Shown here: positions 1-64,000 of the stretch, piece after piece | Numbering within the stretch: the first letter of the stretch is position 1 | Layout of the letters: each line of letters starts with the position of its first letter | Origin: Thioalkalivibrio sulfidiphilus HL-EbGr7 | GTDB lineage: Bacteria; Pseudomonadota; Gammaproteobacteria; Ectothiorhodospirales; Ectothiorhodospiraceae | Reading direction: 5' to 3' | DNA: 64,000 bases | Assembly: GCF_000021985.1 (NCBI RefSeq) | Contig: NC_011901.1 | Span: forward strand, 3,234,501-3,298,500 | Made by a program: the position numbers and the translations under genes | The notes under the pieces: generated by a model | Told to the model about the DNA's origin: nothing | Seen by the model: only the letters and a program-made list of their open reading frames with translations | The model's database searches: none

Positions 1-3000
1 GTGTACTCGCAGGCCGACGCCCACTCCCTGCACGTGAGCCAGGCGGACGAGGCGGTGTGCATCGGCCCTGCACCGGCCCGGGACAGCTACCTGGACTGGA
101 ACAAGATCCTGGAGGTGGCCCGCAGCACCGGCGCCGAGGCCATCCACCCCGGCTACGGCTTCCTGAGCGAGAACGCCGCCTTCGCCGAGGCATGCGAGCA
201 GGCGGGCATCGCCTTCATCGGCCCGACGCCGCAGCAGATGCGCGACTTCGGCCTCAAACACACGGCCCGGTCCCTGGCCGCCGAGAACGGCGTGCCCCTG
301 CTGCCCGGCACCGGCCTGCTGGACGACCTGGACCACGCCCGGCGCGAGGCCCTGCGCATCGGCTACCCGGTGATGCTCAAGAGCACCGCCGGCGGCGGCG
401 GCATCGGCATGCAGATCTGCCGCTCGGAGAAGCAATTGGAGGAGGCCTTCCACTCGGTGGAACGCCTGAGCCGCAACAACTTCGGCCAGGGCGGCATCTT
501 CCTGGAGAAGTACGTGGAGTACGCCCGGCACCTGGAGGTGCAGATCTTCGGCGACGGCGAGGGCCGCGTGGTGGCCCTGGGCGAACGGGACTGCTCGGTG
601 CAGCGGCGCAACCAGAAGGTGATCGAGGAGACCCCGGCGCCGGGCATCGACGACGGCCTGCGCGCGCAGCTCATGGACGCGGCGGTGCGCCTGGGCCAGG
701 CGGTGAACTACCGTTCCGCCGGCACCGTGGAATACGTCTACGATACCCGGACCGGCGCCTTCTACTTCCTGGAGGTGAACACCCGGCTGCAGGTGGAACA
801 CGGGGTCACCGAGGAGGTGACCGGCGTGGACCTGGTGGCCTGGATGGTGCGCCTGGCCGCCGGCGAGCGCGACTTCCTGGGCGCCTACCGGCACGCCCCC
901 CGGGGCGCCGCCATCCAGGCGCGCCTCTACGCCGAGGACCCGGGCAAGCAGTTCCAGCCCTCCAGCGGCGTGCTCACCGCACTGCGCCTGCCTTCGGACA
1001 TTCGCGTCGAGACCTGGGTGGAACAGGGTTCCGAGATCTCGCCCCACTACGACCCCATGATCGCCAAGCTCATCGCCCGGGGCGCGGACCGGGACGAGGC
1101 CCGGGCCCGGCTCGGCGAGGCGATCGCGTGCGCCGAGCTGCACGGCATCGAGTCCAACCTGCCCTACCTGGGCCAGATCCTCGCCGACGACGTGTTCCGG
1201 CAGGCGCAGCACTACACCCGCTACCTGGATCGCCTCGCCTACCGCCCCGCCACCCTCGAGGTGCTCTCCCCCGGCACCCAGTCCATGGTGCAGGACTACC
1301 CCGGGCGCACCGGCTACTGGCCCATCGGTGTGCCGCCCTCGGGCCCCATGGACCATCTCGCCTTCCGCCTGGCCAACCGGGCGGTGGGCAACCCGGAAGG
1401 CGCGGCGGCCCTGGAACTGACCGTCACCGGCCCGACCCTGCGCTTCAACACGGACACGGTGATTGCGCTCACCGGCGCCTGGATGAAGGCCCTGCTGGAC
1501 GGCCAGGAGATCCCCTACTGGCAGCCGGTGCCGGTGCGCGCCGGCAGCACCCTCAGGCTGCGCGCCATCAGCGGCGCCGGCAGCCGCAGCTACCTGGCGG
1601 TCAAGGGTGGTCTGGACGTGCCCGACTACATGGGCAGCAAGTCCACCTTCACCCTGGGCCAGTTCGGCGGCCACGGCGGGCGCACCCTGCGGACGGGCGA
1701 CGTGCTGCGACTCAACGCCGCCAGCGCACCGGACGAGACCTGCCGGGAGATCCCGGCGGCCCTGATCCCGGCCTACGGCAGACACTGGGTCATTCAGGTC
1801 ACCTACGGCCCCCACGGCGCGCCGGACTTCTTCACCGACGCGGACATGGCGACCTTCTTCGCCACCGACTGGGAGGTGCACTACAACTCCAGCCGAACCG
1901 GGGTGCGTCTGATCGGCCCGAAGCCCCGGTGGGCCCGGGAGGACGGCGGCGAGGCGGGCCTGCACCCCTCCAACATCCACGACAACGCCTACGCCATCGG
2001 CGCGGTGGACTTCACCGGCGACATGCCGGTGATCCTGGGTCCCGACGGACCGAGCCTGGGCGGCTTCGTGTGCCCCGTGACCATCATCCAGGCGGAACTG
2101 TGGAAGCTGGGCCAGCTCACCCCCGGCGACACCCTGCGCTTCCACTGCACCGACATCGCCAGCGCCAACGCCCTGGAGGCGCACCAGGACCGCTGCATCG
2201 CCACCCTGTCCCCCGCCCCCGCCCCCGCCATCCAGGCCCGGGTGCCGGGCGTGGACACCAGTCCCGTCCTGTACCGGCGTGAGGCAGACGCGGATCACGT
2301 GGGCGTCTGCTATCGCCAGGCCGGCGACCGTTACCTGCTGATCGAGTACGGCCCCCTGGTGCTGGATCTCAGGCTGCGTTTCCGGGTGCACGCCCTGATG
2401 GACTGGATCGAACGCCAGGCCATCGAGGGCATCATCGAGACCACCCCGGGCATCCGCTCCCTGCAGGTGCACTACGACAGCCGGGTGATCGGCCAGGCGG
2501 ACCTGGTGCGGCTGCTCAAGCAGGCCGAGGACGCCCTGCCCGCCATCGAGGACATGCAGGTGCCGAGCCGCATCGTGCACCTGCCCCTGTCCTGGGACGA
2601 CCCCTCCACCCGGCTCGCCATCGAGAAGTACATGCAGTCGGTGCGCCCCGACGCCCCCTGGTGTCCCAGCAACATCGAGTTCATCCGCCGCATCAACGGC
2701 CTGGAAGACATCGATCAGGTGAAGGACATCCTGTTCAACGCCCGCTACCTGGTCATGGGCCTGGGCGACGTCTACCTGGGCGCGCCGGTGGCCACGCCGC
2801 TGGACCCGCGCCACCGCCTGGTGACCACCAAGTACAACCCGGCGCGCACCTGGACGCCGGAGAACGCCGTGGGCATCGGCGGCGCGTACCTGTGCGTCTA
2901 CGGCATGGAAGGGCCGGGCGGCTACCAGTTCGTGGGCCGCACGGTGCAGATGTGGAACCGCTACCGGCAGACCCGGGACTTCACCGAGGGCAAGCAGTGG

Positions 3001-3525
3001 CTGCTGCGCTTCTTCGACCAGCTGCGCTTCTACCCGGTGAGCCACGAGGAACTGCTGCGCATGCGCGAGGACTTCGTGCACGGCCGCTTCAACCTGCGCA
3101 TCGAGGAGACCACCTTGAGGCTCGGCGACTACCTGCGCTTCCTGGAGGAAAACGCCGAATCCATCGCCGCCTTCAAGGCCCGCCAGCAGGCCGCCTTCGA
3201 GGCGGAGCGGGAGCGCTGGAAGCAGGCCGGCCAGGCAGAGCACGTGGATGCGCTGCCGGACGATGAATCCACCTCCGACGCGCCCTTCGACCTGCCCGAG
3301 GGCTGCCTGGCGGTGGCCTCGCCGGTCACCGGCAGCGTCTGGGAGATCGCGGTCAAGCCCGGCGACCGGGTCGCCCCCGGCGACACCTTGGTGGTGGTGG
3401 AGGCCATGAAGATGGAGATCCCCATCGAGGCGGACGAGGAGGCCGTGGTGCGCGAGGTGCTCTGCGCCCGGGGCGGCTCGGTGCATGCCGGCCAGGCGGT
3501 GATCATCCTGGAACTCCAGTCCTGA
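1..3525 (+). CDS. uca: urea carboxylase, 5'-truncated by window edge
   Basis: ATP- and biotin-dependent urea carboxylase, which converts urea to allophanate (first half of urea amidolyase). The frame is open from base 1, and the first residues (VYSQADAHSLHVSQADEAV) correspond to about residue 35 of a biotin carboxylase domain, so the true start lies upstream. Domains in order: ATP-grasp biotin carboxylase (~1-415, glycine-rich GGGGIGMQ near 130), KipA/AHS2-like (~420-720), KipI/AHS1-like (~750-960), linker, and C-terminal biotinyl domain with VEAMKMEIP and biotin-accepting Lys at about residue 1137 of this fragment. The full KipA/KipI insertion separates urea carboxylase from acetyl- or pyruvate-carboxylases. 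Allophanate hydrolase follows after 26 bp, completing the pathway. The two activities are on separate polypeptides here, not fused as in yeast. Confidence 0.95.
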   Translation: MYSQADAHSLHVSQADEAVCIGPAPARDSYLDWNKILEVARSTGAEAIHPGYGFLSENAAFAEACEQAGIAFIGPTPQQMRDFGLKHTARSLAAENGVPLLPGTGLLDDLDHARREALRIGYPVMLKSTAGGGGIGMQICRSEKQLEEAFHSVERLSRNNFGQGGIFLEKYVEYARHLEVQIFGDGEGRVVALGERDCSVQRRNQKVIEETPAPGIDDGLRAQLMDAAVRLGQAVNYRSAGTVEYVYDTRTGAFYFLEVNTRLQVEHGVTEEVTGVDLVAWMVRLAAGERDFLGAYRHAPRGAAIQARLYAEDPGKQFQPSSGVLTALRLPSDIRVETWVEQGSEISPHYDPMIAKLIARGADRDEARARLGEAIACAELHGIESNLPYLGQILADDVFRQAQHYTRYLDRLAYRPATLEVLSPGTQSMVQDYPGRTGYWPIGVPPSGPMDHLAFRLANRAVGNPEGAAALELTVTGPTLRFNTDTVIALTGAWMKALLDGQEIPYWQPVPVRAGSTLRLRAISGAGSRSYLAVKGGLDVPDYMGSKSTFTLGQFGGHGGRTLRTGDVLRLNAASAPDETCREIPAALIPAYGRHWVIQVTYGPHGAPDFFTDADMATFFATDWEVHYNSSRTGVRLIGPKPRWAREDGGEAGLHPSNIHDNAYAIGAVDFTGDMPVILGPDGPSLGGFVCPVTIIQAELWKLGQLTPGDTLRFHCTDIASANALEAHQDRCIATLSPAPAPAIQARVPGVDTSPVLYRREADADHVGVCYRQAGDRYLLIEYGPLVLDLRLRFRVHALMDWIERQAIEGIIETTPGIRSLQVHYDSRVIGQADLVRLLKQAEDALPAIEDMQVPSRIVHLPLSWDDPSTRLAIEKYMQSVRPDAPWCPSNIEFIRRINGLEDIDQVKDILFNARYLVMGLGDVYLGAPVATPLDPRHRLVTTKYNPARTWTPENAVGIGGAYLCVYGMEGPGGYQFVGRTVQMWNRYRQTRDFTEGKQWLLRFFDQLRFYPVSHEELLRMREDFVHGRFNLRIEETTLRLGDYLRFLEENAESIAAFKARQQAAFEAERERWKQAGQAEHVDALPDDESTSDAPFDLPEGCLAVASPVTGSVWEIAVKPGDRVAPGDTLVVVEAMKMEIPIEADEEAVVREVLCARGGSVHAGQAVIILELQS

Positions 3526-3551
3526 ATCCCTTTGCCCCCGCGAGACCGACC

Positions 3552-5396
3552 ATGAAGCACCCGCATCTGAGCCTGGACATCGACAGCCTGCACCGCGCCT
3601 ACCGGGAGGGCCGGCTGACACCCGCCGAGCTGATCGACGAGGTGCTCGCGCGCATCGCCGCGCAACCGGATCGCCACGAATGGATCCGGGTGCTGGACCG
3701 GGACGCCCTCATGGCCCACGCCGCACGCCTGGAAGGCGAGAGTCCCGACACCCTGCCCCTGTACGGCATCCCCTTCGCCATCAAGGACAACATCGATCTC
3801 GCCGGCGTGCCCACCACCGCCGCCTGCCCGGCCTTCGCCTATACGCCAGAGCACAGCGCCTTCGTGGTCGAGCGCCTGATCGAGGCCGGCGCCCTGCCCA
3901 TCGGCAAGACCAACCTGGACCAGTTCGCCACCGGCCTGGTGGGCACCCGGTCACCCTATGGCGCCTGCGCCAACGCCTTCGACCCGGCCTACATCTCCGG
4001 CGGATCCAGCGCCGGCTCGGCGGTCACCGTGGCCACCGGGGTGGTGAGCTTTTCCCTGGGCACCGACACCGCGGGCTCCGGCCGGGTACCGGCGGCCTTC
4101 AACAACCTGATCGGCGTGAAGCCCACCCGGGGCCTGCTGTCCGCCTCGGGCGTGGTGCCCGCCTGCCGCAGCCTGGACACCGTGTCCATCTTCGCCCTCA
4201 CGGTGCCCGACGCCGAGCGCGTACTGGCGGTGACCGCCGCCTTCGATGCGCACGACGCCTATGCACGGCCCCGGCCGCTCACCACCCACGGCTTCGATCC
4301 CGCCCGGTTCCGCTTCGGCGTGCCCCGGGCGGAACAGCTGCAATTCTTCGGCAACGCCGAGGCCGAGCGCCTGTTCCACGAGGCGGTGGCGCGCCTTCAA
4401 TCCCTGGGCGGGACGCGGGTGGAGATCGACTTCGCCCCCTTCCTGGACGCCGCGCGCCTGCTCTACGAGGGCCCCTGGGTCACCGAACGCTACCTGGCCA
4501 CCCAGCCCCTGATCGACGAGGCACCCGGTGAACTGCTGGCCGTGACCCGGGGCATCATCGGCGGCGGCGCCGCGCCCAGGGCCACGGACTGCTTCCGCGC
4601 CCAGTACCGGCTCATGGACTACAAACGCCAGGCCGAGGCCGCCTGGCAGGCGGTGGACGTGCTGGTCACCCCCACCGCCGGGACGATCTACACCATCGCG
4701 CAGGTGAACGCCGACCCGGTGCGGCTCAACTCAAATCTTGGCTACTACACCAACTTCATGAACCTGCTGGACCTGGCGTCGCTCGCGGTACCCGCCGGTT
4801 TCCAGGCCGACGGCCTGCCCTTCGGCATCACCCTGATCGCCCCGGCCTTCGGCGACGGCGCCCTGCTGCCCCTGGGCGAGCGCTTCCAGCACGCCTCGGT
4901 TGAAACCCAGGGCGCCACGGCGCACCCGGTGCCGGCGCCCCGTCCGGTGACCGGCCCCGCCCCCGGCCACCTCCGCGTGGCGGTCTGCGGTGCCCACATG
5001 CAGGGGCTGCCGCTCAATCACCAGCTCACCGAGCGCGGCGCCCGGCTGGTGGCAAAGACCCGCACCAGCCCCCACTACCGCTTCTACGCCCTGGCCGGCG
5101 GCCCGCCCTGGCGCCCCGGACTGGTGCGCGATGCCGGCGGGCAGGCCATCGAGGTGGAGGTCTGGGAACTGCCCGCGGCCCACTTCGGCAGCTTCGTGGA
5201 CGGCATCCCCGCGCCGCTTGGCATCGGCCGGGTGGAACTGGCCGATGGCAGCCGTGTGGCCGGCTTCCTGTGCGAGCCCCACGGAGTGGCCGACGCCCGG
5301 GAGATCACCCACCTGGGCGGCTGGCGCGCCTACCTAGGAGCCTGTCGGACCGAATTGATCACAGACAGTGCACGCGCCGGTGCGGATGGCCTATAA
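3552..5396 (+). CDS. atzF: allophanate hydrolase
   Basis: Hydrolyses allophanate to ammonium and CO2, the second step of the ATP-dependent urea pathway. The N-terminal amidase-signature domain (~1-460) shows the Ser-cisSer-Lys triad as K78 (FAIKDN), S152 (GGSSAGS) and S176 (TDTAGSGR); the spacing is identical to AtzF K91/S165/S189. The C-terminal ~150 residues form the allophanate-hydrolase C-terminal domain (AVCGAHMQGLPLN...). The 614-aa length is normal for the family. The ATG is preceded by the GAGACCGA stretch that recurs before several starts in this window. The last ~18 codons run past the usual family end, and the stop codon lies inside a TATAAT hexamer that may serve the next gene. 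Confidence 0.95.
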   Translation: MKHPHLSLDIDSLHRAYREGRLTPAELIDEVLARIAAQPDRHEWIRVLDRDALMAHAARLEGESPDTLPLYGIPFAIKDNIDLAGVPTTAACPAFAYTPEHSAFVVERLIEAGALPIGKTNLDQFATGLVGTRSPYGACANAFDPAYISGGSSAGSAVTVATGVVSFSLGTDTAGSGRVPAAFNNLIGVKPTRGLLSASGVVPACRSLDTVSIFALTVPDAERVLAVTAAFDAHDAYARPRPLTTHGFDPARFRFGVPRAEQLQFFGNAEAERLFHEAVARLQSLGGTRVEIDFAPFLDAARLLYEGPWVTERYLATQPLIDEAPGELLAVTRGIIGGGAAPRATDCFRAQYRLMDYKRQAEAAWQAVDVLVTPTAGTIYTIAQVNADPVRLNSNLGYYTNFMNLLDLASLAVPAGFQADGLPFGITLIAPAFGDGALLPLGERFQHASVETQGATAHPVPAPRPVTGPAPGHLRVAVCGAHMQGLPLNHQLTERGARLVAKTRTSPHYRFYALAGGPPWRPGLVRDAGGQAIEVEVWELPAAHFGSFVDGIPAPLGIGRVELADGSRVAGFLCEPHGVADAREITHLGGWRAYLGACRTELITDSARAGADGL

Positions 5397-5397
5397 T
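5392..5397 (+). promoter_or_regulatory. possible -10 hexamer overlapping atzF stop
   Basis: A perfect TATAAT hexamer spans the atzF stop codon, 81 bp before the GTG of the cytochrome c gene. No good TTGACA-like -35 lies 16-18 bp upstream (TGCACG is the best), so this is a weak promoter candidate. Confidence 0.3.
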
Positions 5398-5477
5398 CCG
5401 CGCCTGTTTTTTCGGTTCCGGGGTCCTGCGCGTTGTCGTCAGGGTCTACGGTGGCGCGACAGCGTTGGGAGGAAAAC

Positions 5478-6299
5478 GTGGCAAACCCACAACAGAAGAC
5501 TGACTTCACGACCAAATTCGTTCTGGCCATCAGCGTCGTGGTACTGCTGGTGACCGTGATCTTCCTGGTGACCCGCCTGATCAATGTGATCGATCAGGCA
5601 CGTGCCCCGGCCGAACCGAGCACCTCCGCCCAGGCCATGGTGGAGGAGCGCATCCGGCCCATCGGCCGCGTGGTCTCCGCCGATGTGGACGCCCAGGCCG
5701 TTGCCGCGCCCCGCACCGCCGCCGACATCTACCGCGGCGTCTGCGCTGCCTGCCACGACACCGGCGCCGCCGGTGCCCCCCGCAAGGGCGACGAGGCCGA
5801 ATGGCGCACGCGCATGGGCCAGGGCTTCGACACCGTCCTGAGCCATGCCATCAACGGCTTCAACGCCATGCCCGCCCGGGGCGGCGATCCCAGCCTGAGC
5901 GATGACGACATGCGCCAGGTGGTGGCCTACCTGCTGACTGAATCCGGCATCCGCGTGAACGGCGCCGCTGCCAGCGCACCCGCGGCTGCGCCTGCTGCTG
6001 CTCCGGCTGCGGCTGCTCCTGCTCCTGCGGCCGCCCCTACCGCCACCGCCGCAGCCGGCGACGCCACTGCCGGTCAGGCCAAGTTCGCCAGCTGCGCCGC
6101 CTGTCACGGCGCCCAGGGCCAGGGCATGGGCATCTTCCCCAAGCTGGCCGGCACCGCCCCCGAGCGCATCGCCGAACTGCTGAAGAAGTACCGCGCCGGC
6201 GAGCAGGTCGGTCCCCAGACCGCCCTGATGGCCCCCAACGCCACCGGCCTGTCCGACCAGGACATCGCCGACCTGGCCGCCTTTGTCGGCACCCTGTAA
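5478..6299 (+). CDS. membrane-anchored diheme cytochrome c (c5 family)
   Basis: Electron-carrier protein held in the cytoplasmic membrane by one N-terminal helix (~residues 14-34) with two periplasmic class I heme domains. Heme motifs CAACH are at residues 89-93 and 206-210. An Ala/Pro-rich linker of about 30 residues joins the domains. The GTG start at 5478 is chosen because GGGAGG (5467-5472) sits 5 nt upstream; a TTG-initiated extension from 5433 lacks such a site. Two-domain c5-type cytochromes usually feed terminal oxidases or accept electrons from periplasmic dehydrogenases, and the sulfite dehydrogenase 8 kb downstream is a plausible partner (inference). Followed by a very strong hairpin. 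Confidence 0.85.
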   Translation: MANPQQKTDFTTKFVLAISVVVLLVTVIFLVTRLINVIDQARAPAEPSTSAQAMVEERIRPIGRVVSADVDAQAVAAPRTAADIYRGVCAACHDTGAAGAPRKGDEAEWRTRMGQGFDTVLSHAINGFNAMPARGGDPSLSDDDMRQVVAYLLTESGIRVNGAAASAPAAAPAAAPAAAAPAPAAAPTATAAAGDATAGQAKFASCAACHGAQGQGMGIFPKLAGTAPERIAELLKKYRAGEQVGPQTALMAPNATGLSDQDIADLAAFVGTL

Positions 6300-6301
6300 G
6301 G

Positions 6302-6366
6302 GTTCGATCCCTTGGCATGAAAAAAGGGGCGCCGTTAGCGCCCTTTTTTCATGCCAAGGATCGAAC
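6302..6366. terminator. long bidirectional hairpin terminator
   Basis: An inverted repeat with ~29-31-bp arms (6302-6332 against 6338-6366) and two 1-nt bulges around a 5-nt loop. The core GGGGCGC/GCGCCC is flanked by A6 on the left and T6 on the right, so it can terminate transcription in both directions. It lies just after the cytochrome stop. Confidence 0.85.
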
Positions 6367-6367
6367 T

Positions 6368-6486
6368 GAAGTGCGAAGTGAGAATTGGGAAGTGAGAAAG
6401 AAAAAACCCGTCATGATGGGTTTTCTGACTTCACACTTCCTACTTCTCACTTCCAACTTCATTGCTCACTTCCCACTTCGCACTTT
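6368..6486. repeat. GAAGTGAG-type inverted repeat with inner terminator
   Basis: Left arm 6368-6398 carries reiterated GAAGTGNGAAGTGAGAA. Right arm 6444-6486 carries the complementary CACTTCNCACTTC reiterations. Inside is a small hairpin AAAACCC/GGGTTTT (6403-6424) followed on the minus strand by TTTTTTC, a good terminator for comM. The comM open frame as sequenced reads into the right arm. Confidence 0.75.
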
Positions 6487-8017
6487 CATGTCTTACATCC
6501 GCCAGCGATCCAGCGCCCGGTAGGTCAATGACTCCGCCAGGTGCTCCGGTGTAATCCCCTCGCTCCCCGCCAGATCGGCGATGGTCCTCGCCACCCGCAG
6601 GATGCGGTGGGCGGAACGGGCGGAGAGGTGAAACCGCTCCATGGCTGACTCGAGCATCCCCCCGGCCCGCCCCGTCCAGGGCGCAATGGATGCGGATCCC
6701 CTGACCGTCCAGCAGCGCATTGCTGTGGCCCTGTCGCGTCAGCTGCCGCGCACGGCAATCCAACACCCGGGTACGCACCGTGGCGCTGTCCTCGGGCATC
6801 GGACCCTGGGTATCGAACAGCTGGTCCTTGGGCAGGCGCGGCACCTGCACCGACAGATCGATGCGGTCCAGGAACGGCGCCGAGAGCCGCGCGCGCTGAC
6901 GGCGGATCTGCTCGGGGCTGCAGCGACAGTTGGCGGCGAGATCGCAGTCATAACCCTGGGGGCAGGGGTTCATGGCGGCCACCAGCTGAAAGCGGGCCGG
7001 GAACTCCGCCTGCCGGGCGGCCCGGGAGATGGTGATGGCGCCGCTCTCCAGGGGCTCGCGCAGCACATCCAGCACCCGCCGGTCGAACTCCGCCAGCTCG
7101 TCCAGGAACAGCACGCCGTTGTGGGCCAGGGAGATCTCACCGGGCCGTGGACTGGAACCGCCGCCCACCAGGGCCACCCCGGAGGCGGTGTGGTGCGGGG
7201 CGCGAAACGGACGCCGTTTCCAGCGCTTGAGGTCCAGGGGCTGGCCGCTCACTGCGTGGATGGCGGCCGTCGTCAACGCCTCGTCGTCGCTCATGGGCGG
7301 CAGCAGCCCCGGCAGACGGCTGGCCAGCATGGTCTTGCCGGTGCCCGGCGGGCCGATCATCAGCAGGTGGTGCTCGCCGGCGGCCGCGATCTCCAGCACC
7401 CGTCGGGCCTGGGGTTGACCGCGCACCTCGGCCAGATCCGCCCCGTTATGCTGTCCCTCGCCGGTTTGCGGGGCGGGATGCTCCACAAGCAGGGTCTCAC
7501 CCCGCAGGTGGGCACACACCTCCAGCAGATGGCCCGCCGCCAGCACCCGGCAGCCGCGCACCAGGGCCGCCTCGTCGGCATCCTCCCTCGCCACCACCAG
7601 GCTGCGCCCCGCCGAACGGGCGGACAGGGCCGCGGGAAGCACCCCGCGCACCGGGCGCAGCTCGCCATCGAGCCCCAGCTCGCCCACGAACTCGTAATCC
7701 GACAGGGCGGAGGTTGGCAACTGACCCGAGGCGGCCAGCAGGCCCAGAGCGATGCCGAGATCGAAACGCCCGCCGTCCTTGGGCAGGTCGGCGGGGGCGA
7801 GGTTGACGGTGATGCGACGGGCGGGAAATTCGAAACCGCTGGTGATCAGGGCGGCGCGCACCCGCTCCCGGCTCTCGCGCACTGCCGCCTCGGGCAGGCC
7901 GACGATGGCGCAGGCGGGCAGGCCGTTGGCGAGATGGACTTCGATCTGGACCGGCGGTGCGTGGATGCCGTCCAGTGCACGGGCATACAGGGTGGCGAGG
8001 TTCATGGATCCGTCCAT
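6440..8017 (-). CDS. comM: ComM/YifB Mg-chelatase-like AAA+ ATPase, frameshifted C-terminus
   Basis: ATPase of the YifB/ComM family; ComM is a helicase promoting branch migration during natural transformation. N-terminal ChlI/Lon-protease-like fold (~1-190), Walker A GPPGTGKTML and Walker B VLFLDELAEF are present. About residue 452 the frame leaves the family sequence. The conserved C-terminal block (MLESAMERFHLSARSAHRI...IADLAGSE...YRALDR) continues in another frame and ends at 6493. The switch falls on a G6 run (minus strand, 6658-6663); removing one G restores a continuous protein ending at 6493. As sequenced, the product ends with ~16 residues translated from the downstream repeat. ATG at 8017 follows AAGGA with 9-nt spacing. 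This could be a true mutation, slippage/phase variation or a sequencing error. Confidence 0.85.
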   Translation of the reverse strand: MDGSMNLATLYARALDGIHAPPVQIEVHLANGLPACAIVGLPEAAVRESRERVRAALITSGFEFPARRITVNLAPADLPKDGGRFDLGIALGLLAASGQLPTSALSDYEFVGELGLDGELRPVRGVLPAALSARSAGRSLVVAREDADEAALVRGCRVLAAGHLLEVCAHLRGETLLVEHPAPQTGEGQHNGADLAEVRGQPQARRVLEIAAAGEHHLLMIGPPGTGKTMLASRLPGLLPPMSDDEALTTAAIHAVSGQPLDLKRWKRRPFRAPHHTASGVALVGGGSSPRPGEISLAHNGVLFLDELAEFDRRVLDVLREPLESGAITISRAARQAEFPARFQLVAAMNPCPQGYDCDLAANCRCSPEQIRRQRARLSAPFLDRIDLSVQVPRLPKDQLFDTQGPMPEDSATVRTRVLDCRARQLTRQGHSNALLDGQGIRIHCALDGAGRGDARVSHGAVSPLRPFRPPHPAGGEDHRRSGGERGDYTGAPGGVIDLPGAGSLADVRHESAKWEVSNEVGSEK

Positions 8018-8080
8018 GGGGTGTCGTCCTTGATGGATTAAGCCTAACGCCGGGGCGCTGCGGGCTCAAGGGAGGGGTGT

Positions 8081-8150
8081 GCTTTGTGCTTTGTGCTTTG
8101 TGCTTTGTGCTTTGTGCTTTGTGCTTTGTGCTTTGTGCTTTGTGCTTTGT
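8081..8150. repeat. ten perfect copies of heptamer GCTTTGT
   Basis: 70 bp made of exactly ten GCTTTGT units, 64 bp upstream of comM (minus strand) and 35 bp after the stop of the upstream glycosyltransferase. Variable copy number by slippage is likely from the structure. Next to it (8160-8188) are about four AGYACCA heptamers, forming a second array. Confidence 0.95.
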
Positions 8151-8159
8151 CTATCACAA

Positions 8160-8188
8160 AGTACCAAGCACCAAGTACCAAGCACTAA
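8160..8188. repeat. degenerate AGYACCA heptamer array
   Basis: About four 7-bp units (AGTACCA, AGCACCA, AGTACCA, AGCACTA) adjoin the GCTTTGT array and overlap the stop codon of the neighbouring glycosyltransferase gene. Confidence 0.7.
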
Positions 8189-9768
8189 TCAACCACCTTC
8201 ACCAACAGCACGCCATTACGCTCGAAAAGCACCTCGTGCTCGGGCAGACGATGCAGCGAGGTGATCCGTGTCACCGCCACCTCGCCGGGTTGCGGATCCC
8301 GGCGCTCCACGTGACGCCGGGCGTAGACGTTGAAGCTCGGGTTGTTGAGTCCCACCATCACCACCGTCTCGGGTCGTTCCCGGGCCACCAGGGCCGCGTC
8401 GCGGATGGGGCCCTGCTGAACCGCCGCCACCGTAGGCAGCAACAGGCCGGCCACGGAGGCCGTCACCAGCACGCCCAGCAGGCCGAGGCGCCAGGCCAGG
8501 TGCACGCGGCTCGCGAACAGCGCCCACAGGCTGACCGCCAGGGCGACGCCGAACACGCCGTACCACAGCAGGCCGAAATGCCGGTCCACGTCGCTCAGAA
8601 GCGCGGCGGTGAAGGGATCCCTGACCTGTGCTGCCGCGATCTCGACGATGCTCGGAAAGGCCAGCATGAGGGCGAAGAACAGCAGCGCCGGCAGAACGGC
8701 GAGCATGCCGACGCCCAGTCCCTTGAGGTTCAGACGCTCCAGGTGCAGGGCCATCAGCACGAACAGCGGCGTCACGCCATAGAGGATGTAATGGGGCAGC
8801 TTGGTGCCGGCCAGGGAGAACAGCACGAACACCAGCACGAACCAGATGAGCAGGAACAGCTGCAGGTCATCGCCACGTGCCCGGCGCGCGGCCCACCACA
8901 AGGCCGCCACCAGCACCGTGGTCCAGGGCAACAGGCCAATGAGCAGCACGGGGATGTAGTAGTAGATCGGTCCGCTGTGTCCCTCCATGGGCTGCTGGAA
9001 ACGGCCCAGGTTGTGTTCCAGCAGGAAGCCCAGGATGAACCCGGGTCCTTCGCGCAGCGTCACCGCCCCGTACCAGGGCAGCACCACGATCAGGAACAGG
9101 ATGATGCCCACGGGATTGAACACCGCGCGCAGCCAGTCGCGGAAGCGTCCCTTGAGGGCAAAGAAGATCAGGCTCGCGGCAAACGGGATGGCCACCGCCA
9201 CCGGTCCCTTGGTGAGGAATCCCAGGCCCATGAGCAGGAACGCGGCATACACCCAGCGCCGGCCGCCTTCCCGGTAATGCAGGTAGATGGCGAACATGCT
9301 GGCGGCGATGAGCAGGTTGAGCAGGGCATCGGCGATGGCCGCCTTGCCGATCACGCTCACCTCGAAGATCGTGGCACCGATAATCGCGGCGACAAGCCCG
9401 GTGCGCCGGTCCGTGACCCGGGCGGTGAAGGCGTACACCGCGAGCATCCACGCGGCGGCCGCCAGGGCCGAGGGCAGACGCAGGGCAAACTCGTTCAGCC
9501 CGAACAGGGTGACCGAGGCGGCCTGTAGCCAGTAAATGAGGATGGGCTTATCATAGCGGGGCTCGCCATAGAGATAGGTGGCGATGAAGTCACCCCGCGC
9601 CAGCATGTCACGGGTCGCCTCGCTGAAGGCCCCTTCATCCAGGTCGAACAGCGGGAAGCCGTGCATGTTGAAGAAGAAGGCGGAGAACACCGCCACACAC
9701 AGCAGCACCGCGAGCCAGCGCTCGGAAAGCCCCTGCAGGGCCACATCGCCGGAAGTTCTGTCAGTCAT
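8185..9768 (-). CDS. ArnT/PMT-family membrane glycosyltransferase
   Basis: Multi-pass inner-membrane glycosyltransferase of the ArnT / dolichyl-P-mannose mannosyltransferase superfamily, expected to move a sugar from undecaprenyl-phosphate to lipid A or another envelope acceptor on the periplasmic side. 527 aa with ~11 predicted hydrophobic segments. The first periplasmic loop has FDLDEGAFSEATRDM, carrying the Asp-Glu pair typical of the catalytic loop, then YDKPILIYWL, the ArnT-like KP motif. Divergent from a flippase-like gene and close to a GT2 gene that could make the lipid-linked donor. The acceptor is unknown. Confidence 0.85.
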   Translation of the reverse strand: MTDRTSGDVALQGLSERWLAVLLCVAVFSAFFFNMHGFPLFDLDEGAFSEATRDMLARGDFIATYLYGEPRYDKPILIYWLQAASVTLFGLNEFALRLPSALAAAAWMLAVYAFTARVTDRRTGLVAAIIGATIFEVSVIGKAAIADALLNLLIAASMFAIYLHYREGGRRWVYAAFLLMGLGFLTKGPVAVAIPFAASLIFFALKGRFRDWLRAVFNPVGIILFLIVVLPWYGAVTLREGPGFILGFLLEHNLGRFQQPMEGHSGPIYYYIPVLLIGLLPWTTVLVAALWWAARRARGDDLQLFLLIWFVLVFVLFSLAGTKLPHYILYGVTPLFVLMALHLERLNLKGLGVGMLAVLPALLFFALMLAFPSIVEIAAAQVRDPFTAALLSDVDRHFGLLWYGVFGVALAVSLWALFASRVHLAWRLGLLGVLVTASVAGLLLPTVAAVQQGPIRDAALVARERPETVVMVGLNNPSFNVYARRHVERRDPQPGEVAVTRITSLHRLPEHEVLFERNGVLLVKVVD

Positions 9769-9846
9769 GCCGGGGCTCGTCCGTCAAAAGGTGCAAAGTC
9801 TAACCGCCCGCCCCCCTGCGCCACCAGTACGGCGCCCACACACGCC

Positions 9847-10776
9847 ATGATGTCCATGATCCGGCCCAAGACTCTGCTGGCGATCCTGATCCTCGTCGCC
9901 TTCGTGGTGTTCGTGGAATGGTACTTCGGCTGGGCGCCGCTGCTCGCCCCCTGGCGTGAGATCCCGCTCCCGGGCGTGCTCGGCGCGCTGGTCCTGGCCT
10001 TCCTCACATACTGGCTGCGCGCGCTGCGTGTCTACGACTACTACCGGGCGCGGATGCGCGGCCGCTTCCCGGCCTGCCTGCGCCTGACGCTGACCCACAA
10101 CCTGCTCAACAACCTGCTGCCCATGCGCACCGGCGAGCTGAGCTTCCCGGTGCTCATGGCCCGGGACTTCGGCGTGCCGGCCCTGCACTCCGTGCCGGTG
10201 CTGCTGTGGTTCCGGCTCATGGACCTGCACACCCTCGCGCTGTTTGCCCTGCTGGCCCTGGGCAGTCACCTGCTCGGTCCCGCCGTGGCGGTCCCGCTGG
10301 CCGCCGCCTGGCTGCTGACGCTGGTGTTCGCGCAACGACTGGCGCCCGCTTTGCGGGATCGGCTGGGCGCGCCCGGAGATGACGGGCTGCGCGGCAAGCT
10401 CTACCGGGTGCTGGACGCCCTGCCGGGCAGCGCCGGGGACTTCTGGCGCGCCTGGGCCTGGACCTTCGCCAACTGGCTGCTCAAGCTCGCGGTATTCGTC
10501 TGGGTGCTGGGCCTGTTTCTGGAAGCGCCGCTGGCCGCCGCCTGGCTGGCGGTGATCGCCGGCGACCTGACCAGCGTGCTGCCCGTGCATGGCGTGGCCG
10601 GTGCGGGCACCTACGAGGCGGGCGTGGTGGCCGCCCTGCTGCCCTTTGGCGTCAGTGGCGAGGCGGCGCTCGCGGGCGCCGTGAACCTGCACCTGTTCCT
10701 GCTCGGCTCAACCCTGCTGGGCGGTCTGCTCGTGCCCCTGCTGCCGGGCAGGCGCGTGGACCGCCAGACGCGTTAG
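9847..10776 (+). CDS. LPG-synthase-TM/UPF0104-like membrane protein
   Basis: Polytopic membrane protein resembling the transmembrane domain of lysylphosphatidylglycerol synthases (UPF0104/AglD family), with 7-8 hydrophobic segments and the family signature NLLNNLLPMRTGELSFPVLM in the first third and VLPVHGVAGAGTYEAG near the end. It has no catalytic lysyltransferase domain, so a lipid flippase-like role is more likely than aminoacylation (inference from the family). Start chosen at the ATG at 9847; ATGs at 9850 and 9856 are equally possible and no clear ribosome-binding site is visible. Next to two glycosyltransferase genes transcribed in the same direction. Confidence 0.75.
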   Translation: MMSMIRPKTLLAILILVAFVVFVEWYFGWAPLLAPWREIPLPGVLGALVLAFLTYWLRALRVYDYYRARMRGRFPACLRLTLTHNLLNNLLPMRTGELSFPVLMARDFGVPALHSVPVLLWFRLMDLHTLALFALLALGSHLLGPAVAVPLAAAWLLTLVFAQRLAPALRDRLGAPGDDGLRGKLYRVLDALPGSAGDFWRAWAWTFANWLLKLAVFVWVLGLFLEAPLAAAWLAVIAGDLTSVLPVHGVAGAGTYEAGVVAALLPFGVSGEAALAGAVNLHLFLLGSTLLGGLLVPLLPGRRVDRQTR

Positions 10777-10812
10777 AATACCGGGCGCATCCTGCTCACG
10801 AGACCGAATTCC

Positions 10813-11838
10813 ATGATCGACACCTCCCTCCCGGACACCACCGAGCCCCTCACCCTGTCGCTGGTGGTGCCCATGTACAACGAGGAAGACAACGTCGCGC
10901 CCTTCGTGGAACGGGTCCACGAGGTACTGTCCGGGTACGCCTATCCCTGGGAGCTGGTGCTGGTGGACGACGGCAGCGCCGACAACACCAACGAGCGCAT
11001 GCGCGCCCAGCGCAAGCAGTTCGGACACCACGTGCGCATCCTCACCCTGCAACGCAACTTCGGCCAGACCGCCGCCATGCAGGCGGGGATCGACATCGCC
11101 CGGGGCAGCGTGATCGCCCTCATGGACGGCGACCTTCAGAACGACCCGGCCGACATCCCCGGCATGGTGCAGCGCCTGGTGGACGAGGACCTGGACATGG
11201 TGGCCGGCTGGCGCAAGAACCGCCAGGACGACCTGTGGCGGCGCAAGATCCCCTCGCGCATCGCCAACAAGCTGATCCGCTCCATCACCGGCGTGAACCT
11301 GCACGACTACGGCTGCAGCCTGAAGGTATTCCGCGCCCACATCCTCAAGGGCGTGCGCCTGTACGGCGAGATGCACCGCTTCATCCCCGCCTGGTTCGCC
11401 ACCCAGACCTCGCCGAAACGCATCCGCGAACACGTGGTGCAGCACCATGCCCGCACCCGGGGCGCCTCCAAGTACGGCATTTCCCGTACCTTCCGGGTGA
11501 TCCTGGACCTGCTGGCGGTGTACTTCTTCATGCGCTTCAAGGCCCGCCCCGGCCACTTCTTCGGCTCCATCGGCCTGGTGTTCGGCGGCCTGGGCGCCGT
11601 GATCCTGGGCTACCTGCTCATGCTCAAGGTGTTCTGGGACGCGGACATCGGCACCCGCCCGCTGCTGTTCGTCGGCGTGATGTGCGTACTGGTCTCGGTA
11701 CAGTTACTCACCACCGGCGTACTGAGCGAACTGACCGCCCGCACCTATTTCGAATCGGGGCAGCAACGCTCCTACGTGGTGCGCTCCAGCGTGCACGAAC
11801 AGGCCGGCGAGACCGACTGGCATCACGGACGTGGCTGA
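10813..11838 (+). CDS. GT2 family glycosyltransferase (DPM1/ArnC-like)
   Basis: Cytoplasmic-face family 2 glycosyltransferase with a GT-A domain (~12-240): LSLVVPMYNEEDN at the start, VLVDDGS, the DxD-type MDGDLQNDP, followed by two C-terminal membrane helices (~250-325). This architecture transfers a sugar from a nucleotide donor to undecaprenyl phosphate, as in ArnC, GtrB and DPM1. It overlaps the next gene, an ArnT-like transferase, by 8 bp, which suggests that one makes the lipid-linked sugar and the other uses it. 341 aa, normal length. Confidence 0.88.
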   Translation: MIDTSLPDTTEPLTLSLVVPMYNEEDNVAPFVERVHEVLSGYAYPWELVLVDDGSADNTNERMRAQRKQFGHHVRILTLQRNFGQTAAMQAGIDIARGSVIALMDGDLQNDPADIPGMVQRLVDEDLDMVAGWRKNRQDDLWRRKIPSRIANKLIRSITGVNLHDYGCSLKVFRAHILKGVRLYGEMHRFIPAWFATQTSPKRIREHVVQHHARTRGASKYGISRTFRVILDLLAVYFFMRFKARPGHFFGSIGLVFGGLGAVILGYLLMLKVFWDADIGTRPLLFVGVMCVLVSVQLLTTGVLSELTARTYFESGQQRSYVVRSSVHEQAGETDWHHGRG

Positions 11839-13327
11839 GGCCCTGTCGGCACAGGACGCGCGCCGCTACTGGCTGGCGGCGCTCGCGGTCACGGCGCTCT
11901 ATACCCTGTATCGCCTGGTCCTGCTGGCGAACTTCCCCTACGACCTCTACGGCGACGAGGCCCAGTACTGGACCTGGGCCCAGGCCCCCGACTGGGGCTA
12001 TTACTCCAAGCCGCCGGTGATCGCCTGGCTGATCACCCTGACCACCGCCCCCTGCGGCGACAGCCTGTTCTGCATCAAGCTCGCCTCGCCCCTGCTGCAC
12101 GCGGCCACGGCACTCATTCTGTTCGCCCTCACCCGGCGCCTGTTCGACGCCCGGGCGGCCTTCTGGGTGGCGGCCCTGTACGGCCTGATGCCCGCCATCT
12201 CCCTGTCCACCATGATCATCAGCACCGATGCCCCGCTGCTGTTCTTCTGGGCACTCGGGATCTACGCACTGGTGCGCGCCCTGGACGAGGGTCACTGGCG
12301 CTGGTGGCTGCTCACCGGCCTGGCCCTGGGGCTGGGCATGCTCAGCAAGTACAACATGGTGATCTTCGTCCTCTCAGGCCTGGTGTTCGTGCTCGCCACA
12401 CCACGGCACCGGCACTGGATCACCTCGCCACGCCCCTGGGCTGCGGCGCTACTCGCCTTCCTCGTCTATCTACCCAACCTGCTGTGGAACGCGGCCACCG
12501 GCTTTGTCAGCTACCAGCACACCCAGGAGATCTCCCAGGTGGACCGTGCCCGCTGGTCCCTCGACGGCCTGGGTGATTTCATCGGCTCCCAGTTCGGCGT
12601 GTTCGGCCCGATCCTGTTCGCCGTGCTGCTGTTCCTGCTGCTGCGCAGGCTGCCTGCCCTGTGGCGGGACGAGAAGACCCGCCTGCTGCTCGCCTTCGTG
12701 CTCCCCTGGCTGCTGATCGTGTCCTTCATCAGCCTGGCCTCCCGGGTGCACGCCAACTGGTCGGCGCCCATCTACCTCACGGCACTCATGCTGGTGGTGG
12801 TCTGGCTGCTTGGGCGCGGCCGGCTGGGCCGCGTGCTGCTGGGCGCCACCGTGGCCATCCACCTGCTGTTCGCCGGCGTGATCTACCACTACGACACGGT
12901 GCTGCGCGCCGCCGGCATCGAACTGACCGCGCGCACCGACCCCTACAAGCGGGTGCGTGGCTGGTCCGAACTGGGCCAGGCCATCACCCACGTACAGGAC
13001 CTGCACCCGGATGCCACCCTGATGACCGGCGATCGCATGCTCACGGCACAGCTCATGTATTACGTGCAGCCGCGCATGCAGACGGTGGTGAAGTGGAACC
13101 CCGACGGCCTGATCCGCGACCATTACGACATGACCACCAGCCTTGAGGGCCGGCAGGGCGATGACTTCCTGTTGCTGCACGCGCCCGGCGACCTGTCGCC
13201 GTCCATCGCGGCCCACTTTGAACACCACCAGCGCGTGGCCCGCATCCGCATCCCGGTGCACCCGGACTGGGGGCACCATTTCGACGTCTACCTGCTGCAG
13301 GGCTATCGCGGCACGGTCACACCCTGA
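11831..13327 (+). CDS. ArnT/PMT-family membrane glycosyltransferase
   Basis: Second polytopic ArnT/PMT-like transferase of the cluster (498 aa, ~10-12 hydrophobic segments). The first loop has the acidic pair in YDLYGDEAQYWTWA and the KPP motif in YYSKPPVIAWL, as in GT39/GT83 enzymes. GTG start at 11831 overlaps the GT2 stop by 8 bp, so translation is probably coupled. Likely uses the polyprenyl-phosphate sugar made by the GT2 partner. The substrate cannot be told from sequence. Ends 43 bp before a terminator that faces the opposite strand. Confidence 0.85.
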   Translation: MAEALSAQDARRYWLAALAVTALYTLYRLVLLANFPYDLYGDEAQYWTWAQAPDWGYYSKPPVIAWLITLTTAPCGDSLFCIKLASPLLHAATALILFALTRRLFDARAAFWVAALYGLMPAISLSTMIISTDAPLLFFWALGIYALVRALDEGHWRWWLLTGLALGLGMLSKYNMVIFVLSGLVFVLATPRHRHWITSPRPWAAALLAFLVYLPNLLWNAATGFVSYQHTQEISQVDRARWSLDGLGDFIGSQFGVFGPILFAVLLFLLLRRLPALWRDEKTRLLLAFVLPWLLIVSFISLASRVHANWSAPIYLTALMLVVVWLLGRGRLGRVLLGATVAIHLLFAGVIYHYDTVLRAAGIELTARTDPYKRVRGWSELGQAITHVQDLHPDATLMTGDRMLTAQLMYYVQPRMQTVVKWNPDGLIRDHYDMTTSLEGRQGDDFLLLHAPGDLSPSIAAHFEHHQRVARIRIPVHPDWGHHFDVYLLQGYRGTVTP

Positions 13328-13363
13328 GGATCCGGGACGACGTCCCTGACCGGCACACGAGGC

Positions 13364-13390
13364 AAAAAAACAGGCACCCGAAGGTGCCTG
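13364..13390 (-). terminator. intrinsic terminator of sulfite dehydrogenase genes
   Basis: CAGGCACC-CGAA-GGTGCCTG stem-loop (13371-13390), followed on the minus strand by a run of seven T. Placed 30 bp after the stop of the small cytochrome gene. Confidence 0.85.
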
Positions 13391-13420
13391 TCAGTGTGTC
13401 CTCCCGAATACCTGCGCCGA

Positions 13421-13741
13421 TCAGCGCGGGGCGTCCGGTCCGTAGTTCTCCACCAGATGATCCACGATCTTCTCGCGCTGCTCGGGCGTAAGCCAGGTCA
13501 TGCCGTACTTGACCATGTCGTCCATCACCCAGTTCCAGTCATTGCGGCCAAGCCGCTGGGTCTGGGGCAGTTCGATGGAATGGCAGGCGGCGCAGTGGAT
13601 ATTGAACAACTGCGCAGGCGTCATTTCATCGGCATGGGCCGGGGTGATCATGTTCCCCGCAGGCACGTTGAAGGCCACCAGCCAAGTGGCCAGAAGTGCC
13701 GGGGGGGTTAGCCACAGGGGGAGATGGCGTCGCTTGAACAT
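13421..13741 (-). CDS. sorB: monoheme cytochrome c subunit of sulfite dehydrogenase
   Basis: Small periplasmic cytochrome c, 106 aa, with an N-terminal signal peptide (cleavage probably after PAHA, residue ~37) and one CAACH heme motif in LFNIHCAACHSIEL. The C-terminal helix WLTPEQREKIVDHLVENYGPDAP is typical of SorB/SoxD-like subunits. It lies directly downstream of the molybdoenzyme subunit, so it probably receives electrons from the Moco centre and passes them to the respiratory chain. Separated from that gene by a hairpin that may lower its transcript level. Confidence 0.85.
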   Translation of the reverse strand: MFKRRHLPLWLTPPALLATWLVAFNVPAGNMITPAHADEMTPAQLFNIHCAACHSIELPQTQRLGRNDWNWVMDDMVKYGMTWLTPEQREKIVDHLVENYGPDAPR

Positions 13742-13776
13742 CTGATGACTTCCTCATTGCTTGTTGATAGTGAAAA

Positions 13777-13801
13777 CGGCGGCCCGAATATCGGGCCGCC
13801 G
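13777..13801 (-). terminator. intercistronic hairpin between sorA and sorB
   Basis: Perfect 11-bp stem (CGGCGGCCCGA / TCGGGCCGCCG) with a 3-nt loop, followed on the minus strand by TTTT. It could be an mRNA-stabilising hairpin or a partial terminator setting the subunit ratio. Confidence 0.6.
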
Positions 13802-13827
13802 CACAAGGCCTAAGGGAGGGACTTCGC

Positions 13828-15183
13828 TCAGGCCGGCTGGATCATCACGGGGACGCGATGAACCATGTTGCCCTCGTAGCCACGGGGGTTCCAGGGCTGC
13901 ACGATGGGCTGGGTGTTGCCCTTGTCGTCCACGGCGCGGGCCCAGATCTCGTAGTAGCCACGGCCGGCGAACTTCAGGTCATGCTCCCACTGCTGCCAGG
14001 AGTACTTGTTGTGGGGCTTGCCCAGCTTGGCCTTGGTCCAGTTCAGACCGAAGTCGGTGGACACCCACAGCTCCTTGACCTCGTTCTCGCCCGCCCAGGC
14101 ATGGCCGGTGACCTTGATGGTCTGACCCACCTTGAACTCGCTGTCGGCGGAGGGGCCGGTGATCAGGGACTTCACCACCCAGGGACCGCCCACCACCATG
14201 TCTTCTTCCGGCGGACGCTCGCCCGGCTTCACCGGGTACTTGGGCATACGGTAGGAGAAGCCGGTCATGCCACGGCCGTCGTGCTCGACGTCGCGGATCA
14301 CGATCTTGCTCAGCCACTTGTGGGAGGCGCTGCCGTACCAGCCCGGCACCACCAGGCGCACGGGGTAACCGTGGGCGGCGGGGATGTCCTGGCCGTTCAT
14401 CTTGAAGGCCACGATGGTGTGCTTCTCCATGGCCTTGTCGATGGGGATGCCGCGGGAGAAGGGCGGACGGTCACCGAGTACCGGCTCTTCGCCGTAGTGG
14501 CCGGTGTACACGGCGCTGCTCTTCAGGCCGGCTTCCTTCAGCAGGTCGGCCAGGGGGACGCCGGTCCACTCGGAGTTGCCGATGGCGCCGTAACGCCACT
14601 GGTTGCCACGTACCGGCGGATCGAAGTGGGCACGGCCGTTGCCGCCGCACTCGATGGGGGCGCGGTAGGTGACGGTCTTCATGCGCTGCAGCTGGTCCAG
14701 GCTGAAGGAGACCTTCTTGTTGACCTCGCCCTCGATCTCCAGCTTGTAGCCCTGGGGATCCTTGCGCATGGCGCGCTCGGAGATCAGGTCGTTGTTGCGG
14801 ATGAAGTGATACTTGGCCGGGGTCACCGCGTCCTTCATCAGGTGCACGGGGGTCTCGGCGTTCATGGGACGCTGGTTGTAGACGATCAGGCCTTCCTTGC
14901 CGGACTCGGCCAGCATGTGCTTGGCCTGCTCGTCGGTGATCTCAACCGGCTCACTGGCCCAGGCGGCAGGGATCATGCCCCGGCCGAACAGGCCCTGCAT
15001 GGCCGCCTCGGTGCCGGCGCCGAAGCCCAGCAGCGCCAGGGCGGCACCGCCCTTGCCCACCTGACCGAAGAACTGACGACGGGACGAAACCTCGTCGAAA
15101 ATCTGCATGTCCTGGGGGCTCGCGCCGTGGTCGCGGGTGTAGCTCCGCAGCCATTCCCAGGTACCTTGATCCGTTTTCTTCAT
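13828..15183 (-). CDS. sorA: sulfite dehydrogenase molybdopterin subunit (SorA/SoxC family)
   Basis: Periplasmic sulfite-oxidising molybdoenzyme of the sulfite oxidase family. It carries a twin-arginine motif (SRRQFF, residues 34-39) before a hydrophobic stretch, so it is Tat-exported. The Moco domain contains the molybdenum-ligating Cys179 in APIECGGNGR, followed by a C-terminal dimerisation domain (~330-451). Oxidises sulfite to sulfate and passes electrons to the cytochrome encoded next to it. The 451-aa length is close to SoxC. No soxAXYZB genes are in the window, so a free-standing SorAB-like role is favoured, but SoxC cannot be excluded. ATG at 15183 is preceded by GGAGGG (15192-15197). 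Confidence 0.88.
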   Translation of the reverse strand: MKKTDQGTWEWLRSYTRDHGASPQDMQIFDEVSSRRQFFGQVGKGGAALALLGFGAGTEAAMQGLFGRGMIPAAWASEPVEITDEQAKHMLAESGKEGLIVYNQRPMNAETPVHLMKDAVTPAKYHFIRNNDLISERAMRKDPQGYKLEIEGEVNKKVSFSLDQLQRMKTVTYRAPIECGGNGRAHFDPPVRGNQWRYGAIGNSEWTGVPLADLLKEAGLKSSAVYTGHYGEEPVLGDRPPFSRGIPIDKAMEKHTIVAFKMNGQDIPAAHGYPVRLVVPGWYGSASHKWLSKIVIRDVEHDGRGMTGFSYRMPKYPVKPGERPPEEDMVVGGPWVVKSLITGPSADSEFKVGQTIKVTGHAWAGENEVKELWVSTDFGLNWTKAKLGKPHNKYSWQQWEHDLKFAGRGYYEIWARAVDDKGNTQPIVQPWNPRGYEGNMVHRVPVMIQPA

Positions 15184-15282
15184 TTAGATATCCCTCCAGC
15201 CTCGTTGTAATGGCTTGTACAGGTTGTGTGGTGTCGCCACGGTTGGTGGGCCGTGACGCCGAGTACATGAGTACTTGGTAAT

Positions 15283-15319
15283 GCACTGATTGGTTTAGAC
15301 TAAGTCTAATTCTCAGTGC
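15283..15319 (-). promoter_or_regulatory. dyad at the start of the sorA transcript
   Basis: Central 15-bp palindrome TTAGACT-A-AGTCTAA (15295-15309) flanked by an outer pair GCACTGA (15283-15289) / TCAGTGC (15313-15319). It begins at the predicted transcription start of sorAB, so it is either a repressor operator or a 5' stem-loop. Confidence 0.6.
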
Positions 15320-15325
15320 CCAGCT

Positions 15326-15354
15326 TTTATAGGTCAGCCCTTTTGGGGCGTCAA
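15326..15354 (-). promoter_or_regulatory. sigma-70 promoter of sorAB
   Basis: On the minus strand, TTGACG, a 17-bp spacer and TATAAA: a near-consensus promoter reading toward sorA, about 140 bp from its start codon. Confidence 0.75.
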
Positions 15355-15402
15355 TAGGATGACCCTGCCCCTCCGTTTATTCCATTTTTCGATCCGTTGG
15401 TC

Positions 15403-15690
15403 TCATTCGGCCTCTTTCTGCCACGACTGACCCGATCCGTGCCCTGGTGCAAGCGCCGCCTCCAGGGCGGCCACCCGGGCCTCCAGTTCCGCCAGGCGCT
15501 CGCGGCTGCGGGCCAGCAGGGTGGTCTGAACCTCGTATTCCTCCCGGGTCACCAGGTCCATGCGCTGCAGGGCGCTGGCCAGCCCCGCGCGCAGGTTCTT
15601 CTCCATCTCCTGCTGAAACTGTTTCGCCGGTTCCGGCATGAGGTCGGCAAGTTTTCGGACCAGATCGTCCAGGCCTTGGGTGTCGCGCAT
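15403..15690 (-). CDS. ubiK: UbiK/YqiC (BMFP family) accessory protein
   Basis: Small helical protein (95 aa) of the BMFP/UbiK family, an accessory factor of aerobic ubiquinone biosynthesis that helps the UbiJ/Ubi enzyme complex. N-terminal amphipathic region (LDDLVRKLADLMPEPAKQFQQ) and a C-terminal coiled coil (REEYEVQTTLLARSRERLAELEARVAALEAAL) match the family. Start set at the ATG at 15690 so that the protein begins MRDTQGLDDLV as homologues do; upstream in-frame ATGs give an unconserved extension. Confidence 0.8.
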   Translation of the reverse strand: MRDTQGLDDLVRKLADLMPEPAKQFQQEMEKNLRAGLASALQRMDLVTREEYEVQTTLLARSRERLAELEARVAALEAALAPGHGSGQSWQKEAE

Positions 15691-15805
15691 GGGGGGTGTC
15701 CTCGTCTTGAAAGTGGCGTGGGTCATCACGGGGCGAGATGGATCACACACACAGAGTAGCAGTCCGGCCGATGGCCGAGCCACCGGCACACATACCGTCG
15801 TTGGC

Positions 15806-15839
15806 GCACCGTGACAGGGCGCGCGCACCAATCCAGTGC
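15806..15839 (+). promoter_or_regulatory. two NtrC-like boxes upstream of hupE-ure
   Basis: GCACC-AATCC-AGTGC (15825-15839) matches the NtrC core GCACC-N5-GGTGC with one mismatch. A poorer copy GCACC-GTGAC-AGGGC lies 19 bp upstream (15806-15820). Both are ~70-100 bp upstream of a sigma-54-like site. Confidence 0.45.
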
Positions 15840-15905
15840 GTTTCCTGCCACATCCGCTGGCATCAAAACCCGTCGCACCCAAAGATCCTGCAGCCTTCCG
15901 GTGCC

Positions 15906-15921
15906 TGGCCTGCTTCCTGCT
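15906..15921 (+). promoter_or_regulatory. weak sigma-54-like promoter of the urease operon
   Basis: TGGCCT-GCTTC-CTGCT keeps the invariant GG-N10-GC spacing of -24/-12 promoters but has three mismatches. Lies 38 bp before the hupE start. Confidence 0.35.
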
Positions 15922-15958
15922 AGGCAATGGTGCATGAATCTTCCCGATGGAGCCTGAC

Positions 15959-16558
15959 ATGACCCCGCGACTGATCCCCCTCGCCCTGCTGATGCTGGCC
16001 CCCGGGCTCGTCCTGGCCCACCCGGGCCACGGCCTGGACGCCGGCCCGTCGTCCTCCGCACTGGCTGCCGGCCTGCTTCACCCCCTGCTGGGACTGGATC
16101 ACCTGCTGGCCATGCTCGGCGTGGGCCTGTGGGCCTCCCAGCGGGCCCTGCAACGTCAGGGCTACGGCATTGCCGGCATCTTCCTGCTGGTGCTGGCGCT
16201 GGGCTTCATGGCCGGACTGGGCAGCGCGCCGGGTCAGTGGATCGAGACCGGCATCCTGGGCTCCGTGATCCTGGTGGGTGCCCTGGTGGCCCTGGGGCGC
16301 AATCTGCCCGCGGCCTTTGGCCTGGGGCTGGCGGCGCTGTTCGCGCTGTTTCATGGCCTGGCCCACGGCGCTGAAATGGGTGCCGGCCTGTCCGCCCCCC
16401 TGTTTGCGGCGGGCTTCCTGCTGAGCTCCAGCGCCCTGGTCGGCCTGGGTCTGCTGGCAGGACGATTCGGTCAGGGCCTGATGCGTGGTTCCATGCTGGT
16501 GCGCGCCGGCGGCGCCGGCATCCTGGCCGCGGGCCTGGTCATGATCTGGACGGTGTGA
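15959..16558 (+). CDS. ureJ: HupE/UreJ family nickel permease-like protein
   Basis: Inner-membrane protein of the HupE/UreJ family, thought to supply nickel (or protect metallation) for urease or hydrogenase. Signal-like first helix ending ..LAHPGHGLD, then HPLLGLDHLLAMLGVGLWA, whose His/Asp motif HP-G-DH-LAM is the family signature, and about five further helices with HGLAHGAEM. ATG at 15959 chosen over 15947 because GGAG sits 6 nt upstream. First gene of the urease operon; the ureD GTG follows after 1 nt. Confidence 0.88.
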   Translation: MTPRLIPLALLMLAPGLVLAHPGHGLDAGPSSSALAAGLLHPLLGLDHLLAMLGVGLWASQRALQRQGYGIAGIFLLVLALGFMAGLGSAPGQWIETGILGSVILVGALVALGRNLPAAFGLGLAALFALFHGLAHGAEMGAGLSAPLFAAGFLLSSSALVGLGLLAGRFGQGLMRGSMLVRAGGAGILAAGLVMIWTV

Positions 16559-16559
16559 G

Positions 16560-17393
16560 GTGAGCACGGGCTGGCTGGCCCGACTGGAACTGGGCTTCGA
16601 GCAGGACGGGCAGCGCAGCGTCCTGCGCCATCGCCGCCACGAGGGCCCCCTGCGGGTGCAGCGCAGCTTCCACCCCGAGGGCAACACCTGTCACAGCTAC
16701 CTGATCCATCCCCCCGGGGGGGTGGTGGGCGGTGACCGGCTGGAGGTGGCGGTAGACGTGGCCGAACGGGCAGAGGCCCTGATCACCACCCCGGCCGCGG
16801 GCAAGTTCTACCGCTCCGCCGGGCCCTGGGCCCGACAGACCCAGCGTTTCCGGGTCGGCGCCGACGCCAGCCTCGAATGGCTGCCGGCCCTGAACATCCT
16901 GCACGGCGGCGCCCGGGTGCGCATGCACAACCGCTTCGACCTGGCGCCCGGCGCCCGGCTGCTGGCCTGGGATCTGGTCGGGCTGGGGCGGCCCGGCAGC
17001 GGCGATGATTTTTCCACCGGCGCGCTGGATGCCGGCCTGCAGGTCTGGGCAGGCGAATCGCCCCTCTTGGACGAGCGCCTGCGCCTGGAGGGCGGCAGCC
17101 CGGCCCTCACGGCACCGTGGGGCCTGGGCGGCCACGGCTACCTTGCCACCCTGCTGGCCTGGCCCGCCACCCCGTCGATGCTGGCTGATTTGCGCACCGC
17201 CCTGAATGAAACACCCGGGCCCCGGCCCGGCTGCACCCTGCTGGAAACGGCCTCCGGCAGCGGACTGCTGGTCTGCCGCTGGCTGGCCCCGGCCGGGGAG
17301 GCCCTCTGGGAGGCCCTGGTGGCGAGCTGGTCGGTCCTGCGCCCGCAGGTCCTGGGGCGTCCGGCCTGCCCGCCGAGAATCTGGTCCACCTGA
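16560..17393 (+). CDS. ureD: urease accessory protein UreD
   Basis: Scaffold of the UreD-UreF-UreG complex that loads Ni into the urease apoenzyme. 277 aa, normal length. Family blocks seen: [10 protein letters not shown]-type region [60 protein letters not shown], and C-terminal [31 protein letters not shown] start one base after the hupE stop. The ureA ATG follows after 14 bp. Confidence 0.93.
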
Positions 17394-17407
17394 AGTCTGG
17401 AGCACCC

Positions 17408-17710
17408 ATGGAACTGACACCGAGAGAGAAGGACAAGCTGCTGCTGTTCACCGCCGCCCTGCTGGCGGAGCGGCGCAAGGCGCGGGGCCTGAAGCTCAAC
17501 TACCCGGAGGCGGTGGCCCTGATCTCCGCCGCCATCCTGGAAGGCGCCCGGGACGGGCGCAGCGTCGCCGAACTCATGTCGCTGGGCGGCGAGGTGCTGA
17601 CCCGGGACGAGGTCATGGACGGGGTCGCGGAGATGATCCCCGAGGTCCAGGTGGAGGCCACCTTCCCCGACGGGGTGAAGCTGGTCACCGTGCACGAGCC
17701 GGTGAGGTGA
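17408..17710 (+). CDS. ureA: urease subunit gamma
   Basis: Smallest structural subunit of Ni-urease (100 aa, exactly the usual length). Begins [14 protein letters not shown] and contains [20 protein letters not shown] and the C-terminal VTVHEPVR block typical of UreA. Assembles as (UreABC)3. A repeat element lies between it and ureB. Confidence 0.96.
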
Positions 17711-17717
17711 GAAAGGC

Positions 17718-17792
17718 AATTCAACATTCAAGATTCAAAGTTCAACGGCCACGTCCCATTGAGCTTTAAATGTTGAATGTTGAATTTTGAAT
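17718..17792. repeat. ATTCAA-type inverted repeat inside the urease operon
   Basis: Arms rich in ATTCAA/TTGAAT: 17718-17739 pairs with 17765-17786 at 20 of 22 positions, leaving a 25-nt loop. Occupies the whole ureA-ureB gap. A relative lies at 49843-49915. Confidence 0.8.
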
Positions 17793-17814
17793 GTGGACTT
17801 ATCGAGGCATCCCC

Positions 17815-18153
17815 ATGATTCCAGGTGAATTCCTGCTCGCCGACGGCGAGATCGAACTCAACGCCGACCGTGAGGGCCGCCCCTTCCAGGTGACCAACAC
17901 CGGCGACCGCCCCATCCAGGTGGGCTCCCACTACCACTTCCACGAGGTCAACAACGCCCTGGACTTCGACCGGGACGCGGCGCTCGGCCTGCGCCTGGAC
18001 ATCCCCGCCGGCACCGCCGTGCGCTTCGAGCCGGGCCAGACCCGCACCGTGAGTCTCGTGCCCTTCGCCGGCGAGCGGCGCGTGTACGGCTTCCAGGGGC
18101 GCGTCATGGGCCCGCTGCCGACAGCGCCCGACGAACCCGAACAGACTTCCTGA
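17815..18153 (+). CDS. ureB: urease subunit beta
   Basis: Beta structural subunit of urease (112 aa). Starts [16 protein letters not shown] and has [26 protein letters not shown] and [14 protein letters not shown] as in all UreB proteins. An upstream in-frame ATG at 17791 lies in the repeat and would add eight unconserved residues; the ATG at 17815, with GAGG about 8 nt upstream, is preferred. ureC follows after 12 bp. Confidence 0.95.
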
Positions 18154-18165
18154 GGAGCCAAGCCC

Positions 18166-19872
<1,707 letters not shown>

Positions 19873-19880
19873 GACCGACC

Positions 19881-20363
19881 ATGCTGACCTTCACGAAACG
19901 TTGCGACGATCACGGCAAGACCCCCGACCACAGCCTGAGCCTGCCCTTCGAGACCCGGCAGAAGAGCCGCTTCCGCGCCCAGTTCGAGGACGGCACGCCG
20001 GTGGGCGTGGTGCTGGACCGGGGCCTGATCCTGCGCCACGGCGACGTGCTGGAAAGCGACGAGGGCGTGCGCGTGCGTATCGAGGCGGCGCCCGAACCCG
20101 TGAGCCAGGTGCGTGGCACTGATCCGCTGCTGCTGGCCCGTGCCTGCTACCACCTGGGCAACCGCCACGTGGTCCTGCAGATCGACGCCGACGGCCTGCG
20201 CTACCTGCACGACCACGTGCTGGACGACATGGTGCGCGGCCTGGGCCTCACCGTGGGCTTCACCCACGCCCCCTTCGAGCCCGAGGCCGGCGCCTATGCC
20301 GGCGGCCACGCCCACGGCCATGGCGGACATGGCCATCATCACGCACACGGCCATGAGCACTGA
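19881..20363 (+). CDS. ureE: urease accessory protein UreE, His-rich tail
   Basis: Nickel-delivering metallochaperone (160 aa). N-terminal peptide-binding domain with [13 protein letters not shown] and C-terminal metal-binding domain with [16 protein letters not shown]. Ends in a histidine-rich tail ([18 protein letters not shown]), a known Ni-storage feature in some UreE proteins. ATG at 19881 is 8 bp after the ureC stop and follows GAGACCGACC. The stop is followed at once by the left arm of an inverted repeat. Confidence 0.94.
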
Positions 20364-20366
20364 TTG

Positions 20367-20476
20367 TTTAGCCACAGAGGACACAGAGGTCACTGAGTTT
20401 AAAACCTCAAGGCAGACCCATGGCTGTTTCACCCGATGATCTTTTCTCTGTGACCTCCGTGTCCTCTGTGGCTAAA
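20367..20476. repeat. CCACAGAGGACACAGAGG-type inverted repeat around the ureF start
   Basis: Left arm 20367-20393 and right arm 20450-20476 are complementary at 26 of 27 positions. The 56-nt loop holds the ureF ATG (20420), while the right arm is translated as part of UreF (VTSVSSVAK). Confidence 0.88.
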
Positions 20477-21181
20477 CCGCCTTTCACCCCGTCAGCAGAG
20501 ACGACCCCGGATACCGGCCTCGCGCGGCGGCGGCTCTGGCAGCTGATCGCGCCCACCCTGCCCGTGGGCGCCTACAGCTATTCCACGGGGCTGGAGTACG
20601 CCGTGGAGGCGGGCTGGGTGAACAGCGAGGCGGCCGCCGCCGACTGGATCGGCGCGCAGCTGCACCACGTGCACGCCCACGTGGACCTGCCCGCCCTGCT
20701 GCGCCTGCACGATTGCTGGATGAAGAACGACGCCGCCGGCCTGGACCGCTGGAGCACCTGGCTCATGGCCTGCCGGGAGACCTCGGAGCTGCGTGCCGAG
20801 GACGGCAACCAGGGCCGTGCCCTGGCACGCCTGCTCACGGACCTGGGTGTCGAGCCGGCGCAGACCTGGGTGCAGCGCAGGGACGCCACCTGGGCGACCC
20901 TGTTCGCCCTGGCCTGCGCCCACTGGCAGGTCCCCGTCAACGACATGCTGGAGGGCTACCTGTGGGCCTGGTGCGAGAACCAGGTGGCCGCTGCCGTGAA
21001 GCTCATCCCCCTGGGCCAGACCCAGGGTCAACGGCTGCTGATGCAATTGGCCGAACACATCGGTCCGGTGGTGGCGCGGGCCAGGGCGCTGCCGGACGAG
21101 GACCTGGGCGGCGGCCTGCCCGGCGTGATGCTCGCCTCCGCCCTGCACGAGACCCAGTACAGCCGCTTGTTTCGCAGCTGA
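20420..21181 (+). CDS. ureF: urease accessory protein UreF
   Basis: Component of the urease activation complex, gating Ni transfer and UreG GTPase activity. The conserved sequence begins around residue 36 (LARRRLWQLIAPTLPVGAYSYSTGLEYAVEAGWV) and continues normally to the end (253 aa). The first ~35 residues are not family sequence; residues ~11-19 are encoded by the right arm of the inverted repeat that separates ureE and ureF. No better in-frame start lies downstream, except GTG codons within the repeat itself. AAGG is 7 nt before the ATG. Folding of the repeat in mRNA could control UreF translation (inference). Confidence 0.92.
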   Translation: MAVSPDDLFSVTSVSSVAKPPFTPSAETTPDTGLARRRLWQLIAPTLPVGAYSYSTGLEYAVEAGWVNSEAAAADWIGAQLHHVHAHVDLPALLRLHDCWMKNDAAGLDRWSTWLMACRETSELRAEDGNQGRALARLLTDLGVEPAQTWVQRRDATWATLFALACAHWQVPVNDMLEGYLWAWCENQVAAAVKLIPLGQTQGQRLLMQLAEHIGPVVARARALPDEDLGGGLPGVMLASALHETQYSRLFRS

Positions 21182-21197
21182 AACCCGGTGGCCGTCC

Positions 21198-21267
21198 GTA
21201 GGTCGGGCTTCAGCCCGACGATGCGGCGTCCCGAGAAACATCGCTGTCGGGCTGAAGCCCGACCTAC
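21198..21267. repeat. GTAGGTCGGGCTTCAGCCCGAC inverted repeat between ureF and ureG
   Basis: Perfect 22-bp arms at 21198-21219 and 21246-21267 with a 26-nt spacer. Each arm is itself largely palindromic (GTCGGGCTTCAGCCCGAC). A third repeat family within one operon. Confidence 0.9.
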
Positions 21268-21324
21268 TTGGGCAGGCGCATGCCTTCTCGATCCACTGCT
21301 TTTCGAACAGGAGATATTCAACCC

Positions 21325-21933
21325 ATGAACCAGACCCTGCGTGTCGGCATCGGCGGCCCGGTGGGCTCGGGCAAGACGGCCCTGGTGGAGGCCTTGTGCC
21401 GGGAGATGAGCCCCCGCTACAACCTGGCCGTGGTCACCAACGACATCTATACCCGCGAGGACGCCGAATTCCTCATCCGCGCCAAGGTGCTGGACGAGGA
21501 CCGCATCATCGGGGTAGAGACCGGCGGCTGCCCCCACACCGCCATCCGCGAAGACGCCTCCATGAATCTCGCGGCGGTGGACGAGCTGGGCCGGCGCTTC
21601 CCGGGCCTGGACCTGGTGTTCGTGGAAAGCGGCGGTGACAACCTCTCCGCCACCTTCAGCCCGGAGCTCTCCGATCTCACCATCTACGTCATCGACGTCT
21701 GCGCCGGCGACAAGATCCCCCGCAAGGGCGGCCCCGGGATCACCCGCTCGGACCTGCTGGTGATCAACAAGATCGATCTGGCCGACGGCGTGGGCGCCTC
21801 GCTGGAGGTCATGGAGCGGGACAGCAGGCGCATGCGCGGCGAGCGGCCCTTCGTGTTCACCAACCTGCGCACCCGGCAGGGCCTGGACCAGGTGGTGCGC
21901 TTCATCGAAACCCAGGGGCTGCTGCAGCCCTGA
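21325..21933 (+). CDS. ureG: urease accessory GTPase UreG
   Basis: SIMIBI-class GTPase that drives nickel insertion into urease. 202 aa with P-loop [11 protein letters not shown] (~9-19), [15 protein letters not shown], the Cys-Pro-His Ni site [31 protein letters not shown] and guanine-specificity [11 protein letters not shown] at 21325 begins [17 protein letters not shown] as in homologues; AGGAG lies upstream. Last gene of the operon. No obvious terminator; the next promoter region starts within 15 bp. Confidence 0.97.
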
Positions 21934-21942
21934 AGCCCTTAT

Positions 21943-21959
21943 TGCACCAGATCAGTGCA
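21943..21959 (+). promoter_or_regulatory. NtrC-type enhancer box upstream of the TorF-like porin
   Basis: TGCACC-AGATC-AGTGCA matches the NtrC consensus TGCACC-N5-GGTGCA at 11 of 12 specified positions. It is ~107 bp upstream of a sigma-54 promoter, a normal enhancer distance. Confidence 0.65.
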
Positions 21960-22065
21960 AACCATCCACATCCACGCCCCAAAACGAACTACAAGTGTTG
22001 CGTCCACGCCATGGAAAGCGTGTTTTTTTGCCCAAATGTTGCGCTTTTCTGACGCCTCCATTAGT

Positions 22066-22081
22066 TGGCACTGAATATGCA
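22066..22081 (+). promoter_or_regulatory. sigma-54 promoter of the TorF-like porin
   Basis: TGGCAC-TGAAT-ATGCA, only one mismatch to TGGCAC-N5-TTGCA and exact GG-N10-GC spacing. About 107 bp before the start codon. Confidence 0.7.
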
Positions 22082-22187
22082 TCTACCGTTACGTGGGCCA
22101 ACCAGCCCCTGTTTCGAACCGGCGGGTCACGAGCTTCGGCTCTGGTTTCGCAAGGGTCATCAACCTAAGTACTTGAGGGAAACTCGC

Positions 22188-22814
22188 ATGAAAATGAAGC
22201 ACAAGGTTCTTTCCACCGCCGTCGCGTCCGCCCTGGCCCTTGGCGCCCTGGCCCCGGCCGCCCATGCTACCGAAGTCTCCGCGGAGATCGGCGCCGCCAG
22301 CATGTACTACTGGCGTGGTTTTGACCTGGGCGGCGGCGCTGCTGTCTGGGGTGACCTGAGCGTGAGCGCCAGCGGCTTCTACGCCGGCATCTGGACCTCC
22401 TCCGGTGACGAGGCTCTGGGCACCGAGTACGACCTCTACGTGGGTTACGGCACCGAGATCGGCGACTTCGGCATCGACGTCAGCTACGCCACCTACGTGT
22501 ACCCCGAAGTTGAAATCTCCCCCGGCGACGTGGCCGAACTGATCCTGGGCCTGAGCTATGGCCCCGCCTTCCTGAGCTACCACTACGGCCTGGAAGACCT
22601 GGAAGACTACTGGTACGCCATGGTCGGCGTGAACGTGGGTGACTTCACCCTGGCCTACGGCCAGCACGAGTTCGAGTACTCCCACGTGGACGTCAGCTAC
22701 AACTACAACGACAACCTGAGCTTCACCCTGGGTCTGGTCGTGGATGACGTGGATGGCGAGTTCAACAACGATCCCAAGTTTGTGGTGAGCTTCAGCCTGC
22801 CCATCGAGTTCTGA
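22188..22814 (+). CDS. TorF-family putative outer-membrane porin
   Basis: 208-aa secreted beta-barrel protein with a clear signal peptide (MKMKHKVLSTAVASALALGALAPAAHA). Repeated amphipathic strands follow (FDLGGGAAVWGDLSVSASGFYAGIWTS), and it ends with the terminal aromatic strand FVVSFSLPIEF expected of an outer-membrane barrel. Similar to the TorF/Gcw_chp putative porin family. ATG at 22188 follows GAGGGA; the longer frame from 22065 would bury the signal peptide. Position between urease and the fmd genes, plus sigma-54/NtrC sites, suggests a porin for urea or short amides, comparable in role to Methylophilus FmdC (inference). Confidence 0.85.
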   Translation: MKMKHKVLSTAVASALALGALAPAAHATEVSAEIGAASMYYWRGFDLGGGAAVWGDLSVSASGFYAGIWTSSGDEALGTEYDLYVGYGTEIGDFGIDVSYATYVYPEVEISPGDVAELILGLSYGPAFLSYHYGLEDLEDYWYAMVGVNVGDFTLAYGQHEFEYSHVDVSYNYNDNLSFTLGLVVDDVDGEFNNDPKFVVSFSLPIEF

Positions 22815-22853
22815 TGACACAGGCACAAGCCTGACTCTCCCAGGAGTCGACCA

Positions 22854-22883
22854 GGGGACAAGCTTAGGCTTGTCCCCTTTTTT
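22854..22883 (+). terminator. intrinsic terminator after the porin
   Basis: GGGGACAAGC-TTAG-GCTTGTCCCC stem followed by TTTTTT. An outer pair ACAGGCACAA/TTGTGCCTGT lies around it. Confidence 0.9.
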
Positions 22884-22923
22884 GTGCCTGTCGCTCTCAA
22901 CGCATAGCCAAAAGCCTAAAAAC

Positions 22924-23108
22924 GATTCTCTCGCAGAGGCGCAGGGGCGCGGAGAAAATTTTCCTATCCGTTCCCCGTGCCCCCGTGGCTCCGTGAGAGA
23001 GCTGCTTTTGAGCAGGCCTGCTCAAGACATGTCCTCTCACGGAGCCACAGAGCCACGGGGAATGCAGGTCAATGATTTCCCCCGCGTCCCTGCGTCTCCG
23101 CGAGAGAA
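22924..23108. repeat. triple nested palindromic element
   Basis: Outer imperfect arms CTCTCGCAGAGGCGCAGGGG / CCCTGCGTCTCCGCGAGAG; middle imperfect arms CCCCGTGGCTCCGTGAGAG / CTCTCACGGAGCCACAG; and a perfect 18-bp centre TTGAGCAGGCCTGCTCAA (23008-23025). Fills the gap between the convergent porin and fmdB genes together with the terminator. Confidence 0.75.
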
Positions 23109-23174
23109 CCGCCTTTCAAAACAAAAGCGCCCCATCAGGGGCGCCTTCATCAGATCAATGGAATACGGAAACGA

Positions 23175-23528
23175 TCAGTGCCCCAGCATCCAGGGCCTGG
23201 CGGTCTTCTTGGTCTGTTTGCGCAGCGCCGGCTTGGCCTCCGGATCGACGGGCTTGGCCTTGTCCTGGCTCTTGCTGCTGCCGCAGGTGTGGGCACCGGT
23301 GCAGCCGCAGGAGGAACGTCGCGCGACGGCGGGTGAATGCCGGCTCTTCTCGTTGCGCTCCCAGCGCATGCGGTTGGAGGGGTCCATGATGGCCAGGCGC
23401 GGCGCGCTGATGATGCGCGGTGCGGTCTCACCGCATTCCGGGCAGTCGTGATCCAGGGCCGACTCGGCCATGGGGCGCATCACCGAGAACTCTCCGCACT
23501 GGTCACAGTGATAATCGTAGATGGGCAT
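23175..23528 (-). CDS. fmdB: FmdB-family zinc-ribbon protein
   Basis: 117-aa protein with an N-terminal FmdB-type zinc ribbon: MPIYDYHCDQCGEFSVM...DHDCPECGE gives the two CxxC pairs. A second Cys cluster (SSCGCTGAHTCGSSKS) and a basic tail follow. Named after the proposed regulator of formamidase in Methylophilus; the biochemical role is unknown. Lies 66 bp downstream of fmdA on the same strand. AGGAGAG precedes the ATG by ~11 nt. Confidence 0.88.
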   Translation of the reverse strand: MPIYDYHCDQCGEFSVMRPMAESALDHDCPECGETAPRIISAPRLAIMDPSNRMRWERNEKSRHSPAVARRSSCGCTGAHTCGSSKSQDKAKPVDPEAKPALRKQTKKTARPWMLGH

Positions 23529-23594
23529 GGCGGCTCTTCTCTCCTGTATAAGACGGGATGGCCGGCCGGAGACCGGCCATCCGTCGATGCTTCA

Positions 23595-24821
23595 TCAGCT
23601 GGTGCGCGAGGTATCGATACCCGAGGGGATCTCGATGGCCGGGCCCGCATCCGTGGGATGGATGTCGAACTCGAACACCTCGGTGGGCAGCCACAGGGTG
23701 GCGCAGACGTTGGGGATGTCCACGATACCGCTGATATGTCCCTCCACCGGCGCCGTGCCCAGAATGGCGTAGGCCTGCTCACCGGAGTAGCCGAAGTTCT
23801 TCAGGTAGTCGATGGCGGCCAGACAGGCGCGACGATAGGCAATGTGCGCATCCAGGTAGTGCTGCTTGCCGTCCTCGTCCACGGAGATGCCTTCGAAGAT
23901 CAGGTAGTCCTTGAACTGGGGATCGATCTTGCTGGGCTGGAAGATCGGGCTGCTGATGTTGTACTTCTTCATGCCGCCCTTGATGAGGTTGACACGCAGC
24001 TCGATGAAGCCCGCCATCTCGATGGCGCCGCAGAAGGTGATCTCGCCGTCGCCCTGGGAGAAGTGCAGGTCGCCCATGGACAGGCCGGCCTCCTTCACAT
24101 ACACGGGGAAGTACACCCGGGAACCGCGGGACAGGTTCTTGATGTCGCAGTTGCCGCCGTGTTCGCGGGGCGGCACGGTACGGGCCGCTTCACGGGCGGC
24201 GGCCTTGGCCTCCTCGCCCTTCATGCTGCCCATCAGGGCGGTCTCTTCGTAGGGCAGGGTCGCCAGGGGCGGCACACGATTCGGATCGGTGTCCACCAGG
24301 GCCTTTTCCCGGTCGTTCCACTGCTTGAGCAGTTCCTTGGAAGGCAGGGTACCGATCAGGCCGGGGTGGATGATGCCCGGGAAGCGCACCTTGGGGATGT
24401 GCCGGGAGCTGGTGTAGATACCGTGGAAGTCCCATATGGACTTGCGTGCCTCGGGGAAATGATCGACCAGGAAGCCGCCGCCGTTTTCCCGGGCGAAGAT
24501 GCCGTTGAAACCCCACAGCTGATCCGGCAGCGGGCCGGCGTCGAGGATGTCCACCACCAGCAGGTCGCCGGGCTCGGCACCCTCGATACCCACGGGGCCG
24601 GACAGGTAGTGCACCTTGGTCAGGTCCACGTCGCGAATGTCGTTGGCGCTGTCGTTGTTCTCGATCTGGCCGCCGGTCCAGTCGAAGCACTGCAGGCGGA
24701 ACTCGGCGCCGGGCTTGACCCGGACTGCCATGGGAATGTCAGGATGCCACCGGTTGTGTGGCTTGATGTCCTGCTCCTCGGGTGGCTTGCTGAAATCGTA
24801 ACTGATCAGTGTTTCGGGCAT
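23595..24821 (-). CDS. fmdA: formamidase, FmdA type
   Basis: Cytoplasmic formamidase/acetamidase (FmdA_AmdA family) hydrolysing formamide to formate and ammonium. 408 aa, normal length. Family blocks HNRWHPDIPMAVRVKPG, NDSANDIRDVDLTKVHYLSGP, EPGDLLVVDILD, and HPGLIGTLPS are visible, as is the HGGNCDIKNLSRGSRVYFPVYVKEAGLSMGD metal-site region. Start at 24821 gives the usual MPETLISYDFSKPPEEQ and has GGAG upstream. Operon order regulator - fmdA - fmdB on the minus strand, next to amidase and amide/urea transporter genes. Confidence 0.94.
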   Translation of the reverse strand: MPETLISYDFSKPPEEQDIKPHNRWHPDIPMAVRVKPGAEFRLQCFDWTGGQIENNDSANDIRDVDLTKVHYLSGPVGIEGAEPGDLLVVDILDAGPLPDQLWGFNGIFARENGGGFLVDHFPEARKSIWDFHGIYTSSRHIPKVRFPGIIHPGLIGTLPSKELLKQWNDREKALVDTDPNRVPPLATLPYEETALMGSMKGEEAKAAAREAARTVPPREHGGNCDIKNLSRGSRVYFPVYVKEAGLSMGDLHFSQGDGEITFCGAIEMAGFIELRVNLIKGGMKKYNISSPIFQPSKIDPQFKDYLIFEGISVDEDGKQHYLDAHIAYRRACLAAIDYLKNFGYSGEQAYAILGTAPVEGHISGIVDIPNVCATLWLPTEVFEFDIHPTDAGPAIEIPSGIDTSRTS

Positions 24822-24934
24822 GGTGGTTCTCCGGTTAGATGTACCTTGCAAGGCCGTGGGCGCAGAACCTGTCTGTGCCGGACGGAATGTTCTCCGGACA
24901 CGCACCTGCACGCCCGGACCAACACGGGTACTCA

Positions 24935-24950
24935 AGCCAGAAATGTGCCA
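24935..24950 (-). promoter_or_regulatory. sigma-54-like promoter of fmdA
   Basis: On the minus strand TGGCAC-ATTTC-TGGCT, one mismatch to the -24/-12 consensus, ~115 bp upstream of fmdA. Shares TGGCAC-NNTTC-TGGCT with the site upstream of the regulator gene (26899-26914). Confidence 0.55.
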
Positions 24951-25116
24951 ATAGAAGCGGTGTGCAGGAACAGGGATGGAGGACCCGTGCTCATGACCGC
25001 GTGACCCGTGATCGGGTCCGGTACATTCACCGGGGAGTATTTCGCAAAGAACAGGATGGATTCATCACATGATGAATTACCGGCAATCCAGGCTAACAAG
25101 CTGTTTATCCGGGATT

Positions 25117-25142
25117 ACATTGAGTGACATTGTCATACATTG
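25117..25142 (-). promoter_or_regulatory. three CAATGT boxes with 10-bp phasing
   Basis: CAATGT (ACATTG on the plus strand) at 25117-25122, 25127-25132 and 25137-25142: three copies exactly one helical turn apart, ~170-190 bp upstream of the fmdA sigma-54-like site. Best explained as an activator binding array. Confidence 0.6.
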
Positions 25143-25199
25143 TTGTTTTGCTGCACCCCGGACAAACCTACTTATCGCATGCCTATGTCACAATCGGAG

Positions 25200-26843
25200 C
25201 TAGTCACGGACCATGCGAAGACCGAGTTTTTCCATTCTGTAGCGCAACTGTCGGGTCGTCAGGTTGAGAAGCCTCGCGGCCCCCGCCTGGTTGCCACGGG
25301 TCTGTTCTAGGGCATTGCGGATGCGTTGCGCATCATCCTGGTGCACCCACTGGTAGGCCCGGGGCATGGCCCCGGTCAAGAATGCCTCGCCGCGCACGCC
25401 GCGTTCCTCTGCCATGCCGGCCTCCACGGGCCTGTCAGGACCCTGCTTGGGCAGCTTCACCGCACTCTGCTCCGCCAGGATGCGCGTCATCTGTTCCTGA
25501 TCGATCACCTCGTCCTCCACCATCAGCATGGCCCGTTCCAGCACGTTCTGTAGCTGGCGCACGTTACCCGGCCAGCTGTAGCGCTCGAGCACGTGCAGGG
25601 CGGCCGGATGCAGGGTGATGTTGCGCCGGTAGCGGTGATTGAGTTCATTGAGGAAGTGCAGGGCCAGCGGTCGTATGTCCTCGTGCCGGGTGCGCAGGGG
25701 CGGCAGGTACACGGGCACCACGTTGAGGCGATAGAAGAGATCGAGACGAAAATGCCCCGCATTGACATGCTCCTGCATGTTCACGTGGGTGGCCGTGATG
25801 AGCCTGAAGTTGACCGGCACGCCTCGGGTGGAGCCGATGGGATCCACCTGGCGCTCCTGGAGGACCCGGAGCAGCTTCGCCTGCAACTGCAGGGGCATGT
25901 CACCGATCTCGTCCAGGAACAGGGTGCCGCCATCGGCCAGCATGATCTTGCCTTTCTTGGCGCCGTTCGCGCCGGTGAAACTGCCCTTTTCGTAACCAAA
26001 CAGCTCCGCCTCCAGGAGGTCCGGCGGGATGGCCGCGCAGTTGATGCACACGAAGGGGTGCTCGCTGCGGTCACTCTGCTGGTGGATCATGCGGGCAAAC
26101 TTCTCCTTGCCGGTACCGGACTCGCCGAGCAGCATCACCGGCGCCTCGCTGTGGGCCACCTGCATGCACTGCTTGACGGCCTTCATGAGCGATTCACTGG
26201 AGCCGATGATGCCGTGGGAGAGGCTCTTCTGGAGCATGCCCTCCATGACGATGGAGTTCTTGAGACTCTGGTTTTCCTGCATCAGGTGCTCGGTCTGCTG
26301 GTTCAGGAACTGGCGAATGCGCATGACCTGACCGATGGCCGAGGCCGCCACCCGGAGCACCGCGATATCGGAATCGAAGGCGCGGTGACGGATGCCTTCC
26401 CGTTGCACCGACAGCACGCCGATGGGCGTTCCCGACTCCAGGATGGGCACCGCGATAAAGGCAATGGGTGAATGGCTCCCGCCGCTTCGCTCCGTGATGC
26501 GCTGCAGATAGAGCGGCTCCTGATCGATGTCGGTGACCAGGCCTATGGTACCCGTGCGCATCACGAAGCCGGTCACGCCCTCGTGGTAGCCCACGGAAAA
26601 GGCGCCCTGGGCGAGACGCGCATGGGTCAGCCCATAGGAATACTTCACCTCCAGCACCAGCCCTGAACTGTCGGGTGCCAGTACGCGACCACAGTTCAGC
26701 CCCAGCATCTGGGACAGCAATCTGAGAATGCTCTGCACGGTGCGCGGAGGATCCAGCGGCCGGTCCAGCAGCTTGGCGATCTCCTGGATCACCGAGAGTT
26801 GTTGCTTGATACCGTCCCCACCGGCAAGGGCAGTCGCTGTCAT
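25200..26843 (-). CDS. NifA-like sigma-54 activator with GAF domain
   Basis: Bacterial enhancer-binding protein, 547 aa from the ATG at 26843 (GGGGAG upstream; begins MTATALAGGDGIKQQLSVIQEIAKLLDRPLD). Domains: GAF sensor (~15-165), AAA+ sigma-54 contact domain (~217-445) with Walker A GESGTGKE (240-247), loop motif GSFTGA (287-292, Ser for the usual Ala) and Walker B GGTLFLDEIGDM, then a C-terminal Fis-type helix-turn-helix (NQAGAARLLNLTTRQLRYRMEKLGL). Because fmdA lies downstream and urtABCDE is divergent, it probably activates amide/urea use (inference). It is not nitrogenase NifA by context: no nif genes are present. Its own promoter region also has a sigma-54-like site. Confidence 0.88.
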   Translation of the reverse strand: MTATALAGGDGIKQQLSVIQEIAKLLDRPLDPPRTVQSILRLLSQMLGLNCGRVLAPDSSGLVLEVKYSYGLTHARLAQGAFSVGYHEGVTGFVMRTGTIGLVTDIDQEPLYLQRITERSGGSHSPIAFIAVPILESGTPIGVLSVQREGIRHRAFDSDIAVLRVAASAIGQVMRIRQFLNQQTEHLMQENQSLKNSIVMEGMLQKSLSHGIIGSSESLMKAVKQCMQVAHSEAPVMLLGESGTGKEKFARMIHQQSDRSEHPFVCINCAAIPPDLLEAELFGYEKGSFTGANGAKKGKIMLADGGTLFLDEIGDMPLQLQAKLLRVLQERQVDPIGSTRGVPVNFRLITATHVNMQEHVNAGHFRLDLFYRLNVVPVYLPPLRTRHEDIRPLALHFLNELNHRYRRNITLHPAALHVLERYSWPGNVRQLQNVLERAMLMVEDEVIDQEQMTRILAEQSAVKLPKQGPDRPVEAGMAEERGVRGEAFLTGAMPRAYQWVHQDDAQRIRNALEQTRGNQAGAARLLNLTTRQLRYRMEKLGLRMVRD

Positions 26844-26898
26844 GTCTCTCCCCGAATCGCGATTGATGCTGAATGACCGGATGGCCTTCCGGATTGTC

Positions 26899-26914
26899 AG
26901 CCAGAATCGTGCCA
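26899..26914 (-). promoter_or_regulatory. sigma-54-like promoter of the regulator gene
   Basis: Minus strand TGGCACGATTC-TGGCT, one mismatch to TGGCACG-N4-TTGCT, 55 bp upstream of the ATG. Suggests auto- or NtrC-control. Confidence 0.5.
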
Positions 26915-26954
26915 GCCCATTCCGGCATTCCTTGACAAAGACTGACACGGTTCA

Positions 26955-27002
26955 TGCGCCCAATGGGTGCCCGTCACACTTCATCTGCACCCGGATCGGG
27001 CA
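26955..27002 (+). promoter_or_regulatory. two NtrC-like boxes in the urtA/regulator divergent region
   Basis: TGCGCC-CAATG-GGTGCC (26955-26971) and TGCACC-CGGAT-CGGGCA (26986-27002), each matching TGCACC-N5-GGTGCA at 10 of 12 positions. They sit between the two oppositely oriented sigma-54 sites. Confidence 0.5.
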
Positions 27003-27091
27003 TGGCTTTCATCGGAGCGGTACGCGACACCTCATGCGCCGGTGAATCCTTTGACTGTTCCCACGCGGTTAAACGCGCATTCCACTGCCAT

Positions 27092-27107
27092 TGGCACATC
27101 CGTTGCA
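27092..27107 (+). promoter_or_regulatory. sigma-54 promoter of the urt operon
   Basis: TGGCAC-ATCCG-TTGCA, a perfect -24/-12 match, 75 bp before the urtA start. Confidence 0.8.
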
Positions 27108-27182
27108 TTCGGCTTAGGGCGAAGCGAAGACCATCCGTTTCCCCACAGGGATCCATGACCAACCGAACCGAGGTGTTTACCC

Positions 27183-28433
27183 ATGGCTGATATCAAGAAA
27201 CCATTTACCCGTCGCCAGATGCTCAAGACCATGATGGGCCTGCCGCTCGCCGCCGGCGGCGTGATGAGCGCGCCTGTGGCATTCGGCAAGCCTGCCACGT
27301 CCGCAATCAACACCACCGGCCTCGCCGTCACTGACGACACCGTGAAGGTGGGCATCCTGCACTCCCTCACCGGCACCATGGCCATCAGTGAGACCGGCTC
27401 CGTGGAAGCGGAGACCCTCGCCATCGAGCAGATCAATGCCATGGGCGGCATCCTGGGCCGCAAGATCGAGATCATCGTCGAGGACGGCGCCAGTGACTGG
27501 CCCACCTTCGCCCAGCGCGCCCGCAAGCTGCTGCGCCAGGACAAGGTGGCCTCGATCATGGGCTGCTGGACCTCCGCCTCCCGCAAGGCCGTGCTGCCGG
27601 TGCTGGAGCGCGAGAACGGCCTGCTCTACTACCCCACCTTCTACGAAGGCCTGGAACAGTCCCCCAACGTCATCTACACCGGCCAGGAGGCCACCCAGCA
27701 GATCCTCGCGAGCCTCGACTGGCTGGCCAAGGAGAAGGGTGCCAAGACCTTCTACCTGATCGGCTCCGACTACATCTGGCCGCGCACCTCCATGAAGATC
27801 GCCCGCATCCACATCGAGCAGAAGCTGGGCGGCACCGTGGTGGGCGAGGACTACGCGCCCCTGGGCCATACCTCGTTCGGTTCCAACATCAACCGCATCC
27901 GCCTGCGTCGTCCCGATGCCATCTTCGGCGCTGTGGTGGGTGGCAGTAACGTGGCCTTCTTCCGTCAGCTCAATTCCGCGGGCCTCAACGGCGGCAACAC
28001 CACCCTGCTGTCCCTGGCCACCACCGAGGACGAAGTGCTGGGCATCGGCGGCGAGAACGTGGAGGGCTTCTACTCCTCCATGAAGTACTTCCAGAGCCTG
28101 GACAACGAAAACAACATCGCCTTCGTGAAGGCCTTCAAGGAACGCTGGGGCAGCGACAGCGTGATCGGCGACGTGACCCAGGCCGCCTACCTCGGTCCCT
28201 GGCTGTGGAAGGACGCCGTGGAGCGGGCCGGCAGCTTCGACGTGGCCAAGGTCACCGCCGCCTCCCCGGGCATCGAGCTGACCACGGCGCCGGAAGGCTA
28301 CGTGAAGGTCCACGAGAATCACCACCTGTGGAGCAAGACTCGCATCGGCAAGTGGCGCCGCGACGGTCAGGCGGACGTGGTGTTCGAGTCGGATCTGATC
28401 GAGCCCAACCCGTTCCCCGAGGGTTACCAGTAA
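27183..28433 (+). CDS. urtA: urea/short-chain amide ABC transporter, substrate-binding protein
   Basis: Periplasmic type I binding protein (416 aa) of the UrtA/FmdD/AmiC family. The N-terminus is a Tat-type signal (FTRRQM at 8-13, then a hydrophobic stretch), as in many UrtA proteins. The mature part begins VKVGILHSLTGTMAISETG and has AIEQINAMGGILGRKIE, as in branched-chain-type amide binders. First gene of a five-gene transporter operon under a perfect sigma-54 promoter. Sequence alone does not separate urea from short-chain amides. The neighbouring amidase and formamidase favour amide plus urea uptake, as for Methylophilus FmdDEF. Confidence 0.92.
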   Translation: MADIKKPFTRRQMLKTMMGLPLAAGGVMSAPVAFGKPATSAINTTGLAVTDDTVKVGILHSLTGTMAISETGSVEAETLAIEQINAMGGILGRKIEIIVEDGASDWPTFAQRARKLLRQDKVASIMGCWTSASRKAVLPVLERENGLLYYPTFYEGLEQSPNVIYTGQEATQQILASLDWLAKEKGAKTFYLIGSDYIWPRTSMKIARIHIEQKLGGTVVGEDYAPLGHTSFGSNINRIRLRRPDAIFGAVVGGSNVAFFRQLNSAGLNGGNTTLLSLATTEDEVLGIGGENVEGFYSSMKYFQSLDNENNIAFVKAFKERWGSDSVIGDVTQAAYLGPWLWKDAVERAGSFDVAKVTAASPGIELTTAPEGYVKVHENHHLWSKTRIGKWRRDGQADVVFESDLIEPNPFPEGYQ

Positions 28434-28522
28434 CAGGCATAGGCGCGGGTGCCCAGGAAGATTGCAGGGCACCCGCCCTTACCCAAGGGCAACTCCTTCC
28501 ACATCCCTAAGGAATCACACAC

Positions 28523-29446
28523 ATGGGCGACTTCTCAGCACAGGACCTGATGGCCATTGCCGCCATGCAGGGGTTCGCCGGACTGAGCTTCTTCAGCGTG
28601 CTGCTGCTGATGGCCCTCGGTCTGGCCATCATTTACGGTCAGATGCGCGTCATCAACATGGCCCATGGCGAATTCATGGTCATCGGCGCCTACACCACCT
28701 ACATGATTTCAAGCCTGGTTGCGACCCACGCACCCTGGGCGATCGATTACTACATCTTCCTTGCCATCCCGCTGGCCTTCATTGCCGCCTTCCTGGTGGG
28801 GCTGTTCATCGAGGTGGTGATGATCCGTCATCTCTATCACCGCCCCCTGGACACGCTGCTGGCCACCTGGGGCCTGGCGCTGATCATGCAGCAGATCTTC
28901 CGCTCCACCTTCGGCGCGCGCGAAGTCAGTCCGCGACTGCCTGACTGGCTGCAGGGCTCCTGGCAGCCCACGCCCATGATCGACATTCCGATCAACGGCA
29001 TGAGCATCATGGTGCTCACCCTGTTCGTCACCATCGCGGTGTTCTGGTTCATGTTCAAGTCCCGCTGGGGCCTGCGGGTGCGCTGCACCATGGCCAGCCG
29101 CGAGATGAGCGGCGCGGTGGGCATCAACACCAAGTGGGTGGACCGCATCACCTTCGCCGTCGGATGCGGCATCGCCGGCATCGCCGGCGCGGCCTTCACC
29201 ACCATCTCCTCCACGGGCCCGACCAGCGGCACGCTCTACATCGTCGACACCTTCCTGGTGGTGGTCTTCGGTGGCGCGGCGAGCCTCCTCGGCACGGTGG
29301 CCTCGGCCTTCGTGATCGCCCAGGGCCAGTCCCTGCTGGAGTTCTTCCTGGGGGCCTCCATGGCCAAGGTATCCATCCTCCTGGCCGTCATCGTGATCCT
29401 GATGCTGCGTCCGGAAGGCCTGTTCGCGAGCAAGGTGCGCCGCTAA
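28523..29446 (+). CDS. urtB: urea/amide ABC transporter permease UrtB
   Basis: LivH-type inner-membrane permease, 307 aa, ~8 helices. Contains GLAIIYGQMRVINMAHGEFMVIGAYTTY near the N-terminus and a terminal ILMLRPEGLFASKVRR, both family hallmarks. Forms the channel with UrtC. This is the short (~300 aa) form without the periplasmic N-terminal extension found in cyanobacterial UrtB. Follows urtA by 89 bp and precedes urtC by 27 bp. Confidence 0.92.
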   Translation: MGDFSAQDLMAIAAMQGFAGLSFFSVLLLMALGLAIIYGQMRVINMAHGEFMVIGAYTTYMISSLVATHAPWAIDYYIFLAIPLAFIAAFLVGLFIEVVMIRHLYHRPLDTLLATWGLALIMQQIFRSTFGAREVSPRLPDWLQGSWQPTPMIDIPINGMSIMVLTLFVTIAVFWFMFKSRWGLRVRCTMASREMSGAVGINTKWVDRITFAVGCGIAGIAGAAFTTISSTGPTSGTLYIVDTFLVVVFGGAASLLGTVASAFVIAQGQSLLEFFLGASMAKVSILLAVIVILMLRPEGLFASKVRR

Positions 29447-29473
29447 GGCGCGCCCTCTCTGGAGACATTCGTC

Positions 29474-30622
29474 ATGACTAACGTACTGAGTCTGATTCTG
29501 GGCAAGCGGGGACTGGGCGGTGTGCTGATCATGGCCGCGCTGATCCTGGTGGTGCTGCCGACGCTCATGGACATCGACCAGCTGAACCTGGCCGGACGGT
29601 TCCTGGCCTTCGCCTTCGTCGCCGTGGGCCTGGTGCTGTCCTGGGGCTACGGTGGCGTGCTGAGCCTGGGCCAGGGCATCTTCTTCGGCATCGGCGGCTA
29701 CGCCATGGCCATGTTCCTGAAGCTCGAGGCCTCGGACCCGGAGAGCACCTCCATCCAGACCACCCCGGGCATCCCGGACTTCATGGACTGGAACCAGATC
29801 ACCTCGCTGCCCTGGTTCTGGGAGCCCTTCTACAGCCTCACCTTCACCATCATCGCCATCCTGGTACTGCCGGCCCTGTTCGCCTGGATCATCGGCACCG
29901 CCATGTTCAAGCGCCGGGTGAGCGGCGTGTACTTCGCCATCATCACCCAGGCCATCGTGGTGATCCTGACCATCCTGATCATCGGTCAGCAGGGTCTCAC
30001 CGGCGGCGTCAACGGCATCACCGACCTGCGCACCCTCAAGGGCTGGGACATCCGCACAGACGAGGCGCTGTTCATCCTCTACTACGTCAACGCGTTCCTG
30101 CTGATCGGCGCGGTGCTGCTGGGCATGTGGATCCTGTCCACCAAGTACGGCCGCATCCTCATCGCCATGCGTGACCGTGAGGACCGGGTGCGCTTCTCGG
30201 GCTACGACGTGGCCAACTTCAAGGTGTTCGTGTTCTGCGTCGCCGCCCTGTTGTCCGGTATCGGCGGGGCCATGTTCACCCTGCAGGTAGGCTTCATGTC
30301 CCCGTCCATCATCGGCATCGTACCCTCCATCGAGTTCGTGATCTTCGCCGCGGTGGGCGGACGACTCTCGCTCCTGGGTGCCGTGTACGGTGCGCTCATC
30401 GTCTCCTACCTGCGCACCACGGTGGCCGAGGCCTATCCGCAGCTCTGGCTGTTCGTCATCGGCGGCGTGTTCATCGCGGTGGTGATGTTCGCCCCCTACG
30501 GCCTGGCCGGCCTGTACAACAAGTACGTCAAGAAGCATATCGACGGTGTGCTGTCCCGGTTCGCCAAGCCGAAGACCGCACCCACCAAGGCATCCACTGA
30601 ATCCACGGAGGCAAGCCAGTGA
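29474..30622 (+). CDS. urtC: urea/amide ABC transporter permease UrtC
   Basis: LivM-type permease, 382 aa, ~9-10 helices. GGVLSLGQGIFFGIGGYAMAMFLKLEA, TGGVNGITDLRTLKGW and GRILIAMRDREDRVRFSGYDVANFK (the coupling helix that contacts the ATPases) are typical of UrtC. The stop overlaps the urtD GTG by 4 bp, so translation is probably coupled. The tail is Ala/Thr/Lys-rich and unconserved. Confidence 0.92.
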   Translation: MTNVLSLILGKRGLGGVLIMAALILVVLPTLMDIDQLNLAGRFLAFAFVAVGLVLSWGYGGVLSLGQGIFFGIGGYAMAMFLKLEASDPESTSIQTTPGIPDFMDWNQITSLPWFWEPFYSLTFTIIAILVLPALFAWIIGTAMFKRRVSGVYFAIITQAIVVILTILIIGQQGLTGGVNGITDLRTLKGWDIRTDEALFILYYVNAFLLIGAVLLGMWILSTKYGRILIAMRDREDRVRFSGYDVANFKVFVFCVAALLSGIGGAMFTLQVGFMSPSIIGIVPSIEFVIFAAVGGRLSLLGAVYGALIVSYLRTTVAEAYPQLWLFVIGGVFIAVVMFAPYGLAGLYNKYVKKHIDGVLSRFAKPKTAPTKASTESTEASQ

Positions 30623-31365
30623 GCACCAACACCGACTACCTGCTGGCGATCGAGGACCTGACCGTCTCCTTCGACGGATTCAAGGCGGTCTCCGACCTGA
30701 ACTTCTACGTGGACCACAAGGAACTGCGGGTGGTGATCGGCCCCAACGGCGCGGGCAAGACCACCCTGCTGGACCTGATCTGCGGCAAGACCAAGGCCAC
30801 CTCCGGGTCCATCAAGTTCAAGGGCCAGGAGCTGACCAAGCTGCCGGAACACCGCATCGTCTGGGCGGGGGTGGGGCGTAAATTCCAGACCCCCTCGATC
30901 TACGATGCCCTGACCGTTTGGGAAAACCTGGAGGTCTCCTACCCCCAGGGCAAGCACGTGCTCGGTGCCCTGTTCTTCAAGCGCACCGCCGAGGTGAAAC
31001 GCAAGATCGAGGAAGTGGCGGAGTCCATCTTTCTCACCGATCTGCTGGACACCGAGGCAGGCCTGCTGAGTCACGGCCAGAAGCAGTGGCTTGAGATCGG
31101 CATGCTGCTGATCCAGGACCCTGAACTGCTGATGCTCGACGAACCCGTGGCCGGCATGAGCGTGCGCGAACGCGAACAGACCGCCGAACTGCTCAACCGC
31201 ATCGCCAAGGGCCGCTCGGTGATCGTGATCGAGCACGACATGAAATTCGTCGAGGCCATCGCCCACAAGGTCACCGTGCTGCACCAGGGCAAGATCCTGG
31301 CCGAGGGTGATATGAAGACCGTACAGAATGACCCGCGCGTGATCGAGGTCTACCTGGGCCACTGA
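30619..31365 (+). CDS. urtD: urea/amide ABC transporter ATP-binding protein UrtD
   Basis: LivG-type ATPase (248 aa). Walker A GPNGAGKTTLLDL, Q-loop GRKFQTPSIYDALTVWENLEV, signature-like LSHGQKQWLEIGML, Walker B LLMLDEPVAGM and the switch His in VIEHDMKFVEA are present. GTG start overlaps urtC by 4 bp with GGAGGC upstream. Pairs with UrtE. Confidence 0.94.
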   Translation: MSTNTDYLLAIEDLTVSFDGFKAVSDLNFYVDHKELRVVIGPNGAGKTTLLDLICGKTKATSGSIKFKGQELTKLPEHRIVWAGVGRKFQTPSIYDALTVWENLEVSYPQGKHVLGALFFKRTAEVKRKIEEVAESIFLTDLLDTEAGLLSHGQKQWLEIGMLLIQDPELLMLDEPVAGMSVREREQTAELLNRIAKGRSVIVIEHDMKFVEAIAHKVTVLHQGKILAEGDMKTVQNDPRVIEVYLGH

Positions 31366-31390
31366 GACCGAACTCCAAGAGGACAACCAC

Positions 31391-32080
31391 ATGTTGCAAG
31401 TATCCGGTTTGCGCGTGGCCTACGGACAGAGCGAGGTCATCCATGGCCTCGACATCCAGGCGGCCCGCAACGAAACCCTGGCCATCATGGGACGCAACGG
31501 CATGGGCAAGACCACCCTGTTCAAGTCCCTGATCGGCATCCTTCAGGCCAACGACGGCTCCATCAAGGTGGACGGCGCCGAGGTGGTCAAGATGCCGAGC
31601 CACAAGCGCGTGGCCTCGGGCCTGGCCTTCGTGCCCCAGGGTCGCATGATCTTCCCCAACCTCACGGTGACCGAGAACATCGAGTCCGGCCTGGAGACGG
31701 TGAAGAACAAGCGCATCCCCGACGAGATCTATGCCCTGTTTCCGGTGCTGCACGAGATGCGCCACCGCAAGGGCGGCAACCTCTCCGGTGGCCAGCAGCA
31801 GCAGCTGGCCATCGCCCGGGCCCTGGTCTCCAACCCCAAGGTCCTGCTCCTGGATGAGCCCACCGAGGGCATCCAGCCCTCGGTGATCAAGGAGATCGCA
31901 AAGACGCTGAACGAGATCCGCAAGATGCGCGAGATCACCATCATCGTCTCCGAGCAGATCCTGAGCTTCACCATGGAGATCGCCGACCGGCTGCTGGTCA
32001 TCGAGTCCGGGAAGATCGTCCACGAGGTGGCCCGGGAGAACTGCGACGAGGCCATGATCAGCCGTTACCTGTCGGTCTAA
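31391..32080 (+). CDS. urtE: urea/amide ABC transporter ATP-binding protein UrtE
   Basis: LivF-type ATPase (229 aa). Walker A GRNGMGKTTLFKSLIG, Q-loop FVPQGRMIFPNLTVTENIESG, signature LSGGQQQQLAIARAL, Walker B VLLLDEPTEGIQPSV. Last transporter gene. An inverted repeat between it and amiE could attenuate read-through. Confidence 0.94.
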   Translation: MLQVSGLRVAYGQSEVIHGLDIQAARNETLAIMGRNGMGKTTLFKSLIGILQANDGSIKVDGAEVVKMPSHKRVASGLAFVPQGRMIFPNLTVTENIESGLETVKNKRIPDEIYALFPVLHEMRHRKGGNLSGGQQQQLAIARALVSNPKVLLLDEPTEGIQPSVIKEIAKTLNEIRKMREITIIVSEQILSFTMEIADRLLVIESGKIVHEVARENCDEAMISRYLSV

Positions 32081-32094
32081 ACGATGTCGAAGGA

Positions 32095-32185
32095 TTTGCC
32101 GCAGAGACGCTGAGACGCAGAGGCATCAGACCTTGAAGCTTTTCTTCTGATTTATTGCTCTGCGTCCCTGCGTCTCTGCGGCAAA
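32095..32185. repeat. GCCGCAGAGACGC-type inverted repeat between urtE and amiE
   Basis: Arms 32095-32122 and 32158-32185 are complementary at 26 of 28 positions with a 35-nt loop. Same family as the arms at 38707-38862. Confidence 0.85.
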
Positions 32186-32244
32186 AGGCCTTTGAATCAT
32201 CCCGATCGGCTTCACATTCATACAAGACATGAGGAGTAACCCAC

Positions 32245-33288
32245 ATGCGTCACGGTGACATTTCTTCCAGCAAGGATTGCGTCGGCGTCGCGGTCGTCAA
32301 CTACAAGATGCCGCGCCTGCACACCCGCGCAGAAGTGCTGGACAACGCACGCAAGATCGCCGACATGATCGTAGGCATGAAACAGGGCCTGCCCGGCATG
32401 GACCTGGTGATCTTCCCCGAGTACAGCACCCACGGCATCATGTACGACGCCAAGGAGATGTACGACACCGCCTCCACCATCCCCGGCGACGAGACCGAGA
32501 TCTTTGCCGACGCCTGCCGGCGCGCCAAGACCTGGGGCGTATTCTCCCTGACCGGAGAGCAGCACGAGGATCACCCCAACAAGGCCCCTTACAACACCCT
32601 GATCCTGATGAACGACAAGGGTGAGATCGTGCAGAAGTACCGCAAGATCATGCCCTGGTGCCCGGTGGAAGGCTGGTACCCTGGCGACTGCACCTACGTC
32701 TCCGAAGGCCCCAAGGGTCTGAAGATCAGCCTGATCATCTGCGACGACGGCAACTACCCGGAGATCTGGCGCGACTGCACCATGCGCGGCGCCGAACTGG
32801 TGGTGCGCTGCCAGGGCTACATGTACCCCTCCAAGGACCAGCAGGTGATCGTCTCCAAGGCCATGGCCTGGATGAACAACACCTACGTGGCCGTGGCCAA
32901 CGCCACCGGCTTTGACGGCGTGTATTCCTATTTCGGCCACTCCGCCATCATCGGCTTCGACGGCCGCACCCTGGGCGAATGCGGCGAGGAGGACTACGGC
33001 ATCCAATACGCGGAACTGTCCGTGTCCCAGATCCGGGATTTCCGCAAGAACGCCCAGTCCCAGAACCACCTGTTCAAGCTGCTGCACCGGGGCTACACCG
33101 GCAAGATCAACTCCGGCGAGGGCGACCAGGGCGTGGCGGAATGCCCCTACGAGTTCTACCGCACCTGGATCACCTCACCGGACGCCGCCAAGGAACAGGT
33201 GGAGGCCATCACCCGCAAGACCGTCGGCACTGCCGAATGCCCCATCGAGGGCATCCCCAACGAGGAAACGCCCAGCGGGCACCGTTAA
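32245..33288 (+). CDS. amiE: aliphatic amidase
   Basis: Nitrilase-superfamily aliphatic amidase, hydrolysing short-chain amides such as acetamide to acid plus ammonium in the cytoplasm. 347 aa, beginning [21 protein letters not shown] like Pseudomonas AmiE. Catalytic triad E59 (FPEYS), K134 (YRKI) and C166 (LIICDDG) is at exactly the AmiE positions. The related formamidase AmiF is less likely given length and N-terminus. GAGGAG lies 8 nt before the ATG. Downstream of the urt/fmd-type transporter that would deliver its substrates. Confidence 0.95.
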
Positions 33289-33296
33289 GTAGGGCG

Positions 33297-33372
33297 AGGT
33301 TTCAGGCGTGAGGTGTCTGGTGAGCCAACTGTTTCGCTCATCACCCCTCACGCCTGTCGCCTCACCCCTCAC
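33297..33372. repeat. GGCGTGAGG-type imperfect inverted repeat
   Basis: GGCGTGAGGTGTCTGGTGAGC (33305-33325) faces GCTCATCACCCCTCACGCC (33336-33354), with further GAGG/CCTC matches outside. Occupies the amiE-VWA gap. Confidence 0.6.
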
Positions 33373-33395
33373 CGTCCGGGCCCGTGAACTGAACG

Positions 33396-35826
<2,431 letters not shown>

Positions 35827-35865
35827 ATAACACCAAGCTGACAACCGTTAGCGGAGGACGCACAA

Positions 35866-37110
<1,245 letters not shown>

Positions 37111-37148
37111 CTCCCCCGGCCAACTCTCACACAAGTTGGTTAACCTTG

Positions 37149-37176
37149 ACGGGCGCTTCGGCGCCCGTTTTTTTTT
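37149..37176 (+). terminator. intrinsic terminator of glnK-amtB
   Basis: ACGGGCGC-TTCG-GCGCCCGT stem with a run of nine T. Confidence 0.95.
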
Positions 37177-37266
37177 GCGCAGGCGAACAGGGCTTGAGTA
37201 CAAGAGAAAAAGAAAACTGCCCCGTGTGCGGTATGATGCGCGCACTGGCAATCAACGAGACCGAAC

Positions 37267-37890
37267 TTGGACAACCTGCCCGCTTCCCAGACCGTGCTCG
37301 AGGTCCGCGGCCTGCGCACCGCCCACGTGGGCCCGGTGGACTTCCGCTTGCTGGCCGGCGAGATCTGCCGGCTCTCCGGCGAATCCGGCGCCGGCAAGAC
37401 CCTGCTGCTGCGCGCCCTGGCCGATCTCGATCCCAATGAAGGCGAGGTGATCCTGGACGGCATCGAGCGCGCCCGCATCGCGCCCACCGACTGGCGCCGC
37501 CAGGTGGCCTACCTGGCGGCCGAACCCCTGTGGTGGGAGGAACGAGTGGGCCTGCATTTCAGCACGGACTGCGACGACAGCCGGCTCAAGGCCCTGGGCT
37601 TCGAGCCGGAGGTGCGCAACTGGGAGGTGGAGCGGCTCTCCAGCGGCGAGCGCCAGCGCCTGGCGCTGATCCGACTGCTGGAGAACCGGCCCCGGGTGCT
37701 GCTGCTGGACGAACCCACCGCCAATCTAGACCCCGCCAACAGCCGCAAGGTGGAGCGCATGGTGCGCGAGTACGTCTCCGACCACGGTGCCTGCGCCCTG
37801 TGGGTCAGCCACGACCCGATCCAGCGCCAGCGTCTGGGCGGGCGCTCCCTGGTCATGGAGGCGGGCCGCATGCGGGAAGATACGCCATGA
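37267..37890 (+). CDS. fetA: FetA/YbbL-like ABC transporter ATPase
   Basis: ATP-binding subunit (207 aa) of a FetAB-type exporter, linked to iron homeostasis and oxidative-stress resistance in E. coli. Walker A GESGAGKTLLLRA, Q-loop VAYLAAEPLWWEE, signature LSSGERQRLALIRLL, Walker B VLLLDEPTANLD. The only suitable start is TTG at 37267, preceded by GAGACCGAAC; a weak start is likely. Overlaps fetB by 4 bp. Confidence 0.85.
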   Translation: MDNLPASQTVLEVRGLRTAHVGPVDFRLLAGEICRLSGESGAGKTLLLRALADLDPNEGEVILDGIERARIAPTDWRRQVAYLAAEPLWWEERVGLHFSTDCDDSRLKALGFEPEVRNWEVERLSSGERQRLALIRLLENRPRVLLLDEPTANLDPANSRKVERMVREYVSDHGACALWVSHDPIQRQRLGGRSLVMEAGRMREDTP

Positions 37891-38693
37891 ACGTGATCGC
37901 CCTCTCGCCCTGGGACCTGTCCCTCGCCGCTGCCCTGGTGGTGGCGCTGGCCGCGCTGACCGCGCGCATCGGCATGGGCCTGTCCCGCAGCCTGCTGATC
38001 TCCGGCGCACGCACCGTCATTCAGCTGCTGCTCATCGGCCTGGTGCTCAAGACCCTGTTCGAGAACGCCCAGCTCTACTGGGTGGCGGGCCTCGCGCTGA
38101 TCATGCTTTCCGTGGCCGGCTATGAGGTGATGGCCCGTCAGGGCCGGCGCTTCTCCGGATGGTGGGGCTACGGCATCGGCACCTCGGCCATGTTCGTCTC
38201 CGCCTTCGCGGTCACGGTACTGGCGCTCACCACCATGATCGGCCCGAGCCCCTGGTGGGAACCCCAGTACGCCATCCCGCTACTGGGCATGCTGCTGGGC
38301 AACACCATGACCGGGATCGCCTTAGGCTTGGATCGCCTCACCCAGACCGCCTGGCAGCAGCGCCGGGTGATCGAGGCGCGTCTCATGATGGGACATGGCT
38401 GGAGTGAATCCATCGGCCAGATCCGCCGCGACGCGGCGCGCAGCGGCCTGATGCCCATCATCAACGCCATGGCCGCGGCGGGCATCGTCAGCCTGCCCGG
38501 CATGATGACCGGCCAGATCCTGGCCGGCACCCCGCCCATGGAGGCGGTGAAATACCAGATCCTGATCATGTTCCTGATCACCGCCGGCACCGGCTTCGGC
38601 ACCCTGGGCGCGGTCTGGCTCGGCTCGAAGCGGCTGTTCGACGACCGTCAGCGGCTGCGGCTGGATCGCCTCAAGCCGGGGCGGGGGAAGTAA
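37887..38693 (+). CDS. fetB: FetB/YbbM-like ABC transporter permease
   Basis: Membrane subunit (268 aa, 6-7 helices) of the UPF0014/FetB family. Family motifs: ISGARTVIQLLLIGLVLKTLF, GMLLGNTMTGIALGLDRL, and ALMPIINAMAAAGIVSLPGMMTGQILAGTPP-like. ATGA overlap with fetA shows coupled translation. Proposed to export iron; specificity here is not proven. Confidence 0.88.
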   Translation: MNVIALSPWDLSLAAALVVALAALTARIGMGLSRSLLISGARTVIQLLLIGLVLKTLFENAQLYWVAGLALIMLSVAGYEVMARQGRRFSGWWGYGIGTSAMFVSAFAVTVLALTTMIGPSPWWEPQYAIPLLGMLLGNTMTGIALGLDRLTQTAWQQRRVIEARLMMGHGWSESIGQIRRDAARSGLMPIINAMAAAGIVSLPGMMTGQILAGTPPMEAVKYQILIMFLITAGTGFGTLGAVWLGSKRLFDDRQRLRLDRLKPGRGK

Positions 38694-38706
38694 GGATATG
38701 AACGTC

Positions 38707-38862
38707 TGCCGCAGAGACGCGGAGGCGCGGAGAACTGAAAGGATCGGACAGGATTAACATGATTGACATGATGTAATACCAACACCGGTCAGGCCGGCTT
38801 TTTCAAATCCCGTTAATCATGTAAATCCTGTCAAAAAAGATTTTCTCCGCGCCTCTGCGGCA
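38707..38862. repeat. nested inverted repeat between convergent fetB and speE
   Basis: Outer arms GCCGCAGAGACGCGGAGGCG / TTCTCCGCGCCTCTGCGGCA (38707-38733 / 38843-38862) and inner arms GACAGGATTAACATGATT / AATCATGTAAATCCTGTC, two common repeat families nested in each other. Likely acts as a two-way transcription end. Confidence 0.75.
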
Positions 38863-38874
38863 ATCCCTTGAACC

Positions 38875-39726
38875 TTACCCGTACAGCTTCTTGCGGAAGA
38901 ACTCCGGGCAGGCAATGGCGGCGCGCTGGATGGCGGCGTTGTAGTAGTGGGTCTCGAAGGGCTTGTCTTCCGCCTGCGCTTCGCGCAGGAAGGTCACGGG
39001 CATGTCCTTGCAGGCCATGGTGGCGGTCCACCAGCCGGAGGGGTAGCTGCACTGGGGGAAGTGCAGGGCGAGGGTGTCCAGGAAACCGGCGGCACGCAGG
39101 CTGTCGTGCATGGGCTTGATGATGGAATCGGTGTGCAGCAGGGGCGACTCGCTCTGCTGTACCAGCAGGCCGCCGGGGCCCAGGGCCTTGATGCAGTCCC
39201 TGTAGAAGGCGGTGGAGAACAGGCCTTCCGCCGGGCCCACCGGATCGGTGCTGTCGATGATGATCACGTCAAGCGAGCCGGGTGCTGCGTCCTGCACGTA
39301 CTTGATGCCATCGTCGAACAGGAGCTTCGCCCGCGGATCGTCGTTGGAATCGCACAGCTCCGGGAAATATTTTTCTGCGAGGCGGGTTACCCGCTCGTCG
39401 ATGTCCACCTGGGTGGCGGACTTCACCTCGGGGTGCTTGAGCACCTCGCGCAGGGTGCCGCAGTCGCCGCCGCCGATGATCAGCACGTTCTTGGGATCAG
39501 AATGGGAATACAACACCGGGTGGGACATCATCTCGTGGTAGATGAAGTTGTCCCGGTCGGTGAGCATCACGCAGCCGTCGATCACCATCAGGGTGCCGAA
39601 GCCCTCGGTCTCGTAGATCTCGATCTTCTGGAACGGCGTCTGTTCCTCGTGCAGCTTTTCCTTCATGCGCAGCGAGAAGGCCGTGTCCTGATGGATCTCG
39701 GTGAACCAGGTGTTGTCCAGTGACAT
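38875..39726 (-). CDS. speE: spermidine synthase
   Basis: Aminopropyltransferase making spermidine from putrescine and decarboxylated S-adenosylmethionine. 283 aa. N-terminal beta-domain with TPFQKIEIYETEGFGTLMVIDGCVMLTDRDNFIYHEMM, then the Rossmann-like domain with VLIIGGGDCGTLREVLKH, DIDE, and IIDSTDPVGPAEGLFS carrying the substrate-binding Asp residues. Start at 39726 gives MSLDNTWFTEIH; GGGAG is upstream. Divergent from arginine decarboxylase. Confidence 0.95.
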   Translation of the reverse strand: MSLDNTWFTEIHQDTAFSLRMKEKLHEEQTPFQKIEIYETEGFGTLMVIDGCVMLTDRDNFIYHEMMSHPVLYSHSDPKNVLIIGGGDCGTLREVLKHPEVKSATQVDIDERVTRLAEKYFPELCDSNDDPRAKLLFDDGIKYVQDAAPGSLDVIIIDSTDPVGPAEGLFSTAFYRDCIKALGPGGLLVQQSESPLLHTDSIIKPMHDSLRAAGFLDTLALHFPQCSYPSGWWTATMACKDMPVTFLREAQAEDKPFETHYYNAAIQRAAIACPEFFRKKLYG

Positions 39727-39835
39727 GGGGTCGGGCTCCCAACGGGATGGGTGGAGGCAGTATGATAAAGCAAGCAAACTTCATGTCCATGTCCGACCAT
39801 CCGCCGGACATCCCTCGTAATCCACAGGAACGCCC

Positions 39836-41719
39836 ATGACCGCCTGGACCCTGGACCAAGCCCGCGCCCTCTACAACATCGGCAACTGGAACGGCGGCTA
39901 CTTCCATATCAACGACCGGGGCCGGGTGTGCCTGCGGGTGCCGGAGCGGCCCGAGCACCCGGGGGTGGACCTCTTTGAACTGGCCCAGTCCCTGCGGGAA
40001 TCCGGCCAGTCAAGCCTGCCGGTGCTGATCCGCTTCCAGGACATCCTCACCGACCGGGTGCACCGCCTGCGTCAGGCCTTCGACAACGCACGGGCCGAGA
40101 CCGGCTTTACCGGCAACTACACCGCCGTCTACCCCATCAAGGTGAACCAGCAGCGCTCCGTGGTGGAGCAGATCCTCGAGGCCGGCGGCGACCGGGTGGG
40201 CCTGGAGGCGGGCAGCAAGCCGGAGCTGATGGCGGTGCTGGCACTCTCGCGCCCCGGCGGCGTGATCGTGTGCAATGGCTACAAGGACCGGGAGTACCTG
40301 CGCCTGGCCCTGATCGGCCGGCTGCTGGGCCACCGGGTCTACATCGTCATCGAGAAGCCCTCGGAGCTGGACGGCGTCATGGAGGCGGCCCGGGATCTGG
40401 GCGTGCGCCCCATGCTGGGCATGCGCGTGCGCCTGGCCTCCATCGGCAAGGGCAAGTGGCAGAACACCGGCGGCGAGAAGGCCAAGTTCGGGCTCTCCGC
40501 CAGCCAGTCCCTCAAGCTCCTGGAGCGCCTGCGGGATGCCGACATGCTGGACTGCATGCAGCTGCTGCACTTTCACATGGGCTCCCAGATCGCCAACATC
40601 CGCGACATCCAGGCGGGCATGGGCGAGGCCGGGCGCTTCTACGCCGAGCTGCGCCGCCTGGGCGCGGACATCCAGGTGGTGGATGCCGGCGGCGGCCTGG
40701 GGGTGGACTACGAGGGCAGCCGCTCGCGCAACGACTGCTCCATGAACTACAGCCTGCAGGAGTACGCCAACAACATCGTGCGCGGCATCATGAACACCTG
40801 CCGCGAGTACGACCTGCCCCACCCGCAGATCTTCACCGAGTCCGGCCGCGCGCTCACCGCCCACCACGCGGTGCTGGTGACCAACGTCATCGACACCGAG
40901 CGCGCCCCCGAGCAGGGCGACCTCTCGCCGCCCGCCGGGGACGAGCCCCTGATCCTGCAGGACATGTGGCAGCTCTACGAGAACGCCGAGGGTGTCGCCC
41001 CCACCGAGGTCTACCACGACATGGCCCATTGGCTTTCCGAGGCCCAGGCCATGTACACCCACGGGGTGCTGGACCTGGCCCAGCGGGCCCGGGCCGAGAC
41101 CCTGTACGCGGCCACCTGCCGCCGGCTGGTGGGCGATGCCTCCCTGCGCCTGCCGGCGGAGATCCGTCACGAGATCACCGAGAAGCTGGCGGACAAGTAC
41201 TTCTGCAACTTCTCCGTGTTCCAGTCCATCCCGGACGTCTGGGCCATCGACCAGATCTTTCCCATCATGCCCCTGCACCGCCTGGATGAGGCCCCCGGCC
41301 AGCGCGCTGTACTGCAGGACCTGACCTGCGACTCCGACGGCCACGTGGACCGCTACGTGGAGGCCGGCGGCACCGACACCAGCCTGCCCCTGCACCCGCT
41401 GCGCGAAGGCGAACCCTACCTGCTGGGCATCTTCCTGGTGGGCGCCTACCAGGAGATCCTGGGCGACCTGCACAACCTGTTCGGCGACACCGACTCCATC
41501 AACGTGGCCCTGGAGGCCGACGGCGGCTACCGGCTGGAACATCCGGAACGGGGCGATACCGTGGACGAACTGCTGCGCTACGTGCACTTCGACCCCGAGT
41601 CCCTGGCCGTCGCCTACCGCCAGAAGGTGGCTGCCGCGGGGCTCGACCAGGACCGGGGCCGGCGCATCCTGGCGGAACTGGAGCACGGTCTGTCGGGATA
41701 TACCTACCTGGAGGAGTGA
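39836..41719 (+). CDS. speA: biosynthetic arginine decarboxylase
   Basis: PLP-dependent decarboxylase (627 aa) converting arginine to agmatine, the first step to putrescine. PLP-binding Lys in TAVYPIKVNQQR (~101). Contains GLEAGSKPELMAVLAL, LHFHMGSQIANIRDIQ, VVDAGGGLGVDYEG and the C-terminal Cys-containing DLTCDSDG motif characteristic of group IV decarboxylases. Normal SpeA length. With speE across a 109-bp divergent region it supplies polyamines. Confidence 0.96.
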   Translation: MTAWTLDQARALYNIGNWNGGYFHINDRGRVCLRVPERPEHPGVDLFELAQSLRESGQSSLPVLIRFQDILTDRVHRLRQAFDNARAETGFTGNYTAVYPIKVNQQRSVVEQILEAGGDRVGLEAGSKPELMAVLALSRPGGVIVCNGYKDREYLRLALIGRLLGHRVYIVIEKPSELDGVMEAARDLGVRPMLGMRVRLASIGKGKWQNTGGEKAKFGLSASQSLKLLERLRDADMLDCMQLLHFHMGSQIANIRDIQAGMGEAGRFYAELRRLGADIQVVDAGGGLGVDYEGSRSRNDCSMNYSLQEYANNIVRGIMNTCREYDLPHPQIFTESGRALTAHHAVLVTNVIDTERAPEQGDLSPPAGDEPLILQDMWQLYENAEGVAPTEVYHDMAHWLSEAQAMYTHGVLDLAQRARAETLYAATCRRLVGDASLRLPAEIRHEITEKLADKYFCNFSVFQSIPDVWAIDQIFPIMPLHRLDEAPGQRAVLQDLTCDSDGHVDRYVEAGGTDTSLPLHPLREGEPYLLGIFLVGAYQEILGDLHNLFGDTDSINVALEADGGYRLEHPERGDTVDELLRYVHFDPESLAVAYRQKVAAAGLDQDRGRRILAELEHGLSGYTYLEE

Positions 41720-41773
41720 TCCGCCCTCCTTCGCGGGTATACTCAAGCCTGTCGCGACACGGGGAGGGCGCAC

Positions 41774-42571
41774 ATGGGCATCATGGACACGGCACTGCTG
41801 GTGGGGCTCGGGGGTATCCTGCTGGGCTATCTGCTGGTGGTGCGCGCCGGCTTTCACCGGGAATTCGCCTGGGGCGTCATCACCCTGATCCCCGTGGTCT
41901 CCCTGGCCTTCGTGGTGCTCTACTGGCGCAAGGCGCGCTTCGGCTTCATCCTCAGCATCCTCGGCCTGATGGTCACTGCCGTCACCCTCTACGGCGGCGC
42001 CGAACAGACCCTGGAACGCCAGCTGGCGAAGGTGGGGATCGAGGTCGACATCCCCATGCCGGTGCAGCGCTTCTGGGAGGTGGAAGTCCCCAACGAGGAG
42101 CTGGTGCGGCGCATCGAGGCCGAGACCGGCCAGCCCCTGGTGATGGTGGAGGACAACCCCTACGCCCCCGTGGACATCCAGCCCCTGCCCCCCGCCGGCA
42201 GTTTCCGCGTTGAGCGGGCCCCGGCAGTCAGCCGGGCCTGGCGCGAGGCGCATCGGGAGGAACTGACCCGTCTGGTGGGCGAACACATGCGCCTGACCAT
42301 CAGCCCCGGCGCCACCCGCGAAGGCCTGCTCACCAGCGTGACCGGCCCGACCCTGTTCCTGTCCCAGCGCACCGCCCAGGGCACCATCAGCTTCGAATAC
42401 CGCATCCGCGACCTGCAATCCATCGAGGTCTGGGACGTGGCGGGCGCCCGGCCGCGCATCCCCGAACCCGAGCCGGAGCCGACACCCGAGGGCGAACCGG
42501 ACATCATCTTCGCCCCGCCCGACAGCGACACCCCGCCGCCGGCCGAGGAACAGCCGCCGCTGGACTGGTAA
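41774..42571 (+). CDS. hypothetical membrane protein with Pro/Glu-rich tail
   Basis: I do not recognise this 265-aa protein. Three hydrophobic segments lie in the first ~75 residues (LLVGLGGILLGYLLVV, VITLIPVVSLAFVVLYW, ILSILGLMVTAVTLYGG). A soluble ~150-residue domain follows (TLERQLAKVGIEVDIPMPVQRFWEV...), then an acidic proline-rich tail with repeated EPEPEPTPEG-like text ending PPAEEQPPLDW. Codon use looks like that of its neighbours. Follows speA by 54 bp and precedes ycgL by 31 bp, so it may share their transcript. Confidence 0.75.
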   Translation: MGIMDTALLVGLGGILLGYLLVVRAGFHREFAWGVITLIPVVSLAFVVLYWRKARFGFILSILGLMVTAVTLYGGAEQTLERQLAKVGIEVDIPMPVQRFWEVEVPNEELVRRIEAETGQPLVMVEDNPYAPVDIQPLPPAGSFRVERAPAVSRAWREAHREELTRLVGEHMRLTISPGATREGLLTSVTGPTLFLSQRTAQGTISFEYRIRDLQSIEVWDVAGARPRIPEPEPEPTPEGEPDIIFAPPDSDTPPPAEEQPPLDW

Positions 42572-42602
42572 GCCACACGACACTCAGGAAGCACGCAGCA
42601 TC

Positions 42603-42848
42603 ATGCAGGTCTACGTCTACAAAAGCCGCCGCAAGCCGGACACCTACATCTACCTGGCCAGGAAGGACGACTTCGAGGTCATTCCCGCGCCGCTCAAGCA
42701 GGTGTTCGGCACACCGGAATTTACCCTGGAATTCGAACTCACCCCGGAGCGAACCCTGGCCCAGGAAGACCCCGAGTCCGTGCTCGCCAGCCTGCGCGAG
42801 CGGGGCTTTCACCTGCAGATGCCGCCGCAGAACGAACGGCCGCTGTAA
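42603..42848 (+). CDS. ycgL: YcgL family protein
   Basis: 81-aa YcgL-domain protein of unknown biochemical role, a small alpha/beta fold found in gammaproteobacteria. Recognised by MQVYVYKSRRKPDTYIYLARKDDFEVIP and PLKQVFGTPEFTLEFELTPERTLAQEDPESVLASLRERGFHLQMPP. Length and both ends match the family. Confidence 0.88.
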   Translation: MQVYVYKSRRKPDTYIYLARKDDFEVIPAPLKQVFGTPEFTLEFELTPERTLAQEDPESVLASLRERGFHLQMPPQNERPL

Positions 42849-42927
42849 GCCTCGTTTCAACAAGTCGAGTCCGGACCGTTCGGGCGGTCCAGACCGCCCA
42901 CCAAAGCCGGTGTCAGCCGCGGACTTT

Positions 42928-42955
42928 TTGACCCCCACAAGTGCGTCGTTATAGT
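42928..42955 (+). promoter_or_regulatory. sigma-70 promoter of the porin, long leader
   Basis: TTGACC, 16-bp spacer, TATAGT. It starts ~270 bp before the porin, so the mRNA would have a long 5' leader. The rest of the 42849-43232 interval shows a weak GGACCG/CGGTCC hairpin (42873-42890) and nothing else I can name. Confidence 0.55.
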
Positions 42956-43232
42956 CTTAACGAAACATCACTCATACACCGGTGAATGCCCCTAAACAGG
43001 GCGCAGCCACCTTTGACCTCTGGTTTTCCAAGTCGCTCCGACCCGGTCGGATTCCACCGGGGTTATCGGCACCCGCCGTGACAATCCCGCCTACAGGGCC
43101 ACTCCCAATGGCCTTGCATAAAAACATATCCGCCCCGTGGCGGCCATAAACACAAGACCCGTTTTGGACCCGCGCAGACTCGTCAATGTGGTTTTTCTTT
43201 GATTCCTTGTTTCTGTCGATGAGGACATGCCT

Positions 43233-44228
43233 GTGAAGCATAACAATGCCCTGATTGCCGGTACCGCGGTCCTGGCCCTCGCCGCGCCCATGGCCGCCAA
43301 CGCCGATGACATCAACTTCGACTTCTACGGTTCTGCCCGGGTACACGCGGAATCCGTACAGCCCGACGACACCTCGGCGCTGGATTCCTACACTGGCGTG
43401 CGCGACGCCTACTCCCGGATCGGCTTCAACGCCGACTACGCGCTGAGCGAGAACGTGGAACTGTTCGGTCAGCTGGAACTGCCCCTGGACCTGGCCAACA
43501 AGGCGGTACAGGACCCCTGGGATCAGGACCTGGACATCCGTGTCGGCCAGATCGGTCTGCGCGGTGATTTCGGCACCTTCGCCTACGGGCAGATGTGGAT
43601 GCCCTACTACAACGCCATCGCCTACCCGGTGGATATGTTCAGCACGTACTACAGCGGCTTTGCCACCTTCACCAGCTTCCGCCTGGGCGATACCATCGCC
43701 TACTACAGCCCGAGCTTCGGCGGCTTCTCGGTAGCCGCTGCCTGGAGCGACAGCAATGGCGCCGACGGTGATGACCGCTACCAGCTCACCGCCAGCTACA
43801 GCTTCGGCGACACCACCCTCGCCGCGGGCCTCGACGATTGGGGGGGAGATTCCAATTCACGCATCTGGGGTGTATCTCTCATGCACACCATCGGCGACCT
43901 CTACATCGGCGCCAAGTACGAGGTCCATGACAGCGACATCGACAGCGGCTACGGTGCAGATGGCGACAGCGCCGTGAACCTCTACGCCGGTTACACCCTG
44001 GGCAAGAACACCTTCAAGCTCATGCTGGCCAACGTGGACAACTACGGCGAGGGCATCGTGCATCTGGGGGTGGACCACCAGCTCAACGACCAGCTGAAAT
44101 TATTCGCTGAGTACTACTACGAGGAAGAGACCGCCGCCATCACCGAAAAGCGCGGTGGCCTCAATGAAACCGCCTGGGCCGCCAGCGGCGGACAGGTGCT
44201 TGCCGCGGGCGTGCGCTACGACTTCTGA
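43233..44228 (+). CDS. Gram-negative general porin
   Basis: Outer-membrane 16-strand-type porin, 331 aa. Signal peptide VKHNNALIAGTAVLALAAPMAANA then DDINFDFYGSARVHAES. Typical features: VELFGQLELPLDL, GLRGDFGTFAYGQMWMPYYN (the constriction-loop region), and C-terminal AAGVRYDF ending in Phe. The GTG at 43233 is preferred since GAGGA (43221-43225) is 7 nt upstream; an ATG at 43227 would leave only a 1-2-nt gap. Likely the main route for small solutes; no specificity can be read. Confidence 0.88.
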   Translation: MKHNNALIAGTAVLALAAPMAANADDINFDFYGSARVHAESVQPDDTSALDSYTGVRDAYSRIGFNADYALSENVELFGQLELPLDLANKAVQDPWDQDLDIRVGQIGLRGDFGTFAYGQMWMPYYNAIAYPVDMFSTYYSGFATFTSFRLGDTIAYYSPSFGGFSVAAAWSDSNGADGDDRYQLTASYSFGDTTLAAGLDDWGGDSNSRIWGVSLMHTIGDLYIGAKYEVHDSDIDSGYGADGDSAVNLYAGYTLGKNTFKLMLANVDNYGEGIVHLGVDHQLNDQLKLFAEYYYEEETAAITEKRGGLNETAWAASGGQVLAAGVRYDF

Positions 44229-44338
44229 TCTCCTGCGTGAGGAGGGGCGAGGGTGAAGCCATGACAATGCCCTTGCCCGCCTGCGCCCCGCTTCGCGCAA
44301 ACGCCCACCATCTCTGAACCGGAAGAGGAGCCCCGTTC

Positions 44339-44761
44339 ATGTTCAATAAGATCATGGTACCGGTGGATCTTGCGCACCTGGATGCGCTGGAGAAATCACT
44401 CACCGTCGCTGCTGACCTGGCACGGCATTACCAGGCCGAACTGTGTTACGTCGGCGTCACCACCTCGCAACCCAGTTCCGTGGCTCGAACTCCGGAGGAA
44501 TATGAGCAGAAGCTCAAGACCTTCGCGGACGGGCATGCCCCGGACAACGGACATGTTCCCGACGTCCGCGTCTACAACAGCCACGACCCGGTGACCGATC
44601 TGGACAACATCCTGGTCAAGGCCATCGAGGACACCGGCGCCGACCTGGTGGTGATGGCGACCCACCTGCCCAAGCACCTGGACGCCGTGATGCCCGCCAA
44701 CGGCAGCAAGGTTGCTTCACACACCCGGGCATCCATCTTCCTCGTCCGCCCGGACGCGTAA
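44339..44761 (+). CDS. UspA-family universal stress protein
   Basis: 140-aa single-domain Usp protein. Starts MFNKIMVPVDLAHLDALEKSLTVAADLA; the C-terminal ATP-binding-type stretch is KVASHTRASIFLVRPDA, where the G-2x-G-9x-G motif is only partly kept, so ATP binding is doubtful. Located 33 bp before a BCCT transporter. Usp proteins commonly partner osmolyte transporters (e.g. TeaD with TeaABC), which fits this arrangement. Confidence 0.88.
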   Translation: MFNKIMVPVDLAHLDALEKSLTVAADLARHYQAELCYVGVTTSQPSSVARTPEEYEQKLKTFADGHAPDNGHVPDVRVYNSHDPVTDLDNILVKAIEDTGADLVVMATHLPKHLDAVMPANGSKVASHTRASIFLVRPDA

Positions 44762-44794
44762 TGCCTGACCCAATCCAACTCAAGGGAGCCTCTC

Positions 44795-46459
44795 GTGGAC
44801 AACAAAACTGACAAATCCCCGGAGAATCCGAACCAGTCTGTCGGCGTGCCCGCACCGGAGGGTGCCGCCAACCTGATCGACACCGATTACCAGATCGGCC
44901 AGGACAACTACCAGGCCAGTCCGCTGGGCGTGAACATCGATATCCACGGCGCGGTTTTCGCCATCTCCGCCCTGGTGATCATCGCCTTCGTGGTGCTTAC
45001 CCTGGCCCTGCCCGAGCAGGCCACCGCCGTCTTCGACGGCATGAAGAACTGGATCAACAGCAACATGACCTGGTTCATGCTGCTGTCGGCCAACATCTTT
45101 GTGCTGCTGTGTCTGTTTCTGATCATCTCGCCCCTGGGGCGCATTCGTATCGGCGGTGACAAGGCGACACCGGACTTCTCGCGGTTGTCGTGGTTCTCCA
45201 TGCTGTTTGCCGCGGGCATGGGCATTGGCCTGATGTTCTTCGGCGTGTCCGAACCCCTGTCCCATTACGGCACCGCCCTGGGCGGGACCAGCGTCGGCGA
45301 GGACGGCATCCGCACCGACTGGGCGCCCCTGGGCGCAGCCGCGGGCGATCCAGCGGCGGCCGCGCGTCTCGGCATGGCCGCGACCATCTTCCACTGGGGC
45401 CTGCATCCCTGGGCGATCTACGCCATCGTGGCCCTGTCCCTGGCCATCTTCGCCTACAACAAGGGGCTGCCCCTGACCATCCGCTCGATCTTCTACCCCC
45501 TGCTGGGCGAGCGGATCTGGGGGTGGCCGGGGCACGTCATCGACATCCTCGCGGTGTTCGCCACCCTGTTCGGCCTGGCCACGTCACTGGGTATCGGCGC
45601 GCAGCAGGCATCCGCCGGACTGGAACACCTGTTCGGCATCGACGGCGGCAACATCACACTGGTGCTGCTGATCACCGGCATCACCGCCGTGGCGGTGATC
45701 TCCATCGTGGCCGGCGTGGACAAGGGCGTGAAGCGCCTGTCCGAGATCAACATGGTGCTGGCCTTCCTGCTGCTGATGTTCGTGGTGATCTTCGGACCCA
45801 CCCTGCTGATCGCCACCGGCTTCATCAGCAACCTGGGCAGCTACCTGATGGAACTGCCGTTCCTGTCCAATCCCTTTGCCCGTGACGACGCCAACTTCAG
45901 CCAGGGCTGGACCACCTTCTACTGGGCCTGGTGGATCAGCTGGTCACCCTTCGTGGGCATGTTCATCGCCCGCGTGAGCCGCGGCCGCACGGTGAGGGAG
46001 TTCCTGATCTCGGTGCTGCTGATCCCTTCCGCCGTGTCCGTGTTCTGGATGACGGCCTTCGGCGGGACCGCCATCCGTCAGCTCCAGCAGGGCTTCGAGG
46101 CCGCCGCCTCCGCAGACCTGCCGCTGCAGCTGTTCATGGTGCTAAGTCAACTTCCCCTCGCCGAGATCACCTCCTTTGTCGCCATCATCCTGGTGCTGGT
46201 GTTCTTCATCACCTCCTCGGACTCCGGCTCCCTGGTGATCGACACCATCACCGCCGGCGGCAAGATCGACGCACCCAAACCCCAGCGCGTATTCTGGGGC
46301 GTGATCGAGGGGGCCATCGCCATCGCCCTGCTGCTGGGCGGCGGCCTGGCCGCCCTGCAGGCGGTGGCGGTCTCCGCGGGCCTGCCCTTCACCCTGGTCC
46401 TGCTGGTGGGGTGTTTCGCCATCGTCAAGGGATTGATGTCGGAGCCCAGGCCTAGCTGA
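44795..46459 (+). CDS. BCCT family betaine/carnitine/choline transporter
   Basis: Twelve-helix secondary transporter for quaternary ammonium osmolytes (554 aa). Family motifs GMGIGLMFFGVSEP in helix 3 (the extra Gly pattern of Na+-coupled betaine transporters) and the tryptophan-rich WTTFYWAWWISWSPFVGMFIARVSRGRT in helix 8. GTG start at 44795 with AAGGGAG upstream. The C-terminal tail after the last helix is very short, so osmosensing by a long C-terminus as in BetP is unlikely. Fits life at high salt. Possibly co-transcribed with the Usp gene. Confidence 0.92.
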   Translation: MDNKTDKSPENPNQSVGVPAPEGAANLIDTDYQIGQDNYQASPLGVNIDIHGAVFAISALVIIAFVVLTLALPEQATAVFDGMKNWINSNMTWFMLLSANIFVLLCLFLIISPLGRIRIGGDKATPDFSRLSWFSMLFAAGMGIGLMFFGVSEPLSHYGTALGGTSVGEDGIRTDWAPLGAAAGDPAAAARLGMAATIFHWGLHPWAIYAIVALSLAIFAYNKGLPLTIRSIFYPLLGERIWGWPGHVIDILAVFATLFGLATSLGIGAQQASAGLEHLFGIDGGNITLVLLITGITAVAVISIVAGVDKGVKRLSEINMVLAFLLLMFVVIFGPTLLIATGFISNLGSYLMELPFLSNPFARDDANFSQGWTTFYWAWWISWSPFVGMFIARVSRGRTVREFLISVLLIPSAVSVFWMTAFGGTAIRQLQQGFEAAASADLPLQLFMVLSQLPLAEITSFVAIILVLVFFITSSDSGSLVIDTITAGGKIDAPKPQRVFWGVIEGAIAIALLLGGGLAALQAVAVSAGLPFTLVLLVGCFAIVKGLMSEPRPS

Positions 46460-46481
46460 CCCGGGCTCTGGGGCTTCCCGG

Positions 46482-46508
46482 AAAGGCGGCTTCGGCCGCC
46501 TTTCTTTT
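46482..46508 (+). terminator. intrinsic terminator after BCCT gene
   Basis: AAAGGCGGC-TTCG-GCCGCCTTT stem continuing into CTTTT. Confidence 0.9.
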
Positions 46509-46527
46509 ATCCGATATCTCCACACTA

Positions 46528-46586
46528 CCCCGCATATCTCACCGCTCGGACACCGGCGGGCGCGCAACAGGCTGAAATATGCGTGG
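46528..46586. repeat. degenerate remnant related to the 63-kb MITE-like element
   Basis: CCCCGCATATCTCACC (46528-46543) faces CTGAAATATGCGTGG (46572-46586), resembling the terminal repeats CCCGCATATTTCACCACC of the element at 63171-63354 but with mismatches and only ~28 bp between. Confidence 0.4.
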
Positions 46587-46649
46587 AATACGTTGAAACG
46601 TCCGGCAAGCTCAGCATGGCTGTCTGTTCCCGCCGGTGTCCTATACGGG

Positions 46650-47372
46650 TTAAACCCAAAGCTTCGATAAAGGGCTGTCCGGGCCGTAGTGCCTGGCCAC
46701 CTGGGCCAGGAACAGTTCTGCCGTGGCCATGGCATCCACCTTGGCGTGATGGGATGAATAGGCGGGCAACCCATAGCGGGCGCGACTGTCGGCCAGACGA
46801 ATGGAAGGCGGTCGGACCCCGAAAAAGCCCTTGATGCGTTGCATGAGCCCACCGCGCTGCTGCCGGGCCTCCAGAGACATGGTGTCGATGACGGGGAACA
46901 AACAGCGCTCTCCCCGGCGCCGCATCACGGCGGCGTCCATGAACGGCCGCTCGATCGCCCGGTAATGCACCACCACCACGCGGCCCGCAAGCGCTGCCAG
47001 GACTTCATCGAGCACGGCGTCCAGATCCGGCGCAGCGGCAACCTCCGAATGAGTGATGCGATGAAACTTGATGGAGGCCTCCGAGAGGGGACGTGGTGGC
47101 TTCACGACCCAGTAATACCCCTCTGCGGGTCGAATGCGGCGCAGATCGAAGGGCACGATGCCGATACTCACGATCACATCCCGCTCGGCGTCCATGCCCG
47201 TGGTCTCCAGGTCCAGGGCCGCCAGGGGCACCTCGCCAATGGGTGTCTCCTCGGACGGCAGCCCGGCGGCATAGAAACGGCGCAGCGCAGGATCCCGGCA
47301 GGCCTGGCTCTGCCGGGAGAAGTATTCCTGCCAGGTGGGCAGGTCCTGCCCATTGCCTGTCTCGCCGGACAT
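46650..47372 (-). CDS. DnaQ-like 3'-5' exonuclease
   Basis: DEDDh-family exonuclease, 240 aa, resembling the epsilon subunit/RNase T fold. Exo I LAALDLETTGMD, Exo II VVVHYRAIERPFMD, Exo III HHAKVDAMATAELF with the active-site His and Asp. Start set at the ATG at 47372, four bases after the DUF294 stop. The pair DUF294 nucleotidyltransferase plus DnaQ-like exonuclease is a conserved neighbourhood in many proteobacteria; its role is unknown. Confidence 0.85.
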   Translation of the reverse strand: MSGETGNGQDLPTWQEYFSRQSQACRDPALRRFYAAGLPSEETPIGEVPLAALDLETTGMDAERDVIVSIGIVPFDLRRIRPAEGYYWVVKPPRPLSEASIKFHRITHSEVAAAPDLDAVLDEVLAALAGRVVVVHYRAIERPFMDAAVMRRRGERCLFPVIDTMSLEARQQRGGLMQRIKGFFGVRPPSIRLADSRARYGLPAYSSHHAKVDAMATAELFLAQVARHYGPDSPLSKLWV

Positions 47373-47376
47373 GGTG

Positions 47377-49278
47377 TCAGCGGGTCGGGCTGGGGTAACG
47401 AAAGCGCAGGAACTTCTGAGCATTGCTCAGCACCTGGAAGGCCTCCTTCAGATTGTGCCGCTCCAGGGGAGATACCCGCTCAGGATCGATGGCGTTGTCG
47501 GCAGGCTGGTCGTGCTTGACCTCATAGGCCTGGTGTCGCAGACGCATGATGGACATGAACTCCAGGGCATAGCGCAGCTTGTCCGTTTGTCCCGCGGGCA
47601 ACAGGCCGGCCTGATCGATATCATCCAGTCGTTCGAAGGCATTCTGCCTGCGTGAGCCGGCGGCCAGGGCATGGACCCGGATCACATCGTTCATGGGCGC
47701 CACACCGCGACGTTTGATGTTGATGGTGTTGTTCTGTTTGCCGTCCTGCTCCAGCACGAAGGTACGGAACAGGCCCAGTGGCGGCGTGCGGCTCAAGGCG
47801 TTGCGCGCCAGGGCGGCAAGGAACTTCGGGCTCTGCCGGGCCCGGGTCGAGATCAGCTCCTGCAGGACCTCCACGAAGCGCTCCTCGCCGTACACGGCAT
47901 CCAGATCAAAGAAGATGGAGCTGTGCAGCAACCGCTGCGGATCGGGTTGCGCGATCCATTCCTCGAAGTAGCGCTTCCACTGCGACAGGGGCTGACGCCA
48001 GGGGTCATTTGTAGCCATGATGCCGCCCTTGCAATAGGGGTAAGCGCAGGCATCCAGCCCGTCGCTGACCCTTTGCGCCAGGGCCTTGAAGTAACCGTCA
48101 TGGCGCTTCGGGTCGAAGTCGTCATGCAGCACCAGGGCATTGTCCTGGTCCGTGGTGACCGACTGGTCATTGCGTGCCAGAGAGCCGTGCACCATGAAAC
48201 AGTAGGGCACCGGTGGCGGACCCAGCTCTTCCTCGGCCAACTCCACCAGGCGGCGCATCAGGCTGCGCCCGATGGTGGACATGGCGTTGCCGATCATCTG
48301 TGATGTGGCGCCCTCGTCCACCAGGCGCACGAACGCAGCGCGGATATCCGGCACCAGGCGCGCCAGCCCCTTCACCGAGGTCCGATTGAAAATATTGCTG
48401 ACCAGGTAGGCGCTGCTGTTGGTCTCGTAACGCACGATGTCCGCCAGGTGCACCACGCCCACGGGGCGCCGCCGGTGCAATACGGGCAGTCGCTGGATGT
48501 TGTTGCGCAACATGGCGAGCATGGCCTCGTAGACCGACTCGTCGGATTGGATGGTGATCAGCTGCCCGTGGCTGATGGCGCTGAGCGGCGTATCCGGCGG
48601 CGCACCCCGGGCGACGATGCGTTCCCTCAGATCCTTGTCGGTCACCATGCCGGCCAACTGCCAGTGACGTCCTTCCGCATCGGCGAACACCCGTTCTGAA
48701 TCATCACTAATCGCGGGTGCGATGAGCAGCACGGACGAAACATCCTGCTCTGTCATCAGACGTGCCGCCTCCTGGACGGTGGCGGACTCATGGATCATCA
48801 CCGGCAGGCGTGAGATCAGACGGCGCACCCGTGTCACCATCAGGTCATTGCTGCGTGCCGTCTGCTCCACGGTGCTCTGCAGCCGAGACCCGGAAAGCTC
48901 TACGAAATCGGCAAATTGATCGTCCTCGTTGCAGAGGCGATCGAACACCGCCTCCGGGATCAGGTAGAGCAAGGTATCTTCGATGGCCTTGACCGGGAAG
49001 CGCACCCGCCGGTTACGCAGCAGACCGAACTGGCCGAAGATGTCCCCCTCGCCGAGACGGTTGTACAGTTCGCCGCTGTGCCGGTAGACCTCCACCGCGC
49101 CACTGCGGATGTAGGGCAAGGCATGGATGGCATCGCCATGGGCGAAGATGCTCGACCCCGCCTTGTGATAGGCGATCTCCACCGAGGCGGCCACTTCGTC
49201 CAGCAGCTCATCACTCAGGGTGTCGAAAGGCGGAAACCGCCCCATGTGTTCACGTATTTCCCTGACTTCTGCTTCCAT
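47377..49278 (-). CDS. cNMP-binding/CBS/DUF294 nucleotidyltransferase protein
   Basis: Signal-transduction protein of 633 aa: cyclic-nucleotide-binding domain (~15-135, GEGDIFGQFGLL), two CBS domains (~165-290), DUF294 putative nucleotidyltransferase domain (~320-450, with MVHGSLARNDQSVTTDQDNALV, the GS-x9-DxD-type site) and a C-terminal DUF294_C helical domain. Likely senses an adenosine nucleotide or cNMP and modifies a partner (GlnD-like logic, inference). ATG at 49278 preferred over the TTG at 49284. Probably co-transcribed with the exonuclease. Confidence 0.88.
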   Translation of the reverse strand: MEAEVREIREHMGRFPPFDTLSDELLDEVAASVEIAYHKAGSSIFAHGDAIHALPYIRSGAVEVYRHSGELYNRLGEGDIFGQFGLLRNRRVRFPVKAIEDTLLYLIPEAVFDRLCNEDDQFADFVELSGSRLQSTVEQTARSNDLMVTRVRRLISRLPVMIHESATVQEAARLMTEQDVSSVLLIAPAISDDSERVFADAEGRHWQLAGMVTDKDLRERIVARGAPPDTPLSAISHGQLITIQSDESVYEAMLAMLRNNIQRLPVLHRRRPVGVVHLADIVRYETNSSAYLVSNIFNRTSVKGLARLVPDIRAAFVRLVDEGATSQMIGNAMSTIGRSLMRRLVELAEEELGPPPVPYCFMVHGSLARNDQSVTTDQDNALVLHDDFDPKRHDGYFKALAQRVSDGLDACAYPYCKGGIMATNDPWRQPLSQWKRYFEEWIAQPDPQRLLHSSIFFDLDAVYGEERFVEVLQELISTRARQSPKFLAALARNALSRTPPLGLFRTFVLEQDGKQNNTINIKRRGVAPMNDVIRVHALAAGSRRQNAFERLDDIDQAGLLPAGQTDKLRYALEFMSIMRLRHQAYEVKHDQPADNAIDPERVSPLERHNLKEAFQVLSNAQKFLRFRYPSPTR

Positions 49279-49340
49279 GGTCAATGCGCTTTTCGGTTGA
49301 GAATGGATACCTGCCGAGACAGAGGTCGAAGGTAAAACAA

Positions 49341-49370
49341 CAAGGGGGCTGCTTACCAGCAGCCCCCTTG
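49341..49370 (-). terminator. strong hairpin terminator
   Basis: 13-bp perfect stem CAAGGGGGCTGCT / AGCAGCCCCCTTG with a TACC loop, followed on the minus strand by TTGTTTT. Ends the operon read from 51588. Confidence 0.85.
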
Positions 49371-49404
49371 TGTCGAACCCGATCCCGTCAGCACGGGCCC
49401 GCTA

Positions 49405-49776
49405 TCACCACAACAGGGTCTCCGGATTCTCCATCGGTTTGTTGTCCAGGGCGCGCAGCACGCCCTTGATGCAGCGGACCAGGGTCCAGACGAACCACCA
49501 CAGCAGGATCAGGTAGCCGATGATCAGCATGGCGGTGAGCACGCCCACGATCATGTAGATCAGGCCGATCCAGAAGGTGCGGATCTGGTACTGGTAGTGG
49601 CTCTGTGCGGCGGCATCCGCCTCGCCGCGCTTCATGTGCGCCATGATCACGCCCACCAGGGCGGTCAGGCCGATGAAGAAGCCCACGAAATAGAGCACGT
49701 AGATGATCATCACCGGGCCGCTCTTGAGCTGCTCGGCCGGCGCTTCCTGCATGGGTGATTCCTGTACCTGGGACAT
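49405..49776 (-). CDS. DUF4870-like small membrane protein
   Basis: 123 aa with three hydrophobic segments (VMIIYVLYFVGFFIGLTALVGVIMAHM, TFWIGLIYMIVGVLTAMLIIGYLI, LLWWFVWTLVRCIKGVLRAL) and an arrangement typical of DUF4870/Tic20-like proteins, whose function is unknown. Last gene of the probable NO-responsive minus-strand operon; an ATTCAA hairpin separates it from the thioredoxin-fusion gene. Confidence 0.75.
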   Translation of the reverse strand: MSQVQESPMQEAPAEQLKSGPVMIIYVLYFVGFFIGLTALVGVIMAHMKRGEADAAAQSHYQYQIRTFWIGLIYMIVGVLTAMLIIGYLILLWWFVWTLVRCIKGVLRALDNKPMENPETLLW

Positions 49777-49842
49777 GGGGGTTTCCTTGTTGTGTCGTTG
49801 TTGTGTCTCGCCCTTCGGGGCCAGCCCAGTGTGGGCAGGAAG

Positions 49843-49915
49843 AATTCAAAATTCAACGTTCAAAATTCAAAGGAAGTGCTTGTGCCTTTGAATTTTGAAT
49901 CTTGAACGTTGAATT
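49843..49915. repeat. ATTCAA-type inverted repeat
   Basis: 31-bp arms at 49843-49873 and 49885-49915, 27 of 31 complementary, 11-nt loop. The right arm overlaps the stop codon of the thioredoxin-fusion gene by 2 bp. Same family as 17718-17792. Confidence 0.85.
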
Positions 49916-50570
49916 ATCTCAACACCGGTATCACCCGCACCGTGAACAATCCGAAAGCCAGGGTCGCCGCCAGCGCCCCCGCAATGGCCAGCATCGCGAT
50001 CCCCGCGTACCAGCCCAGCACCAGCCCGATCACCCCGACGTGCACCAGCCCCTGGGGCAGCCAGGCCAACAGCCAGCCGCCCCGGATGGGCTTGCCGGTG
50101 AAACGGGGCAGCATGTGTTCGCCCAGACCCATGATCAGCAGCACCAGGAAACCCAGGTTGAAGGCGTGCAGCATCACCGGCCGGGTGCCCACGTCGGGCA
50201 ACAGGCCGCCCAGGGGCAGGGACGCACCCGCCACCAGCAGCCAGCCCAGCGCCCCCAGGATTGCCGCCCGGCTGCTGGGCGAGAGCCCCAGGCCCACGTG
50301 CTGCACCCGCACGTTCAACCGGGCAGGCGCACTGGCCACCAGGGCGGTGGCGGCCGACAGGTCCAGCAGACCGATATGGCGCAGCTCGCCGTCCACCACC
50401 ACGGCGGGGATGGAACGGATGCGCAGCCGCGTCGCCAGTTCGCGGCCCTCCGGCTGGCCCATGTCCACCACGGCGAAGTCGATCTGCTTCTGCTCCGCCA
50501 CCTGGCGCCAGACGCGCTCCGCGTCGTGGCACGAGGCACACCATTCAGAGACCAGCAGTTCGACTTTCAT
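49914..50570 (-). CDS. thioredoxin-like domain fused to mini COX1/NnrS-like membrane domain
   Basis: 218-aa fusion. Residues 1-~80: thioredoxin/glutaredoxin-like domain with CASC (EWCASCHDAE) and cis-Pro in IRSIPAVVVDG. Residues ~95-218: four to five helices. The segment HAFNLGFLVLLIMGLGEHML followed by PRFTGKP parallels the paralogous mini-protein encoded at 51190-51588 (HLMLLGFITMMIYGVGLHVL, PRFSGRP), so both carry the same histidine-bearing helix motif, as in heme-binding COX1/NnrS-like proteins. ATG at 50570 has AAGGAG at ideal spacing; the longer frame adds nine unconserved residues. Suggests a membrane redox protein; function unknown. Confidence 0.72.
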   Translation of the reverse strand: MKVELLVSEWCASCHDAERVWRQVAEQKQIDFAVVDMGQPEGRELATRLRIRSIPAVVVDGELRHIGLLDLSAATALVASAPARLNVRVQHVGLGLSPSSRAAILGALGWLLVAGASLPLGGLLPDVGTRPVMLHAFNLGFLVLLIMGLGEHMLPRFTGKPIRGGWLLAWLPQGLVHVGVIGLVLGWYAGIAMLAIAGALAATLAFGLFTVRVIPVLR

Positions 50571-50599
50571 GGGTTTCTCCTTGGTGGGCTCTGGCATGA

Positions 50600-50730
50600 A
50601 TTCAAAGTCAAAAGCCGGAACGCAAAGGGCGCAAAGGGAGCGCCAAGGGCGCGAAGAAATTCATGGTGAATACAAAACCTTTGCGACCTTCGCGCAGACC
50701 TTCACGCCCTTCGCGGTTCGCTTTACAGCG
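50600..50730. repeat. GCAAAGGGCGCAAAGG-type imperfect inverted repeat
   Basis: Left arm 50611-50656 (repeated GCAAAGGG / GCGCCAAGG units) faces right arm 50688-50724 (CTTCGCG / CCCTTCGCGG units). Lies inside the minus-strand operon. Single-arm relatives occur at 54355-54405 and 59876-59910. Confidence 0.65.
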
Positions 50731-50735
50731 CCTGA

Positions 50736-51188
50736 TCAATCGGCGCAACGCATGCACTGGATGTCGTAGCGGTCCACCCAGCGCTTGAGGGCCTCGATGG
50801 CCTCGGGGCCCGTGTGCAGGCGCTCCAGGGCCTTGTCCGGATCGTCCGGGCGCATCACCACCACCCAGGCATCGGTGTAGGGTGCCACGTTGACCAGGCC
50901 GGGGTCCTGCTCCACGGCCGGGTTGATGCGCACGATGGTCCCGTCGAAGGGGGTGGGGATGCCACCGGCCCACTTGCCCGACTCCAGCCGCGCCACCGGC
51001 TTGCCGGCCGCCCGGTGGGTGCCCGGGGCGCGAAAGCGGAAGTACTGCACCCGGCCCGCCATGGTCTGGGCCGGGTCGGTGATGCCCAGGGTGAAGGTGC
51101 CGTCCCCCTCCGGGCGCACCCAGACATAGTCCAGGTCGTAGAAGAGGTCGTCGGGCAGCTCGCAGCCGCGATACTCGGTATGCGCCAT
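50736..51188 (-). CDS. GcvH/LbpA-like lipoyl-carrier protein
   Basis: 150-aa protein of the glycine-cleavage H / lipoate-binding family. Lipoyl attachment Lys72 in ARLESGKWAGGIPTP and TPFDGTIVRINPAVEQDPGLVNVAPYTDAW match the H-protein fold. No gcvT or gcvP gene is near, and it is longer than ordinary GcvH. The ESGKW-G context recalls lipoate-binding proteins of sulfur oxidisers (LbpA), but no Hdr-like genes are in the window. A C-terminal CMRC adds a possible redox or metal site. Starts 1 nt from the stop of the mini-COX1 gene, so co-translated with it. Confidence 0.75.
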   Translation of the reverse strand: MAHTEYRGCELPDDLFYDLDYVWVRPEGDGTFTLGITDPAQTMAGRVQYFRFRAPGTHRAAGKPVARLESGKWAGGIPTPFDGTIVRINPAVEQDPGLVNVAPYTDAWVVVMRPDDPDKALERLHTGPEAIEALKRWVDRYDIQCMRCAD

Positions 51189-51189
51189 G

Positions 51190-51588
51190 TCAGGCCCCCT
51201 TCGGTCCGTAGTGCCGCACGGTGAGTGCGATGTTCAGGGCGAACAGACCCATGGCGGACCAGGCCAGCAGGCCGCCCACGCTCACCGTCGGGTGATGCCA
51301 CAACAGCCAGCCGGCCACCATGATCCACAACCCCAGGTTGGCCACGTAGAGCTGCACGTTGGCCAGGCGCTCCGAGTAGAGCGGCCGCCCGGAGAAGCGC
51401 GGCAGCACGTGCAGCCCCACCCCGTAGATCATCATGGTGATGAAGCCCAATAGCATCAGGTGCCCGTGGATGCGCGGCACGTTGCCCGGGATCAGGCCGG
51501 GATGGGCCAGCCACAGCAGGCCCACCAGCCCGCCCAGCAGGCTGTAGATCAGGGCAGCGAGGATGAACAGACGATTGCGGGGGTGCAT
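51190..51588 (-). CDS. mini COX1/NnrS-like four-helix membrane protein
   Basis: 132 aa, four hydrophobic helices. Contains His residues in helix 2 (RIHGHLMLLGF) and helix 2/3 (GVGLHVLPRFSGRPLYS), a pattern found in short COX1-like or NnrS-like proteins often annotated as truncated cbb3-oxidase subunit I. It is far too short for a real oxidase subunit, lacks the Cu-B ligands, and starts normally, so it is a dedicated small family rather than a fragment. First gene of the operon facing the NsrR/FNR boxes; NO-stress function is inferred. Confidence 0.72.
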   Translation of the reverse strand: MHPRNRLFILAALIYSLLGGLVGLLWLAHPGLIPGNVPRIHGHLMLLGFITMMIYGVGLHVLPRFSGRPLYSERLANVQLYVANLGLWIMVAGWLLWHHPTVSVGGLLAWSAMGLFALNIALTVRHYGPKGA

Positions 51589-51626
51589 GGCCGACTCCGG
51601 TGTTGCCTACCACCAGAGTACATAAG

Positions 51627-51643
51627 ATGTATATTAAATACAT
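51627..51643. promoter_or_regulatory. NsrR-type operator
   Basis: ATGTAT-ATTAA-ATACAT fits the NsrR consensus half sites ATGYAT-N5-ATRCAT exactly. Lies 39 bp from the mini-COX1 start and 48 bp from the hemerythrin start. Confidence 0.75.
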
Positions 51644-51656
51644 TGATGATAATCAA
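51643..51656. promoter_or_regulatory. FNR/ANR/DNR box
   Basis: TTGAT-GATA-ATCAA is a perfect FNR-family site, sharing one base with the NsrR box. Together they form a divergent control region. Confidence 0.75.
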
Positions 51657-51690
51657 AGACAATCAGATCAATCCGTACCACACTTCAACG

Positions 51691-52233
51691 ATGAAATCGT
51701 TTTTCAAACCGCCCGCCCCGGGCTTCGACGATCCGCTCGGCATGCTGCACGCCTGCCACGAGCGCATCCTAGAACGCCTGGAGACCCTCGAACGCCTGCC
51801 GGAGCACCTGAGCCGGCGTGGCGCGGACCCGGATGCCCGTCACGCGGCGGAACGCATCCTGAACTACTTCGACCGGGCCGCGCCCCATCACCATGCCGAC
51901 GAGGATACCGACCTGTTCCCCCTGCTGCTCGGCTGCCGGGACCGGGCTGAATGGGACACCCGCCTGCCCCTGTGGCTGGAACAGCTCAGCGCCGAGCACC
52001 CGGGGCTCGAGCGGGGCTGGGCGACACTGCGCCCCCGGCTCGAGGCGGTCATCAGAGGCGACAACGACGCCATGCCCCGCGCCGTCGAGTGGATCGCCAG
52101 CACCCGCCGCCATCTGGACCTGGAGGAAGAACACGTCCTGCCCCTGGCCCGGCGGCTGCTGAACGCGGATGAACTCCGCAGCCTGGGTCGTGCCATGGCA
52201 TCGCGTCGCGACGTGGCGCTGAGCCATGGCTGA
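51691..52233 (+). CDS. hemerythrin HHE-domain protein
   Basis: 180-aa four-helix-bundle protein with iron-binding HHE pattern: LHACHERILERLE, DRAAPHHHADEDTDLFPLLL and STRRHLDLEEEHVLPLARRLL. Such proteins bind O2 or NO, or act in Fe-S repair (YtfE/RIC-like, though the YtfE N-terminal domain is absent). The ATG at 51691 lies just downstream of NsrR and FNR boxes; no strong ribosome-binding site. The next hemerythrin gene overlaps its end by 8 bp. Confidence 0.85.
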   Translation: MKSFFKPPAPGFDDPLGMLHACHERILERLETLERLPEHLSRRGADPDARHAAERILNYFDRAAPHHHADEDTDLFPLLLGCRDRAEWDTRLPLWLEQLSAEHPGLERGWATLRPRLEAVIRGDNDAMPRAVEWIASTRRHLDLEEEHVLPLARRLLNADELRSLGRAMASRRDVALSHG

Positions 52234-52945
52234 TTTCAGCCTGGACCTGCGCGGCCTGGGCAGCCATGCCCACACCCGCGCCTATTACACCCTCAAGGAA
52301 CTGCGTCCCGGCCAGTTGTTCGAGGTGCTGCTCGACCAGGCGCCGGAGATGCTCATGGAGGCGTTGAGCCTGCAACTGCGCCACGGCATCCACTGGCAGA
52401 CCGATGCCGCCGGCCCGCCCCTGTGGCGGCTCAGCGTGCGCCGCCGGGAAGACGTGGAGCCCGTGGACCTGGTGGACCTGCTCACCCGCGACCACCTGCG
52501 CATCGACCGCCTGTTCGCCAGCGCCCTGCACAAGGTCAACGCCGAGGACCTGGCCGGTGCCGAGCCGGATTTTCGCACCTACGTCACCGGACTGCGCCGG
52601 CACATCCAGGTGGAGAACGAACTGATCGTGCCGCTGCTCGACCTGCCCCGGCACCCGTCTGGCCAGGACCCCACCTCGGTGATGCTGCGCGAACACGAGG
52701 AGATCCTGGAACAGACGGCCCTGCTGGAAAGCCAGTTCGACGAGGGCGTGGACGCCGGCTGGGAAGTGGCGCCCTACTTCGCGCTAATCTCCGGCGCCCT
52801 GGCCAAGCACGAAGGCCGCGAGGAAACGAACCTGTTTCCCCACTGGTCACGTGCGCTGCGCTCACTGCCCGACGGTGGGACGGAACTGCTGGCTAGGGCG
52901 AAGGCGATCCTGGCCGGGGAAAGCCGCGACGCAAAGGCGCGATGA
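52226..52945 (+). CDS. DUF2249-hemerythrin fusion protein
   Basis: 239 aa. Residues ~1-75: DUF2249, a TusA-like fold (FSLDLRGLG...ELRPGQLFEVLLDQAPEMLMEALSLQLRH...WRLSVRR). Residues ~85-225: HHE hemerythrin domain (LLTRDHLRIDRLF, LRRHIQVENELIVPLL, MLREHEEIL, LAKHEGREETNLFPHW). DUF2249-hemerythrin proteins are recurrent in denitrifiers and NO-responsive regulons. Overlaps the upstream hemerythrin gene by 8 bp, so they form an operon. Confidence 0.85.
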   Translation: MADFSLDLRGLGSHAHTRAYYTLKELRPGQLFEVLLDQAPEMLMEALSLQLRHGIHWQTDAAGPPLWRLSVRRREDVEPVDLVDLLTRDHLRIDRLFASALHKVNAEDLAGAEPDFRTYVTGLRRHIQVENELIVPLLDLPRHPSGQDPTSVMLREHEEILEQTALLESQFDEGVDAGWEVAPYFALISGALAKHEGREETNLFPHWSRALRSLPDGGTELLARAKAILAGESRDAKAR

Positions 52946-52988
52946 CGCGAACGCACGTAACGTCATCAGGGAAACTCGCGAGATGGTG

Positions 52989-53075
52989 CGTAGGTTGGGG
53001 TGAGCGCAGCGAAGCCCAACGAACCGGTGATGGGCTTCTCCATGTTGGGCTTCGCTGCGCTCACCCCAACCTACG
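52989..53075. repeat. perfect 32-bp-arm inverted repeat (GTAGGTTGGGGTGAGCGC type)
   Basis: Arms 52989-53020 and 53044-53075 are perfect reverse complements over 32 bp, 23-nt loop. Lies between the hemerythrin operon and the convergent lipoprotein gene. Confidence 0.92.
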
Positions 53076-53114
53076 AATCACTTCACCTCAGCACGCCGTG
53101 CTGGCGCGACCCGC

Positions 53115-53246
53115 TCAGTCCCAGCGCCCCTGATCCCAGTACATCCGATCCCAGCTGGAACCGTTTGCGGGGTCCGGTCTGTCGCTGCCGCAGGCGAAGA
53201 GCAGCAGGACCAAGAAACTGCCGGCAATGACCTTATAGCGCATCAT
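53115..53246 (-). CDS. small lipoprotein with WDxMxWDxGxWD tail
   Basis: A 43-aa ORF: MMRYKVIAGSFLVLLLFACG with a lipobox (LFAC, Cys19) followed by a 24-residue mature part ending SSWDRMYWDQGRWD. TGAGGA lies 8 nt upstream of the ATG (53255-53260), an ideal ribosome-binding site. The Trp-Asp motif is the only conserved-looking feature. Starts 17 bp after the stop of the YadA-head-like gene, so the two are probably one operon. Function unknown. The alternative ATG at 53243 removes one residue. Confidence 0.7.
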   Translation of the reverse strand: MMRYKVIAGSFLVLLLFACGSDRPDPANGSSWDRMYWDQGRWD

Positions 53247-53263
53247 CACCGCGGTCCTCAGGT

Positions 53264-54151
53264 CTAGGGAGTGGGAGGTGAAATCCCGTCCCTGTTAACC
53301 ACCTCAACAAACGAACCGCCAAGGATGCTGCTGTAATCACCAGATGCGGTGTTTCTGCGTCCGCCACTCACACTGCTCCATTCCCCGGATCCAGTGTTCC
53401 TGAATCCACCGCTGACGCTGCTATTTCCACCAGACGCCATATTTGAGTCGCCGCCACTCACACTGCTCCATTGCCCGAATGCGGTGTTGTCGGATCCGCC
53501 GCTGACGCTGCTCCATTCCCCGGATGCGGTGTTCCTGGATCCGCCGCTGACGCTGCTCCGTTCCCCGGATGCGGTGTTCCTGGATCCGCCGCTGACACTG
53601 GCATAAGGGGCTGTGATCGTATTGTCGACTCCAACCACCAGACCCCCAAAGCTTGAATAGGCATTACCACTACCGCCCACGAAGTTGTGGGAGCCCGACT
53701 TGTCAGTTTCACCAACCATATGTGGCTCGTTGTAACCGACGATGATGTTGCCAAGCCCGTTGATGCTCTCCGTGATGCCTTCACCGTTGACGATCTGCAG
53801 GTTCACGCCCGAGAAACGGATGGTGGTGCCGTTCAATACATGGGGGTCCGGCATGACCTCCACGTACTCAGCCATGGCGAACACATTGCTGCCGCGCAGT
53901 GCCTGGATCTCCTCTTCCAGCTCGCCGATACGGGCAAGTTCATTTCGCAGTTCGTCTCGCAGATCGTTGATCTGGCTCAGCGCTATGTTGAGTGCGGCAC
54001 GCAGGGCCTCGAAATTCTCGTTCACCTCCGACGCCCGGGCAGGCGCGCCGGACTGGAATTGATAGGGAATGCTGACCTGCGCCACCAGCGGCACGGAGCC
54101 CAGGGCGAGCAGCAGGATACCCGGAAGCAGCTGAATTATTCTTCTTTTCAC
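53264..54151 (-). CDS. secreted coiled-coil protein with YadA-head-like repeats
   Basis: 295 aa from the GTG at 54151 (an ATG at 54202 would precede the signal peptide by 17 residues). Signal peptide VKRRIIQLLPGILLLALGSVPLVAQ; coiled coil ~40-85 (NENFEALRAALNIALSQINDLRDELR); middle domain; then six ~15-residue repeats of the form SSVSGGSRNTASGEW, like the beta-roll of trimeric autotransporter heads. It has no C-terminal outer-membrane anchor, ending GGSFVEVVNRDGISPPTP, so it is secreted or held by a partner. The 45-bp DNA repeats are nearly identical, hence prone to copy-number change. Confidence 0.75.
   Translation of the reverse strand: MKRRIIQLLPGILLLALGSVPLVAQVSIPYQFQSGAPARASEVNENFEALRAALNIALSQINDLRDELRNELARIGELEEEIQALRGSNVFAMAEYVEVMPDPHVLNGTTIRFSGVNLQIVNGEGITESINGLGNIIVGYNEPHMVGETDKSGSHNFVGGSGNAYSSFGGLVVGVDNTITAPYASVSGGSRNTASGERSSVSGGSRNTASGEWSSVSGGSDNTAFGQWSSVSGGDSNMASGGNSSVSGGFRNTGSGEWSSVSGGRRNTASGDYSSILGGSFVEVVNRDGISPPTP
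53349..53606 (-). repeat. 45-bp tandem repeats within the YadA-head-like gene
   Basis: Five to six near-identical 45-bp units with the core GGATCCGCCGCTGACGCTGC. Each encodes one 15-residue repeat, so unit gain or loss would keep the frame. Confidence 0.85.
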
Positions 54152-54353
54152 AGAGGCGGTCTCGTCACAGTGGAATGGGATATTTCCGACCGGAACATCC
54201 ATGTCACATACCGTGGTGTCCGCAGACCTCGGCAGCCATGGTGGTCACAGTGATTCAGCGGAATTTATATGACCGGCCAAGGCTTCAGGCAAGCAAAATC
54301 TCTGGCTCTCACACAGCCACGCCAATCCTAAAGGTTTCTGCTATATACAGCTT

Positions 54354-54767
54354 TTACCTTTGCGTCCCTTCGCGTCTTTGCGCCTTTGCGTCGCGGTTCC
54401 CTAACTCACCCCGACAACAACTCCGTTCCTCATGGCTGTACGCCGGCGAGCAGGCACACAGGATGTGCAGCGGGGTCTCGCCGGTGTTGCGGATGTTGTG
54501 GGGCGTGCCGGGCGGGATGCACACCGTGTCGCCCACGGTGACGGCAAAGGTTTGATCCCCCAGGCGCATCAGCCCCTCGCCCCGGGTGATGTGGTAGATC
54601 TCCTCGGTCCTCCCGTGCCGGTGCAGGCGGGTCTCCGCCCCAGGCGCCACGATGGCCTCGGCCAGGCTCTGGGCGCGGTTGCCGTGGTGATCCGGGTGCA
54701 TCAGCTCGCGGATCTCGGAGCCGTCCTTGGTGTCGTAGGCGGGGATATCGGCGTAACGGGTCTTCAT
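54354..54767 (-). CDS. cupin-domain protein
   Basis: Small single-domain cupin, 137 aa. Metal-binding motif 1 appears as RLHRHGRTEEIYHITRGEG and motif 2 as PPGTPHNIRNTG; likely binds a divalent metal. Activity unknown. Start set at the ATG at 54767 (MKTRYADIPAYDTKDG). The last ~13 residues (RDAKAQRREGTQR) are translated from an intergenic repeat arm at 54355-54405, so the original C-terminus was probably replaced. Confidence 0.8.
   Translation of the reverse strand: MKTRYADIPAYDTKDGSEIRELMHPDHHGNRAQSLAEAIVAPGAETRLHRHGRTEEIYHITRGEGLMRLGDQTFAVTVGDTVCIPPGTPHNIRNTGETPLHILCACSPAYSHEERSCCRGELGNRDAKAQRREGTQR
54355..54405. repeat. single arm of GCGTC/TTTGCG-type repeat, read as the cupin C-terminus
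   Basis: TTTGCGTCCCTTCGCGTC followed by TTTGCGCCTTTGCGTCGCGG. No complementary arm is visible nearby. Confidence 0.6.
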
Positions 54768-54912
54768 GGTTTCAGGGTCACCGGGGCGAGAGATCACAGG
54801 GTCGCTCAGATGCCCCACCCCGAGCAACCGGCCCCGCCTGATGATGGCTGCGCCATCGACGGGCGTTCGCTATACACTCCCCGAACAGGCCCCTGCCCTC
54901 CAAGGATCACCC

Positions 54913-55317
54913 ATGCAACCAACGGCCCCCGACCTTCCGCCGCGCCGCAGGACCGGCAAACGCCGCCTCGGCCGCTACCTGCCGCTCGTCATCTTCGTGC
55001 TGTTCGGCCTGTTCATCCTCAAGGAGCAGGTCCCGGCGGTTGACCAGTGGTTTCAGAAGCTCGCCGCCCCCGAACGCTTTGCCGCCGGCGAGACCTGCCG
55101 CCGTGCCGCCCTGAACGCGGCGGATCACCCCGGCTTCGCACGGGTGCGACACACCGGCACGGTACATGACACCCGGGATGGCTTCTACGTCGAGGGGGTG
55201 GAGATCGGCAGCCTGGGTGACGGCGGCGCCGAGACCGTGTTCCGGTACAACTGCTACGTGGACCGCGAAGGGAACATCGTCAGCAGCAACAGGACGGATG
55301 TCGCAACCCGTCCCTGA
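54913..55317 (+). CDS. hypothetical single-pass membrane protein
   Basis: 134 aa, unrecognised. Basic N-terminus (PPRRRTGKRRLGR), one membrane helix (~24-41: YLPLVIFVLFGLFILKEQ) and an ~85-residue periplasmic domain with two Cys (ETCRRAALN, FRYNCYVDREGN) that could form a disulfide. AAGGA precedes the ATG. Alone on its strand between the cupin and DUF429 genes. Confidence 0.7.
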   Translation: MQPTAPDLPPRRRTGKRRLGRYLPLVIFVLFGLFILKEQVPAVDQWFQKLAAPERFAAGETCRRAALNAADHPGFARVRHTGTVHDTRDGFYVEGVEIGSLGDGGAETVFRYNCYVDREGNIVSSNRTDVATRP

Positions 55318-55335
55318 AATAAAACCTCACCACCG

Positions 55336-56151
55336 TCAATCCTTCTGCTCATCATGAGGCGAGCCCACAGGGGACAGTGCATCCTGCGGCAGCCAGATCC
55401 ACCCTTCCGACGCAGGAATGCGCTCGGGTGGCTGGGCCAGACTCTCGGGCCGATGGGTGAACAGGTGCCCGATCAATGCACAGACCAGGGCATCCCGCTT
55501 GTCGCCGTCATCCAGATCTGGCGGCCAGGTCCGCAACGAGGGATCGCGCCCGTTTCTCGGGGCGTAGTCATCCAGCAAGCCCTGCACCAGCGGCGACGCC
55601 CTGCAGGGCGACGGATAGGCCTCGATGACGGTGAAGTCCGCCCCGTGGGTCCAGACCCCGCAGCGCTCGACCCGGGGCGCGAACCGCGCCAGCACATGCA
55701 TGCCCTTGGTGGCCTGACTGCCGATCATGTCCTTGACGGGAGACAGGGGCTTCACGCCACGCGCGAACAGGTAGTGTTCGGCGGCGCGGTACAGGTACGG
55801 ATTGTCCTGGGATGCCCCGGGTCCCGGCGCGGCCTCGAACCTGGTCACCAGCGCCTTGAAGGCCTCGGAGAAACCCAGTGGCGTATCGATGGCCAGAACG
55901 ACCCGGCTGTGATCCGGCGGCGCGGGCAGACCGCACAGGGCGAACAGGCCCCTGATCCAGCCCCGCATGCCGGCCGCCCCATTGATGGTGGCGCGCAGAT
56001 TTCCCCGCCAGGGTGTGCCGATGCGTCTGCGCTCTGCATCCAGGATCACAAGGGCATCCCGGCTCTCCCGGTTGCGCTCGCAGTTCCAGCCACCCACGTC
56101 CCATCCGATGCTGTAATCCCCGCCGATCACCGCGCCTCCGACTGCAGCCAT
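55336..56151 (-). CDS. DUF429 family protein
   Basis: 271-aa protein of the DUF429 family, a predicted RNase H-like fold with possible nuclease activity. Begins VIGGDYSIGWDVGGWN and has the LAIDTPLGFS and GMHVLARFAPRVE and AYPSPCRASP and DDGDKRDALVCALIGHLF motifs. Overlaps the end of the GGDEF/EAL gene by 25 bp, so is probably the third gene of that operon. Confidence 0.75.
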   Translation of the reverse strand: MAAVGGAVIGGDYSIGWDVGGWNCERNRESRDALVILDAERRRIGTPWRGNLRATINGAAGMRGWIRGLFALCGLPAPPDHSRVVLAIDTPLGFSEAFKALVTRFEAAPGPGASQDNPYLYRAAEHYLFARGVKPLSPVKDMIGSQATKGMHVLARFAPRVERCGVWTHGADFTVIEAYPSPCRASPLVQGLLDDYAPRNGRDPSLRTWPPDLDDGDKRDALVCALIGHLFTHRPESLAQPPERIPASEGWIWLPQDALSPVGSPHDEQKD

Positions 56152-58490
56152 GTGAGCAACTCGTCACCCGGAACCGGCTTCCTGATGAAGTAACCCTGGG
56201 CCTCGTTGCACTTGAGTCTCGCCAGCATGTCCAGGACCTCCCTGGAGTGCACTCCCTCGGCCACGACACGGATGCCCAGGTTGTGGGCCAGGTCAACGAT
56301 GGCACGCACGATCACCAGGTCGTTCTCATCCTCGAGCATCTCCCTGACAAAAGAGCGATCAACCTTGATCTCGCTGATGGGCAGCTGCTTCAGGTAAGCG
56401 AGCGAGGAATAGCCTGTACCGAAATCGTCCACGGAGATCCGCACCCCGATGACATCCAGTTCCATGAGGATCTCCTTGGCACGCAGGGGGTCCGCCATCA
56501 TGTCACTCTCGGTGAGCTCCAGCACACAGGCCGATGCCGGCAGGCGGAACTCGTCGAGGCATCGGCGCAGTGTGTCCAGCAGCGAATCCTCCCGCAGGCA
56601 CTGGGCCGAGAGATTGACCGCCACGCTCAGATCGAGGCCGCTCTCCCGCCAGCGGGCGCATTCCTGGAGCGCCTTTCTCAGCACCAGGTTTGTCAGCGGG
56701 CGTATCAGTCCGGTCTTTTCCGCCAGGGGGATCAACTCGTCCGGGTGGATCATGCCACGGTCAGGGTGATCCCAGCGCAGCAGCGCCTCCGCGCCCGTCA
56801 CCCTGCCAGATTCGATGTCCAGCTTGCACTGGTAGTGGCATTCCAGACTGCCTGTCTCGATGGCCCTGCGCAGGTCGGAGAGCAGTTCCAGGCGGCTGAC
56901 ATGGTGGGTGTCCTTGCCCGGGTCATAGACGGCATAGGTCAGGCCGTTCTGCTTCGCCGCGTACATGGCCACATCGGCTCGTTGCATCAGGATGTTGACG
57001 TCATCTCCATGGGCGGGAAACTCGGCGATGCCGATGCTGATGCCCACGTTCAGGTTGTGGCCCTCCACCGCGAACGGTGACTCGAAGACACGGCCGATCT
57101 GGCGCGCGATCTTGAGCCCCTGCTCGAGGGTGGTATCCGGGAACAGCATGCTGAACTCGTCCCCGCCCAGACGGGCCACCGTGTCCGCCTTGCGCACGGT
57201 CTTGTAGAGGCGTTCCGCCGCCTGCTGCAGGACCAGGTCACCCACGTGGTGGCCCAGGGTGTCGTTGATCTCCTTGAAGTGATCCAGGTCGCTGACCATG
57301 AGCACCAGCGGCGCCCCGGTGAAACCGCTGCGCAGCAGCTCGTTCTGCAGTCGGTCATTGAGCAGTTTGCGATTGGGCAGGTCGGTCAGGGGATCGTGAG
57401 AGGCCTGGTACTCCAGGGCCTCGGTTTCGCGCATGATGGCGCTGGTCAGGGTCTTGAAGCGATCCTCCAGTATATCCAGTTCATCCCGGCTGTCGGTGCG
57501 GTCCTGCTTGACCGCCATGTGACTGGAAAACTCCACCACCCGTTGGGTCAGGGCACGCACCCGGCGGGTCAGCAGGTAGATGAGCAGCATGAAGGTCACA
57601 CCGAACGCGGCGGTGATCATGATGCGCTGCTCACGGGCGCGGTCGAGCGCCGCCTGGGTCAGGTCCGAAACCTCCTGCAGCGGGATGAAGGAGGCAAACC
57701 GGATCACCAGGTCGGATGAGCCGTAATCGAAGAATCCCTTGCCCACGGTCAGATAGAGATCGCTCAACTCCGACAGGCGGATGCCATCGGGCACCGCGTT
57801 CGGGTCGCTGCTCACCAGGATCCTGTCGGCGCCCTCGGACAGCAGCGCGACCGTATGGGGTGTCGTTGCCAGCGCCTGGGATTCACGCAGGAATCCGCTG
57901 TCGATAGGCGCTGCCAGCATCAGTATGGCCACCAGTTCGCCGCCCAGCATCACCGGCTCGGAGCTCAGCAGGTAGGGGCCCGCCTCGAGCCGCGTCAGGT
58001 AGCTCTGCCCCCGCGACAGGGCCAGCACCAGGGCGGAGGGCGTGAGCAGGTCGGGAGAGGGCACAGTCTGGTCCCAGTGATACAGCTCCCGGACCCGACC
58101 CTCCGAATCCAGTAACAGGGCGTAGCGCGGCACCACGAACGGACGCAGCACGGAGTGCGCCGGCATCCAGCCGGGCGGATCGACGTGGTACTGCACGGAT
58201 TGTGCATCCCGCCCCTCCCAGGGCTCGCCGTGGAGGTAATCGAGCATCATCTGCGAGCCCGCCAGCATCTTTGCCGCCTGGGTGTGGATGCGCACATGGC
58301 GGTCGAAGCGCGTGCGGTGTTCCTGGGCCTCCAGGCTGAAGCGTTCAGCCAGCCTTTCGTGGAACAGCTCCTTCAGGGAACGGGTGTGGTGGCTGTCCGA
58401 GACCAGCCAGACCGCCACCCCGAGGGCGGCGGTCAGAATCAGCATCTTCAGGGTGAGTGCCGTCCGCCGGAACATGTGGGCAGACATCAC
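56127..58490 (-). CDS. membrane GGDEF-EAL cyclic-di-GMP enzyme
   Basis: 787 aa. Periplasmic sensor region between helices ~12-30 and ~293-312, then HAMP-like linker, GGDEF domain (~370-530; RLGGDEFS intact) and EAL domain (~545-785; GAEALLRWDHPDRG, DDFGTGYSSLAYLKQLP, intact EAL and metal ligands). Could both make and degrade c-di-GMP. Overlaps the upstream periplasmic binding protein gene by 4 bp, so the binding protein may deliver a signal to the sensor region. Confidence 0.9.
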   Translation of the reverse strand: MMSAHMFRRTALTLKMLILTAALGVAVWLVSDSHHTRSLKELFHERLAERFSLEAQEHRTRFDRHVRIHTQAAKMLAGSQMMLDYLHGEPWEGRDAQSVQYHVDPPGWMPAHSVLRPFVVPRYALLLDSEGRVRELYHWDQTVPSPDLLTPSALVLALSRGQSYLTRLEAGPYLLSSEPVMLGGELVAILMLAAPIDSGFLRESQALATTPHTVALLSEGADRILVSSDPNAVPDGIRLSELSDLYLTVGKGFFDYGSSDLVIRFASFIPLQEVSDLTQAALDRAREQRIMITAAFGVTFMLLIYLLTRRVRALTQRVVEFSSHMAVKQDRTDSRDELDILEDRFKTLTSAIMRETEALEYQASHDPLTDLPNRKLLNDRLQNELLRSGFTGAPLVLMVSDLDHFKEINDTLGHHVGDLVLQQAAERLYKTVRKADTVARLGGDEFSMLFPDTTLEQGLKIARQIGRVFESPFAVEGHNLNVGISIGIAEFPAHGDDVNILMQRADVAMYAAKQNGLTYAVYDPGKDTHHVSRLELLSDLRRAIETGSLECHYQCKLDIESGRVTGAEALLRWDHPDRGMIHPDELIPLAEKTGLIRPLTNLVLRKALQECARWRESGLDLSVAVNLSAQCLREDSLLDTLRRCLDEFRLPASACVLELTESDMMADPLRAKEILMELDVIGVRISVDDFGTGYSSLAYLKQLPISEIKVDRSFVREMLEDENDLVIVRAIVDLAHNLGIRVVAEGVHSREVLDMLARLKCNEAQGYFIRKPVPGDELLTWLQSEAR

Positions 58491-59530
58491 TCCTGCCCGT
58501 GGTGGTGGTCGTGATGTTCCGGGTGGTGCTGCACCAGCACCGCACCGGACGGCTCGCCCACCAGTTCATCGCCGATGAACTGCCAGCCTGCCTCGCGCAG
58601 CAGGGAGACGGGCGCCATGTGGAAGCGCTCGTGATGTGCCTCGATGTAATCACGCAGGTGCGCGATCAGTTCGAGTGTTCTGTCCCGATCGGGATCATTG
58701 CTCCAGGTGGTCATGTTGAAGGTGCGGTACACCGGGTATCCGCCCGAGGCGAGGTGCGCGATATCCGTGGGCGCGTGCCCGTCGATGCGCAGCAGCTTCA
58801 CCTGACCCGGGGCGCTGTGTTCGCGCACCATGTACGGGGTCTCCAGAGCGACCGCGTTACGCTCCTGAGCCGTCCTGGCCACCAGGTCCGGGATGACCCC
58901 CACCTCGCGCAGGGTGGGGCTGAACAATGTCTCGTTGGCCAGCAGCAGGGTCCAGTGCCCCGGGCGCTTGGTGCAATGCAGGCGCGCCGTGGTGGCGATG
59001 GGTTCGTTCAGGCCCGGCGTCGTGCCCAGCTCCTGCCAGTGGCGCGTCCTGCCGCGAAAGATGTCGCGGGCCTCGTCCAGGGTCACCTCCTCCAGGGGGT
59101 TCTGTGCATTGACCACCACCGCCACCGCCGTAATCGCCAGGGTGTGGAATTCCAGCCCCGGCAGCCGATCCATGTCGCCCGGCGGACAGCAGAATGCACC
59201 GCTGTTGATGCGCTTCTGCATCAGCTTGCCCGCCGAGGTGCCACAGGTGCCGCTCTGCATGACGATCTTGAGCCCGCGTTCCGCTGCGTAGCGCTGAATC
59301 TCCGGCCCCAGTATCGGGTAGGTATCCTGGTTGAGAGTGACCACGAGATCCGCGTCCTGGTGCGCCGCCTCATGGGTCACCGTCTGGGCCACCCATTCCG
59401 GCGGCATGTCGACGATCTTGTCCCGGTTGTCGAAGAAGGCCTCGCCCCTGAGCGCCGGGTCATGGGCGTGGAGCACTCCCGTCAGGGACAGGGCGCACAG
59501 GACGAGGATGAATTTGAGAAGGGTGGGCAT
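58487..59530 (-). CDS. PstS-like periplasmic binding protein with His-rich tail
   Basis: 347 aa. Signal peptide MPTLLKFILVLCALSLTGVLHA; then a PBP-like type II binding domain (GTSAGKLMQKRINSGAFCCPPG, FHTLAITAVAVVVNAQNPLEEVTLDEARDIFRG). Several Cys (GTCGTS, FCCPPGD, LHCTKRPGH) and a C-terminal metal-binding-like HHPEHHDHHHGQE are unusual for phosphate binding. No Pst permease genes are near. Overlaps the GGDEF/EAL gene by 4 bp. Likely a ligand sensor for it (inference). Confidence 0.8.
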   Translation of the reverse strand: MPTLLKFILVLCALSLTGVLHAHDPALRGEAFFDNRDKIVDMPPEWVAQTVTHEAAHQDADLVVTLNQDTYPILGPEIQRYAAERGLKIVMQSGTCGTSAGKLMQKRINSGAFCCPPGDMDRLPGLEFHTLAITAVAVVVNAQNPLEEVTLDEARDIFRGRTRHWQELGTTPGLNEPIATTARLHCTKRPGHWTLLLANETLFSPTLREVGVIPDLVARTAQERNAVALETPYMVREHSAPGQVKLLRIDGHAPTDIAHLASGGYPVYRTFNMTTWSNDPDRDRTLELIAHLRDYIEAHHERFHMAPVSLLREAGWQFIGDELVGEPSGAVLVQHHPEHHDHHHGQE

Positions 59531-59960
59531 GGGCTCAAGCTCTCTTGTGAGTTGTTATATAAGCTTGGCGGCACTGGTCGTTCAGAACGGCCCTCTTTCC
59601 CCGCAGGTCAGAGGGCCCAGGGCCTCCTGCAGCGGTCCCCCGACCGCCCGTACCGTGTGATCCGGCACATAATCCTGCCTTGCAGGATACAAGCTGCCGG
59701 GCTCAAGTCGGGCGCTCGGGCATGGGATTCAGGACGAAAAGGGCCAAATAGAGGACAAAAAGGAGGTATTTTCGCCAGATCACGGGTTTCTGCCCTGTCC
59801 GGGACGTTTTCCCCCGCAGATCAACCGGCTGCCTTACCTGCCCGGCCGGCTCTAGAAGAGCGGATCAAAACCGGTCTCTCGCGAAGACGCAAAGACGCCA
59901 AGAAAGACACCTGTGTAGGAGCGGCGAACCCGTCGCGAATAGCATGATCTCGCGAGATCA
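59531..59960. other. intergenic region, no gene seen
   Basis: Holds a TATATAA stretch ~20-30 bp upstream of the binding-protein gene (possible promoter), a small hairpin ATCCTGC-CTT-GCAGGAT (59672-59688) and a single repeat arm TCGCGAAGACGCAAAGACGC (59877-59900). I see no convincing ORF or RNA gene. Confidence 0.6.
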
Positions 59961-60221
59961 TTACTTCGCCACATTTGGATACTGATCGGGATGCTCAATA
60001 ATCTCATCCGTCAGATCTACATCCAGATCCGGCCAGTGGTAATGCCCGGGCGCGGGCTCTTCAACCTTGGTGATTGCCTTGACGGTCTGATCCTTGAACC
60101 ATGGAAAATCCTCATACGGCAGAAAGCGCTCCTTTCCGTGTGCAAGCAACCATATTCCGTGAGCCGAGATGTTGGTCACTTCAACGTCTGAAGTAGCCTC
60201 GCCATGCGCCAGTGAGCTCAT
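59961..60221 (-). CDS. DUF2442 family protein
   Basis: 86-aa DUF2442 protein: VEVTNISAHGIWLLAHGKERFLPYEDFPWFKDQTVKAITKVE is typical. Often found beside DUF4160, as here, and proposed to act as a toxin-antitoxin-like pair; this is unproven. Overlaps the DUF4160 gene end by 41 bp. Confidence 0.8.
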   Translation of the reverse strand: MSSLAHGEATSDVEVTNISAHGIWLLAHGKERFLPYEDFPWFKDQTVKAITKVEEPAPGHYHWPDLDVDLTDEIIEHPDQYPNVAK

Positions 60222-60420
60222 CGTATTGCTCCTCGATTAACGCCTTGATGTACCGGAGTTGTGGCACGGGATATCGGTAATTCCGGGCCAGCTCGATGTT
60301 CGGCTTCAGCCAGAACTTGGCTTCTCCATCCGCCGACACCACATGAACGTGCATCCGCTCCTCTTCACGGGAAATGAAGAAGAAACGGTAACCCGCCTTT
60401 CTGAATACCGTGGGACTCAT
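60181..60420 (-). CDS. DUF4160 family protein
   Basis: 79 aa from the ATG at 60420: MSPTVFRKAGYRFFFISREEERMHVHVVSADGEAKFWL is the DUF4160 signature (PTV...YRF-F-S-E..R-HVHV). A TTG at 60438 would extend it by six residues. AGGAGG lies only 2 nt from the ATG. Paired with DUF2442. Confidence 0.8.
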   Translation of the reverse strand: MSPTVFRKAGYRFFFISREEERMHVHVVSADGEAKFWLKPNIELARNYRYPVPQLRYIKALIEEQYDELTGAWRGYFRR

Positions 60421-60557
60421 GGCCTCCTGCCACTCCAAGGTCGCATCCAGGCAACCAGTCGCTGACTCATGAACTGGGATTATGGCTCACCAATCCGGCT
60501 CTCGCCGACTCTGCGCCTCCGCACCTCTGCGGCAATCCTTTCCAGCCGCCCTAAACC

Positions 60558-60947
60558 TCACCGATTCCGCATGTGATCCGCCAGCTGCCAGAAGGCATGG
60601 CGTACCCCCTCGCGCAGCGCCTCATCCTCCACCCGCTCATCCAGGGCCTGGTTCATGCACAGCATCCACTGGTCCCGGGCCTGTGCGTCGATGGGAAACG
60701 GCAGGTGGCGGCGGCGCAGCATGGGGTGGCCGTATTCCTGGATATAGAGGGGCGGGCCGCCCAGCCAGCCGGAGAGGAACTTGAACAGTTTTTCCCGGGA
60801 ACCGGCGAGGTCTTCCGGGTGGAGCTTGCGGATCTCCCAGGCCTCGGGGAGGGTGTCCATGAGCTCGTAAAAACGGTCTACCAGGGCGCGGACGGCGGGT
60901 TCGCCGCCCATGCGGGTGTAGGGGGATTCGGGATTGGCAGAGGACAT
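60558..60947 (-). CDS. group II truncated hemoglobin
   Basis: 129-aa TrHbO-type globin that binds O2 or NO. Begins SPYTRMGGEPAVRALVDRFYELMD. The heme region GPPLYIQEYGHPMLRRRHLPFPI includes the proximal His in RRRHLPF and the W at DQWM. Full family length. Could serve NO detoxification along with the hemerythrin module, but no NsrR or FNR box is visible directly upstream. Confidence 0.92.
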   Translation of the reverse strand: MSSANPESPYTRMGGEPAVRALVDRFYELMDTLPEAWEIRKLHPEDLAGSREKLFKFLSGWLGGPPLYIQEYGHPMLRRRHLPFPIDAQARDQWMLCMNQALDERVEDEALREGVRHAFWQLADHMRNR

Positions 60948-61187
60948 TCAAGACTCGATGTTGAAAGCTGATCCGTTATCTGCGAACAACGCGGAATTCA
61001 CAGAAATTAAACACTCAATCGCCACAATTTGCGTCCATTCGCGTCTATTTGCGGACCCTCGGTTGATTTTTGGCCGGTTTCCGGCCCCAAGGACGCGCCG
61101 GCACAAAAGAAATCCGACGCTTCTCCTGACGTTCGGATATAATTTTGCACCTTTTTCTCCTTACCCGCCCAGGCAGGGCCTCCCAGT

Positions 61188-63005
61188 ATGACCGACAAGC
61201 TTCGCAATATCGCCATCATCGCCCACGTTGACCACGGCAAGACCACCCTGGTGGACAAGCTGCTGCAGCAGTCCGGTACCTTCGGTGAACGGGCCCACAT
61301 CACCGAACGCATGATGGACTCCAACGCGCTGGAGCAGGAACGCGGTATCACCATCCTGGCGAAGAACACGGCCCTGACCTGGAACGGCTACCGCATCAAC
61401 ATCGTGGATACCCCCGGGCACGCCGACTTCGGCGGCGAGGTGGAGCGGGTGCTGTCCATGGTGGACTCGGTGCTGCTGCTGGTGGACGCGGTGGACGGGC
61501 CCATGCCCCAGACCCGCTTCGTGACCTCCAAGGCCTTCGCCATGGGCTTCAAGCCCATCGTGGTGGTGAACAAGATCGACCGCCCCGGCGCCCGGCCGGA
61601 CTGGGTGGTGGACCAGATCTTCGACCTGTTCGACCGCCTGGGCGCCACCGAGGAGCAGCTGGATTTCCCGGTAGTCTACTGCTCGGCCCTGAAGGGCTTT
61701 GCCGGGCTGACCAAGGACGTGACCGAGGGCGACATGACGCCCCTGTTCCAGACCATCATCGACAAGGTGAGCCCGCCGGCCGTGGACGCCGAGGGCCCGT
61801 TCCAGATGCAGGTCTCCTCGCTGGACTACAACAGCTTCCAGGGCCTCATCGGCATCGGCCGCATCACCCGCGGCAAGGTCAAGACCAACAGCGCCGTGAA
61901 GGCCATCGACCGGGAAGGCAATGTGCGCTCCGGCCGCATCCTGCAGATCCTGGGCTTCAAGGGCCTGGAGCGCGTCGAGGTGCCCGAGGCCCGCGCCGGC
62001 GACATCATCGCCTTCACCGGCATGGATGAACTGTACATCTCCGACACCCTGTGTGACCCGGCTGCGGTCGAGGCGCTCAAGGCGCTGACCGTGGACGAGC
62101 CCACGGTGAGCATGACCTTCCAGGTCAACACCTCGCCCTTCGCCGGCAAGGAAGGCAAGTTCGTCACCTCCCGCAACATCCGCGACCGGCTGTTCGAGGA
62201 GCTCAAGCACAACGTGGCCCTGCGCGTGGAGGAGACCGAAGATCCGGACAAGTTCCGCGTCTCCGGTCGCGGCGAGCTGCACCTGTCCATCCTGATCGAG
62301 AACATGCGCCGCGAGGGCTTCGAGCTGGGCGTGTCGCGCCCCGAGGTGATCGTGCGCGAGCGTGACGGGGTCCGGGAAGAGCCCTACGAGATGGTGACCG
62401 TGGACGTGGAGGAGCAGCACCAGGGCGCCATCATGGAGAAGCTGGGCGGGCGCCGCGGTGAACTGCTGGACATGATCCCCGACGGCAAGGGCCGGGTGCG
62501 CCTGGACTACAAGGTGCCCTCCCGCGGCCTGATCGGCTTCCAGACCGAGTTCCTCACCGCCACCTCCGGCACCGGCATCCTGCACCACGTGTTCGACAGC
62601 TACGGCCCCTACCGACCCGGCTCCGTGGGCGCTCGCAACAACGGCGTGCTGATCGCCAACGGCGCCGGCAAGGCCCTGGGCTACGCCCTGTTCAACCTGC
62701 AGGAGCGCGGCCGCCTGTTCATCGGCCATGGCGATGAGGTCTACGAGGGCATGGTGATCGGCCTGCACAGCCGCGACAACGACCTGGTGGTCAACCCGCT
62801 CAAGGCCAAGCAGCTGACCAACATCCGCGCCGCCGGCTCCGACGAGAACATCATCCTCACCCCGCCCATCCGCATGACCCTGGAGCAGGCCCTGGAGTTC
62901 ATCGAGGACGACGAACTGGTGGAAGTCACGCCCAAGTCCATCCGGGTGCGCAAGAAGCTGCTGCTGGAACACGAGCGCAAGCGGGCCTCGCGCGCGGCGA
63001 GCTGA
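61188..63005 (+). CDS. typA: ribosome-associated GTPase TypA/BipA
   Basis: Translational GTPase of 605 aa involved in ribosome assembly and stress adaptation. G domain with [62 protein letters not shown]; domains II, III, V and the BipA-specific C-terminal domain are complete. ATG at 61188 with a short upstream gap of pyrimidine-rich sequence. Free-standing gene. Confidence 0.97.
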
Positions 63006-63072
63006 GACTGCGCCTTGCCCCGACCCGCGCGTCCCCAACAAGGCTTGCGGGGTCTGACGCTGGACCAAACCC

Positions 63073-63141
63073 CGTAGGAGGCCCGACCACGGGCCGAACG
63101 ACCCAAGCATGGGTATTCGGCCCGGGGTCGGGCCTCCTACG
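63073..63141. repeat. nested perfect hairpin after typA
   Basis: CGTAGGAGGCCCGACC / GGTCGGGCCTCCTACG (16-bp perfect arms at 63073-63088 and 63126-63141), then GGGCCGAA/TTCGGCCC and ACCC/GGGT nested inside. Likely also the typA terminator. Confidence 0.85.
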
Positions 63142-63170
63142 TCTACACCGGGGCCTCGGGCGATTCCGCC

Positions 63171-63354
63171 CTAGCCCGCATATTTCACCACCCTTCTACT
63201 GCGGCCGCCGATCTGCTCGCTGTGACGGGGCGTGCTCACTCCAGCCGGCTTGACGTAGTGTCGGCTACGCCGGCGCCGTCTTCCGCTGTGCGCGCCCCGT
63301 CACAGCGGCATCTCGTCGCCCTCGCTACGAACGGTGGTGAAATATGCGGGCTAG
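63171..63354. mobile_element. MITE-like element with CTAG flanks
   Basis: 176-bp core with perfect 18-bp terminal inverted repeats CCCGCATATTTCACCACC, whose imperfect homology extends inwards ~60 bp to a second perfect pair (63218-63232 / 63293-63307). Flanked by CTAG on both sides, which can be read as a 4-bp target duplication. No coding capacity. Family unknown. Confidence 0.6.
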
Positions 63355-63466
63355 CTTCCTACAGACAAATCCGCCATTCATCCCGGCGGGGACACCGTTT
63401 GTGTCCCAGGCCTCATTACTTCTTGCAAATTGGGTGCTAACCTCCTGAAAAACATCGGGAGGAGCC

Positions 63467-64000
63467 ATGCACGCGACCATCGCAGACAGCACGGAAAGCG
63501 CGGAAAGCGCCGACAGCTACACCATCGCCAAGCCCCGCATCCTGGTGGTCGAGGACTCCACCACCATGCGCAAGGCGATCCGCCGCCTGCTCAGCAACGA
63601 CTTCGAGGTGGTGGAGGCCGACGACGGCGACACCGGCTGGGAGCTGGTGCGCGATGATCCCAGCATCCAGGTGGTGTTCTCCGACCTGATGATGCCGCGC
63701 ATGAACGGCTTCATGCTGCTGCGCCAGATCCGTGAGTCCATCCACAGCCGCATCAGCGAGTTGCCGGTGATCATCATCACCGGCCACGAGGACGACGAGA
63801 AGATGCGCCGTCAGGCCATGGCCCTGGGCGCCACCGACTTCATCACCAAGCCCTTCGACTCCCTGCAGCTGCGCGCCCGCGCCAAGGCCCACGCCAAGTT
63901 CGAGCACACCCAGCGCCGCCTGCAGCAGGCCACCCAGGCCCTGGAGCAGCGCAGCACCATCGACCCGCTGACCGGCCTGGCCAACGCCAACTACTTCCGC
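63467..64000 (+). CDS. receiver-GGDEF response regulator, 3' cut by window end
   Basis: Open from the ATG at 63467 (GGGAGGAGCC upstream) to the last base: 178 codons visible. N-terminal receiver domain (~24-145) with acidic VVEDS, phospho-acceptor Asp in VVFSDLMMPRMNGF, Thr in IIITGHEDD and Lys in FITKPFD. A short coiled linker follows (LQQATQALEQRST) and then IDPLTGLANANYFR, the start of a GGDEF domain. Thus a PleD/WspR-like phosphorylation-controlled diguanylate cyclase; whether the GGDEF signature is intact lies beyond the window. Confidence 0.9.
   Translation, partial: MHATIADSTESAESADSYTIAKPRILVVEDSTTMRKAIRRLLSNDFEVVEADDGDTGWELVRDDPSIQVVFSDLMMPRMNGFMLLRQIRESIHSRISELPVIIITGHEDDEKMRRQAMALGATDFITKPFDSLQLRARAKAHAKFEHTQRRLQQATQALEQRSTIDPLTGLANANYFR

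Follow-up and report, generated by a model that had tools for sequence, protein, structure and literature searches.

Lipoyl carriers have long been known from the 2-oxoacid and glycine complexes and, later, from sHdr sulfur oxidation. Small membrane proteins that resemble COX1 likewise belong to a class already described: single-unit heme-copper oxidase homology (HCOH) proteins reportedly have four helices and are linked to denitrification, and to our knowledge they have been studied largely by sequence so far. PMC11218638 cites and summarises Pei et al. 2014 on these four-helix heme-copper-oxidase relatives and their link to denitrification. In addition, NsrR/DNR regulons containing hmp, nnrS and dnrN/ytfE have been described (Rodionov et al. 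2005, PMC1274295). The locus considered here lies in a 64 kb stretch of the genome of Thioalkalivibrio sulfidiphilus HL-EbGr7, called the window, and it combines elements of all of these systems (Table 1). No paper describing this gene set was found in the open-licence PMC literature.

It is informative to compare the locus with each of these systems. Set against single-unit HCOH proteins, the module is alike in its four helices, its similarity to heme-copper oxidases and its NO/denitrification context, whereas it fuses one copy to a thioredoxin and ties both copies to a lipoyl carrier. The lipoyl protein resembles the LbpA of the sHdr systems (Cao et al. 2018, PMC6067878) in belonging to the GcvH-like family, in its lipoyl lysine and in having one cysteine near each end; in contrast, it forms a separate clade with a second C-terminal cysteine that gives a CxxC motif, and in the loci that were read it lies beside genes for thioredoxin, hemerythrin and NO regulators rather than beside hdr genes. 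For its group I clusters PMC6067878 gives LbpA1 and LbpA2, and the available text includes no NO-linked type among them. The regulons in PMC1274295 have the same operator types, the dual control and some of the partners, and to these the module adds a lipoyl carrier, a thioredoxin and a mini oxidase, which are not described in the text available from that paper.

Table 1. Features of the divergent locus; positions count from the first base of the window.
Feature	Position	Strand	Details
DUF4870 membrane protein, 123 aa	49405-49776	minus	27.0 bits, cut-off 25
Palindromic intergenic repeat, 3' of fusion gene	49843-49915		self-complementary
Fusion of thioredoxin (WCASC) and second mini COX1-like membrane domain, 218 aa	49914-50570	minus	His135, His152
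LbpA-family lipoyl carrier, 150 aa	50736-51188	minus	predicted lipoyl site Lys72; Cys9, C145-x-x-C148
Mini COX1-like four-helix membrane protein, 132 aa	51190-51588	minus	His41-x-His43, His60
NsrR-type operator ATGTATATTAAATACAT	51627-51643		exact palindrome half-sites
FNR/DNR box TTGATGATAATCAA	51643-51656		exact; one base common with NsrR operator
Hemerythrin 1 (HHE), 180 aa	51691-52233	plus	PF01814 E 3.2e-12
DUF2249-hemerythrin fusion, 239 aa	52226-52945	plus	PF10006 E 5.8e-8, PF01814 E 6.8e-15

Operators and conservation of the core genes

Within the window the FNR pattern TTGATN4ATCAA matches once, against 0.01 expected, and the NsrR pattern ATGYATN5ATRCAT, with up to one mismatch allowed, also matches once and without a mismatch, against 0.18 expected. 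The palindrome ATGNATN5ATNCAT occurs at only three places in the 3.46 Mb genome, and its reversed-pattern control at none. Both sites recur at constant spacing in all 14 loci of the same family that have divergent hemerythrins, a count that excludes L032 (another family) and L045 (without hemerythrins). In each of these loci the NsrR slot lies at a fixed offset and matches 9–12 of 12 positions, with none of 500 shuffles scoring equally well. Direct reading of the sequence and the motif scan confirm the NsrR operator with perfect half-sites abutting a perfect FNR/DNR box that the preliminary description had recorded. Matches to a −10-like promoter element reach at most five of six bases and lie at varying distances, and they are given no weight here.

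The FNR/DNR box extends further. Of the first 16 loci compared, the window included, 15 have it. L045 has none between the arms, and L032 keeps it, with an NsrR slot that matches only 3 of 12 positions. Among L130–L144, 17 FNR boxes were found in 164,621 bases (reversed control 0), and none lies shortly upstream of any module gene in L131–L134 or L140. Because the strict NsrR palindrome occurs in none of L130–L144, L058 or L059, dual control is demonstrated just for the window's family. By these computed comparisons, the FNR/DNR box is conserved beyond the family and the NsrR operator within it. The genome's Rrf2 protein has NsrR as its best match (152 bits, below the curated cut-off of 182), and its FNR protein scores 304.9 bits, above the cut-off of 228. 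Operator conservation together with an nsrR-like gene in the genome predicts membership in an NsrR regulon; likewise, the conserved box of TTGAT-N4-ATCAA type and its regulator gene point to an FNR/DNR regulon.

The core, consisting of the mini, lipoyl and fusion genes, keeps the same order and strand in each of the 14 relative loci whose mini gene is full-length (L003–L016; L017 is a deleted copy, and L018–L031 are weaker matches excluded from the orthologs), as well as in two SKS MAGs and 8 further class genomes (L130–L137, out of 15 additional loci). The three genes occur together in L057–L060. By this computed gene-order comparison the core is kept together across genera, and the co-occurrence in other genomes on which the preliminary description had staked its reading is found in many. 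Hemerythrin 1 accompanies the core in 13 of the 14 loci L003–L016 and the DUF2249-hemerythrin in 12, in two pieces in L007.

The composition of the module varies among the 18 of 369 sampled class genomes that encode its lipoyl protein. At E 1e-6 the mini gene is missing from seven of them, three of which gave only matches in frames of 488–506 aa; of the seven, five encode the thioredoxin as a gene of its own, the same five have a hemerythrin nearby, and both are again present in G715. By tblastn no hemerythrin was found in L058, L059, L060, L136 or L137, and L060 has Hmp in its place. The stretches available for L138 and L139, the latter ending at a contig end, gave neither thioredoxin nor hemerythrin by tblastn.

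The lipoyl carrier and the small membrane proteins

The 150-aa protein matches GCV_H (PF01597, E 4.6e-31). In a tree of 65 rows, from which near-identical sequences had been removed and in which labels were fixed beforehand by score and sequence motif, the 22 module rows form a clade of their own with moderate support (88/87; 90% of bootstrap trees). This clade lies apart from GcvH, with one of the two LbpA clades as its sister, and the module protein falls within neither of the two; these two clades are our own grouping, unmatched to the published names LbpA1 and LbpA2. The tree thus computed places the module protein as a third clade of the sulfur-oxidizer LbpA family, and the label "GcvH/LbpA-like" first given to it was apt. 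All 22 module rows have K72, C9, C145 and C148. The last of these occurs in 0 of 43 other rows, making the C-terminal CxxC private to the module clade, while C9 and C145 occur in 30 of 30 LbpA rows and 0 of 13 GcvH rows, although the GcvH rows are trimmed close to their ends, which weakens the C-terminal count for them. By the conserved-lysine criterion of the LbpA family, Lys72 is the predicted lipoylation site. The GcvH of glycine cleavage was rejected as an identity, the protein lying outside the GcvH clade and below both curated cut-offs (81.7 bits against 115.85 for TIGR00527; 99.5 against 117 for PRK01202). The score by itself is not decisive, because one LbpA of the same genome passes PRK01202 at 126.1 bits. 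That genome's LbpA pair is included in a cluster of CCG, 4Fe-4S, TusA, LipS1-like and ligase genes, and the module is distant from it, neither in nor beside an hdr-like cluster.

The 132-aa protein matches COX1 (PF00115) with an E of 5.7e-6, at 25.9 bits below the Pfam cut-off of 34.8. Its alignment-based predicted model has four helices (pLDDT 86.2) and was used in place of a poor single-sequence model (pLDDT 65.5). Against heme-copper oxidases the model reaches a VIA Z of 14.1, where the tool warns that values up to about 13 are possible for helical bundles generally; the top rows involve mostly the last four oxidase helices and some the first four, and MAPEG folds are similar too. Foldseek gave nothing below 0.001 (best E 0.15). 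The mini profile matches CcoN chains at E 1e-7 to about 2e-6 (CcoN 309–460, E 2.3e-6) and aligns the mini H-x-H with the CcoN HVH; the COX1 Pfam score and Foldseek, each too weak alone, were used only jointly with this match. Together they assign the protein, as modelled, to the single-unit HCOH type, closest to oxidase helices 9–12. A heme-copper NorB was rejected, since the model has four helices instead of twelve with the complete heme and metal ligands, and the COX1 match covers profile positions 5–102 of 436. NnrS, an NO-linked membrane protein with twelve helices, is weakly matched (E 0.0046, 16.8 bits, cut-off 28) and is a distinct family.

The 218-aa protein matches Thioredoxin_3 (E 1.8e-9), and its membrane half is a 34% match to the 132-aa protein. 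Its C11, C14, P55, H135 and H152 are invariant in 5 rows, His135 aligns with mini His43, and both mini domains have a conserved histidine at either end of helix 2. The heme ligands proposed below follow the ligand roles of histidines in the oxidases.

A possible dithiol relay in nitric oxide defence

The module's role is probably NO removal or the repair of NO damage. The NO response proposed in the preliminary description is well supported, both by the conserved operators and by hmp, nsrR, nnrS, narK and Crp/Fnr genes beside other loci. In T. halophilus an NsrR-like gene and hmp adjoin the operon and are divergent from it; Crp/Fnr genes lie near the module in L058, L133, L138 and L142, NnrS in L133 and a NarK-family transporter in L138. 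NnrS is encoded elsewhere in the window's genome, so the module is not the sole NO-linked gene there. Detoxification fits better than respiration, because strain HL-EbGr7 is reported not to grow anaerobically with NOx (PMC3072093) and none of the genome's four full-length COX1-family proteins matched the NorB model at E 1e-5. A canonical norCBQD cluster is reported for Ectothiorhodospira lacustris (PMC10224512); the statement there that nor is absent in other Ectothiorhodospiraceae is not relied on, since it is at odds with the norCBQD reported for two Thioalkalivibrio species (PMC5328954). The available text on sulfur/nitrate control in H. denitrificans (PMC12423496) names neither hemerythrin nor NsrR.

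Our tentative reading, to which we give a little less than even weight, is an NO-defence module in which a dithiol relay feeds NO-binding metal sites under NsrR and FNR/DNR control. NO would inactivate NsrR and FNR/DNR would activate at low oxygen, so that both arms would be expressed in microoxic cells exposed to NO. The cytoplasmic relay would consist of the dihydrolipoyl group, the C-terminal CxxC of its carrier and the thioredoxin, and it would pass electron pairs to an NO-binding metal site. In most forms that site would be the di-iron hemerythrins; in one clade there may be an additional membrane heme unit built from two mini COX1-like chains, with a low-spin heme ligated by mini His43 and fusion His135 and an open heme ligated by mini His41. 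On this view the relay would stay the same from one form to the next, and the metal protein would change. The product could be N2O, or HNO if it is formed on the lipoyl group; reduced lipoate is reported to convert NO to HNO (PMC10444860).

The proposed electron transfer from the lipoyl carrier and thioredoxin to putative small heme proteins fits the anatomy of the locus. A more specific proposal is a so far undescribed dithiol-powered NO reductase, in which the third LbpA-type carrier and the thioredoxin would draw on cytoplasmic sulfur or NADH metabolism and supply electrons in pairs to oxidase subunits of one-third size, assembled in the membrane around two hemes, and to hemerythrins where those subunits are lacking. 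We regard this version as doubtful; if true, it would link the lipoic acid of sulfur oxidation directly with NO removal. More generally, a third lipoyl carrier under separate regulation, belonging to an NO regulon, would mean a new role for lipoic acid and would connect the sulfur and nitrogen cycles within one cell. Furthermore, with its tethered thioredoxin and its oxidase subunits of one-third size, the module offers a compact system for direct tests of what single-unit oxidase relatives do.

An alternative that is possible, if on the unlikely side, is that the lipoyl protein and thioredoxin strip NO from nitrosated thiols or replace NO-damaged sHdr LbpA so that sulfur oxidation continues, with hemerythrins mending iron centres and the minis acting as heme sensors or NO sinks. 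Thioredoxin with lipoic acid reportedly denitrosates S-nitrosothiols (Stoyanovsky 2005), lipoyl groups are modified by NO (PMC10444860), and LbpA-type proteins occur in 16 of the 18 genomes with the module protein and in 14 of the other 351 (Fisher test), although the taxa sampled are related and the counts are non-independent. However, a spare LbpA needs neither a private CxxC nor a thioredoxin tethered to a heme-type membrane domain.

We consider it distinctly unlikely that the module serves low-oxygen sulfur transfer, with a third LbpA carrying sulfur or electrons when FNR/DNR is active, thioredoxin as sulfur acceptor and the NO link secondary. The nearest relatives of the lipoyl protein in the tree are LbpA proteins, Hdr-like sulfur oxidation cannot proceed without LbpA (PMC6067878), and genes resembling persulfide dioxygenase and rhodanese, seen by eye near the module in L138, favour a sulfur role. 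Yet no hdr or lip genes were seen by eye among the genes listed for L058–L060, L133, L136, L138, L140, L142, L143 and L176, NO genes recur beside the module, and a sulfur pathway would be an unusual target for NsrR.

Flow in the opposite direction, in which electrons from quinol would cross the mini hemes and reach the dithiols of thioredoxin and lipoyl carrier, so that a cytoplasmic repair pool is kept reduced, is improbable. The helix 2 histidines could place hemes on both membrane sides, and the thioredoxin is fused at the N-terminal side, probably in the cytoplasm; but dithiols are more reducing than quinol by textbook potentials, so energy input would be required, and the dithiol pair is retained in loci without the mini gene. 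That unrelated genes stand side by side by chance, as might be supposed from the loss of one or another partner in some loci, has next to no probability and is rejected by the core order and strand conserved across the relative loci, the SKS MAGs and the further class genomes, and by the conserved operators.

Neighbouring features outside the core

The DUF4870 gene, originally counted in the operon, does not belong to the core: among the loci searched it is present only in this genome and in the congeneric G004, which keeps it despite deletion of the core genes. It is probably a neighbour outside the conserved module. The palindromic repeat has similar copies at 17720-17792 of the window and in three further loci of the same genome (L084, L086 and L096). 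The spacer that separates the lipoyl gene from the fusion gene (50571-50735) exceeds that of relatives, which is about 20 bases in L033, and part of it has a single weak copy at another place in the genome.

Layout and conservation of the module

The window is part of one contig of 3,464,554 bases. On the leftward arm the gene for a 132-aa mini COX1-like protein is followed, after a 1-base gap, by that for a 150-aa lipoyl protein and then by that for a 218-aa fusion of thioredoxin and a second mini domain. The rightward arm carries two hemerythrin genes, with DUF2249 on the second. According to an excerpt of PMC3072093, the source strain, HL-EbGr7, is microaerophilic and cannot grow anaerobically with NOx. 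Locations of individual features, in the window and in other loci (L numbers; genomes have G numbers), are collected in the table.

Features of the module, its surroundings and the loci compared
Locus	Positions	Strand	Feature
Window	51589-51690		Intergenic region with exact NsrR-type palindrome and exact FNR/DNR box, one base common to both
Window	51627-51643		NsrR operator
Window	51643-51656		FNR/DNR box
Window	49843-49915		Palindromic repeat 3' of the fusion gene; further copies in the window (17720-17792) and at L084, L086 and L096 of the source genome
Window	50610-50727		Stretch between lipoyl and fusion genes; single 69% match, in own-genome locus L085
Window	52989-53075		Intergenic, ~87 bases, self-complementary; 3' of the second hemerythrin gene
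Window	53264-54202	-	312-aa secreted-looking protein, repeated SSVSGGSRNTASG units; by eye resembles a trimeric-autotransporter head
L017/L046 (G004)	L017 ~1440-1640		Junction: mini residues 1-45 joined to last 41 lipoyl residues by deletion
L036 (G009)	~8480-8742		Inserted stretch interrupting the second hemerythrin gene after ~residue 45
L061 (Gemmatimonadota MAG)	5888-6820		310-aa protein beside mini pair: DUF1858, DUF2249 (two stretches), sub-cut-off TusA match
L083 (own genome)	725-1333		Third hemerythrin gene, tail to tail with NsrR-like gene (Pfam 36.4 bits)
L138	7746-10488		By eye: persulfide dioxygenase-like and rhodanese-like genes near a mini-less module; NarK-type transporters on the opposite side
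L146 (own genome)	4577-5941		454-aa protein related to COX1 (66.1 bits in Pfam), flanked by cbb3 and aa3 oxidase genes

Among 58 sampled genomes, the source genome counted in, a full mini ortholog is present in 15 (63-100% identity, E <= 6.1e-46) and a remnant in one more, G004. Many of the weaker matches in this sample lie within open frames of ~450-620 aa, and these are probably ordinary oxidases. All 14 relative loci that encode a full-length mini protein (L003-L016) share one order and strand of the mini, lipoyl and thioredoxin-mini genes; hemerythrin 1 is present in 13 of them and hemerythrin 2 in 12, the latter being split in two pieces in L007. The best-conserved product is the lipoyl protein, at ~90% identity in 12 of the 14 loci, 87% in L003 and 65% in L016. 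The closest named locus is that of T. sulfidiphilus ALJ17 (L073; genome G004), where the genes around the module are 94-98% identical to those of the window. In its assembly the mini gene ends after residue 45, the lipoyl gene has shrunk to its 41 C-terminal residues and no thioredoxin gene was found in the locus; the promoter, the hemerythrins and DUF4870 are retained. ALJ17 is, in effect, a natural loss strain for comparison.

Further afield in the class, a mini pair lies beside the lipoyl gene in eight of 15 additional loci (L130-L144). When the mini protein was sought in the remaining seven genomes at E 1e-6, four had no match and three had matches only in frames of 488-506 aa. Five of these seven mini-less loci (L140-L144) carry a stand-alone gene for the same type of thioredoxin near the lipoyl gene, and the same five have a hemerythrin nearby, detected by tblastn in four and by Pfam in L143; tblastn found neither in L138 or L139, the latter stopping at a contig edge. 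Within the mini-bearing set, hemerythrins occur in L130-L133 and L135, tblastn found none in L136 and L137, and L134 is a cut locus. Likewise, lipoyl, hemerythrin and thioredoxin genes occur together with an FNR box in G715 (L176).

Operators and regulators

The counterpart of the window's NsrR operator was scored in 14 same-family loci with divergent hemerythrins (L033-L044, L046 and the window). It lies at a constant offset beside the FNR box in all 14, matches 9-12 of 12 specified positions, and its score was equalled in 0 of 500 shuffles at each locus. Fifteen of the 16 loci examined have the FNR box itself. L032, from another family, has the box and an NsrR slot matching just 3 of 12 positions; the stretch in L045 lacks the box, and its best NsrR-like match reaches 10/12. 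Together, L130-L144 (164,621 bases) contain 17 copies of the FNR pattern and 0 of a reversed control, and judged by position a box lies close upstream of a module gene in 10 of these 15 loci, the others being L131, L132, L133, L134 and L140. Boxes are similarly placed in L058, L059 and L176, and the strict NsrR palindrome was found nowhere across L130-L144.

In the source genome this palindrome occurs in only three places. An Rrf2 protein encoded there scores highest in NCBIfam against NsrR, at 152 bits, which falls short of the curated cut-off (182). The genome also encodes an FNR protein above its cut-off (304.9 versus 228 bits).

The lipoyl and mini proteins

The lipoyl alignment was searched against 369 genomes of the class, 18 of which matched at E <= 2.5e-61, the next match appearing only at 3.5e-41; among 398 genomes sampled across the phylum, the module type was found in G715 alone besides the source genome (8.3e-62). 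The next-best matches in the source genome are a tandem pair within another cluster, which contains CCG-domain, 4Fe-4S, pyridine-nucleotide oxidoreductase and TusA proteins together with LipS1-like and lipoate-ligase genes; the cluster holding this tandem LbpA pair is of the sHdr (Hdr-like sulfur oxidation) type. A maximum-likelihood tree of 65 rows resolves GcvH, two clades of LbpA (the lipoate-binding proteins of that pathway) and the module proteins apart, and places the module group (support 88/87) as sister to one of the LbpA clades. Mini-bearing rows form one subgroup (93/85) and mini-less rows the other (84/91), with moderate support for both. The lipoyl lysine and both LbpA cysteines are present in all 22 module rows, as is an additional cysteine, giving CxxC, that is absent from all 43 other rows (the 13 GcvH rows among them being trimmed near the ends). 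Furthermore, an LbpA-type protein (E <= 1e-29) occurs in 16 of the 18 module genomes versus 14 of 351 others (Fisher 5e-18, uncorrected for kinship); the two module genomes with no such match are G370 (75% complete) and G226 (97% complete).

The mini proteins, which we assign to the single-unit heme-copper oxidase homology (HCOH) proteins of Pei et al. 2014, were modelled from a 28-row alignment as four helices (pLDDT 86.2). VIA-align superposes the model on heme-copper oxidases, mainly their last four helices (maximum Z 14.1), and on MAPEG-type proteins (maximum Z 10.8); Foldseek on the model gave no significant match by itself. Three CcoN-type chains matched the 28-row profile (E 1e-7 to 2e-6), with the mini H-x-H placed on the CcoN HVH, which supplies the b3 and b heme ligands. 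Mini His43 is the alignment counterpart of fusion His135. Charges, read by eye, suggest that both mini ends and the thioredoxin domain are cytoplasmic. The 454-aa protein of L146, which has no NCBIfam match at E 1e-5, is perhaps a twelve-helix HCOH protein.

A search of genome contigs with the mini protein returned 31 loci. Sixteen of them come from Gemmatimonadota and Chloroflexota (L061-L072, L074-L077); no lipoyl gene was found in these at E 0.01, and seven have a second mini-like match within ~1 kb. Mini pairs are thus more widespread than the lipoyl module. Crp/Fnr and DUF2249 proteins adjoin the mini protein in L061, and a ScdA_N protein does so in L065; outside the lipoyl module, too, the paired unit likely sits in NO contexts.

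Neighbouring genes and possible roles

In T. halophilus (L060 and L045, taken as one contig), the operon of mini, lipoyl and thioredoxin genes has two divergent neighbours: an NsrR-like gene, which scores 159.6 bits against a cut-off of 182, and the gene for a flavohemoprotein Hmp, which at 476.8 bits is above cut-off. Crp/Fnr-family genes lie next to the module in L058, L133, L138, L142 and, by eye, L059; an NCBIfam scan of those in L058 and L133 placed none above cut-off, and our guess is that these genes are DNR-like. L133 also contains NnrS, L138 a NarK-family transporter and L142 a bacterial globin.

We favour a reading in which NO would induce the module and the module would act as a dithiol relay supplying metal sites that bind NO. 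The lipoyl protein and thioredoxin would form its constant part, and the partner would vary between hemerythrin, a mini heme pair and Hmp. In pyruvate dehydrogenase, according to an excerpt of PMC10444860, reduced lipoate turns NO into HNO. Thioredoxin with lipoic acid is reported, by the title of Stoyanovsky 2005, to denitrosate S-nitrosothiols. The main rival reading is repair or denitrosylation that shields the lipoyl system of the sHdr pathway. Next comes a role in sulfur transfer; judged by eye, the persulfide dioxygenase-like and rhodanese-like genes in L138 speak against a pure NO reading. Among the open-licence papers searched, we found none that describes either an NO-linked LbpA clade or the whole gene set; operators, hemerythrins and links to Hmp and NnrS already belong to known NO regulons (excerpt of PMC1274295).

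Two minor observations concern these loci: L138 holds a fragment that by eye resembles NarG, and a reading (CGSLVQNDCTAV...) similar to the hemerythrin interruption of L036 is also present in L060.
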